The translations under genes and the position numbers were made by a program. DNA of 64,000 nucleotides from contig QHSP01000021.1 of assembly GCA_003220495.1 (NCBI GenBank), positions 62,001 through 126,000 on the forward strand. Reading direction: 5' to 3'. Below the pieces are notes generated by a model. That model did no database searches. It saw only the letters and a list, made by a program, of their open reading frames with translations, and was not told the DNA's origin. Of this stretch, positions 1 to 64,000 are shown piece by piece; position 1 is the stretch's first letter, and every line of letters starts with the position of its first letter. Origin of the DNA: Candidatus Rokuibacteriota bacterium (lineage in GTDB: Bacteria; Methylomirabilota; Methylomirabilia; Rokubacteriales; CSP1-6).

Positions 1-1743
1 CTCCGAGGTCAGCACGTGCGGGTTCGAGACGATGTTGACCTTGTTCTCGCTCGCGAGCGCGTTGAGCATCGCGATGAACTGATCCGTCGCGAACGTGAAC
101 GCCGTGAGGCCCTGACCGAAGGGCCCGAGGAGCGCGGCCGGGCCCGCGACGCCGCGAGGCAAGCTCATGAGCCCGCCGTCGGGGGACGGCGTCGTCGGCA
201 GCGCGGGAGGCCCGGTGTTGGTGTTGACGAAGCCGAAGCGGCCCTCGCGCACGGCCCAGTCGATGCCGAGCCGCGTATCGTCGGTCAGCGTGATCTCGGC
301 CACCAGCACCTCGATCAGCACCTGGCGCGGCATGCGGTCGAGCTGCTTGATCGTGTTCTCGATCTCCGTCCAGCTCCTCGGGAAGGTCGTCACGATCACC
401 GCGTTGGTGACTTCGTCGGCGATGAAGCGCACCTGGCCTTCGGCCAGGACGTCGGGCGCGTTCGGGCCGAGCGGGGCCGCGGCGCCCGGCGGACCAAAGA
501 GCGGGGGCGGCGCGGGTGGCGGCGGCGCTCCCGTGCGTCCGGGGGTCGTGGATGACGGGGCTGTCGACGAGGTGGTCGCGGAGCCGCTGTCGCGCGCGCC
601 GTAGATCGCGTTCAGGGTCGTCGCGAGATCCTTCGACTTGGCATTCTCCGCGTAGTAGATGAACACGCGGCGCCCGCCGTAGATATTGACGTCGAGCTGC
701 GAGACCAGCCGCTTGATCGTCTCGACCTCGTGCTTCTTGGCGTGCACGATCAGCGAGTTCGAGCGGCGCTCCGGGATGATCAGGGGGGCGCGCTCGACCG
801 AGCCGCTCGGCTGCCCGGGCGCAGCCGGGGGCGCCGCCGCCCCAGGCGTCGGCGGCGCCGCCTGGGGCGCCGGCGGCGTGCCAGGAGCCGTCGCCCGGAC
901 CCGACCGCTGGCGAAGAGCTGGGTGAGAATCGTCGCGAGCTCGGCGGCGTCGGCGTACGAGATCGGGATGATCTGCAGCTCTTCCTGCGCCACCTGCACG
1001 TCCACGAGGCGGATGATGTCGAGCAGGCGTGTGACGTTCGAGGCCGCGTCGGTGATGATGAGCACGTTCGTCTCGCGGTGCGCGATGAGCGTGCCCCGGG
1101 TCGAGATGAGCGGCCGCAGGAGCGCGCTGAGATCCGCGACCGACGAGTACTTGATCGGCACGATCTGCGTGATGATCTCGTCGGTGGTGCGGTTCGGGTC
1201 GGCCGTCGGGCCGACGATCGTCGGCACGGCGCGCTCGCGGGCGCCTTCGATTCGGACGATCTTGTAGAGATTCCCCGCCTTCACGGCGGTGAAGCCCTGG
1301 ACCTCGAGGATCGCCAGGAGGACGCCGAACACCTCTTCCTGCGCGATGCGGCCGGACGTTTGCACCGTCACCTTGCCGCGGACATCGGGCGCCAGCACGT
1401 AGTTGAAGCCGATGATCTCGCTCGCCGCCTGGATCACGGTCTCGATGTCGGCGTTGTCGAAATTGAGGACGACGAAGCGCCCTCGCTGAGCCGGCGGCAC
1501 GGGCGGGGCGGTCGGCGGCGGTGGCGTCGGCGGTTTCGGCGCGGCTTCGGGCACAGGCGACGGCGCGGGTGGCACCGTGCGCGGACCCACGGACGCCGGC
1601 GGCAGCGCCGGAGCCGGGGCCTGCCCGGGCGGGGGGGCCGTGATGAGCGGCTGAGGCGTCTCGGGCGGCTTGGCCCGCGGGCGCGGTGATGCGCAACCGG
1701 CGGCGACGACGAGGAGCAGCGGCGCGGCGACGAGGCGCTTCAT
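1..1743 (-). CDS. gspD: Type II secretion system secretin GspD (3' end outside window)
   Basis: Outer-membrane secretin that forms the exit channel of the type II secretion system. Only the first 581 codons are inside the window; the reading frame is open to the left edge. The start MKRLVAAPLLLVVAAGC is a lipoprotein signal with the lipobox cysteine at residue 17, followed by a Pro/Ala-rich linker to about residue 85. An N0-like domain begins at FVVLNFDNADIETVI and is followed by repeated N1/N2/N3-type modules (e.g. NVLIITDAASNVTRLLDII and NSLIVHAKKHEVETIKRLV). The start of the secretin core is visible near the edge (QVLIEVLVAEITL). The ATG lies 1 nt after the gspC stop, so it is the last visible gene of the operon. 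Low-complexity Pro/Ser/Thr inserts sit between the N-modules. Identity is firm. Confidence 0.95.
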   Translation of the reverse strand, partial: MKRLVAAPLLLVVAAGCASPRPRAKPPETPQPLITAPPPGQAPAPALPPASVGPRTVPPAPSPVPEAAPKPPTPPPPTAPPVPPAQRGRFVVLNFDNADIETVIQAASEIIGFNYVLAPDVRGKVTVQTSGRIAQEEVFGVLLAILEVQGFTAVKAGNLYKIVRIEGARERAVPTIVGPTADPNRTTDEIITQIVPIKYSSVADLSALLRPLISTRGTLIAHRETNVLIITDAASNVTRLLDIIRLVDVQVAQEELQIIPISYADAAELATILTQLFASGRVRATAPGTPPAPQAAPPTPGAAAPPAAPGQPSGSVERAPLIIPERRSNSLIVHAKKHEVETIKRLVSQLDVNIYGGRRVFIYYAENAKSKDLATTLNAIYGARDSGSATTSSTAPSSTTPGRTGAPPPPAPPPLFGPPGAAAPLGPNAPDVLAEGQVRFIADEVTNAVIVTTFPRSWTEIENTIKQLDRMPRQVLIEVLVAEITLTDDTRLGIDWAVREGRFGFVNTNTGPPALPTTPSPDGGLMSLPRGVAGPAALLGPFGQGLTAFTFATDQFIAMLNALASENKVNIVSNPHVLTSE

Positions 1744-1744
1744 C

Positions 1745-2533
1745 CTATTGGCTCGGCACCGGGAGCGGCTGGCCCGACGGGTCCTGGGGAATCGGAGGCA
1801 TCCGGCGGCCGAGGCTCGGCGCGGGCCGCGGGAACGGCTGTCCACCGGGCCCGGGCTGCTGGATGGCCGGTGGCGGCGGCATCGGCTGGCCCGGGACCAC
1901 GGGAGTCCCGGACGGGGTAAAGGGCCGCGGTGAAGGCACCCCCGGGCCCGGTACCGGCATGAGGCCCTGATTCGGAAGCTGGCCGCCCGCCGGCGATTGG
2001 CCAGGGAGGGGCGGCTGACCCGGCGCGCCCGCCTGGCCGGTGGGCAGCGGCGTCGGCCTGGGCTTCGATGGATCGCGCAAACGCACATCGACCATGCCGT
2101 CCGGACGGGAGATCACAACCGCGTCGGCCGAGATCGTTTGCACGGTGCCGCCGGCGATCGGATCGCCGATGCGGTAGCCGGCGATTCGCTTGGTGAGCGG
2201 ATCTTCCAGGTACGCGATCGGCGAGCCCTCGCGCAGCACCACTCCGTGAAGGCTCGGCTTGGCGATGAGGGCCGGCGCATTGCCCGCGACCGCGGGCCCC
2301 GAGGTCTCGCTCCGCGTCGGACTGAACAGGTTGCGCGCGGCGATCACGTTGTAGGCCTGGGGAGCCAGGCGCGAATCCCCGGCGGGCGCCGGCTCGGCCG
2401 AAGAGGCGACGGGCGCCCTGCCTCGCGCCGCCGCCGTCGGGCGCGCCACCGCGAGCTGCTTCACGATGAGCGCGATGCAGAGGACGGACACGGCCGCGAG
2501 CACGACGTTGATGGCGACGAGACGGCGCGGCAT
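1745..2533 (-). CDS. gspC: Type II secretion inner-membrane linker GspC (PilP-like)
   Basis: Bitopic inner-membrane protein that connects the secretion platform to the secretin. It has one N-terminal membrane segment (about residues 5-28, VAINVVLAAVSVLCIALIV) and then the homology-region signature YNVIAARNLFSPTR near residue 65. A beta-rich segment follows (LHGVVLREGSPIAYLEDP, then IGDPIAGGTVQTI), typical of GspC/PilP HR domains. The last 90 residues are a Pro/Gly-rich tail with no visible PDZ domain. Its position between gspM and gspD supports GspC. A PilP-type name is the alternative, since the two families share the HR fold. Confidence 0.85.
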   Translation of the reverse strand: MPRRLVAINVVLAAVSVLCIALIVKQLAVARPTAAARGRAPVASSAEPAPAGDSRLAPQAYNVIAARNLFSPTRSETSGPAVAGNAPALIAKPSLHGVVLREGSPIAYLEDPLTKRIAGYRIGDPIAGGTVQTISADAVVISRPDGMVDVRLRDPSKPRPTPLPTGQAGAPGQPPLPGQSPAGGQLPNQGLMPVPGPGVPSPRPFTPSGTPVVPGQPMPPPPAIQQPGPGGQPFPRPAPSLGRRMPPIPQDPSGQPLPVPSQ

Positions 2534-2534
2534 T

Positions 2535-3113
2535 TCAGCTCTTTGCCTTGCCCTGCGGGCTGGGCAGGATGAAACCCGAGATCGTGAGCGTGACGAGCAG
2601 CTCCTTGGGCTGGCTCAGATTGACGACGCGGACCTTGAGATCCTGGACCGGCAGCAGCTTGGTGGCGCCATCGAGCCGCGCGAGGAGATCGACGAGCTGC
2701 CGGATCTCGCACGACACCGCGATCTCGACGGGAATCTCCAGGAGCTCGCCGCGATCGGCCGGCGGCAGGATCCGCTCGCTTCGGACTTCGGTCTTCGCCT
2801 GCGCGGCCATGTCCTTGACGATCTTCTGCAGCTCCGAGGCGGCGACCGCGGGCGTCGCCGACGTCAGGAACCCCTCGGCGAGCTTGTCGAACCGCGCCGT
2901 CGTCGCTTCGAGCTCGGTGCCAAGCGCCGCGCGCCGTGCGATGAGCTCACGCTTCTGGAGCAACACCTGCTCGCGCGCCGGGACGAGCTCGCCGGCGGAC
3001 CGATTGTGCTCGAGGATCGGCTCGACCACCAGCAGCCAGCCCCCGAGAATGATTCCGACGGCGAGCGCCAGGCCCACCATCACGCGCTCGCGGCGGGAGA
3101 GGTTGCCGATCAC
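2535..3113 (-). CDS. gspM: Type II secretion platform protein GspM (PilO-like)
   Basis: Inner-membrane assembly-platform protein, about 192 aa. A short cytoplasmic start (VIGNLSRRERVMV) leads into one membrane helix (residues about 12-30), then a coiled-coil-like stretch (AREQVLLQKRELIARRAAL) and a ferredoxin-like C-terminal domain of the GspM/PilO kind (LLEIPVEIAVSCEIRQLVDL, then LLVTLTISGFIL). I chose the GTG at 3113 because it overlaps the gspL stop as GTGA and gives the usual short pre-helix tail; the frame is open further upstream but that part is a shadow of gspL. It probably pairs with GspL by translational coupling. Confidence 0.85.
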   Translation of the reverse strand: MIGNLSRRERVMVGLALAVGIILGGWLLVVEPILEHNRSAGELVPAREQVLLQKRELIARRAALGTELEATTARFDKLAEGFLTSATPAVAASELQKIVKDMAAQAKTEVRSERILPPADRGELLEIPVEIAVSCEIRQLVDLLARLDGATKLLPVQDLKVRVVNLSQPKELLVTLTISGFILPSPQGKAKS

Positions 3114-4570
3114 CGCGGAGCTCCGGGGAGACGGGGGGGCGCCGGTCGGGTCGCCGGGCTCTCGCCCCTGCGCGTCTCGCCGGCGGCCGGCGGCTTCGCG
3201 GCCTGCGGCGGAGGGGTGGCCGGCGGCGCCGGCGCTTCCCACGCGGCGCGGATCCTGAACTGCTCCCGATCGCGTCCGCGCGTGACGGGCGACGCGAACT
3301 CGACGCGCTCGAGCCGCGGAGAGTTCTCCAGCAGCGGGATCAGGTTGCTGGCCGCGCCGGCCTGTCCGGTCAGCTCCACGCCCTTCGCGTCGAAGGCGAG
3401 ATAGGTGACCCACGCGTCGCTCGGCAGGATCTCCGTCAGCTCCCGGAGCACGGCGAGCGGCTGGACGGAGGACGCGTTGATCTTCTCGACGGTGCTGAGA
3501 AGCTGACGCTTGCGATCGAGCTCGCGCGCGAGCTTCTCGGCCGCTCGCACGTCGGGATCGATCCGCGCGATCTCGCCGTTCAGCCGCGCCAGGCGCCGGC
3601 CCTCGACGAAGCCCGGCACGACCAGCGCCGCCACCACCAGAAGCAGGGTGACCACCAGCGCTCCGCCGGTCCTGATCTCCTGGCGCGTGAAGCGCCGCGG
3701 CTTGATCGCCGCCGGGATGAGATCGAGCGAGCGGATGCTACGGTTCGAGGCCGTCGCCACCGCGAGCTCCAGGGCGCCGCGAGGCTCGGCGATCTGGGCC
3801 AGGCGGCGCTCCGCCCGCGCCGTCCAGGGCGGATCGGAGATCGGAACGCCGAGGTCGAGGAAGGGCGCCGCGGCGGCGCCGTCGCCCGAAACCCAGATGG
3901 CGTCGCAGGAACGCCACCGCGCACCGGCGAGACTCCGGCGCGTCTCGGCGAGGAGCGTCGCGTCGTCGGCGGCGGCGAAGCTTCGGCTGAACACCACCAT
4001 CGATTCATGGAGCAGCAGCAGCTCGGCCGTGTCGCCGTTGCGGTGCAGCCACGCGACGCGATGCCGGCGATCCGTCTCGACCAGCGCGAGCAGATCGTGC
4101 GCCGCCACCGTGATCGACACGGGACGCAGCTTCGCTTCCTCGGCCAGGCGCAACGCGGCGTCGATCAGGCGGCGATCAGCCGCGGCGATCAGCACCCGCG
4201 TGACCTCGCCCGGCACCGCTTCGACCTCGGGCTCGGGCGGCAGCGGAACGAAGTCGAACGCGGCGTCGTCGGCCGGGATCGGCAGGTGGCGCTCGAGCTC
4301 GAACTTTACCATGTCCTGCGTCCCGCCCGCGACGGCCGGGAGATCGATCGGCTTTACGGTGACGGTCGAGCGCGAGAGGCCGATGGCCACCGTCCGCGCG
4401 GCGAGCGACCGCGCGTCGAGCTCCGCGCGCAGCGCGGCCCCCGGATTTTCCGCCTCGATCGTGAACGTCTCTACACGATCGCGATCGATCGCGGCGACGC
4501 CCAGACGATCGCCGAGCATGACGACCGCCAGGCGCAGCGGCACGATCTTCGGGATGGCAAATTTCACCAC
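3110..4570 (-). CDS. gspL: Type II secretion platform protein GspL (PilM/PilN-like fusion)
   Basis: 486-aa protein joining a cytoplasmic actin-like PilM-type domain (about residues 1-290) to a PilN-type part: one membrane helix (GGALVVTLLLVVAALVVPGF, about 301-320), a coiled coil and a ferredoxin-like periplasmic domain (LAVLRELTEILPSDAWVTYL). In the family this protein recruits the ATPase GspE to the inner membrane and binds GspM. The C-terminus is a Pro/Ala-rich tail. The ATG at 4570 starts MVKFAIPKIVPLRLAVV. A small gap of about 37 bp separates it from the gspK stop. Confidence 0.85.
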   Translation of the reverse strand: MVKFAIPKIVPLRLAVVMLGDRLGVAAIDRDRVETFTIEAENPGAALRAELDARSLAARTVAIGLSRSTVTVKPIDLPAVAGGTQDMVKFELERHLPIPADDAAFDFVPLPPEPEVEAVPGEVTRVLIAAADRRLIDAALRLAEEAKLRPVSITVAAHDLLALVETDRRHRVAWLHRNGDTAELLLLHESMVVFSRSFAAADDATLLAETRRSLAGARWRSCDAIWVSGDGAAAAPFLDLGVPISDPPWTARAERRLAQIAEPRGALELAVATASNRSIRSLDLIPAAIKPRRFTRQEIRTGGALVVTLLLVVAALVVPGFVEGRRLARLNGEIARIDPDVRAAEKLARELDRKRQLLSTVEKINASSVQPLAVLRELTEILPSDAWVTYLAFDAKGVELTGQAGAASNLIPLLENSPRLERVEFASPVTRGRDREQFRIRAAWEAPAPPATPPPQAAKPPAAGETRRGESPATRPAPPRLPGAPR

Positions 4571-4607
4571 GGTAGGGTAACACCCCTAACCGATCGCAGG
4601 GAAAGAG

Positions 4608-5561
4608 TCAACGGGGCGACCACTCCAGGACGAGCACCGACGGCGGGTCCAGGTCGGTGCGCTTCTGAACGATCGCGGTCAGCCGGGCCGCGACACGGTC
4701 GTCCACGACGCCCTCCGCCTCGATGCGAAACGTTCGCGTGGCGATGCCGAGATTTCGCCCGCCGAATTTTCCGGGCACGTTCGGATAGGGTCCGCTGTTG
4801 CGCCGCGACTGCTGGATCTCCGTGATCTCCGCGGTGGAGAGCCCGAGCGCGGTCAGCACCGCCGGGCCGGCGGTGTTCATGTTCACCGTGCCGGCGCTGC
4901 GCACGGTGACGAGACTGGCCAGCCCCGGATGGTCCTTGCTGCCGTTGTAGATCGCCGGGCTGATGCCCTTGATCTGCAACAGCTCGGTGATCGACTCGAG
5001 ATTCGCGTTGCGCGACCGGTACGGCGTCGGAAGCTTCAGGTAGTAGTCCTCGCTCTCGGCGCCGTTGGCGCGGTGCTCCTCGTTGGGATCACGCCAGTCC
5101 TGAATCGAGTCGACGATCGTGTCGCGAACTTCCTTGTCGACGCCGAGGGTCAGCAGCAGACGGTCGATGCGATCGGGGGGCGAGGTGTTGACGTTGAGGC
5201 GGGACTCCTCGTCGGTGATGCGATAGGAGTACAGCCCGCCCACCAGCTCCGCCTTCGCGCGGCGCAGCCGCGGCAGCGCGCGCCGGTCGGCCGTGTAGAA
5301 CGTGACGAGGCCGTCGTCGTCCTCGGCGACGAGCGGGGCGTCGGCCACGATCTCGCGGATCGCCTGCTCGAGCGCCGTCTCGGCGAGGTGGGTCCCGATG
5401 ATCCCGTTCTTGTACGCGCGCACCGCCGAGGCTTCGAGCCGCATCGAGTACGCGAACTCGGCGCCCACGACCGCGACCAGCGCCAGCACGAGCAGCACGA
5501 TCAGGAGCGCGAATCCGCGCTCGTCCCTCCCGCGCCGCCTCGCGACTCGCGCGCTCGTCAT
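4608..5561 (-). CDS. gspK: Type II secretion minor pseudopilin GspK
   Basis: Large minor pseudopilin (317 aa) that caps the pseudopilus tip with GspI and GspJ. After a basic leader, the prepilin peptidase site and hydrophobic helix read RGFALLIVLLVLALVAVVGAE, with the Glu five residues after the cut site. Two helix-hairpin-helix-like GspK modules follow (RIDRLLLTLGVDKEVRDTIV and LESITELLQIKGISPAIY), plus the conserved DEESRLNVNT segment. I chose the ATG at 5561, which overlaps the gspJ stop (ATGA). Confidence 0.92.
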   Translation of the reverse strand: MTSARVARRRGRDERGFALLIVLLVLALVAVVGAEFAYSMRLEASAVRAYKNGIIGTHLAETALEQAIREIVADAPLVAEDDDGLVTFYTADRRALPRLRRAKAELVGGLYSYRITDEESRLNVNTSPPDRIDRLLLTLGVDKEVRDTIVDSIQDWRDPNEEHRANGAESEDYYLKLPTPYRSRNANLESITELLQIKGISPAIYNGSKDHPGLASLVTVRSAGTVNMNTAGPAVLTALGLSTAEITEIQQSRRNSGPYPNVPGKFGGRNLGIATRTFRIEAEGVVDDRVAARLTAIVQKRTDLDPPSVLVLEWSPR

Positions 5562-6178
5562 TGCGGCTCGGTGCCCACGCGGAGCGGCACGGTCAGCGGC
5601 AGGAGGGCCTGGGCCCGGCCGTTCAGCGTGCCGCCGACGCTGATGCGGATCGCCTTCGGAAGTCGCTTCTGGTTCTCGACGTCCCACGTGTCCTGCCAGG
5701 CGCCGCTGTCATCGAGAAAGCTGAACGCGAGCTCGGTCAGGGTCGGGTCGTTGAAGACGACTACCGCGTCCGTGAACGGGTTGCGGTTCGGCAGCAGGCG
5801 CTGGCGGATGACGAGGCCGCGCTGCTCGCCCGTGGTGCCGAGCTCGATCACCACGGCGGTGAAGGCGACGGGCACCGGCGCCGGATACGCGGCGGCCTGC
5901 GTGACGAACTCGAGGCGCGCCGCGGTGCCGCCGAAGAGCAGCACCGCGGCCGGCGTGTCGCTGCGCGGCGCGTTGTACGGGTAGGCGGCGCCGACCGTGC
6001 GGGCCAGAGTCAGCGCGACCCCGCGCAGATGCTGATAGGCCTCCGCGCGCTCCTCGCCTTGCCGCCATGACGCCAGCGCGATCCTGACGCCGCCGAACGC
6101 GATCACGACGAGGGCCCCGACGATGGCGAGGGCCAGCAAGAGCTCGAGCAGGGTGAAGCCGCGCTGATCGCGCCTCAC
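5558..6178 (-). CDS. gspJ: Type II secretion minor pseudopilin GspJ
   Basis: 206-aa minor pseudopilin. The N-terminus MRRDQRGFTLLELLLALAI is a textbook type IV prepilin signal with cleavage after Gly7, followed by a hydrophobic helix to about residue 30. The rest is a soluble beta-rich domain ending in VPLRVGTEPQ. In the T2SS this protein sits in the pseudopilus tip with GspI and GspK, whose genes flank it with 4-bp overlaps. Confidence 0.9.
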   Translation of the reverse strand: MRRDQRGFTLLELLLALAIVGALVVIAFGGVRIALASWRQGEERAEAYQHLRGVALTLARTVGAAYPYNAPRSDTPAAVLLFGGTAARLEFVTQAAAYPAPVPVAFTAVVIELGTTGEQRGLVIRQRLLPNRNPFTDAVVVFNDPTLTELAFSFLDDSGAWQDTWDVENQKRLPKAIRISVGGTLNGRAQALLPLTVPLRVGTEPQ

Positions 6179-6612
6179 CGCGAACGCACTCCCGGCAGCG
6201 TCGGCGCGTCGGCCGCCGTCCGCATGCTGACGATCTCGACGGCGCGCTTGTCACCCCAGCTGACCTTCACGTCGATCCGGTAGACGTGCCACTTGGCGGT
6301 GGCCGGCGTCCGCGCCAGGTCGGGCGCGGGCTCGACGGTGACGGTGCGCTCCCAGTCGTAGTTGCCTTCCTTGCCCTGGTCGCGTCCCTCGACCGGGGTC
6401 ACCATCTCGCGGGTCTTCTGGTCGGCCAGGAGCGCGGCCTGCTGGTGGTCGCCGGCGGTCTTCAAGAGCCGCAAACCCTGTGCGAAGCCCTGGATGACGG
6501 CGACGACGGCGACGCTCAGGATCGCGAACGCGATCAAGACTTCGAGCAGCGTGAAGCCTCCCTGGGCCCGGCCGGAGCCGCCGCGCGATCCTCGATTGAC
6601 CCAGGCGCTCAT
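6175..6612 (-). CDS. gspI: Type II secretion minor pseudopilin GspI
   Basis: 145-aa minor pseudopilin. A longer than usual leader (MSAWVNRGSRGGSGRAQGG) precedes the cleavage motif GFTLLEVLIAFAILSVAVVAV. The soluble part is short, with a beta-strand pattern near WHVYRIDVKVSW. The ATG at 6612 overlaps the gspH stop. In the family GspI nucleates the tip complex with GspJ and GspK. Confidence 0.9.
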   Translation of the reverse strand: MSAWVNRGSRGGSGRAQGGFTLLEVLIAFAILSVAVVAVIQGFAQGLRLLKTAGDHQQAALLADQKTREMVTPVEGRDQGKEGNYDWERTVTVEPAPDLARTPATAKWHVYRIDVKVSWGDKRAVEIVSMRTAADAPTLPGVRSR

Positions 6613-7058
6613 TCGCGCTGGTTCCGAACCCGCCCGGTGACGGCGTCGACGCTCACTCGATAGCTGATCTTTCCGGAGCTCAGGTGGAACTCCCCGCCGC
6701 TGGACGTGCCTTGCGGCTCGAAACGCACCGTGAGCGCTGCCGGCGTCTCGGCTCGAACCTCGACCCGGCGCGAGAGCGTGCGCGTCCACCGGACTTCGTC
6801 CTCCCCCGTCGAGACCGTCACCAGACGATTCGTCGGGTTGACGGCGACGGTGTACGGCTGCCGCGTCGTGATCGCTTGCTCGCGCGCGTGCCGGAAGGTG
6901 GCGGAGAACCCGGCGACCTCGGCGCGGGTGCGCAGGGTCTCGGTGCTACGCCCGATCGTGGGCGCGACGAGGCCCACCGCGACCGCGAGGACAACCAGGG
7001 TGACGATCAGCTCGAGGAGGGTGAAGCCCCGAGCATCTACTTTTGGCTGCTGTCCCAT
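6609..7058 (-). CDS. gspH: Type II secretion minor pseudopilin GspH/FimT-type
   Basis: 149-aa pseudopilin with leader MGQQPKVDARG and helix FTLLELIVTLVVLAVAVGLV. The soluble domain carries the GspH/FimT pattern (FRHAREQAITTRQPYTVAV, then the C-terminal SVDAVTGRVRNQ). The ATG at 7058 lies 22 nt inside the 3' end of gspG, so the two genes overlap and are probably translationally coupled. Confidence 0.88.
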   Translation of the reverse strand: MGQQPKVDARGFTLLELIVTLVVLAVAVGLVAPTIGRSTETLRTRAEVAGFSATFRHAREQAITTRQPYTVAVNPTNRLVTVSTGEDEVRWTRTLSRRVEVRAETPAALTVRFEPQGTSSGGEFHLSSGKISYRVSVDAVTGRVRNQRE

Positions 7059-7473
7059 GACGTGATGTCCGCGTTCTCGCCTTCGCCGCCCGGCGCCCCG
7101 TCGGCGCCCTCGGACCAGAGATCGTACTCGCCGTTCTGGCCCGGGCAGCAGCGATACTTGTACTGATTGCCCCACGGATCCTTGGGCACGGCCTTCTTGA
7201 GGTAGGGGCCGTTCCAGTTGTTGACGTTCGGGTTCCGCTGGAGCGCGTCGAGGCCCTGGCCCGCGTTCGGGTAGCTGCCGATATCGAGCCGATACTGGTC
7301 GAGCGCGGCTCCGAGCAGCTCGATCTGCGCGCGCGCCGCGGCCTGCTTGGACTGGCCCACGCGGCCGAAGAGCCGCGGGCCGACGAGCCCCACCAGCAGC
7401 CCAAGCACGATGATGACCACCAGCAACTCGATGAGTGTGAACCCGTCCTGATCTAGGACCCCACGGCATGCAT
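7037..7473 (-). CDS. gspG: Major pseudopilin GspG, with a disrupted start (probable frameshift)
   Basis: The mature sequence is an unmistakable GspG: GFTLIELLVVIIVLGLLVGL, then the family signature YPNAGQGLDAL and KKAVPKDPWGNQYKY, ending in a C-terminal Ca-loop-like region. However, no ATG, GTG, TTG or CTG precedes the leader in frame within a reasonable distance. An ATG at 7473 in the neighbouring frame reads M-H-A-V-G-S and then a TAG at 7453-7455. Adding one G to the GGGG run (7459-7462) would give the normal short leader M-H-A-V-G-V-L-D-Q-D directly before GFTLIEL. I therefore give 7473 as the intended start. The alternative is an upstream start near 7675, which would add about 70 unrelated residues and read through the inverted repeat. 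Confidence 0.8.
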
Positions 7474-7520
7474 CTCGGCGCCGGAGCCGCCGATTCTCGC
7501 CACCGAGAACCGCTGATCGG

Positions 7521-7669
7521 CGGCGCGGGCCGGAGCGGGGGTGCGGGAGCCCCTGCGCGCCGCGTGTAGTCAGCGCGCGGACGCCGCACCGCGTTCCATT
7601 CGACGCGAAGTCCGTGAGAGCAGTCGTCGGCGCGCAGGGGCTCCCGCACCCCCGCTCCGGCCCGCGCCG
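7521..7669. repeat. Perfect 42-bp inverted repeat between gspF and gspG
   Basis: Left arm 7521-7562 and right arm 7628-7669 are exact reverse complements over 42 bp and are separated by a 65-bp spacer. The arms begin CGGCGCGGGCCGGAGCGGGG. The element starts 2 bp beyond the gspF stop and lies in the gspF-gspG gap. A smaller inverted repeat (GCCGCCGAT at about 7486, ATCGGCGGC at about 7515) adjoins it. As RNA it would form a very stable hairpin that could lower or separate expression of gspG from gspEF, or it could be a small mobile palindrome. Confidence 0.85.
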
Positions 7670-7671
7670 TC

Positions 7672-8883
7672 TCATAGCGGAATCTCGTTGATCGAAAAGA
7701 TAGCGAGCATCATAGCGACGACGATGAACGCCACGAGTACCCCCATGCCGAAGATGATCACGGGCTCCAGCAGCCGCAGCACGCGCTTGAGATCGGTCCC
7801 GACGTCGGTCTCGAACGTCTCGGCGACCTTGAGCAGCATGTCCTCGAGCCGGCCCGTCTCTTCGCCGACCCGCACCATGTGGATCGCCAGCGCCGGAAAC
7901 GGCGCCTGCGCCTGCATCCCGGCCGCGATGGTCCCGCCGCGCTTCACGCCGTCGCCGAGCCGCTCCACGGCTTGCCCGATCGCCTGGTTGGTCATCGTGT
8001 CGCCGACGACCCCGAGCGCGCTCATGACCGGCACGCCGCTCTTGAGCATGGTCCCCAGCGTGCGCGCGAAGCGCGCGGTCTCGATCTTCATGATGAGCGG
8101 TCCGATCAGTGGCGCGCCGAGAATCGTCTGATCACACTGCAGCCGCCCGTGCGGGCTGGCGGTCCACATGCGCCAGGCGAGCACGCCGCCGAGGGCGAGC
8201 AGGACGCCGACCCACCAGTACGACGAGAAGATCGCGCTCACCGTCAACAATATCTGGGTCGGCAAGGGGACGGTCTGGCCGAGGTCGGCGAAGATCGTCG
8301 CGAACCGCGGGATGACGAACGTCATGAGGAAGATGATGGCGCCGATGCCGAACGTGAAGACGACCGCCGGGTAGGCGACCGCCGTGAGGACGGCGTCGGC
8401 GAACTGGGCGCGCGCCTCGAGGAACTCGGCGAGCCGGCGCAGCGTGATCTCGAGCACGCCGCCCCGCTCGCCGGCCCGGATCATGTTGATGTAGAGCCGC
8501 GAGAACGGACGCGGATGGTGCTTGGTGAGCGCCTCGCTCAGCGAGGAGCCGCCCCGGACGCTCACCAGCAGGTCGGCGACGATCGCCTTGACGCGGGCGT
8601 TCGGCGCCAGCTCCTCGAGGATCGCGAGCGAGCGGTCGAGCGGCAAGGTGGCCTCGAAGAGCGTGGCCAGCTGCTGCGTGAACATCAAGACGTCGCGCTG
8701 GCCGATGCGCCCGGAGCCGCCGAGGGAGAACCAGCTCTGGCGGTCGGCGTGGGGCGAGACGCGGATCGGGAAGTAGGAGTCGCGCTGTAGCCGCTCGACG
8801 ACGGAGCGGGCGTCGGGCGCTTCCATCACGCCATCGATCGTCTGGCCGCGCCGGTCGGCCGCCCGATAGACAAAAACGGGCAT
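7672..8883 (-). CDS. gspF: Type II secretion platform membrane protein GspF
   Basis: 403-aa polytopic inner-membrane protein of the GspF/PilC family. It has two repeated cytoplasmic T2SF domains (about residues 65-190 and 270-390) and three membrane segments (about 160-190, 207-240, 374-398; e.g. VIIFGMGVLVAFIVVAMMLA). Conserved motifs include FTQQLATLFEATLPLDRSL and FARTLGTMLKSGVPVMSAL. It links the ATPase GspE to pseudopilus assembly. The start at 8883 is 6 bp from the gspE stop. Confidence 0.95.
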   Translation of the reverse strand: MPVFVYRAADRRGQTIDGVMEAPDARSVVERLQRDSYFPIRVSPHADRQSWFSLGGSGRIGQRDVLMFTQQLATLFEATLPLDRSLAILEELAPNARVKAIVADLLVSVRGGSSLSEALTKHHPRPFSRLYINMIRAGERGGVLEITLRRLAEFLEARAQFADAVLTAVAYPAVVFTFGIGAIIFLMTFVIPRFATIFADLGQTVPLPTQILLTVSAIFSSYWWVGVLLALGGVLAWRMWTASPHGRLQCDQTILGAPLIGPLIMKIETARFARTLGTMLKSGVPVMSALGVVGDTMTNQAIGQAVERLGDGVKRGGTIAAGMQAQAPFPALAIHMVRVGEETGRLEDMLLKVAETFETDVGTDLKRVLRLLEPVIIFGMGVLVAFIVVAMMLAIFSINEIPL

Positions 8884-8889
8884 GGCGGA

Positions 8890-10584
8890 CTAGGCGTCTT
8901 CCTGCGTGACTCGGAGCACTTCCTCGACGGTGGTGACGCCCGCGCACGCCTTGGCCCAGCCATCGAGCCGCAGCGTGACCATGCCCGCCTCCATCGCCAC
9001 GCGACGGATGTCGCGGGTCGGGGCGCGTCGCAGGATGAGGCTGCGCGCGTCCTCGGTGATCGGGAACAGCTCGTAGATGCCGGTCCGGCTCCGGTAGCCG
9101 GTGCCGCGACACTCGTCGCAGCCGCGGCCGCGGTAGAGGCGCGTTCCGTCGGCGCCGGCGATCCCGAGGGCGCTCAGATCGGCCGACGACGGCGTGTCGG
9201 AGACGCGGCACGTCGCGCAGATCCGCCGGACGAGGCGCTGCGCGAGCACGCCCTCGAGCACGGACGCGACGAGGTAGGGCTCGACGCCCATGTCTTGCAG
9301 TCGCGTGATCGCGCCCGGCGCGTCGTTGGTGTGGAGCGTCGAGAAGACGAGGTGGCCGGTGAGCGAGGCCTGGATCGCGATCTCCGCCGTCTCGAGGTCG
9401 CGGATCTCGCCGATCAGGATCACGTCGGGGTCCTGGCGGACGATGTGCCGGAGCCCGGTGGCGAAGGTCAGGCCGATCTTGGGCTTGACGGCGATCTGGT
9501 TGACGCCCTTCAGCTGGTACTCGACGGGATCCTCGACGGTGATGATCTTGCGGTCCGGCGAGTTGATCTTGTCGAGCGCGCCGTAGAGCGTCGTGGTCTT
9601 GCCCGATCCGGTCGGTCCGGTGACGAGGAGGATGCCGTGGGGACGCTTGATCAGCGCCTCGAAGCGCGGGAGCATCGCCGGCGAGAAGCCGAGCTTCTCG
9701 AGCTCCAGGAAGACGCTCTGGCGGTCGAGCAACCGCATGACGATCGACTCGCCGTGCACCGTGGGAATCGTGGAGGTGCGGATATCCACGCGGCGGTTGT
9801 GGAGCGTGACGCGGATGCGGCCGTCCTGGGGTAGCCGGCGCTCCGCGATGTTCATCTCCGCCATCAGCTTCACGCGCGAGGTCACCGCGGCCTGTAGCCG
9901 CCGCGGCGGCGCCTCCTGGTCGAAGAGTATGCCGTCGATGCGATAGCGGATCCGGAGCGTGTCCTCGAAGGGCTCGATGTGGATGTCGGAAGCCTCGGAC
10001 GTGATGGCGTTCTCGATGAGCAGATTCACGAGCCGGACCACCGGCGCCTCGAACGCCATGTCGCGCAGCTGGTTGACGTCCTCGTCGCCCTCGCCGCCGC
10101 GATCGTCCTCCATGCCCTCGACGATGCGCTGCAGGGGCGTCGCCACGCCGTCGTACGTCCGGTCGATCGCCTCGATGATCGCGTCGGCCGAGGACACGAC
10201 CACCTTCACGGTGAGGCCGGTCGACTGCGCCAGGTCGTCGACGATGATCGGATTCAGCGGATCCGCCGTCGCGATGGTCAACACGTTGCCCTCGACGCTC
10301 ACGGGGCACACCGCGTACTGGCGCAGGTACTTCGGCGAGAGATTTTTGACGATCGGCAGGGGCGCCGGCAGCTCGTCGCGGTTGAGATAGGCGAGGTTCT
10401 GCTGCTGCGCGAGCGCCCGGAGCACGTCGTCGTCCTTCACGGCGCCGAGCGACACGAGCGCCTCGCCGACTCGCTCGCCCGTCGCGCGGGCGCGTGCGAG
10501 CGCCTGCTCCACGACGTCGGGGGTGGTCAGCCGTTCACGAACCAGGATCTCACCGAGCCGGCGGAAAAGCCCCGTGATGCCCAT
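8890..10584 (-). CDS. gspE: Type II secretion assembly ATPase GspE
   Basis: 564-aa hexameric cytoplasmic ATPase that powers pseudopilus assembly. An N-terminal T2SSE_N domain (residues about 10-140) is followed by the core ATPase: Walker A GPTGSGKTT at about 323-331, Asp box IITVEDPVEYQL, Walker B VILIGEIRD at about 388-396 and His box TLHTNDA. A zinc tetracysteine motif (C456, C459, C489, C492) is complete. The ATG at 10584 gives MGITGLFRRLGEILV; the frame is open further upstream but overlaps the divergent transporter gene. It is the first gene of the secretion operon. Confidence 0.95.
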   Translation of the reverse strand: MGITGLFRRLGEILVRERLTTPDVVEQALARARATGERVGEALVSLGAVKDDDVLRALAQQQNLAYLNRDELPAPLPIVKNLSPKYLRQYAVCPVSVEGNVLTIATADPLNPIIVDDLAQSTGLTVKVVVSSADAIIEAIDRTYDGVATPLQRIVEGMEDDRGGEGDEDVNQLRDMAFEAPVVRLVNLLIENAITSEASDIHIEPFEDTLRIRYRIDGILFDQEAPPRRLQAAVTSRVKLMAEMNIAERRLPQDGRIRVTLHNRRVDIRTSTIPTVHGESIVMRLLDRQSVFLELEKLGFSPAMLPRFEALIKRPHGILLVTGPTGSGKTTTLYGALDKINSPDRKIITVEDPVEYQLKGVNQIAVKPKIGLTFATGLRHIVRQDPDVILIGEIRDLETAEIAIQASLTGHLVFSTLHTNDAPGAITRLQDMGVEPYLVASVLEGVLAQRLVRRICATCRVSDTPSSADLSALGIAGADGTRLYRGRGCDECRGTGYRSRTGIYELFPITEDARSLILRRAPTRDIRRVAMEAGMVTLRLDGWAKACAGVTTVEEVLRVTQEDA

Positions 10585-10599
10585 GCTATGCTCCCGAGC

Positions 10600-11331
10600 A
10601 TGGTAGCATACCTGGTGTTCGTGGCTGCCGCGGCGGCCGCCGATCTCGCCGGGGCCTTGCTCGTGACCACCGTGCACCAGAAGGGGCTGGCGCCGCTGCG
10701 ATATTTCGTCGCCGGCGGCGCGGGCTTCATGCTCGCGGCCGCGTTCGTGCGGATGCTCCCCGAGAGCGCGCAGGTGCCCCACGCGTTCCTCTTCGTCCTC
10801 GTCGGCTACTTCGGCGTGCACCTCTTCGAGCACACGGTGGCCCCGCACTTCCACTTCGGCGAGGAGGTCCATCCGGAGGCGCTGTTGCGCCCGTCGGCCG
10901 GGTACCTCGCGCTCCTCGGTCTCGGCGTTCACACGCTCTTCGACGGTGTCGCGATCGCGGCCGGGTTCATGATCGAGCCCGCGCTCGGCGTGCTGCTCTC
11001 CATCGCGGTGTGCCTGCACAAGGTGCCAGAGGGCTTCACGATCGCGTCGATCATGCTCGCCGGCGGCCAGTCACGGGCCGCCGCGATCAGCGCCGGCGCG
11101 CTCCTGGGCGCCTTGACCATCGCGGGCGCGGTGGCCACGCGCTTCGTGGCCGAGCACCACGTCGGCTACGCGCTCGCCCTCTCCGCGGGCGTCACCATCT
11201 ACGTGGCCGCGTCGGATCTCATCCCCGAGGTGAACCGCGAGGGCGGGCCCGCGCTCGGCTGGACGGTGTTCGGCGGGCTCGTGCTGTTCGCGGTCGCGGA
11301 CTGGCTCGTCTCGCCGCTCGGCGATCGCTGA
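10600..11331 (+). CDS. ZIP family divalent metal transporter
   Basis: 243-aa integral membrane protein with about eight hydrophobic segments. ZIP signatures are present: HTLFDGVAIAAGF in the middle and HKVPEGFTIASI further on, where the His, Asp/Asn and Glu residues line the metal site. A histidine-rich loop (HTVAPHFHFGEEVH) lies between TM3 and TM4, as usual for ZIPs. It is transcribed divergently from gspE with only about 15 bp between starts. An ATG at 10588 is an alternative start. The substrate (zinc, iron or other) cannot be told from sequence. Confidence 0.88.
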   Translation: MVAYLVFVAAAAAADLAGALLVTTVHQKGLAPLRYFVAGGAGFMLAAAFVRMLPESAQVPHAFLFVLVGYFGVHLFEHTVAPHFHFGEEVHPEALLRPSAGYLALLGLGVHTLFDGVAIAAGFMIEPALGVLLSIAVCLHKVPEGFTIASIMLAGGQSRAAAISAGALLGALTIAGAVATRFVAEHHVGYALALSAGVTIYVAASDLIPEVNREGGPALGWTVFGGLVLFAVADWLVSPLGDR

Positions 11332-11425
11332 TCCGTCGCGCCATCCGGTCCATTCGCCCGGAGACGGCCAACCCTCGCGCTGGTCTCGCGCCTCGGCGCC
11401 CGCTGGTGCTAAGCTCGCGCCTGGC

Positions 11426-11878
11426 GTGAAAATCTTGATCTTGCACGGCCCGAACCTGAATCTCCTGGGCACCCGCGAGCCCGGCGTGTACGGCCGCGTC
11501 ACCCTGGCCGAGATCGACCGCATGCTGCGCGACCACGCCCGTCGCGGCGGCCACTCCGTCGAGTGCCGGCAGTCGAATCACGAGGGCCAGCTCGTCGACT
11601 GGCTCCAGGCCGCTCAGCGCGAAGGCTTCGGCGGCATCGTCTTCAACCCAGGAGCGTTCACGCACTACTCGATCGCCCTGCGCGATGCGGTGGCCGCGAT
11701 CACGGTGCCGGTCGTGGAGGTCCACCTGTCGAACGTGCACGGGCGCGAGGAGTTTCGGCGCCACTCGGTGATCGCGGCGGTCGCACGCGGGCAGATCGCT
11801 GGGTTCGGCCCGCAGAGCTATCTCCTGGGTCTCGACGCCCTCACGGCGAATCCCCGCCGGCCGACTCGACGACGGTGA
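11426..11878 (+). CDS. aroQ: 3-dehydroquinate dehydratase, type II
   Basis: Cytoplasmic shikimate-pathway enzyme converting 3-dehydroquinate to 3-dehydroshikimate; 150 aa, the normal length for the dodecameric type II family. Key motifs are HGPNLNLLGTREP, the active loop with Arg17 and Tyr22, SNHEGQLVDWL, FNPGAFTHYSIALRDA and EVHLSNVHGREEFR (catalytic His). The GTG at 11426 fits the conserved start. It stands alone between the transporter and the sigma factor gene. Confidence 0.95.
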   Translation: MKILILHGPNLNLLGTREPGVYGRVTLAEIDRMLRDHARRGGHSVECRQSNHEGQLVDWLQAAQREGFGGIVFNPGAFTHYSIALRDAVAAITVPVVEVHLSNVHGREEFRRHSVIAAVARGQIAGFGPQSYLLGLDALTANPRRPTRRR

Positions 11879-11935
11879 ATCGCGACCGCCACCCCGGCGT
11901 CTAACGCCGACGGGAGGGCGAGCGAGTGGATCGCG

Positions 11936-12820
11936 GTGGACACGGACGAAGCGGCCCTCATCGAGCGGTGCCGTGCCGGTGACCTCGCGGCATTCGAGCC
12001 GCTGGTCGAAAAGTATCGTCAGCGCGTCTACCGACTCGCCTACAACGTCCTGCGCGACCCCGAAGAGGCCTGGGACGTCGCCCAGGACGCCTTCATCCGC
12101 GCCTTCCAGGCCCTGCCGTCGTTCCGGGGCGACTCCGCGTTCTACACCTGGCTCTTTCGGATCGTGATGAACGTCGCGCGGGACCGCGCCCGCCAGCACG
12201 CAGCGCGCGGCCGCGCGTTCGGCACCGAGCGCGTCGACGAAAAGGATTGGGACCGGATCCTCGTCGACCAGGGGACCGCGCCCGACGCCAGGGCGACCCA
12301 GGTCGAGGAGCGCGCGCGGATCGGCCGCGCGCTCGCCTCTTTGTCTGAGCCGCACCGGGCCATTATCATGTTGAGTGATCTCGAGGGACTTTCGTATCGT
12401 GAGATCGCGGAGGTCTTGAACATACCGATGGGGACCGTGATGTCGCGGCTGCACAACGCGCGCCGGCGTCTCCGGGACGCCCTCGGGCCGCTCCTGGTTT
12501 TGATCCTGGCCCTGCTGCTGACGCTCGCGCTGGAGGCGGTCGCTCACGCGCAGACGATCGTCAGGTTCGGCACGCGGATCGTCCTCGCCAGCGACAGCCC
12601 CCCGAGCGACGCGCCGAGCAAGGCGCCCGAGCCGCCCGACGAGCGGCTCGAGGCCTTCCTGCCGAAGCTTCGCCAGCTCTTCCGCTACAACAGCTACACC
12701 TCGCTCGAGCGCTACCGCGCCGAGGTGCCGGTGGGGACGACCCAGCGCTGGCCGGTGCCGGGCGACCGGCGGCTCGAGGTCACGCCCCAGAGCGTGAAGA
12801 GCGGCGCGGTGAGCTTTTGA
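11936..12820 (+). CDS. ECF sigma factor fused to a membrane segment and an interrupted extracytoplasmic domain
   Basis: Residues 8-85 are a sigma-70 region 2 (YRLAYNVLRDPEEAWDVAQD and YTWLFRIVMNVARDRAR). Residues about 125-182 are region 4 (ALASLSEPHRAIIMLSDLEG, then SYREIAEVLNIPMGTVMSRL). Instead of ending there, the frame continues into a hydrophobic segment (LLVLILALLLTLALEAVAHA, about 186-205) and about 90 more residues (LEAFLPKLRQLFRYNSYTSL). It stops at GAVSF, where the sequence appears frameshifted (see 12821-12948). The hydrophobic piece looks like a signal peptide or anchor with AHA-Q as a possible cut site, so this may be a tethered sigma factor or two genes fused. No anti-sigma gene is adjacent. 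The start is GTG at 11936. Confidence 0.85.
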   Translation: MDTDEAALIERCRAGDLAAFEPLVEKYRQRVYRLAYNVLRDPEEAWDVAQDAFIRAFQALPSFRGDSAFYTWLFRIVMNVARDRARQHAARGRAFGTERVDEKDWDRILVDQGTAPDARATQVEERARIGRALASLSEPHRAIIMLSDLEGLSYREIAEVLNIPMGTVMSRLHNARRRLRDALGPLLVLILALLLTLALEAVAHAQTIVRFGTRIVLASDSPPSDAPSKAPEPPDERLEAFLPKLRQLFRYNSYTSLERYRAEVPVGTTQRWPVPGDRRLEVTPQSVKSGAVSF

Positions 12821-12948
12821 CCCGTGGCAATGTGACCGAGGTGTCGACGAACATCCAGGCGCAGTCGGGCAACCCGGCGGTGATCGGGGGTCCCAAGCAG
12901 GGCTCGGGCACCCTCATCATCATCCTCTGGACCAACCCCAATCCGTGA
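12821..12948 (+). other. Out-of-frame C-terminal continuation of the sigma-factor fusion
   Basis: After the TGA at 12818-12820, the -1 frame continues with a sensible protein tail (TRGNVTEVSTNIQAQSGN, then VIGGPKQGSGTLIIILW) to a TGA at 12946-12948. Joining it needs one extra T in, or a -1 slip on, the TTTT run at about 12815-12818 (AGC TTT TGA). Codon use and the beta-strand pattern match the preceding domain, so this is most likely the true C-terminus. I cannot distinguish a sequencing indel, a real mutation or programmed slippage. Confidence 0.65.
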
Positions 12949-12961
12949 TCGGCGGGCCATC

Positions 12962-14491
12962 GTGAGCTCGGGCGAGGACCGCTACTTCCGCGAACGCGCG
13001 CGGATCGAACAGGGCCACACGAAGTATCGCGACAAGCTCCGCGAGGAAGGCAAGCTCTTCGTCCGCGACCGGCTCAAGCTGCTCCTCGATCCGGGCTCCG
13101 AGTTCCAGGAGGACTGGCTCTTCGCGCGCTCGAACGAGGCCGACACGCCGGCCGACGGCGTGGTCACCGGGGTCGGCAAGGTCGGAGGCCGGCCGGTGTG
13201 CGTGATGGCGAACGACTACACGGTCAAGGCGGGCTCCTGGGGCGAGAAGACCGTCCAGAAGATCGTGCGCATCCAGGAGAAGGCCGCGCGGCTGCGCGTG
13301 CCCCTCCTCTATATGGTGGACGCCGCCGGCGGGCGCATCTCCGAGCAGATCAAGATCTTCCCGGGACGGTTTCACGCCGGACGCATCTTCTACAACGAGG
13401 TCCAGCTCTCGGGGGTGGTCCCCCAGATCTGCGCCCTGTTCGGGCCGTCGCCGGCCGGCTCCGCGTATCTGCCCGCGCTGACCGACGTCGTGATCATGGT
13501 GGACGGCAAGGCGTCCCTCTACGTCGGCAGTCCGCGCATGGTCGAGATGGCCATCGGGGAGAAGACGACCCTCGAGGAGCTGGGCGGCGCGCTCATGCAC
13601 TGCAAGGTCTCGGGCTGCGGCGACATCCTCGCCGCCTCCGACGAGGACGCCATCGCCCTGGCGCGCCGGTATCTGACCTACATGCCACAGTCGTATCGCG
13701 ACCTGCCGGCGGTGTCCGCCGCGGCCGAGCCGAAGCCGGGCCGGTCCATCGACGAGATCGTGCCGTACGATCAGCGGAAGTACTTCGACATGTACGAGGT
13801 CATCGACCGCCTGATCGACGCCGACTCCTGGTTCGAGATCAAGCGGCTGTTCGCGCAAGAGATCATCGTCGGCTTCGCGCGCCTCGGCGGACGCCCGGTC
13901 GGTATCGTGGCCAACCAGCCGAAGGTCAAGGGCGGCGTGCTGATGGTCGACTCGTCCGACAAGGCGGCGCGCTTCATCTGGCTCTGCAATGCGTTCAACA
14001 TTCCGTTGATCTATCTGGCCGACATCGCGGGCTTCATGGTCGGCACGAAGGTCGAGCAGCAGGGGATCATCCGCCACGGCGCCAAGATGGTCTTCGCGAC
14101 CGCGCAGGCGACCGTGCCGAAGATCTCGGTGATCGTGCGCAAGTGCTACGGCGCCGGGCTCTATGCGATGTGCGGCCCGGCCTTCGAGCCCGACGCCGCG
14201 ATTGCGCTGCCCCAGGGACAGATCGCGATCATGGGCCCGGAGCCGGCGGTGAACGCCGTCTACTACAACAAGATCATGGAGCTGCCCGAGAGCGAGCGCG
14301 CGGCGTGGGTCAGGCAGAAGCGCGACGAGTACGCGCAGGACGTCGACACCTACAAGCTCGCTTCCGAGATGCTGATCGACGATATCGTGCCGGGCGGCGC
14401 CCTTCGCGACGAGCTGATCAAGCGCCTGGCGTACGCGCAGACCAAGGCTCACGAGTTCCCGGCCCGCCGGAACGGCGTCTACCCGGTCTGA
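12962..14491 (+). CDS. Acyl-CoA carboxylase carboxyltransferase (beta) subunit
   Basis: 509-aa biotin-dependent carboxyltransferase of the PccB/MccB/AccD5 family, which moves the carboxyl group from biotin to an acyl-CoA. It has the two crotonase-fold halves with oxyanion segments (YMVDAAGGRISEQIKIFPG in the first half, IIRHGAKMVFATAQATVPK in the second) and the C-terminal IDDIVPGGALRDELIKRL. The acyl substrate (propionyl, methylcrotonyl or other) cannot be assigned with confidence. No biotin carboxylase or BCCP gene is nearby, so its partner is encoded elsewhere. The GTG start at 12962 gives MSSGEDRYFRERARIE. Confidence 0.9.
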   Translation: MSSGEDRYFRERARIEQGHTKYRDKLREEGKLFVRDRLKLLLDPGSEFQEDWLFARSNEADTPADGVVTGVGKVGGRPVCVMANDYTVKAGSWGEKTVQKIVRIQEKAARLRVPLLYMVDAAGGRISEQIKIFPGRFHAGRIFYNEVQLSGVVPQICALFGPSPAGSAYLPALTDVVIMVDGKASLYVGSPRMVEMAIGEKTTLEELGGALMHCKVSGCGDILAASDEDAIALARRYLTYMPQSYRDLPAVSAAAEPKPGRSIDEIVPYDQRKYFDMYEVIDRLIDADSWFEIKRLFAQEIIVGFARLGGRPVGIVANQPKVKGGVLMVDSSDKAARFIWLCNAFNIPLIYLADIAGFMVGTKVEQQGIIRHGAKMVFATAQATVPKISVIVRKCYGAGLYAMCGPAFEPDAAIALPQGQIAIMGPEPAVNAVYYNKIMELPESERAAWVRQKRDEYAQDVDTYKLASEMLIDDIVPGGALRDELIKRLAYAQTKAHEFPARRNGVYPV

Positions 14492-14589
14492 AAGTCGGCG
14501 GCTCCCGCCGCCCGCTCGCGCCTCGCCGCGCCCGGCGACCCGTCGTCCCCGCCGGTTTGCACTATTTCCTGCGGACTTGGCGAATCCTC

Positions 14590-15099
14590 GTGTTAGGAAT
14601 CAAATGTGCAAAAAGTGAAACCAACGTCGGCCCCGGGCCGCGGACCCGGGTTCTCCTCGTGGACGACGAGCCGCTCGTCGTCCAGATGCTCCACGACCTC
14701 CTGATCGACGGACCGTTCGCGATCGAGACGGCGACCGACGGCTACGAGGCGCTCGTCAAGGTCGGGACGTTCCGTCCCGCGTTGATCGTCCTCGACGTCG
14801 TGCTGGCCGGCCTCGACGGCATCGAGGCGTGCCGATGTCTTCGGCGACTGCCGGAAACGCGTGAGGTGCGGATTCTCGGTGTGACCGGGCATCCGTCGAT
14901 GGTTCCGGTGCTGCTCGGAGCTGGGGCGGACGCGTGCGTGACCAAGCCGCTGGACCTGGACGTGGTGTGCCGAGAGATCGACCGACTCACATCGGCGATG
15001 ACAACAGACGGCCGCGCCTCGGCCGGCGGGGCCCCAGCCCCGCGACGGCCTGCAGTGCGAACTGCGGTCTCCCACTCCCTCACGGGACGAGAGGGCTGA
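14590..15099 (+). CDS. Stand-alone response-regulator receiver protein
   Basis: About 169 aa: one receiver domain (RVLLVDDEPLVVQMLHDLL, phospho-acceptor Asp in LIVLDVVLAGLDG, conserved Thr in GVTGHPSM and Lys in VTKPLDLD) with no output domain. The start is uncertain; I use the GTG at 14590, and a TTG at 14557 is possible. The last 35 residues (from about RASAGGAPAPRRPAV) are translated from one copy of the dispersed palindromic repeat, so the original C-terminus probably ended near residue 135. It lies directly upstream of the hybrid kinase, a likely signalling partner. Confidence 0.8.
   Translation: MLGIKCAKSETNVGPGPRTRVLLVDDEPLVVQMLHDLLIDGPFAIETATDGYEALVKVGTFRPALIVLDVVLAGLDGIEACRCLRRLPETREVRILGVTGHPSMVPVLLGAGADACVTKPLDLDVVCREIDRLTSAMTTDGRASAGGAPAPRRPAVRTAVSHSLTGREG
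15014..15059 (-). repeat. Dispersed palindromic repeat, copy 1
   Basis: Reverse orientation relative to the other copies. Reading the minus strand gives the shared core GCAGGCCGTCGCGGGGCTGG followed by GGCCCCGCCGGCCGAGG. It is a stem of GC-rich arms around a TGGG loop. This copy lies inside the 3' end of the receiver-protein gene and is translated there. Confidence 0.8.
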
Positions 15100-15106
15100 A
15101 GACGCC

Positions 15107-17890
15107 ATGGACTCCATCCGCGTGCTCTACGTCGAGGGTGATCCCGCCGATCAAGAGGCGACCCACCGTCACCTCGTGCGTCACGCGCCTCACATCAAGC
15201 TCACGGTCGTGGGCACCGTGGCCGAGGCGGTCGAGCGCGTCACGATCGGCGACATGGACGTCATGCTCGCGGACTATCGCCTCCCCGACGGCACGGGCCT
15301 CGATCTGCTCGACACGGTGAAGTCCCGGGGCCTGGAAGTGCCGGTGGTGCTCGTGACCGGCTCGGGGGACGCCGATATCACCGTGCGTCTCCTCAAGGCC
15401 GGCGCCACCGACTATCTGGTGAAGCGCCCGGGGTATCTGGCCACCCTGCCGGTGGTGCTCGAGAGCGCGCTCCGCTGGTTCTGCACCGCGAGCGAGCGGC
15501 GGCGCGCGCCGATCCGCGTCCTCTATGCCGAGCACCATCCGGAGGACATGGCGCTCACCCTGCGCGCCTTCGAGGACCACGACCGTCGCGCGCGTGTCGA
15601 GACGGTCGCCCTCGCGCGGGAGGCGCTCGCCAAGCTGAAGACCGTCCACTACGACGTGCTGCTGCTCGACAACCGGATGCCCGATCTCTCGGGGATCGAG
15701 GTGCTCAAGGAGCTGCAGGCCGACGGCATCCGTATTCCCGTCGTGATGGTCGCCGGCGAGAGCGACGAGGACTCGGCCGTTCAGGCGTTCAAGCTCGGCG
15801 TCGCGGACTACCTCATCAAGCGCGAGGGCTATCTCGCCAAGCTGCCGTCGACGATCGAAAACGTCCTGGCGCAGCGCCGTCTGGCCGACGAGAAGGACGG
15901 TCTCGCGGTCCTCAACGATCTGGCGAAGTCGCTCATCACCACGAAGGATCTCGACGAGGTACTGCGGCGGGTCGTGAACGCGGCCCGCGAGCTCATCAAG
16001 GCCGAAGCGAGCGTGCTGTGGCTGTTCGAAGCCGGCGTGCTCTGGCCGGTCGCCTGGGAGGGCATCGAGGATCGCGCAGCCGAGCCGCTCAGGTTCCAGG
16101 TGACGCCGAACCTCGCCGAGCGGCTCGCGCTCGAGCGCAAGATCTCGCTGCGGCGCCTCCTCGCGCAGACCGGTGGACCCGACCCGACGGCGGTCTTCGG
16201 AACCGCGGGACAGCCCCTGTCCGTGTCGTTCGTCGGCCCCGAAGGCCTGGTGGCCGTGCTGGCGGTGGGCAGCCCGCGCCCACGCGAGTTCACCGCCATC
16301 GAGGAGCGCCTGCTACTCGCGCTGGCCGACCACGCCGCGGTCGCCGTCGAGAACGCGCGCCTCTACCGTCGCCTGCGGCTCGAGCTCGAGGCGCGCGAGC
16401 GGCTGACCGCGATCCTGGAAGCGACGACCGATCTGGTCGCGATCGCCGACCTGTCCGGGCGCCTGCAGTACCTCAATGCCGCGGGCCAGGCGCTGCTCGG
16501 GCTCGCCGCCGACGATGCGCTCGGCCATCCGATCGCCGGCCTCGCGCCGGAGCGGCTGCGGCCGGTCGTCCACGACGAGATCTGGCCGACCTTGATCCGC
16601 GACGGGCTCTGGACGGGGGAGGCGGTGCTCCTCGCGCGCGACGGCCGCGAGGTGCCGGTGTCGGTGGTCGCCGTCGCGCATCGCGGCGCCGACGGAGCCA
16701 TCGAGTTCCTCTCGGCGATCGTGCGCGACATGACCGAGCGCAAGCGCATCGATGCCGAGCTCCGGCGTCAGCGCGAGGCGCTGTACCAGACGGAGAAGCT
16801 CGCGACGATGGGCACGGTGCTCGCCGGTGTCGCGCACGAGCTGAACAATCCGCTGACCGCTGTGACGGGCTACGCGAACTTGCTCCGGCAGGAGCTGGCG
16901 GGCACGCCCTCGGCGACGCGCGCCGAGGCCATTGCGCACGCCGCCGATCGCTGCGCATCGATCGTCCGCAACTTCCTGGCGCTCGCGCGAAAGCACCCGC
17001 CCGAGCGTCAGCTCGTGAGGTTGAACGACATCGCGCGCGACGCGGCCGAGCTTCTCGCGTATCACCTCCGCGTCGACCGCATCGAGGTGGCGCTGGACCT
17101 GACGGAAGGTCTTCCGGTGCTGTGGGCGGACCCGCATCAGCTCCACCAGGTCGTGGTCAATCTGGTGACCAACGCCCGGGACGAGTTGCGCAAGGCGCCG
17201 GAGCCGCGCCTGCTCACCTTGCGCACGCGGGCGGACGCCGTGCGGGGTCGCGTCTCGCTCGACGTCGAGGACACCGGTCCGGGTATCTCGGCCGAGATCC
17301 GCGACCGGATCTTCGAGCCGTTCTTCACGACGAAGCCGGTCGGGCAGGGGACGGGGCTCGGCCTCTCGCTCTGCCACGGGATCGTCGAAGGGCACGGCGG
17401 TACGCTCTGCCTCGTGAGCGAGCCGGGCCACGGCGCGATCTTCCGGGTGGAGCTCCCGGTCGTGGCGCCGCCGACTACATCCGGCAAGCGCGCCCCGGGC
17501 GCGCCGCCGGTTGTCAAGGGCATGCGCATCCTCGTCGTCGACGACGAGCGGCTCGTGCTCCAGTTGCTCGGCGAGATGCTCGGCGCCGATCATCACACGG
17601 TGGACACGGTCGCCGACGGGACGCAGGCGCTCGAGCAGCTGCGCCGCTCGTCCTACGACCTCATCCTGAGCGACGTGCGCATGCCGTACCTCGACGGTCC
17701 GGGCCTCTATCGCGCGCTGGAGCGCCGGCTACCCGACCTCTGCCGGCGCTTCGTGCTCATGACCGGAGACGTGCTGAGCGCGGAGATCCAAACGTTCCTC
17801 GAGCAGACCGGCGTGCCGGGGTTGAGCAAGCCCTTCGATCGCGGCGAGGTCCGGCGGGTGATCCAGCTCGTCGCCAGCGGCGGCCGGTAG
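15107..17890 (+). CDS. Hybrid sensor histidine kinase: REC-REC-GAF-PAS-HisKA-HATPase-REC
   Basis: 927 aa, no membrane segment, so cytoplasmic. Domains in order: receiver 1 (4-125, Asp56 in MLADYRLPDG), receiver 2 (136-250, Asp188 in LLLDNRMPDL), GAF (about 265-420), PAS (about 430-545), HisKA with phospho-His577 (VAHELNNPL), HATPase_c (N-box near 685-690, G-boxes DTGPGIS and GQGTGLGLSL) and receiver 3 (807-925, Asp856 in ILSDVRMPYLDG). Three receivers with one kinase suggest a phosphorelay hub that takes input from other kinases at its N-terminus. It starts 7 bp after the stand-alone receiver gene. Confidence 0.93.
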   Translation: MDSIRVLYVEGDPADQEATHRHLVRHAPHIKLTVVGTVAEAVERVTIGDMDVMLADYRLPDGTGLDLLDTVKSRGLEVPVVLVTGSGDADITVRLLKAGATDYLVKRPGYLATLPVVLESALRWFCTASERRRAPIRVLYAEHHPEDMALTLRAFEDHDRRARVETVALAREALAKLKTVHYDVLLLDNRMPDLSGIEVLKELQADGIRIPVVMVAGESDEDSAVQAFKLGVADYLIKREGYLAKLPSTIENVLAQRRLADEKDGLAVLNDLAKSLITTKDLDEVLRRVVNAARELIKAEASVLWLFEAGVLWPVAWEGIEDRAAEPLRFQVTPNLAERLALERKISLRRLLAQTGGPDPTAVFGTAGQPLSVSFVGPEGLVAVLAVGSPRPREFTAIEERLLLALADHAAVAVENARLYRRLRLELEARERLTAILEATTDLVAIADLSGRLQYLNAAGQALLGLAADDALGHPIAGLAPERLRPVVHDEIWPTLIRDGLWTGEAVLLARDGREVPVSVVAVAHRGADGAIEFLSAIVRDMTERKRIDAELRRQREALYQTEKLATMGTVLAGVAHELNNPLTAVTGYANLLRQELAGTPSATRAEAIAHAADRCASIVRNFLALARKHPPERQLVRLNDIARDAAELLAYHLRVDRIEVALDLTEGLPVLWADPHQLHQVVVNLVTNARDELRKAPEPRLLTLRTRADAVRGRVSLDVEDTGPGISAEIRDRIFEPFFTTKPVGQGTGLGLSLCHGIVEGHGGTLCLVSEPGHGAIFRVELPVVAPPTTSGKRAPGAPPVVKGMRILVVDDERLVLQLLGEMLGADHHTVDTVADGTQALEQLRRSSYDLILSDVRMPYLDGPGLYRALERRLPDLCRRFVLMTGDVLSAEIQTFLEQTGVPGLSKPFDRGEVRRVIQLVASGGR

Positions 17891-17891
17891 C

Positions 17892-17940
17892 GCGCGCCAC
17901 AGGCCGGGGCGGGGCTGGGGCCCCGCCGGCCGAGGTGCGC
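17892..17940 (+). repeat. Dispersed palindromic repeat, copy 2
   Basis: Lies between the convergent kinase and pckG genes. It contains GGCCGGGGCGGGGC-TGGG-GCCCCGCCGGCC, i.e. a 12-bp stem with a 2-nt bulge and a 4-nt loop. In this position it could act as a bidirectional transcription stop, although there is no T-run. Confidence 0.8.
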
Positions 17941-17962
17941 AACTAGATCAGGAGCGCGTCGT

Positions 17963-19705
17963 TCAGCCGCCGAATCGGCGGCGCGTGGTCTGGAGGGTGT
18001 CGGCGATCGGCTGCGGGAACCGCGAGCCGAACTGCTTGTTGAACTCGCTCAGCTCGTCGAGCGCGTGCCGCCACTCTCCGGGGTCGCAGCGAAGCGCCTC
18101 GTGGAGCTGAGCCGGCGTCACATCGAGCCCGCCGGTGTCGAGAGCGCCAGCTGCCGGGACGAGACCGATCGGCGTTTCCTCGACCTGGCCGGTGCCGCGG
18201 ATCCGCTCGACCATCCACTTGAGCACGCGTACGTTCTCGCCGTAGCCCGGCCAGAGGAAGCGGCCGTCGGCGTCGCGCCGGAACCAGTTCACGCGGAAGA
18301 TCTTGGGTGGCGTGGACAGGCGCGGTCTCATCGCGAGCCAGTGAGCGAAGTAGTCGGCCATGTTGTAGCCGCAGAACGGGATCATCGCCATCGGATCCCG
18401 GCGCACGACGCCGACCTTCCCCGTGATCGCCGCCGTCGTCTCGGTGCTCATGGCCGAGCCCAGGAAGACGCCGTGTGACCAGTCGAAGGCCTCGAACACG
18501 AGCGGGATCACACCAGTGCGCCGCGAGCCGAAGATGACGCCGGAGATCGGCACGCCCTGCGGCTCTTCCCAGTTCGGCGCGATCGACGGACATTGCTGGG
18601 CGAGAACCGTGAAGCGCGAGTTCGGATGCGCGGCCGCGCCGGCGCCCGGCTGCCACGGCCGTCCATGCCAATCGGTGAGCCCGGCTGGCGCCGTCGGCGT
18701 CAGCCCTTCCCACCACGGCTCTTGCGACTCGGTCAGCGCCACGTTAGTGAAGATCGTGTTCGAGCGCACCATCGCGGTCGCGTTCGGATTCGTCTTGGGG
18801 CTCGTGTTGGGGGCGACACCGAAGAAGCCGCGCTCGGGGTTCACGGCGCGCAGCTGGCCGTTCGCGTCGACCCACATCCACGCGATGTCGTCGCCGACCG
18901 TCCACACGCGCCAGCCCGGGAGCTGCGAGACCGCCATCGCGAGGTTCGTCTTGCCCGACGCGCTCGGCATCGCGCCCGCCAGGTACGTGACACGCCCCTC
19001 GGGATCCTCGACGCCGATGATCAGCATGTGCTCGGCGAGCCAGCCCTCCTGGCGCGCTTGCGAGGATGCGATACGCAGCGCGTGGCACTTCTTGCCGAGC
19101 AGCGCGTTGCCGCCGTACCCGGACCCCACGCTCCAGATCAGCTTCTCTTCGGGGAAGTGCAGGATCAGGCGGCGCTCGGGCGAGAGATCGCCGATCGAGT
19201 GGAGTCCGGCGATGAAGTCGTCGTCGCTCCGCATGTGCTGGATCGCGACCTGCCCAACGCGCGTCATCAGGTGCATGCTCGCGACCACGTAGGCGCTGTC
19301 GGTGACCATCAGGCCGACCCGGCTCATGGGCGACCCGGCGGGACCCATGAGGTACGGGATGACCCACATCGTCCGGCCGCGCATGCTCCCCCGAAACAGG
19401 GCGCCGGCCGTCGATTTCGCCTCGATCGGCGCGATCCAGTTGTTGGTGGGGCCGGCCGAGTCCTTGTCGCGCGAGCAGATGAACGTGAGCTGTTCCGTGC
19501 GCGCGACGTCAGAGGGATGGCTGCGGTGCAGGTAGCAGTTCGGGTACGTCTTCGGATTCAACGGTAGCAGCGTGCCGTCCTGCAGCATGGCCTCGATCAG
19601 GGAGTCGTACTCGGCCTTGGACCCGTCACACCAGACGACGCGCGACGGTTGCGTCAGGCCGGCGGCCTCGGAAACCCACTTCTGGGCGACGCTGGTCACG
19701 CTCAT
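17963..19705 (-). CDS. pckG: Phosphoenolpyruvate carboxykinase, GTP-dependent
   Basis: 580-aa cytoplasmic enzyme interconverting oxaloacetate + GTP and PEP + CO2 + GDP (gluconeogenesis/anaplerosis). The GTP-type family is clear from the P-loop AGAMPSASGKTNLAM (about 243-257), the reactive-Cys-containing kinase-1 loop, the kinase-2 motif VGDDIAWMW (about 270-278) and ERGFFGVAPNTSPKTNPNA. The substrate loop VIFGSRRTGVIPL is also present. I chose the ATG at 19705 (MSVTSVAQKWVSEAAGL); a TTG at 19747 would add 14 residues. The gene is convergent with the kinase and divergent from cobS. Confidence 0.96.
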   Translation of the reverse strand: MSVTSVAQKWVSEAAGLTQPSRVVWCDGSKAEYDSLIEAMLQDGTLLPLNPKTYPNCYLHRSHPSDVARTEQLTFICSRDKDSAGPTNNWIAPIEAKSTAGALFRGSMRGRTMWVIPYLMGPAGSPMSRVGLMVTDSAYVVASMHLMTRVGQVAIQHMRSDDDFIAGLHSIGDLSPERRLILHFPEEKLIWSVGSGYGGNALLGKKCHALRIASSQARQEGWLAEHMLIIGVEDPEGRVTYLAGAMPSASGKTNLAMAVSQLPGWRVWTVGDDIAWMWVDANGQLRAVNPERGFFGVAPNTSPKTNPNATAMVRSNTIFTNVALTESQEPWWEGLTPTAPAGLTDWHGRPWQPGAGAAAHPNSRFTVLAQQCPSIAPNWEEPQGVPISGVIFGSRRTGVIPLVFEAFDWSHGVFLGSAMSTETTAAITGKVGVVRRDPMAMIPFCGYNMADYFAHWLAMRPRLSTPPKIFRVNWFRRDADGRFLWPGYGENVRVLKWMVERIRGTGQVEETPIGLVPAAGALDTGGLDVTPAQLHEALRCDPGEWRHALDELSEFNKQFGSRFPQPIADTLQTTRRRFGG

Positions 19706-19771
19706 GGAAGGTAGAGAATTGTCTCCTCGTCCCGCCGGGGGCGTCAAGAAGAACGTGCTAGCATTCCCGGC

Positions 19772-20515
19772 GTGACGGGCCTCGTCGTCGCCGCGCGCTA
19801 TCTGACGATCGTGCCCGTACCCGGTCCGGTGCGCTCGAGCCCCGACGCGCTGGGGCGCGCCGCGCCCTGGTTTCCGGTAATCGGCCTCGCCATTGGCGTG
19901 GTCCTGGCCGTCGTCGAGCGCGTGACTGAGGTAATTTTCCCCTTACTCCTGGCCGGGTTGCTTACCGTAACGGCGTGGAAGCTCCTGACGGGCGGCCTCC
20001 ATCTCGACGGGCTTGCCGACTGCCTCGATGGTCTCGGCGGGCGCGACGCCGAGCACCGGCTCGCCATCATGCGCGATAGCCGGATCGGCGCATTCGGCGC
20101 GCTCGGACTCATCCTTCTCCTGCTCCTGGAGATCGCGGCCGTCACCGAGATGCCGGCGAGCGTCCGGGCTCGCGCGCTCCTGATCGTGCCGGCCGTCGCG
20201 CGCGCCACGCCGCCCTTGCTCGCACGCCTGTTCCCGCCCGCGAAACAGGAAGGGCTGGGCGCCGCGTTCGGCGCGGGTGTCGGCACCCTGGCCGCGCCGA
20301 TCGCGCTCTCGATCGCGCTGGTCGTCGCCATCGTGGCGTTGCGCGCGCTCGGGCTCGCCGTCCTGGCCGTCTCCGTCTCGAGCGCGCTCGTCGTCACGCG
20401 CTTCTTCGCCGCGCGAGTCTCCGGGATCACGGGAGACGTGCTCGGCGCCGCGATCGAGATCGCGGAGGTGGCGGGTCTGCTCACCGTCTCGGCGTGGTCT
20501 CACCTGGGACGTTGA
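19772..20515 (+). CDS. cobS: Adenosylcobinamide-GDP ribazoletransferase (cobalamin synthase)
   Basis: 247-aa inner-membrane enzyme that joins adenosylcobinamide-GDP to alpha-ribazole(-phosphate) in the last assembly step of B12. The family signature GGLHLDGLADCLDGLGG lies near residues 72-88, followed by the conserved RLAIMRDSRIGAFGALGL. Five to seven hydrophobic segments are visible. The start is GTG at 19772. The downstream phosphatase gene overlaps its 3' end, making a two-gene nucleotide-loop unit separate from the riboswitch-led genes. Confidence 0.95.
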   Translation: MTGLVVAARYLTIVPVPGPVRSSPDALGRAAPWFPVIGLAIGVVLAVVERVTEVIFPLLLAGLLTVTAWKLLTGGLHLDGLADCLDGLGGRDAEHRLAIMRDSRIGAFGALGLILLLLLEIAAVTEMPASVRARALLIVPAVARATPPLLARLFPPAKQEGLGAAFGAGVGTLAAPIALSIALVVAIVALRALGLAVLAVSVSSALVVTRFFAARVSGITGDVLGAAIEIAEVAGLLTVSAWSHLGR

Positions 20516-21108
20516 TCTATCTCTTCCGCCACGGCGAAGTCGTCCTCGCCGACACGCGGCGGTTCATTGGTCACCTCGACGTTCCGCTCTCGCCGCTGGG
20601 CGAGCGCCAGAGCGCGGCCCAGGCCGCTCGCCTCGCGTCGGTGAAGCTGGCCGCGCTGTACACGAGCGATCTGACGCGAGCTCGGCGAACGGGCGAGATC
20701 ATCGGCGCGCCGCACGGGCTCGTCCCGACGGTCGTGCCGGCGCTGCGCGAGATGGCGATGGGCCGCTGGGAGGGGCTGACCGCCGCGGCGATTCAGCGGG
20801 ACGAGCCGGCGAAGTTCGCCGAGTGGATGGCGAACGTCGGCGAGTTCCCGTTCCCCGACGGGGAAAGCGTCCCCGATCTCGAGGCCCGGGCGTGGCCGGC
20901 GTTCGAGTCGATCGCCGGTGCGCACGCCGGTCAGGCGATCGCGATCGTCGCGCACGGCGGCACGAATCGAGCGCTGCTGTGCCGCGCGCTCGGGCTTCCG
21001 CCCGGGCGGCTGCTCTCGATGGGTCAGGACTACGGCGCCCTCACGGTCCTCGAGCGGATCGATACGGCGTGGCGCTTGCTCCACCTCAACGAACGCCCGG
21101 TGTTATAA
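20494..21108 (+). CDS. cobC: Histidine phosphatase, probable alpha-ribazole phosphatase
   Basis: 204-aa phosphoglycerate-mutase-fold phosphatase: LFRHGE motif with the phospho-His near residue 12, TSDLTRARRTGEI, a Glu-bearing EMAMGRWEG and the second His in VAHGGTNRALLC. Fold assignment is sure. The alpha-ribazole-phosphate role is inferred from the 22-nt overlap with cobS. The GTG at 20494 or a TTG at 20512 (overlapping the cobS stop as TTGA) could be the start. General PGM-family phosphatases look alike, so the specific name is moderately supported. Confidence 0.8.
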   Translation: MVSPGTLIYLFRHGEVVLADTRRFIGHLDVPLSPLGERQSAAQAARLASVKLAALYTSDLTRARRTGEIIGAPHGLVPTVVPALREMAMGRWEGLTAAAIQRDEPAKFAEWMANVGEFPFPDGESVPDLEARAWPAFESIAGAHAGQAIAIVAHGGTNRALLCRALGLPPGRLLSMGQDYGALTVLERIDTAWRLLHLNERPVL

Positions 21109-21135
21109 AGTAGGCGACTCGCGTTGAGGTCGGCA

Positions 21136-21184
21136 GCGCGCTGCAGGCCGTCGCGGGGCTGGGGCCCCGCCGCCGAGGCGCGCT
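21136..21184 (+). repeat. Dispersed palindromic repeat, copy 3
   Basis: GCGCGCTGCAGGCCGTCGCG followed by GGGCTGGGGCCCCGCC, ending GAGGCGCGCT, in the short gap between the phosphatase gene and ggt. It shares the core with copies 1, 2 and 4. Confidence 0.85.
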
Positions 21185-21201
21185 TCGGGATTGGAGACCA
21201 C

Positions 21202-22818
21202 ATGCCACCACATCGGAACGCTTACCGCCCGAGCGTCATGGGGACTCGCGGTGTCGTCACGTCGGCTCACCCGCTCGCCTCGATGGCCGGGATCCAGATG
21301 TTGCTGGCCGGCGGCAACGCCGTCGATGCCGCGGTCGCCGTCGGCACGACCCTGAACGTGGTCGAGCCGTTCATGTCGAGCGCCGGCGGGATCGGCCTCA
21401 TGCTCATCTCGCGCGGGCGCGAGCGCCACGCGCTCGATTTTATCGGCCGCACGCCCGCCGCCGCGGATGCGGCCGCGTGCACGGACGACGAGCTGGCGGG
21501 TGGGCCGAAGTCGTGCGCCACTCCAGGCAACCTCGGCGGCTGGCTCGCGGCGCTCGAGCGCTTCGGCTCGATGGACCGAGCCCGTGTGTTGTCGCCGGCG
21601 ATCTCACTGGCCGAGAACGGCGTTCCGCTCACGTTCAAGAGTGTGGACTTCATCGAGGGCGCCCGTGAGACGCTCGGCCGCTCTGCCGAGGCGCAACGCC
21701 TCTACCTCGGCAACGGCGGCCCGCGCCCGGGCGGGATCGTGAGCTACAAGGAGCTCGCGTCGACCTTCCGCCAGGTGGCCGAGGGTGGCGCCGAAGCGTT
21801 CTACCGCGGGCCGATCGCGCGCGCGATCGCGCGCGCGGTGCGGGAGGCCGGCGGCTGGCTCGGCGAAGCAGACCTCGCCGCGTTCGCACCGGAATGGCGA
21901 GAGCCGGCCACGATCACGTATCGAGATCACCAGGTGTTCTCGATGCCGCCTCCGTTCTCCGCGTTTCAGATGCTCGAAACGCTCAATATCCTCGAGGGCT
22001 ACGACCTCAGGGGCTTCCGCCACAACTCCGTCGACTACCTCCATCATCTGATCGAAGCCGTGAAGCTCGGCTCGGCCGACCGACTCGCGTTCGCCTACGG
22101 CGACAACGTTCCGCTCGCCGGGCTCCTGTCGAAGAAGTACGCCGCGTCGCAGCGCGCGCGCATCGACGGCAAGCGCGCGGCGGTCAGCGAGGGCGAGCGC
22201 CACAATCCGCAAACGCTCGCCGGACAGATCGCGGAAGGCCATCCCGCGAACTTCATGCACGAGCACACCACCCACTTCGCCTGCGCGGATGCCACGGGCA
22301 CCGTCGTCTCGGTCACCCAGACCCTGGGTGTGCCGTTCGGATCGGGCTTCGCCGTTCCGGGCACCGGGATCGTCCTCAACAACATCCTCAAGTGGATGGA
22401 CCGCGATCCCAGATCGCCGAACGTCGTGCGCCCCGGCCGGAAGGCCGGCACCATGATGTCGCCCACGCAGGTCTTCCGAGACGGGGCCTTCCGGGTCTCC
22501 ATCGGCACGCCCGGCTCATACGGGATTCTCCAGACCACGCCACAGATGCTCCTCAACGTCCTCGAGTTCGGCATGAACATCCAGGAGGCCATCGAGGCGC
22601 CGCGGGTGCGTGTGTACCGCGATCGGCTGATCGACGCGGAGTCACGCATATCGCCGGAGACGCGCGCGGGGCTCGCCGAGCGCGGGCACGCGGTGCACGC
22701 GATCGACGACTGGTCCTGGATCGTCGGCGGTGGGCAGGGAATCGTCCGCGACCCGGAATCCGGGGCGCTCATGGCAGGCGCCGACCCGCGTCGCGACGGG
22801 TACGCTCTAGCGATCTAG
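21202..22818 (+). CDS. ggt: Gamma-glutamyltransferase family Ntn-hydrolase
   Basis: 538-aa member of the gamma-glutamyltransferase family, which matures by self-cleavage before a Thr nucleophile. Here the motif is EHTTHFACAD with Thr356. Other family features are GGNAVDAAVAVG near the N-terminus, GGIGLMLI, the PPPFSAFQMLETLNIL segment and SIGTPGSYGILQTTPQML. The start MPPHRNAYRPSVMGT has no signal peptide, unlike periplasmic GGTs, so it may be cytoplasmic. Substrate could be glutathione or another gamma-glutamyl or acyl amide. ATTGGAGA sits just upstream as RBS. Confidence 0.88.
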   Translation: MPPHRNAYRPSVMGTRGVVTSAHPLASMAGIQMLLAGGNAVDAAVAVGTTLNVVEPFMSSAGGIGLMLISRGRERHALDFIGRTPAAADAAACTDDELAGGPKSCATPGNLGGWLAALERFGSMDRARVLSPAISLAENGVPLTFKSVDFIEGARETLGRSAEAQRLYLGNGGPRPGGIVSYKELASTFRQVAEGGAEAFYRGPIARAIARAVREAGGWLGEADLAAFAPEWREPATITYRDHQVFSMPPPFSAFQMLETLNILEGYDLRGFRHNSVDYLHHLIEAVKLGSADRLAFAYGDNVPLAGLLSKKYAASQRARIDGKRAAVSEGERHNPQTLAGQIAEGHPANFMHEHTTHFACADATGTVVSVTQTLGVPFGSGFAVPGTGIVLNNILKWMDRDPRSPNVVRPGRKAGTMMSPTQVFRDGAFRVSIGTPGSYGILQTTPQMLLNVLEFGMNIQEAIEAPRVRVYRDRLIDAESRISPETRAGLAERGHAVHAIDDWSWIVGGGQGIVRDPESGALMAGADPRRDGYALAI

Positions 22819-22847
22819 CTGGGCAAATCCCTCGCACCGAGCCGTTC

Positions 22848-22878
22848 TTGACCGCTGGACCTCACCGCCGATTACGAT
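22848..22878 (+). promoter_or_regulatory. Possible sigma-70-like promoter upstream of the 22970 gene
   Basis: TTGACC at 22848-22853 and TACGAT at 22873-22878 with a 19-bp spacer, in a stretch that is AT-richer than its surroundings. The spacing is longer than ideal, so this is only a candidate. Confidence 0.3.
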
Positions 22879-22969
22879 AACTCCATGATCTAGAAGCGAG
22901 ATTCCCAGGCATCACTTATGCTGTTTCCTCTGGTGAGCGCGTGCAGCGGCGCGCCAGAGGGAGACGGGA

Positions 22970-23845
22970 ATGACTCGCGGCTCGGTGATCGCGGCGGTGG
23001 TCGGCGCGGTGCTCGTATCGAGTGGAGTCGCGGCGGCCACGGCGGAGCGCGAGACAGGCGCCCGAGTCTCCGCCCCTCCGGACCATCGAGCCGAGGCGCG
23101 GGCGCTTGATGAGCTCCTGCAGCGCTCGGGGCTGCGCGTCCAGCTCGAGAGCCTGACCGCCGGCATTCGCGCCCAGTTCGTGCGTGCCCACCGCAAGCAG
23201 GCTAGCCCCGACAGAATCACGATCGACCGGATCGTCGCCGAGCGGTTCACGGCCGAGACCCTCTACGCGAGGATCAAGCTCGAGTTCCTGAGAAACCTCG
23301 AGTCGGCACGGGTCGGGAAGGCGCTCGCCTGGTACGATTCGCCGCTCGGAAGGCGGATCACCGGACAGGAGCTGACGGCGCTCGTCGCCGCCGGCGGCGC
23401 CGAGGCCGTCGCCGACCTCGAGCAGAATCGCCCGGCGTCGCGGCGCCTCGTTCTGATCGAGCGTCTCGATGCGGGCGGCGGCGCGTCGGAGACGACCGTC
23501 GACGTCACAGTGGCCATCGTGCGAAGCCTGACCGTGGCCTTCCAGCCCGGGCTGCCCGCCGTGGCGGGCCTGACGCGCGATCAGCTCGACAAGCAGATCG
23601 CGCAGGCGCGGAATCGGACGCTCGAGGACATGCGGCGCGTGTGTCTGGTGAGCATGCTCCTGGCCTATCGCGGTCTCTCGGACGACGAGCTCGACCAGTA
23701 CGTGCAGTTCGTCGAATCCGAGAGCGGCCAGTGGTACATGAGCGTGATGAACAGCGCGCTGCTCGCCGCGGTCGGCGCCGCGGCGGACGCCACCGCCTCC
23801 GATCTAGCGACCGCGGTGCCTCAGCTGGTCGGCGATCTCCGCTGA
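22970..23845 (+). CDS. Exported DUF2059-like protein of unknown function
   Basis: 291 aa with a cleavable signal peptide (MTRGSVIAAVVGAVLVSSGVA, cut near AAA-TAE), so periplasmic. The mature part is helical and contains two related segments (ALAWYDSPLGRRITGQE and YVQFVESESGQWYMSVMN) resembling the F/Y-x-S-P-x-G repeats of DUF2059 proteins. No catalytic motif is visible. It is preceded by a purine-rich RBS and followed by a convergent DUF3047-like gene 16 bp away. Confidence 0.75.
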   Translation: MTRGSVIAAVVGAVLVSSGVAAATAERETGARVSAPPDHRAEARALDELLQRSGLRVQLESLTAGIRAQFVRAHRKQASPDRITIDRIVAERFTAETLYARIKLEFLRNLESARVGKALAWYDSPLGRRITGQELTALVAAGGAEAVADLEQNRPASRRLVLIERLDAGGGASETTVDVTVAIVRSLTVAFQPGLPAVAGLTRDQLDKQIAQARNRTLEDMRRVCLVSMLLAYRGLSDDELDQYVQFVESESGQWYMSVMNSALLAAVGAAADATASDLATAVPQLVGDLR

Positions 23846-23861
23846 GCCGAATTCGCCCCGC

Positions 23862-24533
23862 TCACGGCTTTCGGAAGAGGATCGAGCCGAAGAACGACTC
23901 CGCGGACGAGGACGTGTCGTCCGAGTCGATGGCGATCGAGATGATTCCGGGGTTGTCCGGCGGGCTGCCGTAAATCTTCCGATAGTCTTCGGCGACGTTG
24001 CGCCGCTCGGTCAGCCACTTGCCGAGATCGGCCGCGCCTGAGCGTACGACGACGTAGGTGACGGTTGCCGTCTTCTCGCTCTTCACGACGGTGCCGGCCG
24101 GCGCGGTCGTGTCCCAGATGTAGCCGATGATCTGCGAGCGGACGCCCTCGGGGAAGTGCGGCCACACGACGTAGAGCTGCGCGGCCTGGTCGTCCGCGTT
24201 CTTCTTCCGGCAGTCCGCGTTCGTCGGCAGGACGACCGCTTTCCACGTCCACTCGAGGATCGGCGTCTCCTTGAGATTGACCTTCCCCTTGATCTCCTTG
24301 CGGATGGTCGAACTCTCGATCTTGCTCTTGAGGTGCAGGACGCGATGCCCCTCGTTCTCCTCGATGGTCATGTCGTGCTGCGGTAGACCCCAGGTCTGGC
24401 CCCCGAGCCATCCTTCGGGGATGCCTTTGGACCCGAGCTTCTGGACCTTCCAGTCCTCGATGATGACGACGTCAGCGGCCCACACAACGGCCGTCAGCAT
24501 CATCACCACTACCGGCACGGCGAGCCGTGTCAT
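23862..24533 (-). CDS. Exported DUF3047-like protein
   Basis: 223 aa with signal peptide MTRLAVPVVVMMLTAVVWA. The mature domain shows the DUF3047 pattern: an N-terminal segment with IPEGW, hydrophilic strands around VLHLKSKIESSTIRKEIKG, PILEWTWKAVVLP and the C-terminal IAIDSDDTSSSAESFFGSI. The fold is probably a lectin-like beta-sandwich; function unknown. A strong RBS (AAAGGAGC) precedes the ATG. The gene is divergent from hslR with 38 bp between starts. Confidence 0.8.
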   Translation of the reverse strand: MTRLAVPVVVMMLTAVVWAADVVIIEDWKVQKLGSKGIPEGWLGGQTWGLPQHDMTIEENEGHRVLHLKSKIESSTIRKEIKGKVNLKETPILEWTWKAVVLPTNADCRKKNADDQAAQLYVVWPHFPEGVRSQIIGYIWDTTAPAGTVVKSEKTATVTYVVVRSGAADLGKWLTERRNVAEDYRKIYGSPPDNPGIISIAIDSDDTSSSAESFFGSILFRKP

Positions 24534-24571
24534 CGTCTGAGCTCCTTTGATCGCTATGATACCGTCTCCGC

Positions 24572-24949
24572 GTGCAAGCCTCGCTCGATTCGATCCGTGT
24601 GGATAAGTGGCTCTGGGCGGCGCGGGTGTTCAAGACGCGTAGCCAGGCGTCCGTGGCGTGCGACGGCGGTAAAGTCGATGTGAACGACGAGGCCGTGAAG
24701 CCCGCCCGGAGGGTCCGGGCCGGAGATCTCATCACGGTCACCTTGCCGCGAGGGCGCCGTCGCATCCTGAAGGTGGCCGGCGTCGGCGAGCGCCGCGGAT
24801 CGGCCGAGATCGCGAGGATGCTCTTCGAAGACTTGACGCCGCCCGAGCCTCCGCGGGCGCGCCAGGCGCCGCCGCCGTGGCGTGTGCCCGGCTCCGGTCG
24901 CCCCACCAAGCGCGAGCGCCGCGACACCGAGCGCTTGCGGGGGCGGTAG
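24572..24949 (+). CDS. hslR: S4-domain RNA-binding protein, HslR (Hsp15) type
   Basis: 125 aa with the S4 RNA-binding domain at residues about 5-60 (RVDKWLWAARVFKTRSQAS, then GGKVDVNDEAVKPARRV) and a basic C-terminal tail. In E. coli Hsp15 binds 50S subunits with stuck nascent chains. The start is GTG at 24572. Its stop codon (24947-24949) lies in the first copy of a 38-bp direct repeat. Confidence 0.87.
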   Translation: MQASLDSIRVDKWLWAARVFKTRSQASVACDGGKVDVNDEAVKPARRVRAGDLITVTLPRGRRRILKVAGVGERRGSAEIARMLFEDLTPPEPPRARQAPPPWRVPGSGRPTKRERRDTERLRGR

Positions 24950-25034
24950 TGCGCGCCGAAGCGCGTCGAGCGATGAGGCGCGCGGTTGAGCGGGCTGGTA
25001 GTGCGCGCCGAAGCGCGTCGAGCGATGAGGCGCG
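24945..25034 (+). repeat. Two 38-bp direct repeats, 52-bp period
   Basis: Copies 24945-24982 and 24997-25034 are identical, each GGTAGTGCGCGCCGAAGCGC followed by GTCGAGCGATGAGGCGCG, separated by 14 bp. Each copy contains the hairpin-forming GCGCGCCGAAGCGCG. The first copy includes the hslR stop codon. Two copies only, so it is not an array. Confidence 0.9.
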
Positions 25035-25076
25035 AAGCAGTGCGCTATAGTTGGTCAACCCTGAGTGGAGCGTGTC

Positions 25077-25859
25077 ATGCAAGCGTATGACTGGAACGCG
25101 ATCGTCGACGGTCTGAACCGGTATCTGCGACTGCGCTCGATTCCGATCGGCATGAAGCTCTTCGAGACGGTCGAGGCGATGGAGGCGATTCCCAGGATCC
25201 GCCGGCCGCGCGCTCGACATACGACCGATCAGATCGTCGCTCAGGCGCGTCAGCTCGGCTGGACCGTGGGCATCACCATGGCGGATCTCATCGGCGCTCA
25301 GTGCGGCGCCGTCATCGGGCTCTCGCCGCAGGACGACGAGTGGCTCTCCGGCAAGCGCATGGCGGGCGTCTGGTTCAAGACCATAGAGGACGCGAGCCAG
25401 CATCAGCACGCGATGGACTGCGTGCCGTACGGACGCTACAAGGCGATGGCAGTGTCGCCGCTCACGTCGGGGCGGCTCGATCCGCCCGACATCTGCCTGA
25501 TCTACGGCACGCCCGGCCAGATGATCTTTCTGATCAACGGCCTGCAGTGGACGGGCTACCGCAAGCTGAGCTTCACCTCCGTCGGCGAATCGGCCTGCGC
25601 GGACTCCTGGGGCAAGGCGCTGAAGACTGGCGAGCCGGCGCTGACGATCCCGTGCTACGCGGAGCGGCGCTACGGCGGCGTCGCGGACGACGAGCTCTTG
25701 ATGGCGCTCCCGCCGCGCTTTGTGCCCAAGGCGCTCGACGGCCTGGCGGCGCTCGACAAGAACGGTCTGCGCTATCCCGTGCCGCCCTACGGCATCCAGT
25801 CGGACGCCGGTGCCGGCCTGGCGGTCAGCTACGCGTCGAAGGAGACGAAGACGTCATGA
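25077..25859 (+). CDS. DUF169-family protein
   Basis: 260 aa. The DUF169 family is recognised from SIPIGMKLF near the start, the Cys-containing IGAQCGAVIGL and SVGESACADSWGKAL segments, the ICLIYGTPGQMIFLINGL core and YGGVADDELLMALP. Two conserved cysteines could bind a metal or cofactor, but the biochemical role is unknown. I prefer the ATG at 25077 because GTGGAG ahead of it serves as RBS; a GTG at 25065 is the alternative. The next gene overlaps by ATGA, so the two are coupled. Confidence 0.82.
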   Translation: MQAYDWNAIVDGLNRYLRLRSIPIGMKLFETVEAMEAIPRIRRPRARHTTDQIVAQARQLGWTVGITMADLIGAQCGAVIGLSPQDDEWLSGKRMAGVWFKTIEDASQHQHAMDCVPYGRYKAMAVSPLTSGRLDPPDICLIYGTPGQMIFLINGLQWTGYRKLSFTSVGESACADSWGKALKTGEPALTIPCYAERRYGGVADDELLMALPPRFVPKALDGLAALDKNGLRYPVPPYGIQSDAGAGLAVSYASKETKTS

Positions 25860-26311
25860 GACTGATCAGCGACTTCGAGGGATTCCGGACCGCCCGCGAG
25901 GAGAAGATCAGGTACCTCGAGCGCGTGCCCATCTTCGAGGCGTGCAGCCTGCGCCAGCTTCGCGCCGTCGCCGACATCGCGAAGGTCGTCGAGGTTCCGG
26001 AGCGGACGGTCCTGACACGGCAAGGCGAGCCCGGCGACGAGTTCTTCATCATCATCGACGGCACGGCGCTGGTGACGGTCTCGATGAACAAGCGCCTTCG
26101 TCTCCGGCCTGGCGAGTTCTTCGGCGAGATGAGCCTGCTCGACGGCGAGCCCCGCTCGGCCACCGTGAAGGCCGAGACCGACCTGCGCGTGCTGGTGATC
26201 AACCGCGTGAACTTCTGGCAGCTCCTGCGCGAAGTCTCCGAGCTGACGCAGAAGATGCTCGTGAACCTCTCGCGCCGGATCCGAGACCTCGAGAACGCGG
26301 CAAATGCCTGA
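25856..26311 (+). CDS. Cyclic-nucleotide-binding domain protein
   Basis: 151 aa, a single CRP-type cNMP-binding domain (residues about 20-140): LTRQGEPGDEFFIIIDGTAL, then GEFFGEMSLLDGEPRSATV with the phosphate-binding PRSATV motif. There is no helix-turn-helix, so it does not bind DNA by itself. Its start overlaps the DUF169 gene, suggesting it regulates or forms a complex with that protein. Confidence 0.87.
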   Translation: MRLISDFEGFRTAREEKIRYLERVPIFEACSLRQLRAVADIAKVVEVPERTVLTRQGEPGDEFFIIIDGTALVTVSMNKRLRLRPGEFFGEMSLLDGEPRSATVKAETDLRVLVINRVNFWQLLREVSELTQKMLVNLSRRIRDLENAANA

Positions 26312-26322
26312 GGGCGCCGCGA

Positions 26323-26443
26323 TCAGAAGGTCAGCTTGTCCCCGGGACTGAGCGGGAAGATCTGCGGCGAGGTCTGACTTCTTCGTCCTGAGGGCCGGCG
26401 GGGATTCGGTGTGGTCGCCGTGGCCGTGCGTCACGAGGATCAC
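26323..26443 (-). pseudogene. Remnant of a UPF0173-type metallo-beta-lactamase-fold hydrolase
   Basis: On the minus strand VILVTHGHGDHTES carries the HxHxDH metal motif of MBL-fold hydrolases. Some 60 bp later, in another frame, PQIFPLSPGDKLTF and a stop match the typical C-terminus of UPF0173 proteins. The large middle section is missing and the frames do not connect, so this looks like a gene collapsed by internal deletion. Confidence 0.55.
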
Positions 26444-26452
26444 GCCGCGTCG

Positions 26453-26530
26453 CTATCCGACGAGCCGGCCCAGGTAGCTCTCGATCTCGTCGAGCACCAG
26501 GGGTGCCCAATTTCCCCACCCGGCCCGCAC
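26453..26530 (-). pseudogene. Orphan C-terminal coding fragment
   Basis: Minus strand reads GWGNWAPLVLDEIESYLGRL and stops at 26453-26455. It has the codon pattern of real coding DNA but no start or upstream domain; the frame dissolves into the riboswitch region. Probably the 3' end of a lost gene whose family I cannot name. Confidence 0.35.
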
Positions 26531-26635
26531 AAAGTCAAGCTTCGCTCCGTTGCCGGCGCGCGCTCCTTGGCCGCATCGGCGCGGGGCCGCCGGGTTGCGA
26601 TCGAGCGATCGTTCTGCTACCGTTTCCGGCGTTGT

Positions 26636-26798
26636 CTGCGCCCGGGATGCCCACGAGGGCCCAGGGAAGGCGGTAGAAAGCCGCCGCGACCCCGTCACTG
26701 TGATCGGGGACGAAACCCGCGAGTGCCACTGGCCGACGAGGCCGGGAAGGCGCGGGGAGTAGGACGATCCGAGAGCCAGGAGACCTGCCCGGGCGCGA
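26636..26798 (+). ncRNA. Cobalamin (AdoCbl) riboswitch 1, upstream of cobU
   Basis: Contains the B12 box AGCCAGGAGACCTGCC at 26774-26789, an upstream GTGCCACTGG (about 26722), the GGGAAGG element (about 26743) and a CCCGTCACTGTGATCGGGG segment matching the conserved CCGCCACTGT core. GCGCCCGGG at 26638 can pair with CCCGGGCGC at 26788 as the closing stem. It lies about 36 bp before the cobU start and should repress the cobU-cobT-btuFCD genes when adenosylcobalamin is plentiful. Confidence 0.93.
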
Positions 26799-26833
26799 TC
26801 CGTTCACCGGTCTTCGAGGGAGGATCCGGGCAG

Positions 26834-27367
26834 GTGGTTCCGTCGCTCCTGATCGTGGGTGGCGCCCGCAGCGGCAAGAGCCGCTTCGCGGTCGAACGGC
26901 TCTCAGCCGACGCGCGAATCGTCTTCATCGCCACCGCCGAGGCGCGCGACGAGGACATGGTCAAGCGCATCGCACGCCATCGCGCCGAGCGTCCGGCCCG
27001 CTGGTCGACGGTCGAAGAGCCCTTCGACCTCGCCGCGCGGCTGCAAGCTCTCGAAGGGGCGTACGACGGGATCCTCGTCGACTGCCTCACGCTCTGGGTC
27101 TCGAATCTCCTGCTCCGCGGCGACCTCGACGACGCGATCCTCGCGCAAGCGGAGACGCTCGCGGGGCTGATCGGCCGCCGCCGCTCGAGCGTCACGGTGG
27201 TCTCGAACGAGGTGGGCGAGGGAGTGCATCCGGAGACGGCGATGGGCCTCCGGTTTCGGGACGTGCTCGGCCACGTGAATCAGCGAATCGCCGCCGCGTG
27301 CGACACGGTCGTGCTGATGGTCGCCGGCATCCCGCTCACCGTGAAGGCGCCGGTGGTGCGCGCGTGA
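26834..27367 (+). CDS. cobU: Adenosylcobinamide kinase / adenosylcobinamide-phosphate guanylyltransferase
   Basis: 177-aa bifunctional enzyme that phosphorylates adenosylcobinamide and transfers GMP to it, giving the substrate of CobS. P-loop GGARSGKSRFAV near residue 9, the conserved ATAEARDEDMVKRIARHRAER (guanylylation-site His region) and LVDCLTLWVSNLL, then VVSNEVGEGVHPE. I chose the GTG at 26834 (VVPSLLIVGG) with a GGGAGGA RBS; longer readings would run through the riboswitch. The 3' end overlaps cobT by 1 bp. Confidence 0.95.
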   Translation: MVPSLLIVGGARSGKSRFAVERLSADARIVFIATAEARDEDMVKRIARHRAERPARWSTVEEPFDLAARLQALEGAYDGILVDCLTLWVSNLLLRGDLDDAILAQAETLAGLIGRRRSSVTVVSNEVGEGVHPETAMGLRFRDVLGHVNQRIAAACDTVVLMVAGIPLTVKAPVVRA

Positions 27368-28488
27368 TGGACCTCTCCCGGCTGCTCAGCTCGATCACCC
27401 CGCCGCCCTCCGAGGGAGAGAGCGCGGCCCGGCACCATCTCGACAGCCTGACGAAGCCGCCCGGAAGCCTGGGGCGGCTCGAAGAGATCGCGTCGCGCTT
27501 GGCGGTCCTGAGCGGCCGGGCGCCGGACGTTGCACGGCCGGTCATCTTCACGTTCGCCGCCGACCACGGCGTCGTCGCCGAGGGCGTCAGCGCCTATCCC
27601 CAGGTCGTGACCGCGCAGATGCTCGAGAACTTCGCGCGCGGCGGTGCCGCGGTGAACGTCCTCGCGCGACAAGCCGGGGCGCGCGTCGTCGTCGCCGATT
27701 TCGGCGTCGCGAGCCCGCTCGGTCGCTCGCCGGGCCTCGTCGCGTGCCCGATCGGACCGGGGACGGCGAATATCGCCGCCGGACCCGCGATGACGCGCGA
27801 GCAAGCGATCCAGGCGATCGGAACCGGAGCGCGGCTCGCCGACGAGGCGATCGACGCGGGCGCCGATCTCCTGGCCACGGGTGAGATGGGCATCGGCAAC
27901 ACGACGGCCGCGAGCGCGATCACGGCTGCCATCACCGGCGCGGCGCCCGAGCAGGTGACCGGCCGCGGAACCGGCGTCGACGACGCGACCCTGGCGCGCA
28001 AGATCGCCGTTGTGGGCCGAGCGCTCGCGGTCAATCGTCCCGACCCGCGCGACGGGCTCGACGTCCTGGCGAAGGTGGGGGGCTTCGAGATCGGTGGCCT
28101 CGTCGGCGTGATCCTCGCGGGCGCCGCGCGCCGCGTTCCGGTCGCGCTCGACGGGTTCATCGCCGGCGCCGCGGCGCTGCTCGCGGTCACGTTGGCGCCG
28201 GCGTCGCGCCACGCGCTCTTCGCGTCGCATCGCTCGGCGGAGCGTGGCCACGCCCGGGCGCTCGAGCACCTCGGGCTCGAGCCGTACCTCGACCTCGGCT
28301 TGCGTCTCGGCGAGGGGACCGGCGCCGCGCTGTTCATCCATCTGGCCCGCGCGGCCGCGCTCGTCTGGAGCGAGATGGCGACCTTCAAGGCCGCCGGCGT
28401 GAGTTCGTCGGAGGCGGCCTCGACGGCCCCTTCCGAAGCCGAGGATCGGATTGCGCCGACGAAGCCGGCGCGCGAGCAACGGCCATGA
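27367..28488 (+). CDS. cobT: Nicotinate-nucleotide--dimethylbenzimidazole phosphoribosyltransferase
   Basis: 373-aa enzyme that activates the lower-ligand base to alpha-ribazole phosphate. Signatures: LTKPPGSLGRLEEIA, FAADHGVVAEGVSAYPQ, GEMGIGNTTAASAI, GRGTGVDD and the C-terminal LGEGTGAAL bearing the catalytic Glu. The family usually runs to about 350 residues; here a Ser/Ala/Glu-rich tail of about 25 residues is added. The start ATG at 27367 overlaps the cobU stop; a GTG immediately before is possible. Confidence 0.96.
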   Translation: MDLSRLLSSITPPPSEGESAARHHLDSLTKPPGSLGRLEEIASRLAVLSGRAPDVARPVIFTFAADHGVVAEGVSAYPQVVTAQMLENFARGGAAVNVLARQAGARVVVADFGVASPLGRSPGLVACPIGPGTANIAAGPAMTREQAIQAIGTGARLADEAIDAGADLLATGEMGIGNTTAASAITAAITGAAPEQVTGRGTGVDDATLARKIAVVGRALAVNRPDPRDGLDVLAKVGGFEIGGLVGVILAGAARRVPVALDGFIAGAAALLAVTLAPASRHALFASHRSAERGHARALEHLGLEPYLDLGLRLGEGTGAALFIHLARAAALVWSEMATFKAAGVSSSEAASTAPSEAEDRIAPTKPAREQRP

Positions 28489-29387
28489 CGACACGCGTCT
28501 CCGCGGTCCTCACGGGGATGGCCGCGATCAGCGTGGCATGGGTTCTCGTCGTCGCGCCGTCGGCCGCGGCGTTCACGACGCGCGACATGCTCGGCCGCGA
28601 CGTCACGCTCGCGGCTCCGCCCCAGCGCATCGTGTCGCTGGTTCCGAGCGTCACCGAGATCCTCTACGCGCTGAACGCGGAGTCCCTGCTGGTGGGCGTC
28701 ACGGATTTCTGCGACTTCCCGCCGGAAGCCCGGCGGCAGCCGAAGGTCGGGGGCATGGTCGCGCCGAGCCTCGAGGCGATCGTCGCGCTGCGGCCCGATC
28801 TGGTGATCGCCACGAACGAAGGGACGCGCGAGGACACGTTCACGCAGCTCTCGCGCGTCGGCGTGCCGGTGTATCTCGTCGCCGCCCACCACGTCGCCGA
28901 CGCGACGTCGCTCATCCGACGGCTCGGCGAGCTGACGCGCCGTGAGCATGCGGCCGGACCGCTCATGGCGGGGCTCGAGCGGCGGATCGAGGCGGTGAAG
29001 AAGGCGGTGCTCCCTCTCGGGCGCCCGCGCGTTCTCTACGTGCTCTGGCCGGAGCCACTCATCGTGCCCGGGCGCGAGGCGATCGTGACCGAGCTCATCC
29101 AGCTCGCGGGCGGCCGATCGCTCACGGCCGAGGATGCCGATGCCTGGCCGCGTTACAGCCTCGAGGCCGCCGTGGCCAAGAGCCCCGAAGTCATCCTGCT
29201 CGCCAACCATGGCGCGGGCACCGGCCCGGTCTCCATGGAGAAGTGGCAGCGCCTCGCCTCGCTCCCGGCCGTCAAGGCCGGGCGGCTTCACTCCGTCGAC
29301 GGCGACCTGATGCATCGCTACGGGCCGCGCTTCGTGGACGGCCTCGAGCAGCTCGCCCGGGCGATCCATCCGGAGGCATTTCGGTGA
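28485..29387 (+). CDS. btuF: Cobalamin ABC transporter substrate-binding protein
   Basis: 300 aa with a signal peptide (MTTRVSAVLTGMAAISVAWV, cut after about residue 27), so periplasmic. Class III binding-protein fold: RIVSLVPSVTEILYAL at the start of lobe 1, PKVGGMVAPSLEAIVALRPD, a long linking helix and lobe 2 with VPGREAIVTELIQLAGG. It delivers corrinoid to BtuCD. Ligand is inferred from its place behind a B12 riboswitch and next to btuC; siderophore proteins share the fold. Overlaps cobT by ATGA. Confidence 0.9.
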   Translation: MTTRVSAVLTGMAAISVAWVLVVAPSAAAFTTRDMLGRDVTLAAPPQRIVSLVPSVTEILYALNAESLLVGVTDFCDFPPEARRQPKVGGMVAPSLEAIVALRPDLVIATNEGTREDTFTQLSRVGVPVYLVAAHHVADATSLIRRLGELTRREHAAGPLMAGLERRIEAVKKAVLPLGRPRVLYVLWPEPLIVPGREAIVTELIQLAGGRSLTAEDADAWPRYSLEAAVAKSPEVILLANHGAGTGPVSMEKWQRLASLPAVKAGRLHSVDGDLMHRYGPRFVDGLEQLARAIHPEAFR

Positions 29388-30400
29388 GCCCGACCAGGCG
29401 CCTGGTTCTGGTGCTGAGCACGCTGTCGGGCGTGCTCGTCCTCGCCGCGGCCGGCGCGCTCTTTCTCGGCAGCGCGCAGCTCTCGCCCAGCGCCGTCATC
29501 TCGGCGGTGGCCGGACGAGCCGCGCCCGAGTCGGTCGAGCGGGTCGTGACCCTGTCGATTCGCCTGCCGCGGATCGCCGCCGCTATGCTCGCCGGCGGCG
29601 CGCTCGCGGTCGCCGGCGTCGCGTTCCAGGCGCTCACGCGAAACCCGCTCGCCGAGCCCTCCGTGCTCGGGATCTCGGCCGGCGCCGCGTTCGGGGTCGT
29701 GATCGGGCAGAGCTTCGGGCTCGGCCTGACGCTTCGGGAGGCCGTGGGCCTCACCGCCTTCGCGTTCGCCGGAGCGCTCATCGCCGCGGGCGCCGTATAC
29801 CTCATCGCGGCGGTCGGTCGCGGTCTGTCGATTCAGACCCTGCTGCTGGCTGGGGTCATCGTGGGGATCTTCTTCTCGGCGGCGATCACGGTCGTGATCT
29901 CCCTGCTCGACTTCAACCGGCTCGGCGGTGTCGTGCACTGGCTCCTCGGCAATCTCGCCCCGATCCCGCCCGGCGCTCTCGGCCTGTTCGCGATCCTGTC
30001 GGCCCTCGGCTTTGCGCTCGTCGTGACTCATGCGCGCGAGCTGAACCTGATGGCTCTCGGAGAAGAGGCGCTGCTCCAGCTCGGCGTCGCCGCCGATCGA
30101 CTCAAGCTGACGATCTTCCTCGGCGCCGCGCTCCTCACCGCGAGCGTCGTCGCGTTCGTCGGCCCCATCGGATTCGTCGGGCTCATCGTGCCGCACGTTC
30201 TCCGCATCCTTCTCGGCTCGGACAACCGCCTGCTGGTGCCGGCCGCGCTCGTCGGCGGCGGCATCTTCCTCCTCGCCGCCGACACGCTGGCCCGCAGCAT
30301 TGTCGCGCCGGCCGAGCTCTCGGTCGGCGTCATCACCTCCTTCTGCGGCGCCCCGTTCTTCATCTACCTCCTCCGCACGCGCTACCGCGCCAACCTCTGA
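29384..30400 (+). CDS. btuC: Cobalamin ABC transporter permease
   Basis: 338-aa FecCD/BtuC-type permease with about ten membrane helices. Typical motifs: RLPRIAAAMLAGGALAVAG, NPLAEPSVLGISAGAAFG, LLLAGVIVGIFFSAAI and the coupling-helix region FVGPIGFVGLIVPHVLR. GTG start at 29384 overlaps the btuF stop (GTGA), with GGAGG 8 bp upstream. Works with BtuF and BtuD in inner-membrane corrinoid import. Confidence 0.93.
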   Translation: MSPTRRLVLVLSTLSGVLVLAAAGALFLGSAQLSPSAVISAVAGRAAPESVERVVTLSIRLPRIAAAMLAGGALAVAGVAFQALTRNPLAEPSVLGISAGAAFGVVIGQSFGLGLTLREAVGLTAFAFAGALIAAGAVYLIAAVGRGLSIQTLLLAGVIVGIFFSAAITVVISLLDFNRLGGVVHWLLGNLAPIPPGALGLFAILSALGFALVVTHARELNLMALGEEALLQLGVAADRLKLTIFLGAALLTASVVAFVGPIGFVGLIVPHVLRILLGSDNRLLVPAALVGGGIFLLAADTLARSIVAPAELSVGVITSFCGAPFFIYLLRTRYRANL

Positions 30401-30707
30401 CACCCATGCTCGCGAACTGCGCGACCACGGCCCAGGCTCCCCCAAGCTCGCGAGCCCCATCGACCGCGATCTGCCCAAGCTCCTCGAGCGCGACTCCGGC
30501 GATCGCGACGACCTCGAGCGGGATCGCGGGCGGGGGGCGCCGGGCCGGGGGAGGGGTCGATGAGACCCGTTCCCTCCGACGGAGCGGCGGGCGACGCGCG
30601 CCGAGATGGAGCCCAGCCGCCGCGGGGCAGCGAACGCGTGCCGCGTGGTCGAACGACCCCTCCTCCGGCCAGGCGACCCCCGCCCGCGCCGCAAGCACCG
30701 AGGCCGG
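30401..30707. other. 307-bp gap between btuC and btuD, no clear gene
   Basis: This gap interrupts an otherwise overlapping operon. No plus-strand frame gives a plausible protein with an RBS. The minus strand of about 30408-30530 reads EVVAIAGVALEELGQIAVDG and continues to QFASMGV with G/C-ending codons, so it may hold the 3' remnant of a gene, family unknown. The rest (to about 30700) is extremely G/C-rich low-complexity sequence. Confidence 0.5.
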
Positions 30708-31556
30708 ATGACGCTCGTAGAGTTCCGCAACGTGAGCTTCGCGTACCAGGTGTCGGAGGGAACGCGGCCGTTCGCGCTGCGCGACATGTCCTTCGAGATC
30801 GCGCCGGGCGAGATCATCGGCGTGATCGGCCCGAACAGCTCGGGGAAGACGACGTTGATTCGCCTGCTTACGCGCGTGCTCGAGCCCGCGTCGGGCGAGA
30901 TCCACCTCGAGGGCGTGTCGGTCCGGCGCCTGTCCCGCACGGATCTGGCCCGGCGGGTCGCGGTCGTGCCGCAAGGGATCCTGCCGCAGTTTCCGTTCAC
31001 GGTCGGCGAGCTCGTGCTGATGGGCCGCTATCCGCACGATCCCGGCCGGTACTTCGAGAGCCCGCGCGATCGAGCCGTGGCGCGCGAGGCGATGGAGGCG
31101 ACCGGGGTGCTCGAGCTCGCCGATATGCCGCTCGAGCACCTGAGCGGCGGCGAGCGCCAGCGTGCTGTCATCGCGCGCGCGCTCGCCCAGGAGCCGCGCC
31201 TGCTGGTGCTCGACGAACCGACCGCGCATCTCGATCTGCGCTACCAGGTCGAGGCCGCGGCGCTCTTGCGGCGGCTGAACCGTGAGCGCGGCACGACGGT
31301 CCTGCTCGTCTCCCACGATCTCAATCTCGCGGCCGAGGTGTGCGATCGGCTCCTCCTGCTGAACGGCGGCCGCGCGGCGGCGATCGGCGCGCCCGAGGCG
31401 GTGCTGGACGAAGCGCTCCTCGCCTCGGTCTTCGGCTGTGCGGTCATCGTCGACAAGAACGAGACGACCGGACGGCCGGTCGTGCGGCTCACCTGGCGGA
31501 TCGACTCGTCGGTCGCCGGGAGCGCTGACCGAAAGGGGGTGGGAGAGACGCCGTAG
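30708..31556 (+). CDS. btuD: Cobalamin ABC transporter ATP-binding protein
   Basis: 282-aa ABC ATPase: Walker A GPNSSGKTTLIRLL, Q-loop VVPQGILPQF, signature LSGGERQRAVIARAL, Walker B LLVLDEPTAHLD and H-loop SHDLN. FecE/BtuD-type with a C-terminal extension of about 30 residues. ATG at 30708 gives MTLVEFRNVSFAYQV. Energises BtuC; belongs to the unit led by riboswitch 1 despite the gap before it. Confidence 0.93.
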   Translation: MTLVEFRNVSFAYQVSEGTRPFALRDMSFEIAPGEIIGVIGPNSSGKTTLIRLLTRVLEPASGEIHLEGVSVRRLSRTDLARRVAVVPQGILPQFPFTVGELVLMGRYPHDPGRYFESPRDRAVAREAMEATGVLELADMPLEHLSGGERQRAVIARALAQEPRLLVLDEPTAHLDLRYQVEAAALLRRLNRERGTTVLLVSHDLNLAAEVCDRLLLLNGGRAAAIGAPEAVLDEALLASVFGCAVIVDKNETTGRPVVRLTWRIDSSVAGSADRKGVGETP

Positions 31557-31567
31557 CTTTCGATATT

Positions 31568-31738
31568 TCGCGCCGGATCAAGGGAAGCCGGTGAGGCCGA
31601 ACGAGGCCCATGCCGGCACGGACCCGCCACTGTGAGTGGGGAGCAAGCGCTCGAGATTGCCACTATCCGCGCCGACGCGGACGGGAAGGCTGGGCGCGCG
31701 CGGTGATCCACGAGTCAGGAGACCTGTTCCGGGCGATC
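31568..31738 (+). ncRNA. Cobalamin (AdoCbl) riboswitch 2, upstream of btuB
   Basis: B12 box AGTCAGGAGACCTGTT at 31713-31728; CCGCCACTGTGAGTGGGG at about 31624; TTGCCACTATC at about 31667; GGGAAGG at 31683; AGGGAAGCCGGTGAGG at about 31581 near the 5' end. All conserved elements are in the right order. It ends about 38 bp before the btuB ATG, so it can mask the btuB RBS (AAGGAG) when ligand is bound. Confidence 0.95.
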
Positions 31739-31775
31739 GCTTCCAACCCTTTCGTGGAAGAAGGAGTGAAGCCCC

Positions 31776-33692
31776 ATGCCCTGGACCGTTCGTCTTCTGT
31801 TGTTGCTCGTGCTGCTGATCCCTGCGGGAATGCTCGCCGCGCAGGAGCAGCCGCGAGACCTCGACCCCGTGGTTGTGACGGCCACCAAGCTCGAGACGCG
31901 CGCCGAGCAGCTCGGCGCCTCCGTGACGGTCGTCCCCGGCGACGACGTGCAGCGGTACCACTACGAGACGGTGGAGGACGTGCTCCGCACCGTGCCCGGC
32001 GTCGAGATACGCCGCTCGGGCAGCATCGGCAAGCTCTCGAACATCAGCATCCGAGGCGCCAACGCCAATCAGGTCCAGGTCCTCGTCGACGGCGTCCGGG
32101 TCAAGAGCCCGACGACAGGGCAGGCCGACCTCTCCGATATCTCGCCCGACCTGATCGAGCGGATCGAGGTGATCCGCGGGCCGCAGTCGACGCTCTACGG
32201 CGCCGACGCGATCGGCGGCGTCGTCAATATCATCACGAAGAAGGGCAAGGGCCCGTTCTCGGCGACCGTCGAGGGCGGAGCCGGCAACTACGACAGCTAT
32301 ACGGGCCGGGGGTTGTTCGGCGGCACCTATTCACTTCTGGACTATTCAGGCTCGATCTCCCATCTCGAGTCGAACGGACAGTTCAAGAACGACAGCTCGG
32401 ACAAGAATGCGGTGAACTTCCGTGTCGGGCTCTCGCTCCCCTGGGACAGCTCGATCGCGTTCAGCCTGCGCTGGGTTCAGAATGAGATCGGCTTGCCGGT
32501 GAAGTTTCTCAACTCGCCCCCGTTCGTCCTGCCGAACGACCCAATCATCGATTCCAACAACCGCCAGATCAGCGAGACGTGGGTGATGGGGCTGACCGGC
32601 CACACCAAGCCGTTCGAGTGGTGGGAGGTCGACCTGCGCGGGGGGCGCTATCAGAACAAGACGACCTTCGTCGATCTGCCCGATGCCGCGGAGCAATGCC
32701 CGTTCGCGCCGTTCGGATCGTGCGAGTTTCCCTCGCGCTTCAACGTCCAGCGCTGGGAAGCCGAGCTGCTGAACCACTTCCACATCGGCAAGTGGTCCAC
32801 CAGCTCGATCGGCCTCGAATACCGCACGGAAGACGGCGAGGCGCAGGGGAGCACGCCATTCGAGGCCAGCAGCCACACCAGGTCGGCCTTCTTCCAGCAG
32901 ACGTTCCGGTTCTGGGACCGCCTGTTCATGTCGGCCGGCTTCCGGGTCGAGGACAACAGCGTCTACGGCACGCACTGGACGGAGCGCGGCTCGCTCTCCT
33001 ACGTGATCCGGGAGTGGGGCACGAGGATCCACGGCGGCGCCGGCTCGGGCTTCAGAGCCCCCACGTTCAACGATCTCTTCTTCCCGGGGTTCTCCGATCC
33101 CACATTGCAGCCCGAGACCAGCTTCTCGTGGGAGGTCGGCGTGGACCAGAAGCTCTGGAAGGACCGGATCCGCCTCGGGCTGACCTACTTCAACAACAAG
33201 TTCACGAACCTGATCAGCTTCATGTTCATCGCCACGCCGCCCTTCGTGAAGGGCGTGAACATCGGCGAGGCGCGCGCCGAGGGCTTCGAGTTCGTCTCGG
33301 CCGTGGACATCCTGGACAATCTCACCGCGTGGCTGAACTACACCTACACGGAGTCGGAGAATCTCCAGACTCACCGACTCCTGGCGCGTGAGCCCCGCGA
33401 CCGTTTGAACCTCGGAGTGACGTGGCGGCCGATACCGCGCCTCGAGCTCTTCGGCGACGTCCAGTGGGTGAGCAAGCAGTTCGAGCCCACGGGCGGCGCG
33501 TACAGGTGGAACAGCGCCTACACCGTGGTCAACGCGGGCGCGACCTATCGGCTTTTCCAGCGCTACGCGTTCATCCAGGGAGTCGATCTGTGGACCCGCA
33601 TCCAGAACCTGACCAACGAGGACTACTCGGAGGTGCGCGGGTTCCCGGCGCTCGGTGTCAACGCGCTGGCCGGAGTCCGCATGACGTTCTAG
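31776..33692 (+). CDS. btuB: TonB-dependent outer-membrane cobalamin receptor
   Basis: 638 aa. Signal peptide MPWTVRLLLLLVLLIPAGML, TonB box DPVVVTATK near residue 30, plug domain (VEDVLRTVPGVEIRRSGSIG, SIRGANANQVQVLVDGVRV, IEVIRGPQSTLYGADAIGG) and a barrel of about 500 residues ending in the outer-membrane C-terminal signature GVRMTF. Being directly behind a B12 riboswitch, corrinoids are the likely substrate. RBS AAGGAG lies about 9 bp upstream. Confidence 0.95.
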   Translation: MPWTVRLLLLLVLLIPAGMLAAQEQPRDLDPVVVTATKLETRAEQLGASVTVVPGDDVQRYHYETVEDVLRTVPGVEIRRSGSIGKLSNISIRGANANQVQVLVDGVRVKSPTTGQADLSDISPDLIERIEVIRGPQSTLYGADAIGGVVNIITKKGKGPFSATVEGGAGNYDSYTGRGLFGGTYSLLDYSGSISHLESNGQFKNDSSDKNAVNFRVGLSLPWDSSIAFSLRWVQNEIGLPVKFLNSPPFVLPNDPIIDSNNRQISETWVMGLTGHTKPFEWWEVDLRGGRYQNKTTFVDLPDAAEQCPFAPFGSCEFPSRFNVQRWEAELLNHFHIGKWSTSSIGLEYRTEDGEAQGSTPFEASSHTRSAFFQQTFRFWDRLFMSAGFRVEDNSVYGTHWTERGSLSYVIREWGTRIHGGAGSGFRAPTFNDLFFPGFSDPTLQPETSFSWEVGVDQKLWKDRIRLGLTYFNNKFTNLISFMFIATPPFVKGVNIGEARAEGFEFVSAVDILDNLTAWLNYTYTESENLQTHRLLAREPRDRLNLGVTWRPIPRLELFGDVQWVSKQFEPTGGAYRWNSAYTVVNAGATYRLFQRYAFIQGVDLWTRIQNLTNEDYSEVRGFPALGVNALAGVRMTF

Positions 33693-33698
33693 ACTTTG

Positions 33699-33744
33699 CC
33701 GGGTCGGGCCGGACGACATCGCGGCGTGTCGCCGGCCCGCCCGG
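33699..33744 (+). promoter_or_regulatory. Strong intercistronic hairpin between btuB and cbiZ
   Basis: CCGGGTCGGGCCGG (33699-33712) pairs with CCGGCCCGCCCGG (33732-33744) with one bulged T; the loop can extend the stem with CGACA/TGTCG. It begins 7 bp after the btuB stop and ends 4 bp before the cbiZ ATG. No T-run follows, so I read it as an mRNA-stability or attenuation element rather than a classical terminator. Confidence 0.7.
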
Positions 33745-33748
33745 ACGG

Positions 33749-34417
33749 ATGGAGAAAGCGCTCATGATCGAGGGGATCGAGGTCGCAGTGGACCGCGAAG
33801 CGGTCGTCGTCACGGCGCGAGAGCCATTGACGATCGTGTCCTCGGCGTTCGTTGGAGGCGGATTCACCGCGGCGCGCGCGATCGTGAACCTGCACGTGCG
33901 GAAGAACATCGCCGAGTCGGAGACCGAAGGCCTGCTGCCTCGATTCGTCGAGCGGCGAGAGATCCGCGGACCGTGGGTCGGCCTGCTGACCTCCGCATGG
34001 ACCGAAAAGGCGATCGTCGCGGAGGCCACTGGATCCGGATTGACCGCGCTCGCGGTCGTGACGGTCGGGCTGTCGAACCGGATCACGGCGGGCCAGAGTC
34101 CTCTCGGGGTGTGGGCGCCGACGACGATCAACTCGATCGTCGTCGTGGACGCCGCACCCGAGGCGGCCGCGCTCGTCAACGCGGTCATGACGGTCACGGA
34201 GGTCAAGACGTCGCTGCTGGCGTCGGTCGGTCTTCGGTGCGATGACGGCCGGGTCGCCAGCGGCACCTCGACCGACGCGGTCGTCGTGGCGGCGACGGGA
34301 CGTGGGCCGCGGTGCCGCTTCGGCGGACCCATCAGCGACTTCGGGTGGGTGGTCGCGCGGGTGGCGCACGACGCGCTCCACGGCGGGATCCGCCGCTGGA
34401 TGGAGGAGCATCCGTGA
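33749..34417 (+). CDS. cbiZ: Adenosylcobinamide amidohydrolase
   Basis: 222-aa CbiZ-family enzyme that removes the aminopropanol (or lower-ligand) side chain from corrinoids to give adenosylcobyric acid, so scavenged corrinoids can be rebuilt. Conserved segments: LTIVSSAFVGGGFTAARAIV, TVGLSNRITAGQ, INSIVVVDAAPEAAALVNAV, TEVKTSLLASVG and SGTSTDAVVVAATG. ATG at 33749 used; an ATG at 33764 has GGAG ahead of it and is also credible, since the hairpin sits directly before 33749. The end overlaps tonB (GTGA). Confidence 0.9.
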   Translation: MEKALMIEGIEVAVDREAVVVTAREPLTIVSSAFVGGGFTAARAIVNLHVRKNIAESETEGLLPRFVERREIRGPWVGLLTSAWTEKAIVAEATGSGLTALAVVTVGLSNRITAGQSPLGVWAPTTINSIVVVDAAPEAAALVNAVMTVTEVKTSLLASVGLRCDDGRVASGTSTDAVVVAATGRGPRCRFGGPISDFGWVVARVAHDALHGGIRRWMEEHP

Positions 34418-35256
34418 TTCGGCGGCCGCCGGTGGCGACCTTGCTCGCGTCGCTCGCCGCGCACGGAGGCGCTGTCGCGCTGCTCTTCCTGGTCTCCGGC
34501 GAATCGCACACCAGCGTCTTGTTCATCGACCTCGAAACGCTCTCGGAGCGCGGCACGCCCGTCGCGGCCACAGCGCCCCAGCCCGCCGCGGCAGGTGGGA
34601 GCTCGAAGCGCGCTTCGACCGGCTCGGCGCGCGCGGCGGGCCGTGATGCCGGCCGTTCCGGACCGGCGGGGCCGTCCGCTCCCGCTCCGGCGCTCCCGAC
34701 ACCCATCACACCTGTCGCACCGCCCGAGTCGGAGTGGCCACGGGAGCAGGACGCGGCGCGAACGCCGCCTGAGGAAGCCCGGCAGCCCGAGCATGCCGTC
34801 TCCATCGCGCCGGCGCGCGATGCCGTCCCCGACGCCGCGGCGCGAAGCGAGGCGAACACAGCGCCGGCCGAGCCGCGCGCGAATCCGGGCAGCGAGCGGA
34901 TCGCCTCGGCGTCAGAGCCGGGCGGGAGCCGTCACGCGTGGGGCGGGCCGGCGGGCGGCGCGCCGGGAGCCGAATACGGAAGCTACCTGGCCCAGATGAG
35001 GCGCCGCCTCATGGAAGCGCTCCGGTATCCGCCGCCCGCGCGCGTTCGAGGCCTCAGCGGGACCGTGCTCTTGGACATCTCGATCGAGCCCGACGGCGCG
35101 ATCGGCAATGTCTCGGTCACGCGCTCGTCTTCCCACCCGCTGCTCGACGACGCGGCGCTGGAAGCGGCGAGAAGCCTGGCGCCGCAACCGTTCCCCAAGG
35201 GCCTCACCCCCCGACCGTTGAGAGTCCGGCTGCCGGTAGTCTTCGACCTGCAGTAG
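34414..35256 (+). CDS. tonB: TonB-like energy transducer
   Basis: 280 aa. One N-terminal membrane helix (about residues 8-27, LLASLAAHGGAVALLFLV), a long Pro/Ala-rich periplasm-spanning section (about 40-180) and a C-terminal TonB domain (RYPPPARVRGLSGTVLLDIS, then HPLLDDAALEAARSLAPQPF). Couples inner-membrane proton-motive force to BtuB; the adjacent btuB suggests a dedicated transducer. No exbB/exbD in the window. GTG start at 34414. Confidence 0.9.
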   Translation: MIRRPPVATLLASLAAHGGAVALLFLVSGESHTSVLFIDLETLSERGTPVAATAPQPAAAGGSSKRASTGSARAAGRDAGRSGPAGPSAPAPALPTPITPVAPPESEWPREQDAARTPPEEARQPEHAVSIAPARDAVPDAAARSEANTAPAEPRANPGSERIASASEPGGSRHAWGGPAGGAPGAEYGSYLAQMRRRLMEALRYPPPARVRGLSGTVLLDISIEPDGAIGNVSVTRSSSHPLLDDAALEAARSLAPQPFPKGLTPRPLRVRLPVVFDLQ

Positions 35257-35288
35257 TATGCTCACCGATCCGACAACGGAGGGCGAGC

Positions 35289-35804
35289 ATGCGCGAAGGA
35301 ACGGCGCCGGCGATCGAGCACGGTCTCGACGGGACGACGACCGAGTATCACGACATGGCTATCGAGGGCGACGGGGTCGAGCATCTGCTCGTCCAGCTCT
35401 TCACCGAGCACTGGGCCGACCTCACGGTGGGGCCGCTGATCGAGGGCGCCGCGTACGAGATCCAGTTCGCGGCGCCGCCGAAGGTGACCACGCTCGACGG
35501 CTACCTGACGATCGACACGGGCGCCTGGCACTTCCACCTCTGCGTCAACGATCATCGCGGCACGCGCAGCGCCGAGCTCGCGCGCATCCGGCGCGTGGCC
35601 CGCGCAGCGTTCTTCAAGACCGAAGGCGGCTCGTGCGCGCCGGCGACGTGGGGGCTCAGGCTCTGGAACGGCCGCGGCGAGCAGATGATCACGATCCTGT
35701 TCCCGAACCCTCACTTCGACGAGAAGTGGGAGCGCCTCCGAGAGCCCCGCTGGGAGAAGACGGAGCTCTGGCGGGAGCTCCGGCACCGATACGCGGGCGG
35801 CTGA
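35289..35804 (+). CDS. Conserved protein of unknown function in the cobalamin locus
   Basis: 171 aa, no signal peptide or membrane segment, so cytoplasmic. Central hydrophobic/aromatic core: LFTEHWADLTVGPLIEGAAY, then LDGYLTIDTGAWHFHLCVND. The HFHLC cluster of two His and a Cys looks like a metal or cofactor site. A second motif is WGLRLWNGRGEQMITILFPN. I do not recognise a characterised family. It sits between tonB and the beta-barrel gene inside the riboswitch-2 unit, so a corrinoid-related role is a reasonable guess only. Confidence 0.8.
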   Translation: MREGTAPAIEHGLDGTTTEYHDMAIEGDGVEHLLVQLFTEHWADLTVGPLIEGAAYEIQFAAPPKVTTLDGYLTIDTGAWHFHLCVNDHRGTRSAELARIRRVARAAFFKTEGGSCAPATWGLRLWNGRGEQMITILFPNPHFDEKWERLREPRWEKTELWRELRHRYAGG

Positions 35805-35807
35805 TCG

Positions 35808-36602
35808 TTGCGTGCCGCGGCGTGGAGCCTCGGCGCGGTGTGCGCGACGATCGCCGTTACAGCGTGTGTCGCGGCGGCGGCCGAGTCCGAGCGCATCCAG
35901 CCCGATCGTCCCAACTTCTCGACGAGCACGAACACCGTCCAGCCGGGGGCCGTGCAGATCGAGAGCGGCGCTGAGTACTCGCGCACGAGGATCGGTGGGA
36001 GCCCCGCAGAGAAGCAATTCACCCTCGACGTCACCGTGCGGGTCGGGCTCACCGAGCGGGCGGAAATCAGGCTCGAGGGCGAGCCACTCGTCGTGACGAG
36101 AGGCCAGCAGGACGATACCGGCAACGGCGATCTCTCGCTTCAAGCCAAGTACCGTTTCTTCGACGGCCGACAAGGCAGCTGGTGGCCCTCGCTCGGCCTC
36201 CTTCCGTTCGTGACGTTTCCGATCGCGCACGCGCCACACGGGACGAATGTCCCGGACTTCGGGCTCTACGGTCTCGCGAGCTTCGTCCTGCCCTGGAGGT
36301 TGAGCCTTGACGCGAACCTCGGGGTGGGCGGGCTCGCGCAGCGTCCGAGCGGCTACCTCGCGCAGGGCGTCGCCTCGGCCGCGCTCGGACGAGACCTCGG
36401 TGAGCGGTGGTCGACCTTCGGCGAGGTCTTCTTCACCTCGGCGGCCGAGCGCGGCGCGCGGGATTCCGTCGGCTTCGACGCCGGGGTCCAGTTCTATCTG
36501 ACGCCGCGGGTCGTCCTCGACGCGGCCGGCCAGACGTCCCTCGCCGGACCGGGGCCCGACTATGCAGTTCGCGCCGGGCTGAGCGTCCGGTTCGGCCGAT
36601 GA
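35808..36602 (+). CDS. Outer-membrane beta-barrel protein, MetA/phenol-degradation-type transporter family
   Basis: 264 aa, signal peptide (VCATIAVTACVAAAAESERI region) then QPDRPNFSTSTNTVQPGAVQ, the recognisable start of this barrel family. Alternating amphipathic strands continue to the C-terminal LSVRFGR. TTG start at 35808, 3 bp after the preceding stop. Within a cobalamin operon it could be a second outer-membrane route or an unrelated passenger. The cobQ start overlaps its stop (ATGA), so co-expression is likely. Confidence 0.78.
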   Translation: MRAAAWSLGAVCATIAVTACVAAAAESERIQPDRPNFSTSTNTVQPGAVQIESGAEYSRTRIGGSPAEKQFTLDVTVRVGLTERAEIRLEGEPLVVTRGQQDDTGNGDLSLQAKYRFFDGRQGSWWPSLGLLPFVTFPIAHAPHGTNVPDFGLYGLASFVLPWRLSLDANLGVGGLAQRPSGYLAQGVASAALGRDLGERWSTFGEVFFTSAAERGARDSVGFDAGVQFYLTPRVVLDAAGQTSLAGPGPDYAVRAGLSVRFGR

Positions 36603-38125
36603 GCGCCGCCGCGCCGTGTCTCATGGTCCAGGGCACCGCCTCCGGTGTCGGCAAGAGCTTGCTCGCCGCGGCCTTCTGTCGGATCTTCGCTCGCGCCGGC
36701 TACCGGGTCGCGCCCTTCAAGTCGCAGAACATGGCCTTGAACGCGGCGGTCACGCTCGAGGGGGGCGAGATCGGGCGCGCGCAAGCCGCACAGGCGACGG
36801 CCGCGGGCATCGAGCCCACGGTCGACATGAACCCGATCCTCCTCAAGCCCGAGCCGGGCTACCGGTCGCAGGTCGTGGTGCGAGGCCGCGCCGTGACGAG
36901 CGTCACGTGGCGCGAGTACCAGCGAATGCAGGCGGAGCTGCTCCCGATCGTGGCCGAGAGTCTCGCGCGGCTTCGCCGCGCGTGGGACCTGGTGATCATC
37001 GAGGGGGCCGGCAGCCCGGCCGAGATCAACCTGCGCGACAGCGACATCGTCAACATGAAGGTGGCGCGCATGGCCGATGCGCCGGTGCTGCTTGTCGGCG
37101 ATATCGATCGCGGCGGCGTGTTCGCCGCGCTGCTCGGCACCCTGGCGCTCCTCGACGCCGTTGATCGCGCGCGGGTCGGGGGGCTCATCGTCAACCGCTT
37201 CCGGGGTGACGAGACGGTGCTGACCGCCGGACTCTCCGAGCTCAGCGCGCGCGCCGGCGTGCCGGTCCTCGGTGTCGTTCCTTACCTCGACGCTCGGCTC
37301 GTGCCCTCCGAGGATTCGCTCGACCTGGACGAGCGGTCGCGCTGGGGCACCCGCGGCGCGCTCGACATCGCAGTCGTCCGGCTGCCGCTCATCTCGAACT
37401 TCGACGATTTCGAGCCGCTCGCGGCCGAGCCCGGCGTCAGCGTGCGTTTCGTGCGCAGCGCGGACGAGATCCGCGGCGCCGACGTCGTCGTGCTCCCGGG
37501 CAGCAAGGGCACCGTCTCCGATCTCCAGTGGCTCTTCGCGACGGGCCTCGCGCAGGCGATCCAGGGCGCGGCGGCGGCCGGCCGGCCGGTCGTCGGGTTC
37601 TGCGGGGGCTACCAGATGCTCGGCGCGGCCGTGCACGATCCGGATCGCGTCGAGTCCGACGCGCCCTCCACGCGAGCCCTCGGGCTGCTCCCGGTGAGCA
37701 CGACCTTCGTTCGGGAAAAGACGACTGTCCGAGTTCGAGCCCGAGTTGCCGCGACGTGCGCGCTCTTTGCCAGCGCCGCGGGGACCGAGGTGGTTGCCTA
37801 CGAGATCCACGCCGGGCGCACGAGCCCGAGCGTGCTGAGCCCGTTCACGATCGAGCAGCGGGGCGATGTCCCGGGCCGGGATGGCGACGGCGCCGTGAGC
37901 TCGAGCGGCAATGTGGTCGGCACCTACCTTCACGGGCTTTTCGCGAACGATTCGCTGCGCCGTGCGTTCCTGGAATCGTTGGCCGATCGGAAGGGCATTG
38001 CCTGCGATCCGCGGTGGGGCACGCCGGCCGGCGACAGCTACGAGCACCTGGCCGACGCGGTGGCGGGCACGGTGGACATCGGAGCTGTGGCCAAGCTCGT
38101 GGGGCTCTCATTTCCCCGGTCCTGA
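36599..38125 (+). CDS. cobQ: Cobyric acid synthase
   Basis: 508-aa glutamine-dependent amidotransferase that amidates adenosylcobyrinic a,c-diamide at four positions. N-terminal ATPase domain: GTASGVGKSLLAAAF, FKSQNMALNAAVT, IIEGAGSPAEINLRDSDIVN. C-terminal type-1 amidotransferase domain: VVVLPGSKGTVSDLQWL, Cys nucleophile in GFCGGYQMLG and His in GTYLHGLF. ATG at 36599 overlaps the barrel gene stop. Confidence 0.96.
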   Translation: MSAAAPCLMVQGTASGVGKSLLAAAFCRIFARAGYRVAPFKSQNMALNAAVTLEGGEIGRAQAAQATAAGIEPTVDMNPILLKPEPGYRSQVVVRGRAVTSVTWREYQRMQAELLPIVAESLARLRRAWDLVIIEGAGSPAEINLRDSDIVNMKVARMADAPVLLVGDIDRGGVFAALLGTLALLDAVDRARVGGLIVNRFRGDETVLTAGLSELSARAGVPVLGVVPYLDARLVPSEDSLDLDERSRWGTRGALDIAVVRLPLISNFDDFEPLAAEPGVSVRFVRSADEIRGADVVVLPGSKGTVSDLQWLFATGLAQAIQGAAAAGRPVVGFCGGYQMLGAAVHDPDRVESDAPSTRALGLLPVSTTFVREKTTVRVRARVAATCALFASAAGTEVVAYEIHAGRTSPSVLSPFTIEQRGDVPGRDGDGAVSSSGNVVGTYLHGLFANDSLRRAFLESLADRKGIACDPRWGTPAGDSYEHLADAVAGTVDIGAVAKLVGLSFPRS

Positions 38126-39108
38126 GCCCCGAGGTCGCGAAGCCTCTCGTTCTGCTGCTGGCTCTTGCGATCGACCTGGCGCTCGGCGATCCCCCGAACC
38201 GCTACCATCCCGTCGCGTGGCTCGGCCGGCTGCTCGCTGCCGGCGAGCGACGGCTCTGCCACGGCTCGCCAGCGCTGCTTCTGACCGGCGGTGCGGCGCT
38301 CACGCTCGCCGTCGCCGGCCTTGCGGGCGTGATCGGCGCGATCGTGTCCGCGCTCGCCAACCATCTCGGGCAGGCCGGGCTCCTCGTCGAAGCCCTCGCG
38401 CTCGCGTGCCTGCTCTCGCTCCGTGGCCTGGCCGGCGCCGCTCGCGAAGTCGCGATTGAGCTGAGCCGCGGGGATCTCGTGGCGGCCCGGCGAGCCGTCG
38501 GGTATCACCTGGTGAGCCGCCCCACGACGGAGCTCGACGAGGAGCACGTCGCCTCAGCCGCCGTCGAGTCCGTCGCCGAGAACCTGACCGACAGCCTGAT
38601 CGCGCCGGCGCTCTTCTTTCTCGCGGGAGGCCTCCCGGGCGCGGCGGTCTATCGCGTCGTCAACACCGCGGATGCGATGTTCGGATATCGCCTGGGTCCG
38701 CTCGAGTATTTCGGTAAGGTCGCCGCGCGGCTCGACGACCTCTTGAACCTGATTCCAGCGCGCCTCGCCGGCCTGAGTCTCATCGTCGGCGCCGGACTGG
38801 TGGGGGAGAGCGGGAGGGGAGCCCTGGCGTCTCTGCGGCGCGACCGTCGTCGGGCTGCCAGCCCGAACGCGGGTTGGACGATGGCCGCGATGGCGGGCGC
38901 TCTCGGGGTGACGCTCGAGAAGCCGGGGGCCTATCGGCTGGGAGCAGGCGCCCTGCCGGTCGCCACGGACATCGAGCGGTCGGTGAGGGTCCTGCGCGCC
39001 GCGGCCTGCGTGAGCCTCGCTGTGCTCGTCACCGCTTGCCTGGCCGGAAGACTGCTGGGACCGCCGATCGAGACCTGGTCGCTGGTCAGGACAATAGGCC
39101 GCGCTTGA
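38122..39108 (+). CDS. cobD: Adenosylcobinamide-phosphate synthase (CbiB/CobD type)
   Basis: About 328-aa inner-membrane enzyme that attaches aminopropanol (phosphate) to cobyric acid. Signature motifs: LGDPPNRYHPVAWLGRLL near the N-terminus, RPTTELDEEHVASAAVESVA with ENLTDSLIAP, the MFGYRLGPLEYFGK loop and NAGWTMAAMAGALGV. No ATG/GTG/TTG lies near the expected start; a CTG at 38122 overlapping the cobQ stop (CTGA) fits best, with an ATT at 38110 as the other option. Works directly after CbiZ/CobQ in the pathway. Confidence 0.9.
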   Translation: MSPEVAKPLVLLLALAIDLALGDPPNRYHPVAWLGRLLAAGERRLCHGSPALLLTGGAALTLAVAGLAGVIGAIVSALANHLGQAGLLVEALALACLLSLRGLAGAAREVAIELSRGDLVAARRAVGYHLVSRPTTELDEEHVASAAVESVAENLTDSLIAPALFFLAGGLPGAAVYRVVNTADAMFGYRLGPLEYFGKVAARLDDLLNLIPARLAGLSLIVGAGLVGESGRGALASLRRDRRRAASPNAGWTMAAMAGALGVTLEKPGAYRLGAGALPVATDIERSVRVLRAAACVSLAVLVTACLAGRLLGPPIETWSLVRTIGRA

Positions 39109-39157
39109 CGGCCTCGACTGCGGCCTGCGTGCGGTCCGAGGCGCCGAGCTTCTCGCG
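39086..39157 (-). pseudogene. 3' remnant of a LuxR/NarL-type response regulator
   Basis: Minus strand reads REKLGASDRTQAAVEAVKRG and then LLS-stop, which is the classic end of the LuxR-type HTH domain (KLGxSDRTQAA). The upstream part of the HTH is absent; argS begins on the other strand about 80 bp away. The fragment overlaps the last codons of cobD. A truncated relic. Confidence 0.55.
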
Positions 39158-39239
39158 GCCCGCGCCGCGTCCGGACTCGCGCCTCGCCCAGTTTTTTCTT
39201 CGTCACGACGCGGCGCTACGCGGGTACCCTGATGCGGAG

Positions 39240-40901
39240 GTGCAACTGACCGATCGGTTGACGAGTGGGGTTCGAGCGGCACTCGCCAAGGCGGGGCTAC
39301 CCGAGCCCGAGGAATGTGCGTGGGAAGTGCCGCGCCAAGCGGAGCACGGCGACTACGCGACCAACGTTCCCATGGTCCTCGCGCGCGCGGCAAAGCGCGC
39401 GCCCCGACAGATCGCCGATCTCGTCGTGAAGAACTTCCCGCCCATGCCCGAGGTCGAGCGGCTCGAGGTCGCGGGCCCCGGATTCATCAACGTGTTTCTG
39501 ACGCCGGCCTGGTGCGCCGGCGCGCTTCGCGAGATTCTCGCCGCCGGCGCGGAATACGGGCGGGGCGACAGCCAGGCGGGGCAGCGGATCCGCCTCGAGT
39601 TCGTCTCCGCGAATCCGACCGGACCGCTGGTCATCGTCAACGCGCGAGCGGCGGCGATCGGCGACGCGCTCGCGCGGCTCCTGCGAGGGCAGGGGGCCCG
39701 TGTCACGACCGAGTTCTACGTCAACGACGCCGGCAATCAGTTCGAGGCGGTCGCGCGCTCCTTCGAGGCACGCGTGAAGCAGGAGTTTGGCGAGTCGGCC
39801 ACGCTTCCGGAGAACGGCTATCCCGGCGAGTATCTCGTCGATCTCGCCAAGACGTACCGCGCCGAAGGCGGGGGCCTGCTCGACGGCGCCTCCGAGCGCG
39901 AGCGCATCGAGCACTTCGGCCGCTACGCGGTCGCGCGCATGGTCGACGCGCAGCGCCGGATCCTGCGCGAGTACGGCGTCGAGTTCGACGTCTGGTCGTC
40001 CGAGCAGCACGATGTCCGCGACAAGCGCCTGCCCGAGAAGGTGCTGGAGGAGTTCGCCGCGCGCGGCCTCAGCTACGAGCAGGACGGGGCACGCTGGTTC
40101 CGGTCGTCCGAGAGCGAAGAGGCGGGCGACGACAAGGACCGCGTGCTCCGACGCTCCAGCGGCGAGCCGACCTACTTCGCGGTGGACATCGCCTATCACC
40201 AGCACGTGAAGTTCGCGGCGGCCGATCGGCTGATCAACCTGCTCGGTCCCGACCACCACGGATACGTGGCGCGGATGAAGGCGGCGATGCAGGCGCTCGG
40301 TCACCCGCCCGAGGCGTTCGAGGTGCTGATCGTCCAGCTGGTGACCTTGCTGCGCGACGGCCAGCCCGTGCGGATGTCGAAGCGGCGGGGCGAGTTCGTC
40401 CTGATGGAGGAATTGCTCGAGGAGGTCGGCCGCGACGCCGCCCGCTTCACGTTCCTCACGCGTCGCCACGATAGCCCCCTCGAGTTCGACCTGGCGGTTG
40501 CGACCCGCCAGTCGAGCGACAACCCCGTCTATTACGTCCAGTACGCGCACGCGCGCATCCGCTCGATCTTCCGCCAGGCGGCGGAGCAGGGGATCGCCGT
40601 TCCGCGCCTGACCGACGTCGACACGAGCCCGCTCGTCGAGCCGGCGGACCTGGCGCTGATCAAGCGACTCCTGCAGTTCCCCGAGCTCGTCAAGGGCGCG
40701 GCGCGCGCGCTCGAGCCCCACCGCGTCGCCTACTGGCTGCAGCAGCTCGCCTCCGAGTTTCACGCCTGGTACAAGAACCACCGGGTCATCCAGGAGGACC
40801 TCGGCCTGATGCACGCGCGCCTGGCGCTCTGCGCCACCGTGGCAACCGTGGTCCGAAACGGCCTGGACCTCCTGGGCGTGAGCGCGCCGGAGAGCATGTG
40901 A
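39240..40901 (+). CDS. argS: Arginyl-tRNA synthetase with altered HIGH motif
   Basis: About 553 aa, class I synthetase charging tRNA-Arg. N-terminal ArgRS additional domain (VPRQAEHGDYATNVPMVLAR), catalytic domain after EFVSANPTGPL, KMSKS-like loop VRMSKRRGEFV and a helical anticodon domain ending in GLDLLGVSAPESM. The HIGH position, normally HVGH, reads V-I-V-N (residues about 131-134), which lacks both histidines. The rest of the site (PTGPL before, AR and GDALARLL after) is intact. GTG at 39240 chosen by homology with the usual N-terminus. Confidence 0.93.
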   Translation: MQLTDRLTSGVRAALAKAGLPEPEECAWEVPRQAEHGDYATNVPMVLARAAKRAPRQIADLVVKNFPPMPEVERLEVAGPGFINVFLTPAWCAGALREILAAGAEYGRGDSQAGQRIRLEFVSANPTGPLVIVNARAAAIGDALARLLRGQGARVTTEFYVNDAGNQFEAVARSFEARVKQEFGESATLPENGYPGEYLVDLAKTYRAEGGGLLDGASERERIEHFGRYAVARMVDAQRRILREYGVEFDVWSSEQHDVRDKRLPEKVLEEFAARGLSYEQDGARWFRSSESEEAGDDKDRVLRRSSGEPTYFAVDIAYHQHVKFAAADRLINLLGPDHHGYVARMKAAMQALGHPPEAFEVLIVQLVTLLRDGQPVRMSKRRGEFVLMEELLEEVGRDAARFTFLTRRHDSPLEFDLAVATRQSSDNPVYYVQYAHARIRSIFRQAAEQGIAVPRLTDVDTSPLVEPADLALIKRLLQFPELVKGAARALEPHRVAYWLQQLASEFHAWYKNHRVIQEDLGLMHARLALCATVATVVRNGLDLLGVSAPESM

Positions 40902-41491
40902 TGCGAAGCGGACGCGGCCGCCGCGCGCCGAGTCGTCTCGCCTCCACGCTGTTCGTCGTCGGCTGCCTGGGAGTGCTCGGGACCACGTTCATGCTGGGCG
41001 TCATGGCCGGGCGGTTCTGGCCGCGCGGGCAGTCCCCGCAGAGCGCCACGGTCGCGAAAGAGCCCGCCCCGGCGCGCGGCGCGGACAAGACGGCGCGCTC
41101 GACGGAACCCGCCCCGGCGCTGACCTTCTATCAGGACCTGACGGCACCGCTCACGGCACCCCCACCGGCCAGGGCCGCGAAGCCGGGGCGCGCCGAAAGG
41201 ACCGAGAGGATCGAGAAGCTCGCCGTGCCCGAGGCCCCCCTGCCGGCGCCGAGCCAGGGCGCGTTCACGATCCAGGTCGGCGCCTACAAGGCCCGCGAGC
41301 CCGCCGAGGCCCTGCGCGCACGGCTGGCCGCCGCGGGCCACGACGCGTACGTCGCCGAGATCGACGCCAGCGGGAGCGTGCGATACCGCGTGCGGGTCGG
41401 CTCCTTCGCCACGCGCGAAGCGGCCCAGCTGGCGGCTGACAAGATCGTCGCCGGCGAGCGCAAGCTCTCGGCGTTCGTCACCGCCCGGTGA
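40901..41491 (+). CDS. SPOR-domain membrane protein
   Basis: 196 aa: basic cytoplasmic start, one membrane helix (about residues 14-37, LFVVGCLGVLGTTFMLGVMA), a Pro/Ala-rich linker and a C-terminal SPOR domain (FTIQVGAYKAREPAEALRAR, then VRVGSFATREAAQLAADKI). SPOR domains bind denuded septal peptidoglycan, so a role at the division site is likely. ATG at 40901 overlaps the argS stop; a GTG just before is possible. Confidence 0.87.
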   Translation: MRSGRGRRAPSRLASTLFVVGCLGVLGTTFMLGVMAGRFWPRGQSPQSATVAKEPAPARGADKTARSTEPAPALTFYQDLTAPLTAPPPARAAKPGRAERTERIEKLAVPEAPLPAPSQGAFTIQVGAYKAREPAEALRARLAAAGHDAYVAEIDASGSVRYRVRVGSFATREAAQLAADKIVAGERKLSAFVTAR

Positions 41492-41492
41492 G

Positions 41493-42023
41493 ATGCCGGC
41501 TCCCAGGCCGGGCCAAGCGCTGGTCGCCGAAAAGGAGATCGCGGCGCGCGTGGCAGAGCTGGGTCGCGCGATCACGCGCGACTACGCCGGGACGAACCTC
41601 GTGCTGGTCGGCGTACTCCAGGGCGCCATTCCTTTCCTCGCCGACCTCATGCGCGCGCTGCCCCTCGACCTGACCGTGGACTTCCTCCGCGCTTCGAGCT
41701 ACGGCTCGGCCACGGCGTCCTCGGGCACGGTCCGGCTCGTCGCCGACCTGAGCGTCGACATCGGGGACCGGCACGTGCTGATCGTCGATGATATCGTCGA
41801 CACCGGACACACCCTAGCCGCGCTCAAGCGCGCGCTCGAGGCTCGCGGTCCGCGCAGCCTACGCACGTGCGTGCTCCTGGACAAGACGGGCCGGCGCGAG
41901 ACCCCGGTGACCGTCGACTACGTCGGGTTCACGATCCCGAACGTGTTCGTCGTTGGCTACGGCCTCGACTACGACGGGCTCTACAGGAACCTCCCGTACG
42001 TCGCCGCGCTCGACGGGATCTGA
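41493..42023 (+). CDS. hpt: Hypoxanthine phosphoribosyltransferase
   Basis: 176-aa purine-salvage enzyme. PRPP-binding motif [14 protein letters not shown] (about residues 91-104), the N-terminal [20 protein letters not shown] and the C-terminal [20 protein letters not shown] are all standard for HPRT. In many genomes hpt lies immediately before ftsH as here; tilS, often the third partner, is not in the window. Confidence 0.94.
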
Positions 42024-42048
42024 CGCGCCGCTCCACCCTTGGGGCCGG

Positions 42049-42057
42049 TGCTATAAT
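42049..42057 (+). promoter_or_regulatory. Extended -10 promoter upstream of ftsH
   Basis: TGCTATAAT: a perfect TATAAT at 42052-42057 preceded by the TGn extension. No good -35 hexamer at 16-18 bp. It lies 12 bp before the ftsH ATG, so transcripts from it would have a very short or no leader. Confidence 0.45.
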
Positions 42058-42069
42058 GGGCGAGCCGGT

Positions 42070-43887
42070 ATGAACCAGGTCTACAAGAACCTTGCGCTCT
42101 GGATGGTGATCGGCCTCATCGTCATCCTCCTGTTCACGGTCTTCCAGGGCGCGCAGCAGAGCGGCCAGGAGCAGCCGAACTTCTCGGAGTTCCTCAAGGC
42201 GGTCGACCAGAGCCGGGTCGAGTCGGTCGTCATCCGCGGCAACCTCGTCACCTACTCGCTCAAGGACTCGGCGCAGACGCAGCGGACCTACATCGTCGAG
42301 TACCCGGAGCTGATCAAGACGCTCAAGGACCGCGGCGTCCGCATCGCGGTGAAGCCGCCGGACTCCAACCCCTGGTACGCGATCTTCCTGCAGTGGGTAC
42401 CGATGCTCCTGTTCATCGGCGTGTGGATCTTCTTCATGCGTCAGATGCAGGGCGGCGGCGCCAAGGCGCTGAGCTTCGGCAAGGCGCGGGCGCGGATGAT
42501 CTCGGAGAAGCAGAACAAGGTCACCTTCCAGGACGTCGCGGGCGTCGACGAGGCCAAGGAAGAGCTGCGCGAGATCATCGACTTCCTGAAGGATCCGCAG
42601 AAGTTCCAGAAGCTCGGGGGCAAGATCCCGAAGGGGGTGCTGCTCGTCGGGCCCCCCGGCACGGGCAAGACGCTCCTCGCCAAGGCGATCGCCGGCGAGG
42701 CGAACGTGCCCTTCTTCTCGATCTCTGGCTCGGACTTCGTCGAGATGTTCGTGGGCGTCGGCGCCTCGCGGGTGCGCGACCTCTTCGAGCAGGGCAAGAA
42801 GCACGCGCCCTGCATCATCTTCATGGACGAGATCGACGCGGTCGGGCGCCACCGGGGCGCCGGCCTCGGCGGCGGCCACGACGAGCGCGAGCAGACCCTG
42901 AACCAGCTGCTGGTCGAGATGGACGGCTTCGAGACCAACGAGGGCGTCATCCTGATCGCCGCGACCAACCGGCCCGACGTCCTCGACCCGGCGCTCCTCC
43001 GGCCCGGACGGTTCGATCGGCAGGTGGTTGTGCCACGGCCCGACGTGAAGGGGCGCGAGGAGATCCTGCGCGTTCACGCCCGCCGGATCCCGCTGGCGCC
43101 CAATGTCGAGCTCAAGGTGCTCGCGCGGGGGACGCCCGGGTTCTCGGGCGCCGACCTGGCGAATCTGGTCAACGAGGCGGCGCTCCTGGCGGCGCGGATG
43201 AACAAGAAGCTCGTCGAGATGTCCGATTTCGAGAGCGCGAAGGACAAGGTCCTGATGGGCGTCGAGCGCCGCTCGATGATCATCAGCGACGCCGAGAAGC
43301 GCACGATCGCCTATCACGAGGCGGGGCACACGCTCGTGGCCGACGTGCTGCCGGGCACCGATCCCGTCCACAAGGTCACGATCATTCCGCGCGGTCGCGC
43401 CCTCGGCCTGACGCAGCAGCTCCCCGTCGACGACAAGTACAACTACTCCAGGGACTACCTGGTCAACCGCATCACGATCCTGCTCGGCGGGCGGGCCGCC
43501 GAAGAGATCGTGCTGAACCAGCAGACCACCGGCGCCGGTGACGACCTGGAAAAGGCCACCGAGATGGCGCGCAAGATGATCTGCGAGTGGGGCATGTCCG
43601 AGAGGCTCGGGCCGCTGACCTTCGGGAAGAACGAGGAGCACATCTTCCTGGGTCGCGAGGTGGCGCGCCAGAAGGACTACAGCGAAGACACCGCGCTCGT
43701 CATCGACTCGGAGATCAAGCGGATCGTCCTGGAGGCCGCGAGCCGCGCCAAGCAGATCCTCCAGGAGAACATCGAGAAGCTGCACTTGCTGGCGCGCGCC
43801 CTGCTCGAGCGGGAGACCCTCGACGGTGAGGAGATCGCCCGCCTCCTGCGCACCCGCCCCCTCCAGGAAGCCGGCGCGCCCGCGTAG
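42070..43887 (+). CDS. ftsH: ATP-dependent zinc metalloprotease FtsH
   Basis: 605-aa membrane-bound AAA protease. Two membrane helices (about residues 9-26 and 98-118) flank a small periplasmic domain. AAA domain with Walker A GPPGTGKT (about 194-201), Walker [12 protein letters not shown], pore motif [15 protein letters not shown] and [22 protein letters not shown]. Protease domain with zinc motif HEAGH (416-420) and the distal Asp region [11 protein letters not shown]. Degrades misfolded membrane and regulatory proteins. Confidence 0.97.
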
Positions 43888-43901
43888 CGGCGCGCGGCTC
43901 G

Positions 43902-44753
43902 ATGCCGCATCGAGCCCTCCTCGCCGGAGTTTCTCTCGGCCGCGGCGTCCCGGTGGCTGTCATGGGCGCCCTCAACGTGAGCCCCGAGTCCTTTCATGCC
44001 GGCTCCATCCACACCGGGAGCGACGATCTCCTGGCGGCCGCGCTCGCCATGGTCGACGCGGGCGCCGCGCTGATCGACCTCGGCGCCCGCTCGACGGCGC
44101 CCTACGGGTCATCGAGCGTCAGCGCTGAGGACGAGCGCGAGCGCCTGGCGCGAGCGGTGGACGTCCTGGCCGCCAAGGTGCCGGTGCCGATCTCGGCTGA
44201 TACCGCGCGCCCCGGCCCGGCTCGCGCCGCGCTCGATGCGGGCGCGCGGGTGATCAACGACATCTCGGGTCTCCGTGACCCGGAGGTTGCCGCCCTCATC
44301 CGCGAGCGGAGGGCCGGCGCCATCCTGATGGCGTTCCCTCACGAGGCTCCGTCCCGGTTGTCACCCGTCGCGTCGGTGAAGACTCTGCTTCAAGAATCGC
44401 TCGAACGGGCCCGCGGGGCCGGGATCCCAGATGAGCAAGTCGTTCTCGATCCGGGTATCGGGTTCTTCCGTGGCGAAAGGGTGGCCTGGGACGAGTGGGA
44501 CACGGCGGTGCTGGCTGGCCTCGCCGAGCTCGAAGCTCTGGGTCGTCCGCTCTGCGTCGGCGTATCGCGAAAGTCCTTTCTCGGCGCAATCATAGGCCGC
44601 CCCATGACCGAGGATCGGCTGGCCGGCTCGCTCGCCGCGACGGCGGTGGCGGTCTGGAACGGGGCGTCGCTGATCCGCACCCACGACGTCGCCGAGACCT
44701 TGGATGCGGTCCGCATCGCCGAACGCATTCGGCGGGCAGGGGGCACCCTATAA
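43902..44753 (+). CDS. folP: Dihydropteroate synthase, divergent
   Basis: 283 aa, TIM-barrel pterin-binding enzyme joining hydroxymethyldihydropterin-PP and p-aminobenzoate. Motifs are recognisable but altered: MGALNVSPESFHAGS (usual MGxLNVTPDSFSDGG), LGARSTAP (usual GGESTRPG), ISADTARP, VINDISGL, VLDPGIGFF, VSRKSFLG and IRTHDV. It follows ftsH by 14 bp, a common bacterial arrangement (ftsH-folP-glmM), which supports folP. Related pterin-binding enzymes are the alternative. Confidence 0.85.
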   Translation: MPHRALLAGVSLGRGVPVAVMGALNVSPESFHAGSIHTGSDDLLAAALAMVDAGAALIDLGARSTAPYGSSSVSAEDERERLARAVDVLAAKVPVPISADTARPGPARAALDAGARVINDISGLRDPEVAALIRERRAGAILMAFPHEAPSRLSPVASVKTLLQESLERARGAGIPDEQVVLDPGIGFFRGERVAWDEWDTAVLAGLAELEALGRPLCVGVSRKSFLGAIIGRPMTEDRLAGSLAATAVAVWNGASLIRTHDVAETLDAVRIAERIRRAGGTL

Positions 44754-44800
44754 TGGTCGAAGTGCCCCTCACCGTGAGGCGAATCTAGAATGAGCTCGCG

Positions 44801-46153
44801 ATGACGCGCCTGTTCGGTACCGACGGGATCCGAGGCGTCGCGAACGAAGAGCCGCTCACCCCCGAGCTGGCATTTCGCGTGGGCCGTCAGCTCGTGGCGA
44901 CCCTTCAGGTGGATCACGGCGTCAGCCACGCCCGGATCGTCATCGGCCGCGACACCCGCCGCTCGGGGCCGCTGCTCGAGGCGGCTCTGATCTCAGGGTG
45001 CCTATCCTCCGGTGCGGATTGCTTTTCCGTCGGGGTCCTGCCGACGCCGGGGATCGCGTTGCTCACGCGGCGGCTGGAGGCTCACGGAGGCATCGTGCTC
45101 AGCGCCTCGCACAATCCGTTCGAGGACAACGGCATCAAGCTCTTCTCGTCCGAAGGCACCAAGTTCCCCGACGCGTGGGAGGCCGAGATCGAGCAGCGGC
45201 TCGACGCTCCGGATCGTGCGCCCCGTGCGCGCGGCGCGAAGATCGGCGAGCTCGTCGACTACGACCAGGCCGAGACCGAGTACGTCGAGTTCCTGTGCGG
45301 CTGCTTCCCGCTCGATCTGAGCAGGGTCACCATCGCCCTCGACTGCGCCCACGGCGCGACCTACCGCGTAGCGCCCCGCGTATTCCGCCGGCTCGGCGCC
45401 CGGGTACTGACCATCGGCGCGCGGCCGGACGGGGTGAACATCAACGCGGGCTTCGGCGCGCTCCACCCCGAAAAGCTCCAGAAGAAGATGCGGGCCATCG
45501 GGGCCTCGATCGGATTTGCGTTCGACGGCGACGGCGACCGCCTCATCTCGGTCGACCATACCGGGGAGATCCGCGACGGAGACTACGCCCTCGCGATCGC
45601 CGGGCGTCACATGGCCTCGCGCCAGCGCCTGAAGCAGAACCTCGTCGTCACGACGGTCATGGCGAATCTGGGCCTCGATCAGGCTCTCGAGGCCGGCGGG
45701 ATCCGCATCGTCAAGACCCAGGTCGGCGACCGCTACGTGTCCGAGGAGATGCAGCGGCTCGGCGCCAATCTCGGTGGCGAGCAGTCCGGACATCTCCTGT
45801 TCCTCGACCACGCGCCCGCCGGCGACGGCATCCTCTCGGCGCTCGCTCTGCTCAGCGTGGCGGTCGAGACCGGCGAGCCCCTGGCGTCGCTGGCGACCTG
45901 CCTCACTAAGTTTCCCCAGGTGCTCATCAACGTCCCGGTGCGCTCCAAGCCGCCGATCGACTCGATCGCGGGCTTCGCCGAGCGCCGAGCCGCCTACGAG
46001 CAGGAGATGGGCGGCCGGGGCCGCGTCCTGATCCGATATTCCGGCACCGAGTCGCTCGCCAGGGTGATGATCGAAGGCGCCGACGGCGCCCGCATCCAGG
46101 CGATGGCCGACGACCTCGCCGGGCTCATCCGCGCGCAGATCGGGCACCGGTGA
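44801..46153 (+). CDS. glmM: Phosphoglucosamine mutase
   Basis: 450-aa cytoplasmic enzyme converting glucosamine-6-P to glucosamine-1-P for peptidoglycan and LPS. Four-domain phosphohexomutase: start LFGTDGIRGVAN, phospho-Ser103 in LSASHNPFEDNGIK, metal loop FAFDGDGDRLI, sugar loop GGEQSGHLLF and phosphate loop RYSGTESLARVM. The preceding 47-bp gap has TATAAT at 44749-44754, overlapping the folP stop, as a possible -10. Confidence 0.96.
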   Translation: MTRLFGTDGIRGVANEEPLTPELAFRVGRQLVATLQVDHGVSHARIVIGRDTRRSGPLLEAALISGCLSSGADCFSVGVLPTPGIALLTRRLEAHGGIVLSASHNPFEDNGIKLFSSEGTKFPDAWEAEIEQRLDAPDRAPRARGAKIGELVDYDQAETEYVEFLCGCFPLDLSRVTIALDCAHGATYRVAPRVFRRLGARVLTIGARPDGVNINAGFGALHPEKLQKKMRAIGASIGFAFDGDGDRLISVDHTGEIRDGDYALAIAGRHMASRQRLKQNLVVTTVMANLGLDQALEAGGIRIVKTQVGDRYVSEEMQRLGANLGGEQSGHLLFLDHAPAGDGILSALALLSVAVETGEPLASLATCLTKFPQVLINVPVRSKPPIDSIAGFAERRAAYEQEMGGRGRVLIRYSGTESLARVMIEGADGARIQAMADDLAGLIRAQIGHR

Positions 46154-46533
46154 GGATCACCGGACTCGGCGTCGATCTCGTCAGCATTCCTCGAATGCGT
46201 ACGACGATCGATCGGTGGCACGATCGCTTCGTCGCGCGGGTCTTCACGGACGACGAAATCGCCTACTGTCGTGCCCGGCGCGATCCGGCGCCTCACTTCG
46301 CGGCGCGGTTTGCCGCGAAGGAGGCGGGGTTCAAGGCGCTGGGGACCGGCGTGCAGCTCGGCGTGCGCTGGCGCGAGCTCGAGGTGCGCCGCGAGCGCGC
46401 GGAGGCGCCGACCCTCGTCCTGTCGGGACGCGCCCGGGAGATCGGCCTGGCCAGGGGCGGGAGCCGTATGCTGCTCTCGCTGACCCACGAAGGTGAATAT
46501 GCGCTCGCGCAGGCGATTCTGGTGGGCGATTAG
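46150..46533 (+). CDS. acpS: Holo-[acyl-carrier-protein] synthase
   Basis: 127-aa 4'-phosphopantetheinyl transferase. Metal-binding motifs GLGVDLVSIPRM (Asp8) and FAAKEAGFKALGTG (Glu), then LSLTHEGEYALAQAI. Overlaps glmM by GTGA and contains the start of the next gene in its 3' end. It could also activate the acyl carrier protein encoded at 54541-54816. Confidence 0.94.
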   Translation: MRITGLGVDLVSIPRMRTTIDRWHDRFVARVFTDDEIAYCRARRDPAPHFAARFAAKEAGFKALGTGVQLGVRWRELEVRRERAEAPTLVLSGRAREIGLARGGSRMLLSLTHEGEYALAQAILVGD

Positions 46534-47272
46534 GTTGGCGCTCGGAGCCTACGTCGTGGTGTCCGGCTGCGCGACCTCGGGGACTCTGCCCGACCTCGAG
46601 GGGCTGCCGGGAAAAATCGCGGGGCAGGCGGGCCGGCGGGGCGTCGTGATCGCGGCACCCCACGGCAGCTCGGACGCGCGGACCGGCGAGATCGCCGCCG
46701 AGCTCGGTCGCCGCACCGGGTTCGGCGTCGTCGTCGCCACCGGGTTCAGCCTCGAGCCCGACACGCGCGAACGGCCCGGTCGGCGCTACCAGGTCAATCG
46801 CCCGCTCGAGGGTACGCCGGGCCGTCCGCCCTCGGAAGAAGTCGCGAGCGCGCGCGCCCGGGAGGTCTATCAGGCCTACGAGCACCGGGTCCGCGACGTC
46901 GCGCAGGGGCCGCTGATCTTCTACGCCGAGATCCATGGCAACAGCCATCGCGATGCCGTCAACCAGATCGAGATCGCGACGGTCGGCGTCGACCGCGATG
47001 AAGCGCTGCGGCTCCGGACGCTCCTCGAGCTGATCCGCGACGCGCACCTGAGGGCGAACCGCGCCGCCCCGCGCTTCGAGATCCTCGTGGAGCCGGCCAA
47101 TCCGGTGCGTTACGCCGCCTCGGGCGCCAAGCGCGACGGCATTCTGAGGCTCGCGCAGCGCGGGCTGCACATCGAGCTGCCCAAGGCCGCGCGCACCGAC
47201 TGGCGCGAGACCTACATCGCCATCCTCGCCGACTTCCTCGTCCAGGCGGTCCCGTCCTCCGCCGGGAAATAG
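46499..47272 (+). CDS. Lipoprotein resembling N-formylglutamate amidohydrolase-type hydrolases
   Basis: 257 aa. Lipoprotein signal MRSRRRFWWAIRLALGAYVV with the cysteine in VSGCAT. The mature part has GVVIAAPHGSSDARTGEIA and, later, FYAEIHGNSHRDAVN, which resemble the His/Glu metal-site motifs of the N-formylglutamate amidohydrolase and related amidase folds (PHG...E, then EIHGN). Start ATG at 46499 with AAGG upstream, inside the acpS 3' end; GTG at 46493 possible. The substrate may be a cell-wall-derived amide, but that is a guess. Confidence 0.7.
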   Translation: MRSRRRFWWAIRLALGAYVVVSGCATSGTLPDLEGLPGKIAGQAGRRGVVIAAPHGSSDARTGEIAAELGRRTGFGVVVATGFSLEPDTRERPGRRYQVNRPLEGTPGRPPSEEVASARAREVYQAYEHRVRDVAQGPLIFYAEIHGNSHRDAVNQIEIATVGVDRDEALRLRTLLELIRDAHLRANRAAPRFEILVEPANPVRYAASGAKRDGILRLAQRGLHIELPKAARTDWRETYIAILADFLVQAVPSSAGK

Positions 47273-47274
47273 CC

Positions 47275-48837
47275 GTGCTGGCCGTGTTCACCGCCGAGGA
47301 GATGCGGCGACTCGATCAGCGGGCGATCACCGAGCTCGGCATCCCAGGCGCCGTCCTCATGGAGAATGCCGGTCGCGGCGCGGCCCAGGCGATCGTGGAC
47401 GCGCTGCCGACCCTCGGTGCGCCACGCCGCGGAGCGAGAGTCGTCATCGTCTGCGGCAAGGGCGGCAACGGCGGCGACGGCTTCGTCGTGGCCCGCTGGC
47501 TCAAGCGTCACGGCGCCCGCCCGACGGTAATGCTCGTCCCCGCGCCGGGCGATGTGGGCGGCGACGCCGGGCGCAAGCTCGAGGAGCTGCGGCGCGCCGG
47601 GATCCGGCCGCGGCCCTTCACCGGGGACCGCGCCACCGCCGACCTGCTGGCGCGCGCTCACCTCGTCGTCGACGCGCTCCTCGGGACGGGATCACGCGGG
47701 GTGCCCGAAGGCGGCGTCGCGCGCGCCATCGAGGCGATCAACGCCAGCGGCCGGCCCGTCGTCGCGCTCGACATCCCGTCGGGGCTCTCCGCGGACACCG
47801 GAGCGCACGCCGGCCCGGTGATCCGAGCGGCGATGACCTTGACGTTCGCCGGGCTCAAGCGCGGGCTGGTCACCTCGCCCGGTGCCGAGCTCGCCGGGCG
47901 GGTGACGGTGATCCCGATCGGCATCCCCGACCGCGAGGTCGCACGCGGAGTGACGACGTTCCTGCTCGAGCCGCGTGACCTCGCCGGCTACTTCCCGCGG
48001 CGCCCGCGCGCGGGCCACAAGGGGACGTACGGTCATCTGCTCCTGGTGGCGGGCTCGCTCGGCAAGACCGGCGCGGCCGCGCTGGGCGCGATGGCGGCGA
48101 TGCGCAGCGGCGCCGGGCTCGTCACCGTCGCGACACCCGCGAGCCAGCAGCCGGTCGTCGCGGGCCTCGTGCTCGAGGCGATGACCGAGCCGCTGCCGGA
48201 GACGTCGGCGCGGACGCTGGCGCTGAAGGCGCGCGAGGCGATCCTCGAGCTCGCCGAATCGCGTGACGCCGTCGCGATCGGTCCCGGGATCGGCCTCGAC
48301 CACGAGACGACGCAAGTTGCGCGCGCGCTGGCCCGCGAGCTTCGCCAGCCGATGGCCATCGACGCCGACGGTCTGACCGCGCTCGCCGGCCACCTCGACG
48401 TCCTGCGCGATGCGCCGTCCGCGCGCTGTCTCACGCCGCATCCCGGCGAGATGGCCCGAATGCTGGGCGCGCGCGTGGACGAGGTCCAGCGTGATCGGAT
48501 CGAGGTCACGCGCGAGTTCGCGACCCGCCATCGCGTGCACATCGTCCTGAAGGGCGCGCGGAGCGTGATCGGCGCGCCGGACGGCCGCGTCTTCGTGAAC
48601 CCGACGGGCAATCCGGGTATGGCGAGCGGCGGCACCGGGGACGTGCTCACGGGCGTGCTCGGTGCCTTCCTGGCGCGCGGCATGGAGCCGGGAGCGGCGA
48701 TGCTCGCGAGCGTCTACTTGCACGGCAGCGCCGGCGACGTCGCCGCCGAGCGCGTCGGCGAAGAATCGCTCGTCGCGCGCGACGTCGTCGCGGCCATTCC
48801 CGAGGCCTTCAAGAGGCTTGGTGGCGACGGCGGTTGA
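47275..48837 (+). CDS. nnr: Bifunctional NAD(P)HX epimerase / ADP- or ATP-dependent dehydratase
   Basis: 520-aa metabolite-repair enzyme. N-terminal YjeF_N epimerase domain (residues 1-215: MRRLDQRAITELGIPGAVLM, CGKGGNGGDGFVVARWL, VVALDIPSGLSADTGA). C-terminal ribokinase-like dehydratase domain (about 225-515: LLVAGSLGKTGAAALGAMAA, DADGLTALAG, TPHPGEMARMLG, GMASGGTGDVLTG). Start GTG at 47275. tsaE overlaps its 3' end, the usual order. Confidence 0.95.
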   Translation: MLAVFTAEEMRRLDQRAITELGIPGAVLMENAGRGAAQAIVDALPTLGAPRRGARVVIVCGKGGNGGDGFVVARWLKRHGARPTVMLVPAPGDVGGDAGRKLEELRRAGIRPRPFTGDRATADLLARAHLVVDALLGTGSRGVPEGGVARAIEAINASGRPVVALDIPSGLSADTGAHAGPVIRAAMTLTFAGLKRGLVTSPGAELAGRVTVIPIGIPDREVARGVTTFLLEPRDLAGYFPRRPRAGHKGTYGHLLLVAGSLGKTGAAALGAMAAMRSGAGLVTVATPASQQPVVAGLVLEAMTEPLPETSARTLALKAREAILELAESRDAVAIGPGIGLDHETTQVARALARELRQPMAIDADGLTALAGHLDVLRDAPSARCLTPHPGEMARMLGARVDEVQRDRIEVTREFATRHRVHIVLKGARSVIGAPDGRVFVNPTGNPGMASGGTGDVLTGVLGAFLARGMEPGAAMLASVYLHGSAGDVAAERVGEESLVARDVVAAIPEAFKRLGGDGG

Positions 48838-49243
48838 GATCGTCAGCCCCAGCGCCGAGTCGACCGAGGCCGCAGGCGAGCGTCTCGGCGCCACGCTCGG
48901 ACCCGGCGCGGTCGTCGCGCTCACCGGCGAGCTCGGCGCTGGCAAGACCTGTTTCGTTCAGGGGCTGGTGCGAGGCCTCGGCGCGACCGTCCGCGCGACG
49001 AGCCCGACGTTCGTGCTGGTCAACCAGTACAGCGGACGCGTTCCCATCCATCACGTCGACGCCTACCGGACCGACAGCATGACCGAGCTCCTGGACCTCG
49101 GCCTCCTCGAGATGGTCGGCGGTGAAGGCGTGACGGTCATCGAGTGGGCGGACAAGCTGACGCCGCTGTTGCCGCCGGACGCGGTTCACGTTCACATCGC
49201 CGGCGTCGGCGACGAGCCGCGCACGATCACGATCCGCAGCTAA
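48821..49243 (+). CDS. tsaE: tRNA threonylcarbamoyladenosine biosynthesis ATPase TsaE
   Basis: 140 aa. P-loop LTGELGAGKTCFVQGLVRGL, then TSPTFVLVNQYSG, IHHVDAYRT (Walker B-like HxDxYR) and VTVIEWADK, all diagnostic of TsaE, which helps TsaB/TsaD make t6A37 in tRNAs. The GTG at 48821 with AAGAGG upstream is the best start; TTG at 48818 is possible. Confidence 0.94.
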   Translation: MATAVEIVSPSAESTEAAGERLGATLGPGAVVALTGELGAGKTCFVQGLVRGLGATVRATSPTFVLVNQYSGRVPIHHVDAYRTDSMTELLDLGLLEMVGGEGVTVIEWADKLTPLLPPDAVHVHIAGVGDEPRTITIRS

Positions 49244-49301
49244 GCGGCGTATCTGAAGCGCCGCATTGACCGTCGGGCCTCGGCTCGCGTACGACAGTTG
49301 C

Positions 49302-49976
49302 ATGGCCCTCGAACGCTGGCCCGAGGCCGAGCGTCCTCGCGAGCGACTCTACTGGAGCGGGCCCGAGGCGCTCGCGGACGCGGAGCTCCTCGCCATTCAG
49401 CTCGGCTCCGGCGTCCGCGGCAAGAGCGCGATCGAGGTCGCCCGCGAGATGCTCGCCGCCTACGGCTCGCTGGCCGACGTGGCGGGCCGAGAGGTCACCG
49501 AGCTGACGAAGCTGTCAGGCGTCGGACCGGCCAAGGCCGCGCGGCTGGTCGCCGCGTTCGAGCTGAGCCGGCGCCTCCGGGCGCGAATCCCGGGCGTACG
49601 CGTCACGCTGTCGGGCCCCGCGGAGGTGTACGCGGCGTACGGGCCGCTCATGGAAGATCTCAAGCGCGAGGTGTTCCGCATCGCGCTGCTCGACGCGCAG
49701 AACGGCCTGCTTCACGATCGCGTGATCTCGCAGGGGACGCTGTCGGCGAGCCTCGTGCACCCGCGGGACGTGTTCAAGCCGGCCATCCTCGAGTCGGCCG
49801 CGTCGGTGATCCTGCTCCACAATCACCCGAGCGGCGATCCCACCCCGAGTCGCGAGGACGTCCGGCTGACCCGTCAGCTGGTCGAGTGCGCGCGTCTCCT
49901 CGACCTGCGTATCCACGACCACCTGGTGATCGGGCGGGGACGGTTCGTCAGTCTGGCCGAGCGGGGCATCATCTAG
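49302..49976 (+). CDS. radC: RadC-family JAB-domain protein
   Basis: 224 aa: N-terminal PRERLYWSGPEALADAELLA and a helix-hairpin-helix (LTKLSGVGPAKAARLVAAFE), then the RadC/JAMM metal domain with HNHPSGDPTPSREDVRLT and DHLVIGRGRFVSLAERGII. Despite the name, a repair role is not established; the JAMM fold suggests a metal-dependent hydrolase. Start ATG at 49302 (MALERWPEAERPRERL); the frame is open to a TTG at 49266. Confidence 0.93.
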   Translation: MALERWPEAERPRERLYWSGPEALADAELLAIQLGSGVRGKSAIEVAREMLAAYGSLADVAGREVTELTKLSGVGPAKAARLVAAFELSRRLRARIPGVRVTLSGPAEVYAAYGPLMEDLKREVFRIALLDAQNGLLHDRVISQGTLSASLVHPRDVFKPAILESAASVILLHNHPSGDPTPSREDVRLTRQLVECARLLDLRIHDHLVIGRGRFVSLAERGII

Positions 49977-49999
49977 CGACCGCCGCCGCCCGAGCGCAT

Positions 50000-50245
50000 T
50001 CAGCCCTTGGCGAGCTTCTCGATTTCCTTTCGCGGCAAGGTTTGCAAGCGCGACAGGAGCGACTTCACTTTACGCTCCGACGAATGATCGGCCAGGATCA
50101 GCTTCTTGGACCGGCTCCCGTCCACGATGTACGCCACCCAATCATCCAGATTGGGCGTGCCGCGATACGCGACGGTCACGCCGCTGAGACGTAGACGTCG
50201 CCGGCCCTCCACCTTTGCGAGTGGCTTTCTGTTACTGCCGTCCAT
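50000..50245 (-). CDS. Small basic protein of unknown function
   Basis: 81 aa. A perfect Shine-Dalgarno (GGAGGAAC, 8 bp before the ATG at 50245) supports translation. Sequence is basic, with LRLSGVTVAYRGTPNLDDWV, then LILADHSSERKVKSLLSRL and a Lys-rich end. Two or three beta strands and a C-terminal helix are likely, possibly nucleic-acid binding, but I do not recognise the family. The frame is open further upstream, but no RBS supports a longer form. Convergent with radC (23 bp gap). Confidence 0.7.
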   Translation of the reverse strand: MDGSNRKPLAKVEGRRRLRLSGVTVAYRGTPNLDDWVAYIVDGSRSKKLILADHSSERKVKSLLSRLQTLPRKEIEKLAKG

Positions 50246-50515
50246 CGTGCCGTTCCTCCAGAGAACGCCGGTCGAAGTGACCGTAGCACCGCGTCGAGCC
50301 GAACAGGTGACATCGCCCGGCAACCTTACGAGCGCGGCGATTTCAGTGTCAAGGTCTCGTTTGTCCGCGAAACAAGCATGAGAGACGCGAGCGGCACGAG
50401 TCGGACCCGCGTGGAATCCGGGAATCTTGATGGCTGTGCTCTCCGTGGACGAGTGGACCGTCATATTCTGGCGACGCTCGCGTGAGGCCGCGCCAGACCG
50501 GGCGATTTTGCCGTC

Positions 50516-50542
50516 TGTGGATAATTGTGGACAAGTGGATAA
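50516..50542. other. Cluster of DnaA-box-like sites in a gene-free stretch (50246-50636)
   Basis: Three adjoining 9-mers: TGTGGATAA (50516-50524, exact complement of the TTATCCACA consensus), TGTGGACAA (50526-50534, one change) and AGTGGATAA (50534-50542, one change), then TGTGGGCAT. All face the same way. The surrounding 391-bp gap has no convincing gene, is locally AT-richer, and also holds repeat copy 4. This could be an origin-like or DnaA-regulated site; no dnaA gene is in the window. Confidence 0.5.
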
Positions 50543-50569
50543 GCTGTGGGCATTTTTAGTGCCGCCGTG

Positions 50570-50618
50570 CGCGCTGCGGGCCGTCGCGGCGCTGGGGCGC
50601 CGCCGGCCGAGGCGCGCT
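50570..50618 (+). repeat. Dispersed palindromic repeat, copy 4
   Basis: GCGCTGCGGGCCGTCGCGGC followed by GCTGGGGCGCCGCCGGCCGA and GGCGCGCT. Same layout as copies 1-3, but both stem arms carry matched changes (GGCGC/GCGCC instead of GGGGC/GCCCC), so pairing is conserved although the sequence differs. Confidence 0.8.
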
Positions 50619-50636
50619 TACGAAGCAAACGACCGC

Positions 50637-51623
50637 TCAGCGACTCGCGGCGAGTCGCTCGAGGATCAATCGCGCCAGAATCGGACCGCGCGTGACGAAT
50701 CCAGTGAAGTATCCGACCGCCGTCGCCCCATCATCGAGGAGCCTGGCGGCCTTGTCGGGTGAGTCCACGCCTCCGGTCGCGATGATCTCGAGGTCGCCGC
50801 CAAAGACGCGGCGCGTTCGGCGCAGGTTTTCCAGGGTGGTCGGAAAGATGTCGGGCCCGGACAGTCCGCCCTCGCCCTGCGACAGGCGCCGATTCGTGAC
50901 CTTACGCGTGTTGCCGTAGTTGACGATGCGGATCCCGGCGTCGAGTGCCGCCGGGATGATCTCGCGCTCGTTCGTCTCGGCGAAATCGGGTGAGAGCTTG
51001 ACGATGAGCGGCTTCTCGGTCGCGCGCCGAACCTCCCGGAGCAACGTCACGAGCTCGTCGGGCTTGCGGCTCCACTCGTACACGAGCCGCGTGTTGGGCG
51101 AAGAGATGTTGAACTCGACGAGCTCGCCGAGGGGACCGAGCTCGCGCACGAGCTTCACGTAGTCGCCGATCGTCTCCCCGGCGACGCTCACGATCAGCGG
51201 GACCCGGTGGGGCAGCGACGCCACGGAGGCGCGAAAGCGCTCGAGGCCGGGATTCTGAAAGCCGTTGCAGTTGACGAGACCCGGCCCGGCGTCGGTGCTC
51301 GTCCGGACGAGATTGGGCTGGGGATGGCCCGGCCGCGCCTGGATCGTGATCGACTTGGCGGTGACCGCCCCGAAGCCCAGGCCCATCGCGCGTCCGAGGA
51401 TCGTGGGATCGTAGTACATCGCGGCCAGGATGACCGGATTGGCGAGCCGGACCCCGCCGAGGGTGATCGCGAGCCGCGGGTCGTCCAGCCGGAAGCTCCC
51501 GAGCCGATCGAGAGGCAAGAGGCGCAGGAGATTCTGGCCCAGCGAGACCGCGGCCGGCTCGGGAAGACGCGACAGGAAGACCGCATAGAGGAACCGGTAG
51601 AGGGCCGCGATCGTTCGGCTCAT
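50637..51623 (-). CDS. pyrD: Dihydroorotate dehydrogenase (quinone), class 2
   Basis: 328-aa FMN enzyme of pyrimidine synthesis. N-terminal helical membrane-association segment (LYRFLYAVFLSRLPEPAAVS), then GLGFGAVTAKSITIQ, NCNGFQNPGLERF, FNISSPNTRLVYEW (class-2 active-site Ser region), VKLSPDF, NYGNTRKVTNRRLSQGEGGLS, minus the usual long C-terminus. ATG at 51623 (MSRTIAALYRFL). Quinone use is inferred from the N-terminal helix. Transcribed alone on the minus strand. Confidence 0.92.
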   Translation of the reverse strand: MSRTIAALYRFLYAVFLSRLPEPAAVSLGQNLLRLLPLDRLGSFRLDDPRLAITLGGVRLANPVILAAMYYDPTILGRAMGLGFGAVTAKSITIQARPGHPQPNLVRTSTDAGPGLVNCNGFQNPGLERFRASVASLPHRVPLIVSVAGETIGDYVKLVRELGPLGELVEFNISSPNTRLVYEWSRKPDELVTLLREVRRATEKPLIVKLSPDFAETNEREIIPAALDAGIRIVNYGNTRKVTNRRLSQGEGGLSGPDIFPTTLENLRRTRRVFGGDLEIIATGGVDSPDKAARLLDDGATAVGYFTGFVTRGPILARLILERLAASR

Positions 51624-51692
51624 GCGGGCGACCGGGTCGAAGAATAACACGCGCCCTTGACGAATGGCGACGGCGCCATTTAGGGTAAGGCA

Positions 51693-52490
51693 TTGAATTT
51701 CATCGGGATCTCGCGCCTCGCAGCCCTGGTGAGCTTCCTGATCGTGACAGCCGCGTGCGCCAGCGCGCCGCTGACGAACGGCGGACCCTCGCTCGGTCTC
51801 GAGGAGGCGGTACGGACACCGGCATTCTCCTTCGAGAACGACACGTTCGCGTTCCCGAACCTGATCGGCGCGCGACATCCGGACGAGCCCGGCATCTACG
51901 CCCACTACTGCTTCGTGCTGGCGCGCGGCGTGCGCCAGTTCACGCAATTCGCCCGCTTCGACCCGGCGCTGCCAAAGCTCGATCACGCCGGCTACGTCGA
52001 GCGAGTCAAACGCGTGGCGGCGCTGCCGGCCCGGGATACCGCGCGACCGCCCGACGACCGCATCGTGATCCCGGGCTACGCGAACCTCCGCGAGTTCTCC
52101 CGCGACGAGGAGAGCGCGGTGAAGGAGGGACTCGGCGGCCGATTCTGGACCTGGATCCACTGGACGAACTGGCGCGTGATGCTCCCGGTCGACGGATCCC
52201 ACCAGGAAGGCGTCGCCCACGAGATTCTCGACGACCTGCGCGCGGGGCGGCTGGTGCAGCTCCTGATCACCAACTGGCCGAAGCCCGAGCTGAACCACAC
52301 CGTGATCGCCTACGAGTCGCGCCCGACCGCGGACGGCGTCGCGTTCCTCGTGTGGGATCCGAACAACCCCGATGGCCCGGGTATCATGACGTGGGACTCC
52401 GGCGCGCGCCGCTTCTGGGCGACGGACCTCTACGACACCGAGCCCGGACCGATCCGGGCCTTCCGTATGTACTACTCGCTGCTACTATGA
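51693..52490 (+). CDS. Lipoprotein with papain-like features, function unknown
   Basis: 265 aa, TTG start. Lipoprotein signal FIGISRLAALVSFLIVTAAC, cysteine near residue 22. In the mature part, YCFVLARGVRQFTQFARF places a Cys at the head of a helix, LLITNWPKPELNHTVIAYES gives a His at the start of a strand, and FLVWDPNNPDGPG follows: the Cys...His...Asn/Asp order of papain-like (C39-like) folds. This is pattern reading, not a family match. It precedes the ketosynthase run by about 35 bp and may belong to it. Confidence 0.7.
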   Translation: MNFIGISRLAALVSFLIVTAACASAPLTNGGPSLGLEEAVRTPAFSFENDTFAFPNLIGARHPDEPGIYAHYCFVLARGVRQFTQFARFDPALPKLDHAGYVERVKRVAALPARDTARPPDDRIVIPGYANLREFSRDEESAVKEGLGGRFWTWIHWTNWRVMLPVDGSHQEGVAHEILDDLRAGRLVQLLITNWPKPELNHTVIAYESRPTADGVAFLVWDPNNPDGPGIMTWDSGARRFWATDLYDTEPGPIRAFRMYYSLLL

Positions 52491-52524
52491 GGCGACCCAT
52501 GTGCCGTGATGAGGAGTAACGCGC

Positions 52525-53697
52525 CTGCGTGCTGAGCCCGTCAGCCTCGTCGCTGCCGGAGCCGTGACTCCGTTCGGCGCCGACCTCGACGCGTTCTGGT
52601 CGGGGCTCGTCACCGGCAGCGACGGCATCTCGGCGATCGAGCGCTTTCCGGTCGACGATCTCCGGGTGGGGCGCGGCGGCGAGATCAAGAAGCTTCGCCC
52701 GCTGCCCGGCGCGCGTCGCGTCGGATGTCGCGCCAGCCAGCTCCTGCTCGCCGCGGCCGAGGACCTGCTCGCTCGCTCCGCGGTCTCCGCCGAGCCGGAA
52801 CGGATCGCCGTCGTCCTCGGCACGGCGCTCGGCGGTGTCGAAGAGCTCGAGCGCGCGCTGGCCCCCGGCGGCCGCCCGCGGCATGCGGTGGACGCGCTCT
52901 ACGACAGCCCGGCCCACGCGCTTGCGCGCCGGCTCGGCGCCCGCGGGCCGGTGATGACGGTGGGCGCGGCGTGCGCGGCCGGCGCGACGGCGATCGGCAC
53001 CGGCGCCGATCTCCTGCGCGCCGACGTCGTGGACGTCGTGATCGCCGGTGGCTACGATGCCCTGTGCCGGTTCGTGATGCGCGGCTTCGACGCGCTCCGC
53101 TCGCTCACGCGCGAGCGCGTGCGGCCGTTCGACAAGCGACGCAGCGGACTTCTGCTGGGTGAGGCCGCCGCTCTCGTGCTGATGACTCGCGAGGGCGCGA
53201 CGCCGGGGCCGCGCCTGGGAAGGCTGCTGGGGCACGCGAGCGCCAGCGATGGCTCACACATCGCCGCGCCCGATGCCAACGGCCGCGGCCTCGAGCTCGC
53301 GGCTCGCACGGCGCTCGACGAGGCCGGCGTGACGGCCGCCGACGTCGATTTCGTGAGCGCTCACGGCACCGGCACTCTGGTGAACGACCGCATCGAGGCC
53401 GACGTGCTGAGACGCGTGCTGGGCCGCCGGGCCTCCGAGATCCCGGTGAACTCGATCAAGGCCTCGGTCGGGCACACGATGGGCGCGGCGGCGGCTCTCG
53501 AGGCCGTCATGTGTCTCATGGCGGGCCGCGAGGGGGTCGTGCCGAAGACCCTGGGTCTGGAGGAGCCCGATCCCGCGTGCGAGCTGGATCACGTGATCGG
53601 CTCGCCCCGTGCCGCGCGACCCCGGATCAGCCTCAGCACCTCGCTGGGCTTCGGTGGCTGCAACGCGGCGCTCGTGCTGGAGGCGGTCGACCAATGA
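52525..53697 (+). CDS. Beta-ketoacyl-ACP synthase (KS 1, catalytic)
   Basis: About 390-aa FabF/KS-alpha-type thiolase-fold condensing enzyme. Complete Cys-His-His triad: Cys150 in VGAACAAGAT, His280 in SAHGTGT and His317 in ASVGHTMGAA, plus SLGFGGCNAALV at the end. The natural N-terminus (LVAAGAVTPFG) requires a start before the GTG at 52564; a CTG at 52525 with GAGGAG 8 bp upstream fits. Extends an acyl chain on the ACP encoded downstream. First of four KS-type genes in a row with 4-bp overlaps. Confidence 0.9.
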   Translation: MRAEPVSLVAAGAVTPFGADLDAFWSGLVTGSDGISAIERFPVDDLRVGRGGEIKKLRPLPGARRVGCRASQLLLAAAEDLLARSAVSAEPERIAVVLGTALGGVEELERALAPGGRPRHAVDALYDSPAHALARRLGARGPVMTVGAACAAGATAIGTGADLLRADVVDVVIAGGYDALCRFVMRGFDALRSLTRERVRPFDKRRSGLLLGEAAALVLMTREGATPGPRLGRLLGHASASDGSHIAAPDANGRGLELAARTALDEAGVTAADVDFVSAHGTGTLVNDRIEADVLRRVLGRRASEIPVNSIKASVGHTMGAAAALEAVMCLMAGREGVVPKTLGLEEPDPACELDHVIGSPRAARPRISLSTSLGFGGCNAALVLEAVDQ

Positions 53698-54533
53698 CGG
53701 GAACGACCGTCGAGGGCGTCGCCGTTCTGACCGGATGGGGTCAGGGGATCCAGGCCCTGCCGGCCGACGCGACGCGAGCGGCGGCGGGTCGCGCGGTCAT
53801 CCCGCTCGGCCGGCCGGCGCTCGAGGGGGAGCGTTTCAGGCGGGCCACTCGGGAGTGCCTGCTCGGCGTGGCGGCGGTCGACGCGCTCCTGCGCGAGCAT
53901 CGCATCTCCCGCGAGGTGATCACGGGGAGCGCGACCGCGCTGATCTACGTGACCGGCGGCGCCTACGGCGCCTCGAATCACGCGTGGGTCGTCGCGGACA
54001 CCGCCCGTCCGGCCGAGCCCGACGACCGGCCGGGTGAAAGGCGGCGGGGCTCCGTGTCGGGGACGCTCCACTTTCCGTACACGGCGCCGAGCGTGATGTC
54101 CGGCGAGGTGGCGATCGAGTTTGGGCTGACCGGTCCGTATGGCATTCTCATCGGCGGAGCGGCCGCGACGGTCGACGGGCTCTGGCAGGCCACCGTGCTG
54201 CTCGAGGCGGGCCGCTGCGAGCGGGCGCTGGTGCTGGCCGTCGAGACCTTCGAGGACTGCGCCGAGCTCTACGCCCGCGGGCGCTGGCTGGTGCGGCGCC
54301 CGCTGGTCGAGGCGGCCGCGTGCGTCCTGCTGACACCCGGTGGGCTGCGCACGCGATACGATGCGCCGCGGGCGCCCTCGGCGCTCGAGACGCGTGTGCG
54401 CACCCGCGCCGGCGAGACGCTCGCCTGCGCGCCGCTCATCGCGCTGGCCCTGGCGCGCGAGGACGGCGCGACAGGACCGGTCGGCGTGACGGGTGAATGG
54501 CGCGGCCGCCGCGCCGGACTCTACTGGCACTAG
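53694..54533 (+). CDS. Ketosynthase-like protein lacking the active-site Cys (KS-beta-like 1)
   Basis: 279 aa, shorter than a full KS. N-terminal thiolase-fold half (VAVLTGWGQGIQAL, FRRATRECLLGVAAVDALL, FPYTAPSVMSGEVAIEFGLT) with GILIGGAAATVDGLWQATVL where a KS would have TACSS, so no nucleophile. The C-terminal His motifs are also absent. It resembles chain-length-factor subunits that pair with a KS; its overlap with KS 1 (ATGA) suggests a heterodimer. Confidence 0.8.
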   Translation: MTGTTVEGVAVLTGWGQGIQALPADATRAAAGRAVIPLGRPALEGERFRRATRECLLGVAAVDALLREHRISREVITGSATALIYVTGGAYGASNHAWVVADTARPAEPDDRPGERRRGSVSGTLHFPYTAPSVMSGEVAIEFGLTGPYGILIGGAAATVDGLWQATVLLEAGRCERALVLAVETFEDCAELYARGRWLVRRPLVEAAACVLLTPGGLRTRYDAPRAPSALETRVRTRAGETLACAPLIALALAREDGATGPVGVTGEWRGRRAGLYWH

Positions 54534-54540
54534 GAGGGCT

Positions 54541-54816
54541 ATGGAACCCAAAGAGGTGTTCGACGAGCTCAAGATGATCCTCGTGACGCGGCTCAAGTTC
54601 GATCCGCGCCGCGCCGTCGACTTGACCCTCGAGACGACGCTGCCGAAGGGCATCGAGAGCTCGATCGGTCTGGACTCGCTCGACTTCATCGAGCTGTCGA
54701 TCGCGATCGAGGAGCGCTTCGGCATCGCGATGGACGAGTCGGCGGACCTCGCCCCCCACTTCACGTCCTTCGATACCCTGTCTCGCTTCATCGCGTCGAG
54801 GACAGCCGGCGCGTGA
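54541..54816 (+). CDS. Acyl carrier protein
   Basis: 91 aa with the phosphopantetheine site Ser46 in GLDSLDFIELSIAIEERF, typical of a carrier protein. Slightly longer than FAS AcpP, with an N-terminal MEPKEVFDELKMILVTRL helix. GGAGG lies just before the ATG. Placed between the two KS pairs, so it is probably dedicated to this cluster rather than general fatty-acid synthesis. Confidence 0.92.
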   Translation: MEPKEVFDELKMILVTRLKFDPRRAVDLTLETTLPKGIESSIGLDSLDFIELSIAIEERFGIAMDESADLAPHFTSFDTLSRFIASRTAGA

Positions 54817-55991
54817 AGCCCGTCGCCGTCACGGGTCTCGGGGTGGTCAGCCCGTTCGGCGCCGGCGTCAAGGCGTACTGGGAAGGGATCAGCGGTGGCG
54901 TCTGCGCGATCCGCCCGATCACCCTGATCGACACCGAAGGCTTCCGCTGCCGGATCGGCGCCGAGGTCCCGGATTCGCTCGGCGGCTCGGCGCGGCGGTC
55001 GCGGGCCGATCGATTCGCCCTCGCGGCGGCGCGCGAGGCGATCGACGACGCCGGGATCGGCCGCGCGGAGCGCGGGGACACGGCGCTGATCGTGGGCGCG
55101 GTCGGCGGCGGAATGCTGGAGGCCGAAGCCTGGTACTGGCAGCGGGCGCGCGGTGGCGCGGCGCCGCTGCCGCGGGCTCTCGCGTCGTGCTTTCCATCCT
55201 CGCACGTCGACGTCGTCGGCAGCGTGCTCGGCATCGGCGGACCGCGCGAGACGGTCGTGACCGCCTGCAGCTCCGGCGCCGCGTCGCTCGCGATGGCGGC
55301 CGACCTGGTGCGTGACGGCGTCGTTCCGGTGGCCCTCGCGGGCGGCGTCGATGCGCTGACGCGGATCTGCTTCATGGGGTTCAACACCCTGAAGCTCCTC
55401 GATCCCGCGCCGTGCCGTCCCTTCGACCGCGACCGCCGCGGCATGTCCATCGGCGAGGGCGCCGCCTTCGTCGTGCTGGAGGAGGTCGGGCATGCCCGGG
55501 CCCGCGACGCGCGCGTCTACGCGGAGCTCACCGGCTACGGAATGAGCACCGACGCGTTTCACGTCACCTCGCCCCATCCGGAGGGCGAGGGGATGATCCG
55601 GGCGATGCGCGCCGCGCTCGCCCAGGCGGGGATCACGGCGGCGTCCGTCGGGTACGCGAACGCGCACGGCACCGCCACGCCGCAGAACGACCGAATCGAG
55701 GCACGAGCGCTGCGCGAGGTCTTCGGCGACGGCGGGCTCCTCGTCAGCTCGACGAAATCCATGATCGGCCACACGATGGCGGCGGCCGGCACGCTCGAAG
55801 CGGTGGCGACGGTGCTGGCGCTCGGCCACGAGGTCGTTCCGCCGACGGCGCGACTCGAGAACACCGACCCCGACATTCCCTTCGACTGTGTCCCGCGCGT
55901 GGCGCGCGAGGTGGCGGTCGAGCACGCGATCTCGAACTCGTTCGGGTTCGGCGGCCAGAACGTCACGCTCGTGTTCAGGCGCGTCGCGTGA
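54813..55991 (+). CDS. Beta-ketoacyl-ACP synthase (KS 2, catalytic)
   Basis: 392 aa, FabF-like: VAVTGLGVVSPFGAGVKAYW, Cys152 in VVTACSSGAAS, His285 in NAHGTATPQND, His320 in SMIGHTMAAAG and SNSFGFGGQNVTLVF. The triad is complete. GTG start overlaps the ACP stop (GTGA). Together with KS 1 it gives two different condensing activities for the same ACP. Confidence 0.93.
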   Translation: MKPVAVTGLGVVSPFGAGVKAYWEGISGGVCAIRPITLIDTEGFRCRIGAEVPDSLGGSARRSRADRFALAAAREAIDDAGIGRAERGDTALIVGAVGGGMLEAEAWYWQRARGGAAPLPRALASCFPSSHVDVVGSVLGIGGPRETVVTACSSGAASLAMAADLVRDGVVPVALAGGVDALTRICFMGFNTLKLLDPAPCRPFDRDRRGMSIGEGAAFVVLEEVGHARARDARVYAELTGYGMSTDAFHVTSPHPEGEGMIRAMRAALAQAGITAASVGYANAHGTATPQNDRIEARALREVFGDGGLLVSSTKSMIGHTMAAAGTLEAVATVLALGHEVVPPTARLENTDPDIPFDCVPRVAREVAVEHAISNSFGFGGQNVTLVFRRVA

Positions 55992-56956
55992 GCGGTCGGC
56001 GTGTCGCCATCACCGGCGCGGGTGTCGTCGACGGCGGCCATGCCAGCGGAGTCCTGAGCCGGTTGCTCGACGAGACCGAAGCGCGGCGTCTCTCACACGT
56101 GTGCCAGATGACGGTGGCGGCGGGCCGGATGGCCCTCGCCGATGCGGGCCTCGCCGGCGGCACGGAGCTCGCGCTGCTGATCGGCACGGAATTCGGCGAC
56201 ATGGTCTCGACGATCAGGTTCGTCGACGACTACCTGCAACGCGGGATCCCCGGCCTCTCGGCGCTGCGATTCCCCCACACGGTCATGAACACGATGGCGG
56301 CGACGGCGGCGATCGCCGTGTCGGCGAAGGACCTCTCGCTGACGCTCAACGTGCCGACGGTGGCCGGTGAGCTCGCAATCGCCCGCGGCGCGGCCGCGGT
56401 GCGCGCCGGGCGGATCGCAGCGTGTCTGGCCGGCGGTGCCGACGAGCCCCCGCGGCTCGTCCTGGACACGTTCCGGGAAGCGGGGGCGGGCGCCGACGTC
56501 CGCGGCGAGGGCGCGGGATTCGTGGTGCTCGAGCCCCTCGACGCCGCGCGCGCACGCGGCGCCCGGATCCTCGGCGAGATCGTCGCCGAGGCCTGGCGCG
56601 CGCTCGCGGTCCGCCCCCACGGCGTCGGCCGCGCCACGCGCTCGCGAGCGATCGCGGCGGCCCTCGCGGGCGCCGGCGCCGAGCCCGCCGAGATCGGGCT
56701 CGTCTACACGTCGGCGAACGGCGACGGCCCGCGTGAGGCGTGGGAGCGCGCGCTGCTCGACGAGGCGCTCGCGCCGTACCGGCCGCCGCAGCGATCCCTG
56801 AGCCTGCCGGCCGGTCGCCATTCGGGGCTGGCGGCGCGGTCGGTCGCGACCGCGGCGACGGAGGCCGGCGATGGGCTCGCGCTCGTGCACGCGGTGGCGC
56901 GCGGCGGCAACCAGGTCGCGATCGTCGTCGCGGGATCGCGGGACCGCGCGGCATGA
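55988..56956 (+). CDS. Ketosynthase-like protein lacking the active-site Cys (KS-beta-like 2)
   Basis: 322 aa. Starts VAITGAGVVDGGHASGVL and keeps KS landmarks (ALLIGTEFGDMVSTIRFVDD, FPHTVMNTMAATAAIAV), but the nucleophile region reads LTLNVPTVAGELAIARG, with no Cys. RGEGAGFVVLEPLDAARARG aligns with the KS GEGA segment; GLVYTSANGDGPR stands where KS has the AHGT motif. Likely non-catalytic partner of KS 2. GTG start overlaps KS 2 by 4 bp. Confidence 0.8.
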   Translation: MSGRRVAITGAGVVDGGHASGVLSRLLDETEARRLSHVCQMTVAAGRMALADAGLAGGTELALLIGTEFGDMVSTIRFVDDYLQRGIPGLSALRFPHTVMNTMAATAAIAVSAKDLSLTLNVPTVAGELAIARGAAAVRAGRIAACLAGGADEPPRLVLDTFREAGAGADVRGEGAGFVVLEPLDAARARGARILGEIVAEAWRALAVRPHGVGRATRSRAIAAALAGAGAEPAEIGLVYTSANGDGPREAWERALLDEALAPYRPPQRSLSLPAGRHSGLAARSVATAATEAGDGLALVHAVARGGNQVAIVVAGSRDRAA

Positions 56957-58032
56957 CCGTGCTGGTCGTCGTCCCGGTCTTCAACGAGGCCGAGACCGTG
57001 GGCGACGTCGTGGCCGCGGCGCGCGCGTACGGCCCGGTGGTGGTGGTGGACGACGGCTCCCGCGACGAGAGCGCGGAGATCGCCCGACGCGCCGGCGCCG
57101 AGGTGATCTGTCACCCGCGCCGCCGCGGCAAGGGCGCGGCGATTCGCACGGGCATCGCCGCGGCGCGCGAGCGCGGCGCCTCGGCGGTGGTGACGCTCGA
57201 CGGCGACGGGCAGCATAGCCCGTCGGACCTCGGGCTCCTGCTCGACGCGGCGCGCGCGCGGCGGCGCACGATCGTGGTCGGTGGGCGGCTGGACGAGGCC
57301 GCTGCGCTGCCGCCCGATCGGTTGAACGCGATCCGAGTCGCGGGATTCTTCGTGAACTGGGCGTGCGGTCTCAAGCTCCACGACACGCAGTCGGGGTTCC
57401 GCGTCTACCCCATCGAGCTCTTCGACGACATCCGGTTGCGACGCGGCGGATTCGTGCTCGAGACCGAGGTGCTGATGGCCAGTGTCGCGCGCGGCTGGCG
57501 CGTCCACGAGGTGCCCGTCGCCGCGCTTGGCCGGGCCCGCCAGCGGAGCCGCTTCCGCCCGATCAGCGACGGCGTCGCGATCGGCAGTTATCTCGCGGGC
57601 CGGGTCCTCATCCGCTGGGCGCTCGAGACGGGAGCGCTCGTCGCCGCGATCGTGAAGCCCTTCTACGGAGAGCGCCGGCGCGTGCGCCACCAGGCGACGC
57701 TCGAGCAAGCCGCCCTCTACGCCGGCTCGCCGCCGCTCTGGGCGATGTCCGTCGGCAGCTCGGCGATCCAGCACGTCATCAACCGCGTCGCCCTCTGGCG
57801 CCGCGACCCGCGCCCCCGTCGCGCGCTCGTCGCCGCGCCGGCGACGGCCGTCGCGCCGGTGCTGCTCGGACTGCTCGTGCTGCAGGCGTTCGCGCCGCGA
57901 CGGATGCCCGACTTCGTGTCGCCCCTCGTGCGCTGGTTCTGCTCGCAGGACCGGCTGTGCGCGCGGGAGCGGCTCGACGCGGAGCCATCGAGCCTGACGC
58001 GCGTCGTGAATCCGGTCGGGCCGCCGTCGTGA
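56953..58032 (+). CDS. GT2 family glycosyltransferase (polyprenol-phosphate type)
   Basis: 359 aa. N-terminal GT-A domain: VLVVVPVFNEAETVGDVV, VVVVDDGSRDESAEIARR, VTLDGDGQHSPSDLGLLL (DxD) and LHDTQSGFRVYPIELFDDI, the pattern of dolichyl-phosphate-sugar-synthase-like GT2 enzymes. After about residue 230 there is a C-terminal region with a membrane segment (APVLLGLLVLQAF). Overlaps KS-beta-like 2 by ATGA, tying sugar transfer to acyl-chain building. Confidence 0.88.
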   Translation: MTVLVVVPVFNEAETVGDVVAAARAYGPVVVVDDGSRDESAEIARRAGAEVICHPRRRGKGAAIRTGIAAARERGASAVVTLDGDGQHSPSDLGLLLDAARARRRTIVVGGRLDEAAALPPDRLNAIRVAGFFVNWACGLKLHDTQSGFRVYPIELFDDIRLRRGGFVLETEVLMASVARGWRVHEVPVAALGRARQRSRFRPISDGVAIGSYLAGRVLIRWALETGALVAAIVKPFYGERRRVRHQATLEQAALYAGSPPLWAMSVGSSAIQHVINRVALWRRDPRPRRALVAAPATAVAPVLLGLLVLQAFAPRRMPDFVSPLVRWFCSQDRLCARERLDAEPSSLTRVVNPVGPPS

Positions 58033-59212
58033 GGCGGCTGCGGGTCCTTCGAGGGTATCTCTTCACGGTGCTCGGCATCGCCATCGGCGTGGCCGGGCTC
58101 GTCGCGCTCGGCGCCATGAGCGAGCGCATCGTGCGCTTCATCGAAGGTGGCGACCGCTTCGTGCTCGGCCAGATCTCCGTGGCCGGCCGGGGCATGGGCA
58201 TGGGGACCGGCTTCACCGCCGGCGGGATCCTCCCGGCCGCGACGATCCGCGCGATCTCGGAAGTGCCGGGCGTGCAGGGCGTGCAGGCGCAGATCATGCT
58301 CCCGCTCGACCCGTCCACCTCCCAGTTCATGACGGTCACGCAGGAGCTCGTGCTCGGCGTGGATCTCTCCGTGCCGACGCCCAATCGCCACTATCGCACG
58401 CTGCCCGTTCGCAGCGGCCGGTTCCTGCAGCAGGGGGACCACAAGGTCGCCGTGGTCGGCGCCTCGTTCGCCGCCTCGCGCGGGCTCACGGTCGGCTCGC
58501 ACATCAGGCTCGAGGACGAGGAGTACGAGGTCGTCGGCGTGCTGGACCGGATGCTCACCGCGCCCGATCGCTTCGTCATGGTGTCGATCGCCGACGCCCG
58601 CGCGCAGTGGGTCGCCAAGGACCGTTTGCTTCGGACCGTGCTCGCCTCCGGTGGCATGGCGCTCACCGCGTCCGACCTCAACACCGGCGCGGCGGTCGGC
58701 TGGCGTGACGGCGACGATCCCGACGCGGTGGCGCTGCGGATCAAGGAGCGAGTGCCCGGCGTCAACGTCCAGCTCCCGAGCGAGCTGAGCCGGCTGCTGC
58801 GCTCGTCCACCGCGTTCTTCTCCGCGCTGCTCGCCGGCATCGGCGCCCTCGCCTTCGTCATCGGTGGCCTGTCGCTGGCGAACACGATGGCCGCCGCCGT
58901 CTTCGAGCGCATCCGCGATTTCGGCATCAAGCGGGCGCTCGGAGCGACCGACCTGCAGCTCGGGCGCGAGGTGCTGGCCGAGTCGCTGGCGGTGACGATG
59001 GTCGGGGGCCTCGGCGGCATCGGCCTGGCGCGCGCGCTCGGCTGGTTCATCGACCGCTACCTCGCGCAGGCCCAGCAGCTCTTTCACTTCTCGCCACGCC
59101 TGCTCGGCGGCGCCCTCGCCTTCTCGATCTTGCTCGGCGCGGCGGCGGCGATCTACGCGACGGCGCGTGTCGTCTCGCTCTCGCCCGCCGAGGCGATCCG
59201 CCGGGGCGCCTG

Positions 59213-59213
<1 letters not shown>
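58029..59213 (+). CDS. ABC transporter permease, MacB/LolC-E (FtsX) type
   Basis: 394 aa, four membrane segments: TM1 about residues 9-30 (YLFTVLGIAIGVAGLVALG), a large periplasmic MacB_PCD-like domain, then three C-terminal helices (FFSALLAGIGALAFVIGGL; LAVTMVGGLGGIGLARAL; LGGALAFSILLGAAAAIYAT) with the FtsX signature FERIRDFGIKRALGATDLQL. Such mechanotransmission exporters move lipoproteins, lipids or amphiphiles from the inner membrane. GTG start overlaps the GT2 gene. Confidence 0.9.
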
Positions 59214-59881
<668 letters not shown>

Positions 59882-59951
59882 ACGCGGGCCTGATGTGCGG
59901 CGCCCGCGACACACGGCGAGCTCGTCGACCGCCTCGATGAGGAGGACCACC

Positions 59952-60365
59952 ATGACGCGCATACTCGGCGCCATCGCGCTGCTGTCGTGGCTCGCGCTGC
60001 CGGCGAGCGCCGGCGAGCCGGTCTCGCAGACGTTCGCGGCGCCGCCCGAGAAGATGTGGACCACGACCACGTCCGTGCTGAAGCAGCTCGGCTGGGACAT
60101 CGAGAAGTCGGACCAGGCCGCCGGCTGGATCAACACCGAATCCCGCTCGGTCGACGGCGAGGATTATGGCGTCTACGCCCAGGGGACGCGCCATCGGCTG
60201 ATGATCCGGCTCAAGGCGGCGGGCGCGAATCGGACGACGGTCACGGTGGAGCGGGTCCTCTTCAAGCGCGAGCGGATTCTCTGGATCGACAAGGATGAGA
60301 CGCTGACCACGACGGACCAGACCGTCGAGAAGGCCGTGCTCGCGGCGATCGGGAAGGCGCTCTGA
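59952..60365 (+). CDS. Small exported protein, BamC-like fold suspected
   Basis: 137 aa. Signal peptide [22 protein letters not shown]. The mature part [20 protein letters not shown], then [18 protein letters not shown] and [15 protein letters not shown] matches the general pattern of short helix-grip/BamC-like envelope proteins. Strong GGAGG RBS 7 bp before the ATG at 59952. Placed between the exporter and a membrane glycosyltransferase; may act in periplasmic handling of the product. Confidence 0.75.
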
Positions 60366-62086
60366 CGGCCGGATTCTCGGCGGCGCTGGCGGTGCTCGTG
60401 GCGGCGCCGCTGCTCTTCGCGGGGCTCGGGCGGGCGCCGTTCGACGATCCAGGCGAGGGGATGCACGCCGAGATCGCGCGCGAGCTGGCGGCGTCTCGGG
60501 ACCCGCTCGCGCTCACCTTGAACGGTGTTCGCTACGTGGACAAGCCGCCGCTCCTGTACGTGCTGATCGCGGCGGTCTGCGCGGTCGTGGGGCCGAGCGA
60601 GGCCGCCGCGCGCGCCGTGTCCGCGTGCGCGGCGCTCGCCGCGGTGGGCGCCACCGCGTGGCTCGGCGCGCGCCTGCTCGGTCTTCTCGGCGGCCTGGTC
60701 GCCGGCGTGGCGCTCCTCACCAGCATCGGATTCTTCGCGTACGGTCGCTACGTGCGCCCCGAAACCCTGTTCGTCGCCGCGCTCGCGGGTGGCTTCGCCC
60801 TCGCGCTCATCGGGATCCGCGACGGCCGCCGCGGGCTCTGCACGGCGGGCCTGGCGGTCTTCGGGCTCGCGGCGCTGGCGAAGGATCCGCTGGGCGCGGT
60901 CCTGCCGCCTCTCGCGATCGGTCTGGCGCTCGTGCTGGCCGGGCGCGCGCGGCCCGTGTCCGCGTGGCTCCCATGGACGGGCGTCGCGGCGTGCCTGGTG
61001 ATCGGATTCGGCTGGTGGATCGGCGCCGAGCTGCGCACGCCGGGGTTCGGCTGGTACACGACGATCGACAACCACGTGATGAACGTCGCTCGGGCGCGGC
61101 GATTCGCCGACGAGGACATCCCGCTGACCGCGCTCGAGTTCCTCGCGGTCGCGGTCGGAAGCTCGCTGCCCTGGATCCTCGCCGCCTCCGTCGCGGTCTG
61201 GTCGCTCGCGCGCCGCCGGGCGTGGCGCGATCCCGACGAGATCGGCTGGGTGGCGCTGGCGATCTGGGTCCTCGGCGTCCTCGGGATCACCGCGTTGTCC
61301 CCGTTCCGGTTGCCGCACTACGGCCTGCCGGCGTCCTTCGGGGTGGCGCTCCTCGCCGCCCGCGGCTGGGCGCTCCACGCCGGCCGGCGGTTGCTCGCGG
61401 CGCACGTGATCTTCTTCGCGGTGGTCGCCGTGGGATGCGCGGCGACCTGGGCGGGTGACGGCGGGGTCCTCACCAAGGTCATGGACGTGATCGACGTGGC
61501 GACGATGAAGAGCGCCGCCGCCGGCCTGCCGCTTCCGGTTCCGCCCTGGGAGGAGTTCAGGCCCGTCTTCGGGGTCGCCGCGTTCACGTTCGCGCTGTGT
61601 GCCCTGGCGACGGGCGCCGTGCTCGCGTTCGCTCGCTCGCCCGAGCACCGGCGCGGTCTCGGCGTCGTCATCGTCGGGGTGACGATGGTGGCCACGATGC
61701 CGGGTGTGGCGCGCTCGCTCCAGGTCGTGGTGAGGAACCGCGCGGTGAGGGATCTCGCGCAGAGCGTGGCGCGGCAGGCCGGCCCCGAGGATGTCGTGGC
61801 CCACGAGGGACCGATCGAGAACTCGGGCGCCCTCGAATGGTACTCGGGCCGCCGGCCCGTGATCGTCGATGGCCGGCGCAGCGTCCTGGGCTTCGGCGCC
61901 GAGCGGCCGGAATCGCGCGATCTCTTCTGGGACGCCGATCGGCTACGCGAGGCCTGGACGAGCGGCCGGCGCATCTGGGTGGTGAGCGTGCGGAGCCCCG
62001 GGCAGAGCATGGTGGCCGGTCTTCCCGGCGCGCGTCTGCTCGGCGTCGCCGGCGGCCGTGCCCTCTGGGTGAATGAGATAAGATAG
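60362..62086 (+). CDS. Membrane glycosyltransferase, ArnT/PMT (GT39) type
   Basis: About 570 aa with roughly ten to twelve hydrophobic segments. GT39/GT83 hallmarks: FDDPGEGMHAEIAREL (the acidic DxxE-type motif in the first periplasmic loop) and VRYVDKPPLLYVLIAA (the DKPP loop), followed by FFAYGRYVRPETLF. These enzymes transfer sugars from polyprenyl phosphates on the periplasmic side. Start by CTG at 60362 (overlapping the previous stop) gives a complete first helix; GTG at 60392 is the shorter option. Fits with the GT2 as donor-lipid maker. Confidence 0.88.
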   Translation: MTAGFSAALAVLVAAPLLFAGLGRAPFDDPGEGMHAEIARELAASRDPLALTLNGVRYVDKPPLLYVLIAAVCAVVGPSEAAARAVSACAALAAVGATAWLGARLLGLLGGLVAGVALLTSIGFFAYGRYVRPETLFVAALAGGFALALIGIRDGRRGLCTAGLAVFGLAALAKDPLGAVLPPLAIGLALVLAGRARPVSAWLPWTGVAACLVIGFGWWIGAELRTPGFGWYTTIDNHVMNVARARRFADEDIPLTALEFLAVAVGSSLPWILAASVAVWSLARRRAWRDPDEIGWVALAIWVLGVLGITALSPFRLPHYGLPASFGVALLAARGWALHAGRRLLAAHVIFFAVVAVGCAATWAGDGGVLTKVMDVIDVATMKSAAAGLPLPVPPWEEFRPVFGVAAFTFALCALATGAVLAFARSPEHRRGLGVVIVGVTMVATMPGVARSLQVVVRNRAVRDLAQSVARQAGPEDVVAHEGPIENSGALEWYSGRRPVIVDGRRSVLGFGAERPESRDLFWDADRLREAWTSGRRIWVVSVRSPGQSMVAGLPGARLLGVAGGRALWVNEIR

Positions 62087-62092
62087 GCGCGA

Positions 62093-63520
62093 ATGGCCGC
62101 TCTTCTCAAGACGCTCTTCTTGCATCCACCATCGTTCAAGGGCTTCGACGGCGGCGCCGGCGCGCGCTATCAGGCCCGCCGCGAGATCCGCTCGTTCTGG
62201 TACCCGACCTGGCTCGCGCAGACCGCGGCGCTCGTGCCCGGCAGCCGCCTCGTCGACGCGCCGCCCGCGGGCCTCACGCTCGATGACGTGGCGCCGCTCG
62301 CGCGAGACTACGAGCTGGCCGTGCTCCACACGAGCGCGGCGTCGTTCGCGCACGACGTCGGCGTCGCCGAGGCGCTCAAGCGCGAGAATCCTCGCCTGCG
62401 GATCGGCTTCGTCGGCGCCCACGTGGCCGTCGAGCGCGAGCGCGCCCTCGGCGCCTCCCCGGCGATCGAGTTCGTCGCCGGCAACGAGTTCGATTTCACG
62501 GTCCAGGAGATCGCCCAGGGGCGCTCGCTCGCATCGGTGGCGGGGCTCAGCTACCGCGTGAACGGCCACTTCGAGCGGACGCCGGAGCGCGCGCCGCTCG
62601 AGAACATGGACGCGCTGCCGTTCGTCATCGACGTCTATCACCGCGACCTCGTGATCGAGCACTACTTCATCGGCTACCTGCTGCACCCGTACGTGTCGCT
62701 CTACACCGGCCGCGGGTGCCGCTCCAGGTGCACGTTCTGCCTGTGGCCGCAGACCGTGGGCGGTCATCGCTACCGCACGCGCTCGGTCGAGCACGTCGTC
62801 GCCGAGATCGCGCAGGCCACGCGCCACTTCCCGACGGTGAAGGAATACTTCTTCGACGACGACACGTTCACCGACGATCTGCCGCGCGCCGAGGCGATCG
62901 CCCGCGGGCTCGGGCGCCTGGGCGTCACCTGGTCCTGCAACGCCAAGGCGAACGTGCCGCTGTCGACGCTTCGCGTCCTGCGCGACAACGGGCTGCGGCT
63001 GCTGCTGGTCGGCTACGAGTCGGGCAGCCAGGAGATCTTGAACCGGGTGAAGAAGGGGATCCGCCTCGACATCGCCCGCGAGTTCACGAAGAACGCGCGG
63101 GCGCTCGGGATCAAGATCCACGGTACGTTCATCATGGGGCTGCCGGGTGAGACGCGCGAGACGATCGAGGAGACGATCCGCTTCGCGCGCGACATCGACC
63201 CCGATTCGCTCCAGGTTTCGCTGGCGGCGCCCTATCCCGGCACCGCGCTCTACCGCGAGGCGCTCGAGCGCGGCTGGCTCGCGAAGACCGAGCTCGTGGA
63301 CGCGGGCGGCACGCAGACGAGCGTGCTCGGCTATCCGCACCTCTCGCGCGAGGAAATCTTCGCATCGGTCGAGCGCTTCTACCGCCGCTTCTACTTCAGG
63401 CCACGCAAGCTCTTCGGCTTCCTCAAGGAGATGGCGCAGGACTTCGACGTCTGCAAGCGCCGCCTGGCCGAGGGGCGCGACTTCGTGAAGTTTCTGGCTC
63501 GCCGACACTCGTCGGCGTAG
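62093..63520 (+). CDS. hpnJ: Hopanoid biosynthesis radical SAM protein HpnJ
   Basis: 475 aa. N-terminal B12-binding-like region with the HpnJ opening LFLHPPSFKGFDGGAGARYQ and REIRSFWYPTWLAQ; radical SAM cluster motif at Cys209, Cys213, Cys216 (GCRSRCTFC); then FDDDTFTDDLPRAEAIARGL and VSLAAPYPGTALYREAL. In known hopanoid producers HpnJ is needed to form the cyclitol ether head group of bacteriohopanepolyols. No squalene-hopene cyclase or other hpn gene is in the window, so its substrate here could be a different sugar-lipid. Confidence 0.9.
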   Translation: MAALLKTLFLHPPSFKGFDGGAGARYQARREIRSFWYPTWLAQTAALVPGSRLVDAPPAGLTLDDVAPLARDYELAVLHTSAASFAHDVGVAEALKRENPRLRIGFVGAHVAVERERALGASPAIEFVAGNEFDFTVQEIAQGRSLASVAGLSYRVNGHFERTPERAPLENMDALPFVIDVYHRDLVIEHYFIGYLLHPYVSLYTGRGCRSRCTFCLWPQTVGGHRYRTRSVEHVVAEIAQATRHFPTVKEYFFDDDTFTDDLPRAEAIARGLGRLGVTWSCNAKANVPLSTLRVLRDNGLRLLLVGYESGSQEILNRVKKGIRLDIAREFTKNARALGIKIHGTFIMGLPGETRETIEETIRFARDIDPDSLQVSLAAPYPGTALYREALERGWLAKTELVDAGGTQTSVLGYPHLSREEIFASVERFYRRFYFRPRKLFGFLKEMAQDFDVCKRRLAEGRDFVKFLARRHSSA

Positions 63521-63522
63521 CG

Positions 63523-64000
63523 TCAGCGGGTACCGCCGGCTCCCGCCGTCTCGAGTAGCTCGCCCACCGTCGTGAACTCGTAGCCCAGCTCGCGCAGCCC
63601 CGCGATCATCGGCGGGAGCGCCGCGAGCAGCCGTTCGGGCGCATCGCGAACGCCTTCGGCATCGTGCAGATCCACAATGGCTCCGGGATGGGCGCCCCCC
63701 AGGACGCGCTCCACCTGGCGCGCCGGCGGCGTCGCGCGCAAGCCCTCGGGCTGGATCGACCAGAACACGCACCGCTGATCGTGACGGCGAAGGGCGCCGA
63801 ACATCGCCGCGTTCACCATGCCCCAGGGCGGGCGGAAGTGTCGGACCGGCCGACCGCCGGCCTCGGAGAGGACGCGATGGGCGCGGCCGATCTCGTCCTC
63901 GGTGCGGCGCGGGCCGCAGAGCCAGAGGCTCCGGTGCGACCAGCCGTGGCTGCCGATCTCGTGACCCGCGGCCGCGATGCGGCGCACCGTTTCGGGCGCC
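63523..64000 (-). CDS. Polysaccharide deacetylase (NodB domain), 5' end outside window
   Basis: The visible part (159 residues, C-terminal) contains GHEIGSHGWSHRSLW with the metal His pair (HGWSH), FRPPWGMVNAAMF and IVDLHDAEG, conserved motifs of carbohydrate esterase 4 enzymes. The frame is open to the right edge (PETVRRIAAAGHEIGSHG), so the gene starts beyond it. Convergent with hpnJ by 2 bp. Could deacetylate a GlcNAc-type sugar on the lipid made by the neighbouring genes. Confidence 0.88.
   Translation of the reverse strand, partial: APETVRRIAAAGHEIGSHGWSHRSLWLCGPRRTEDEIGRAHRVLSEAGGRPVRHFRPPWGMVNAAMFGALRRHDQRCVFWSIQPEGLRATPPARQVERVLGGAHPGAIVDLHDAEGVRDAPERLLAALPPMIAGLRELGYEFTTVGELLETAGAGGTR

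Follow-up and report, generated by a model that had tools for sequence, protein, structure and literature searches.

ECF sigma factors that carry a membrane segment within their own chain are known from a few bacteria. IutY of P. putida (ECF243; PMC8999054) combines an ECF sigma factor with a C-terminal membrane segment and a periplasmic part; it is released by Prc and RseP, and proteolytic release is likely its activation step. ECF52 (SCO4117), ECF48 and ECF53 of Actinobacteria (PMC8999054, PMC5826349) also unite sigma, a membrane helix and an extracytoplasmic domain in one chain; their anti-sigma domain is a zinc finger, and their extensions reach ~400 residues. In B. thuringiensis, signal peptidase is the site-1 protease for the anti-sigma RsiP of sigmaP (PMC8844934). 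The review PMC8999054, which was the basis of our comparison rather than the numbered ECF classification, states no group in which a sigma is fused to an exported partner via a signal peptide with the anti-sigma located elsewhere.

The gene described here has this last arrangement. What extends the sigma is a formerly exported protein together with its signal peptide, and another locus encodes an anti-sigma homologue, whereas the extension of IutY is the membrane anti-sigma itself. No zinc-finger domain like that of ECF48, ECF52 and ECF53 was detected in the fused protein. Compared with canonical ECF/zf-HC2 operons, the sigma has been fused to a third gene and the anti-sigma homologue is unlinked.

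The fused gene and its relatives

The gene lies in a window of 64,000 nucleotides, the whole stretch of DNA that was analysed, from a draft genome of Candidatus Rokuibacteriota. Candidatus Rokubacteria are a lineage of soil and groundwater. One reading frame from the GTG at 11936 to 12820 on the plus strand encodes ECF region 2, region 4, a hydrophobic segment and a beta-rich C-terminal domain (CTD), confirming the continuous frame that a first-pass annotation of this DNA had described. The gene, its parts and its neighbours are as follows.

11429–11878, plus strand: aroQ (type II dehydroquinase), conserved upstream neighbour (Pfam E 6e-59; synteny)
11936–12820, plus strand: fused gene in this genome, ECF sigma, signal-peptide/TM segment and truncated CTD; 294 aa, stop TGA at 12818–12820
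12002–12202, plus strand: sigma-70 region 2, residues 23–89 (Pfam PF04542, E 1.4e-18)
12314–12472, plus strand: sigma-70 region 4, residues 127–179 (Pfam PF08281, E 5.7e-17)
12485–12553, plus strand: predicted signal-peptide/membrane segment, LGPLLVLILALLLTLALEAVAHA followed by Q (homology to the signal peptide of a separate third gene; A-x-A-like site)
12557–12817, plus strand: in-frame part of the CTD, beta-rich, predicted extracytoplasmic (alignments A1/A5; AF2 of an intact relative)
12817–12948, plus strand: out-of-frame remainder of the CTD (LTRGNVTEVS...IIILWTNPNP), cut off by a 10-bp deletion
12962–14491, plus strand: acyl-CoA carboxylase carboxyltransferase subunit, usual downstream neighbour (Pfam E 7e-154; synteny)

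By domain content the fused protein is an ECF sigma factor: regions 2 and 4, which define the ECF (group 4) sigma-70 type, are both present with Pfam scores well above cut-off, and TIGR02937 (NCBIfam) gives 120 bits against a cut-off of 42.9. Zinc-finger, SnoaL and FecR-like domains have no Pfam match in the window protein, and the SnoaL-like C-terminal domain of the ECF41/ECF56 type has none in this protein or in 29 CTDs. Because neither a zinc-finger nor a FecR-like Pfam domain, the mark of the sigma–anti-sigma fusions IutY/ECF243 and ECF48/52/53, lies between region 4 and the membrane segment, the gene is, by this comparison, not a sigma–anti-sigma fusion of the IutY/ECF52 kind; by analogy it may work alike through proteolysis. 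No anti-sigma gene adjoins it in the window either, as had been noticed from the sequence, the neighbours being aroQ and the carboxylase subunit. Elsewhere in the window we noted a ZIP-family metal transporter (10414–11331, plus strand; Pfam), type IV pilus/type II secretion-like genes including PilC/GspF-like and GspE/PilB-like ones (7672–11019, minus strand; judged by eye), and a 927-aa protein that combines a histidine kinase with several receiver-like domains and GAF/PAS-like parts (15107–17890; from sequence only).

The fusion is widespread among relatives. All 8 same-genus genomes encode an uninterrupted fusion of ~340 aa, and a single open frame of ~330–380 aa with the same domain order, which the first-pass annotation had proposed to look for, is found across the family and again in two more families of its order. 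The CTD frame can likewise be traced back into a sigma domain in nearly all of 31 named Candidatus Rokubacteria (Rokuibacteriota)/Methylomirabilota records, which are draft MAGs like the other genomes compared. The fusion of sigma and exported protein is genuine and beyond chance or error, because all the same-genus genomes carry it uninterrupted and it is found again and again across the family. Close relatives are thus fused, and separate genes occur only in distant families. The earlier suggestion of two genes joined by loss of a stop holds as evolutionary history, but a recent loss of the stop is not supported, and neither is a start of the second gene at the TTG at 12500, which is not conserved among relatives.

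The fused sigmas form one monophyletic clade in a maximum-likelihood sigma tree (support 98/99). Substitutions fall mostly at third codon positions in the sigma and CTD parts alike; over the 134 codons of the CTD, 36 first, 19 second and 82 third positions vary, a pattern of purifying selection. The junction has no linker, the hydrophobic segment beginning ~5 residues after ARRRL at the end of region 4.2, and it nearly always retains LG[PR] and an A-x-A-like site. These sequences point to a fusion that happened once, long ago.

The window copy departs from its relatives in the CTD. Position 12948, first taken as the end of the gene, belongs to another frame (12817–12948) of 43 residues that holds the rest of the CTD, LTRGNVTEVSTNIQAQSGNPAVIGGPKQGSGTLIIILWTNPNP; the true stop is the TGA at 12818–12820. 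At the deletion site (12814–12820) the window is 10 bp shorter than the same-genus genomes (AGCTTTTGACCC vs AGCTTCAACCTGCGGCTCACG), all of which read through without a stop, so that the frame is shifted relative to every genus relative and the CTD is truncated in this MAG. A profile search splits the window CTD into two matches (1–88 and 91–133), and the in-frame product lacks about one third of the domain. The deletion is either real or an assembly error; if it is real, an intact CTD may not be needed in every member. A programmed −1 frameshift at 12817 was considered and dropped, as the relatives stay in frame and their sequence there differs.

The ancestral operon, the unlinked anti-sigma gene and a common promoter

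Profile searches with the CTD in the sister families f7–f9 of the class retrieve it as a separate gene in the order ECF sigma, one-TM zf-HC2 anti-sigma and signal-peptide protein, i.e., a canonical ECF/zf-HC2 operon with an exported third gene. The separate homologue is ~140–155 aa long and has a canonical signal peptide; a CTD standing alone with a signal peptide, which the earlier reading had proposed to seek next to an ECF gene, thus does occur in an ECF operon. Two genomes within the family (L080 and L081) also keep a paralogous unfused operon of sigma, anti-sigma and exported protein. Most of the operon anti-sigmas scanned match zf-HC2 in Pfam (best E 3e-11); the exceptions are that of L081, which has no zf-HC2 match, and that of L074, which falls just under the cut-off.

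When the two are aligned, the mature separate protein (YAQTVPLEVWVIGASREP) and the mature fused CTD (HAQTIVRFGTRIVLASDSPP) begin at the same place. An A-x-A-like site ends the segment in 30/30 fused proteins when a loose pattern is used, and the window segment ends in AHA before Q. Because the three genes are separate in the sister families and the mature starts align, sequence homology identifies the "membrane segment" of the fused gene as the signal peptide of the third operon protein. The same operon anatomy indicates that the fused gene is an ancient collapse of the sigma/zf-HC2/exported-protein operon in which the sigma merged with the third protein. Measured against the three-gene operon, the fused genomes still contain homologues of the sigma, the anti-sigma and the exported protein, but in the studied family the adjacency of separate genes is absent, sigma and CTD are fused, and the anti-sigma homologue is dispersed. 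The adjacent anti-sigma is gone from the fused loci of the order.

Structure predictions describe the parts unevenly. AF2 models the CTD of an intact relative as one helix and eight strands (pLDDT 87). In the full-length protein region 4.2 and the membrane segment form one helix at 165–201, in a model that is weak overall (pLDDT 75, pTM 0.39). Searched against PDB folds, the CTD has no match below E 1e-3; the best natural match is XcpQ (E 7e-3, TM 0.32), and one weak viral match was also returned. The Secretin family PF00263 reaches E 0.013 at best in 11/29 members, below cut-off, with the first member at 12.5 vs 27.5 bits. We rejected assignment of the CTD to a known fold, the secretin included, as the structure matches are unconvincing and the PF00263 score is under the cut-off.

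The ancestral anti-sigma was probably not lost and is now unlinked. When the fused genomes were searched with A6, a 175-position profile built from the operon anti-sigmas, most of them proved to contain one unlinked gene that matches from ~7 to 170 of the 175 positions, including the periplasmic C-terminal IIWV tail, whereas their other zf-HC2 proteins mostly match only the first 90–140 positions. The unlinked homologue is an ordinary zf-HC2 protein, passing the cut-off in 5/5 examples scanned. tol-pal genes adjoin it in 17 of 20 loci, the remaining three being short fragments; the 3–11 kb examined at each locus contain no ECF gene. In the window genome it is found at L142 4999–5505 (G000:C100:192498-193004; match at 192513), convergent with the tol-pal cluster.

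A predicted ECF-type promoter precedes the fused gene.

11877–11904, plus strand: GAAT-N17-CGTCTAA, with the −35-like GAAT at 11877–11880 and the −10-like CGTCTAA at 11898–11904, 31 nt before the start codon

GAAT-N18-GTCYAA stands 5' of the fused gene with identical spacing in 27/30 genomes, and GAAT-N17..19-GTCYAA precedes the gene in 16 of the 20 unlinked anti-sigma loci; for two of the four without it, the sequence read does not reach the true 5' end of the gene. A hand count puts the number of genomes with the element at both loci at 21 or more. In the window's own 6 Mb genome a relaxed pattern has 6 matches, the fused gene and the unlinked anti-sigma among them, and the reversed pattern used as a control mostly has 0–1 match per genome. 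The −10 part resembles the RpoE-type TCTRA. A promoter type common to the fused gene and the unlinked anti-sigma points to one regulon for the two. Autoregulation of the fused gene through this predicted promoter would best explain the arrangement, and we lean towards it; some factor other than the fused sigma may also read the GAAT/GTCYAA promoters. From homology, phyletic pattern and the common promoter type, we infer that the fused sigma pairs with the unlinked anti-sigma.

GAAT-N17/18-CGTCYAA was also seen 5' of genes for DUF6600, RND-like, MacA-like and DksA-like proteins, thioredoxin reductase and small exported proteins in various genomes (L197–L212). These further matches were hand-picked as promoter-like, their identities except DUF6600 were judged by eye, and they serve as leads only; as such they hint at an envelope-stress regulon.

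A predicted mechanism and competing readings

We consider it fairly probable that the locus encodes an autoregulated ECF sigma tethered by a signal peptide, which signal peptidase and a site-2 protease would free and the unlinked anti-sigma would restrain. The full-length product would be made from the autoregulated ECF-type promoter, and the old signal peptide would hold it at the inner membrane, the sigma domain facing the cytoplasm and the CTD lying in the periplasm. The DNA-binding region 4.2 would then sit a few residues from the bilayer, where promoter binding would be hindered. Signal peptidase would cut between A-x-A and Q and free the CTD; the sigma would still be held by the remnant signal peptide until an RseP-like site-2 protease released it. 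The unlinked anti-sigma beside tol-pal, predicted to be co-regulated, would restrain the fused sigma or set its threshold, and the sigma would likely serve an envelope-stress-type regulon.

The genome encodes signal peptidase I and M50 site-2 proteases, and RseP is known to clear signal peptides (PMC8144685). By analogy, release of the fused sigma by proteolysis, as the first-pass annotation had supposed, is plausible. The proposed first cut by signal peptidase resembles that of sigmaP/RsiP, but the anti-sigma is cut there (PMC8844934), whereas here the sigma's own tether would be cut. A more specific form of the tether is a tentative possibility: release of the sigma might hinge on export of the CTD and on signal-peptidase/site-2 processing, so that the cleavable signal peptide would report the state of the export machinery, with the anti-sigma acting in trans from tol-pal.

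The strongest competitor of the tethered sigma is a pair of in-frame nested genes, which we judge unlikely. A secreted CTD would be translated from an internal ATG, with the tail of region 4.2 as its signal peptide, and the full-length fusion would be an unavoidable by-product of coinciding frames. Two features within the sigma coding sequence bear on this reading.

12341–12369, plus strand: sigma70-like promoter TTGTCT-N17-TATCAT (synonymous-codon scan)
12440–12442, plus strand: conserved internal ATG, codon 169 (MSRLHNAR...), possible second start for signal peptide and CTD

ATG169 is invariant (30/30), and the peptide that follows, MSRLHNARRRLR with a hydrophobic core and AxA before Q, looks like a canonical signal peptide; the motif GTVMSR is, however, ordinary in ECF factors, so the codon is constrained in any case. 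Ahead of it, the codon of Gly166 is GGG or GGA in 24/30 fused genes vs 2/24 control ECFs (Fisher p 9e-8, with sequences counted as independent despite their relatedness), yet 5/10 operon sigmas, which need no internal start, already have the same codons. The bias is suggestive of a second start, with imperfect control. The synonymous-codon scan showed rare codons maintained at L136 (TTG) and I143 (ATT) that spell the intragenic promoter, and an independent scan of 1.6 kb returned TTGTCT-N17-TATCAT as the only sigma70-like site (shuffles 0.0 ± 0.2). Of 40 distinct fused genes, 33 have it, so that it is preserved across the order; its end is always 70 nt 5' of the internal ATG, and in six of the other seven genes both hexamers are missing. 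The site comes and goes with the acyl-CoA carboxylase gene that adjoins on the downstream side (31 genes with both, 5 with neither, 4 mixed), and because of this match the site most likely gives the carboxylase constitutive expression, which would explain it without the CTD. We have given up the promoter as proof of a nested CTD gene on that ground. A transcript starting there would still carry the CTD frame, and a nested product may be made.

It is improbable that the sigma does without an anti-sigma, being held constitutively in the membrane and using its own CTD as sensor, with a signal at the CTD leading to site-1 cleavage and then to site-2 release. The fused gene has no adjoining anti-sigma, its junction is conserved and free of a linker, and the CTD is under purifying selection, all of which would suit a sensor; but most fused genomes encode an unlinked, full-length anti-sigma homologue whose promoter is of the type seen at the fused gene, the CTD ancestor, a separate protein, is predicted to be soluble and exported and not a membrane sensor, and the window copy lacks that third of its CTD. 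The idea of a self-contained membrane sensor, raised from the sequence at first, thus keeps its point about the missing neighbour and is weakened by the unlinked homologue and its promoter. An artefact, in which a sequencing or assembly error erased the stop between two genes, is already refuted for the junction: the window does carry a frame-changing deletion in its CTD, but the fusion was read in each of dozens of independently assembled genomes, and no indel changes the frame at the junction.

What the fusion means

Fused ECF factors in the review PMC8999054 have mostly absorbed an anti-sigma or a sensor domain; here the sigma has absorbed an exported partner via its signal peptide. Living relatives keep both states, the three-gene operon and the fused gene with an unlinked anti-sigma, and therefore the route of the rearrangement can be read directly. 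The locus also calls for caution in annotation: an "orphan" ECF factor, with no anti-sigma gene next to it, may have its anti-sigma encoded elsewhere in the genome, where a common promoter can reveal it. If it is true that release of the sigma depends on export of the CTD, the fusion would be a new way of coupling secretion to transcription.
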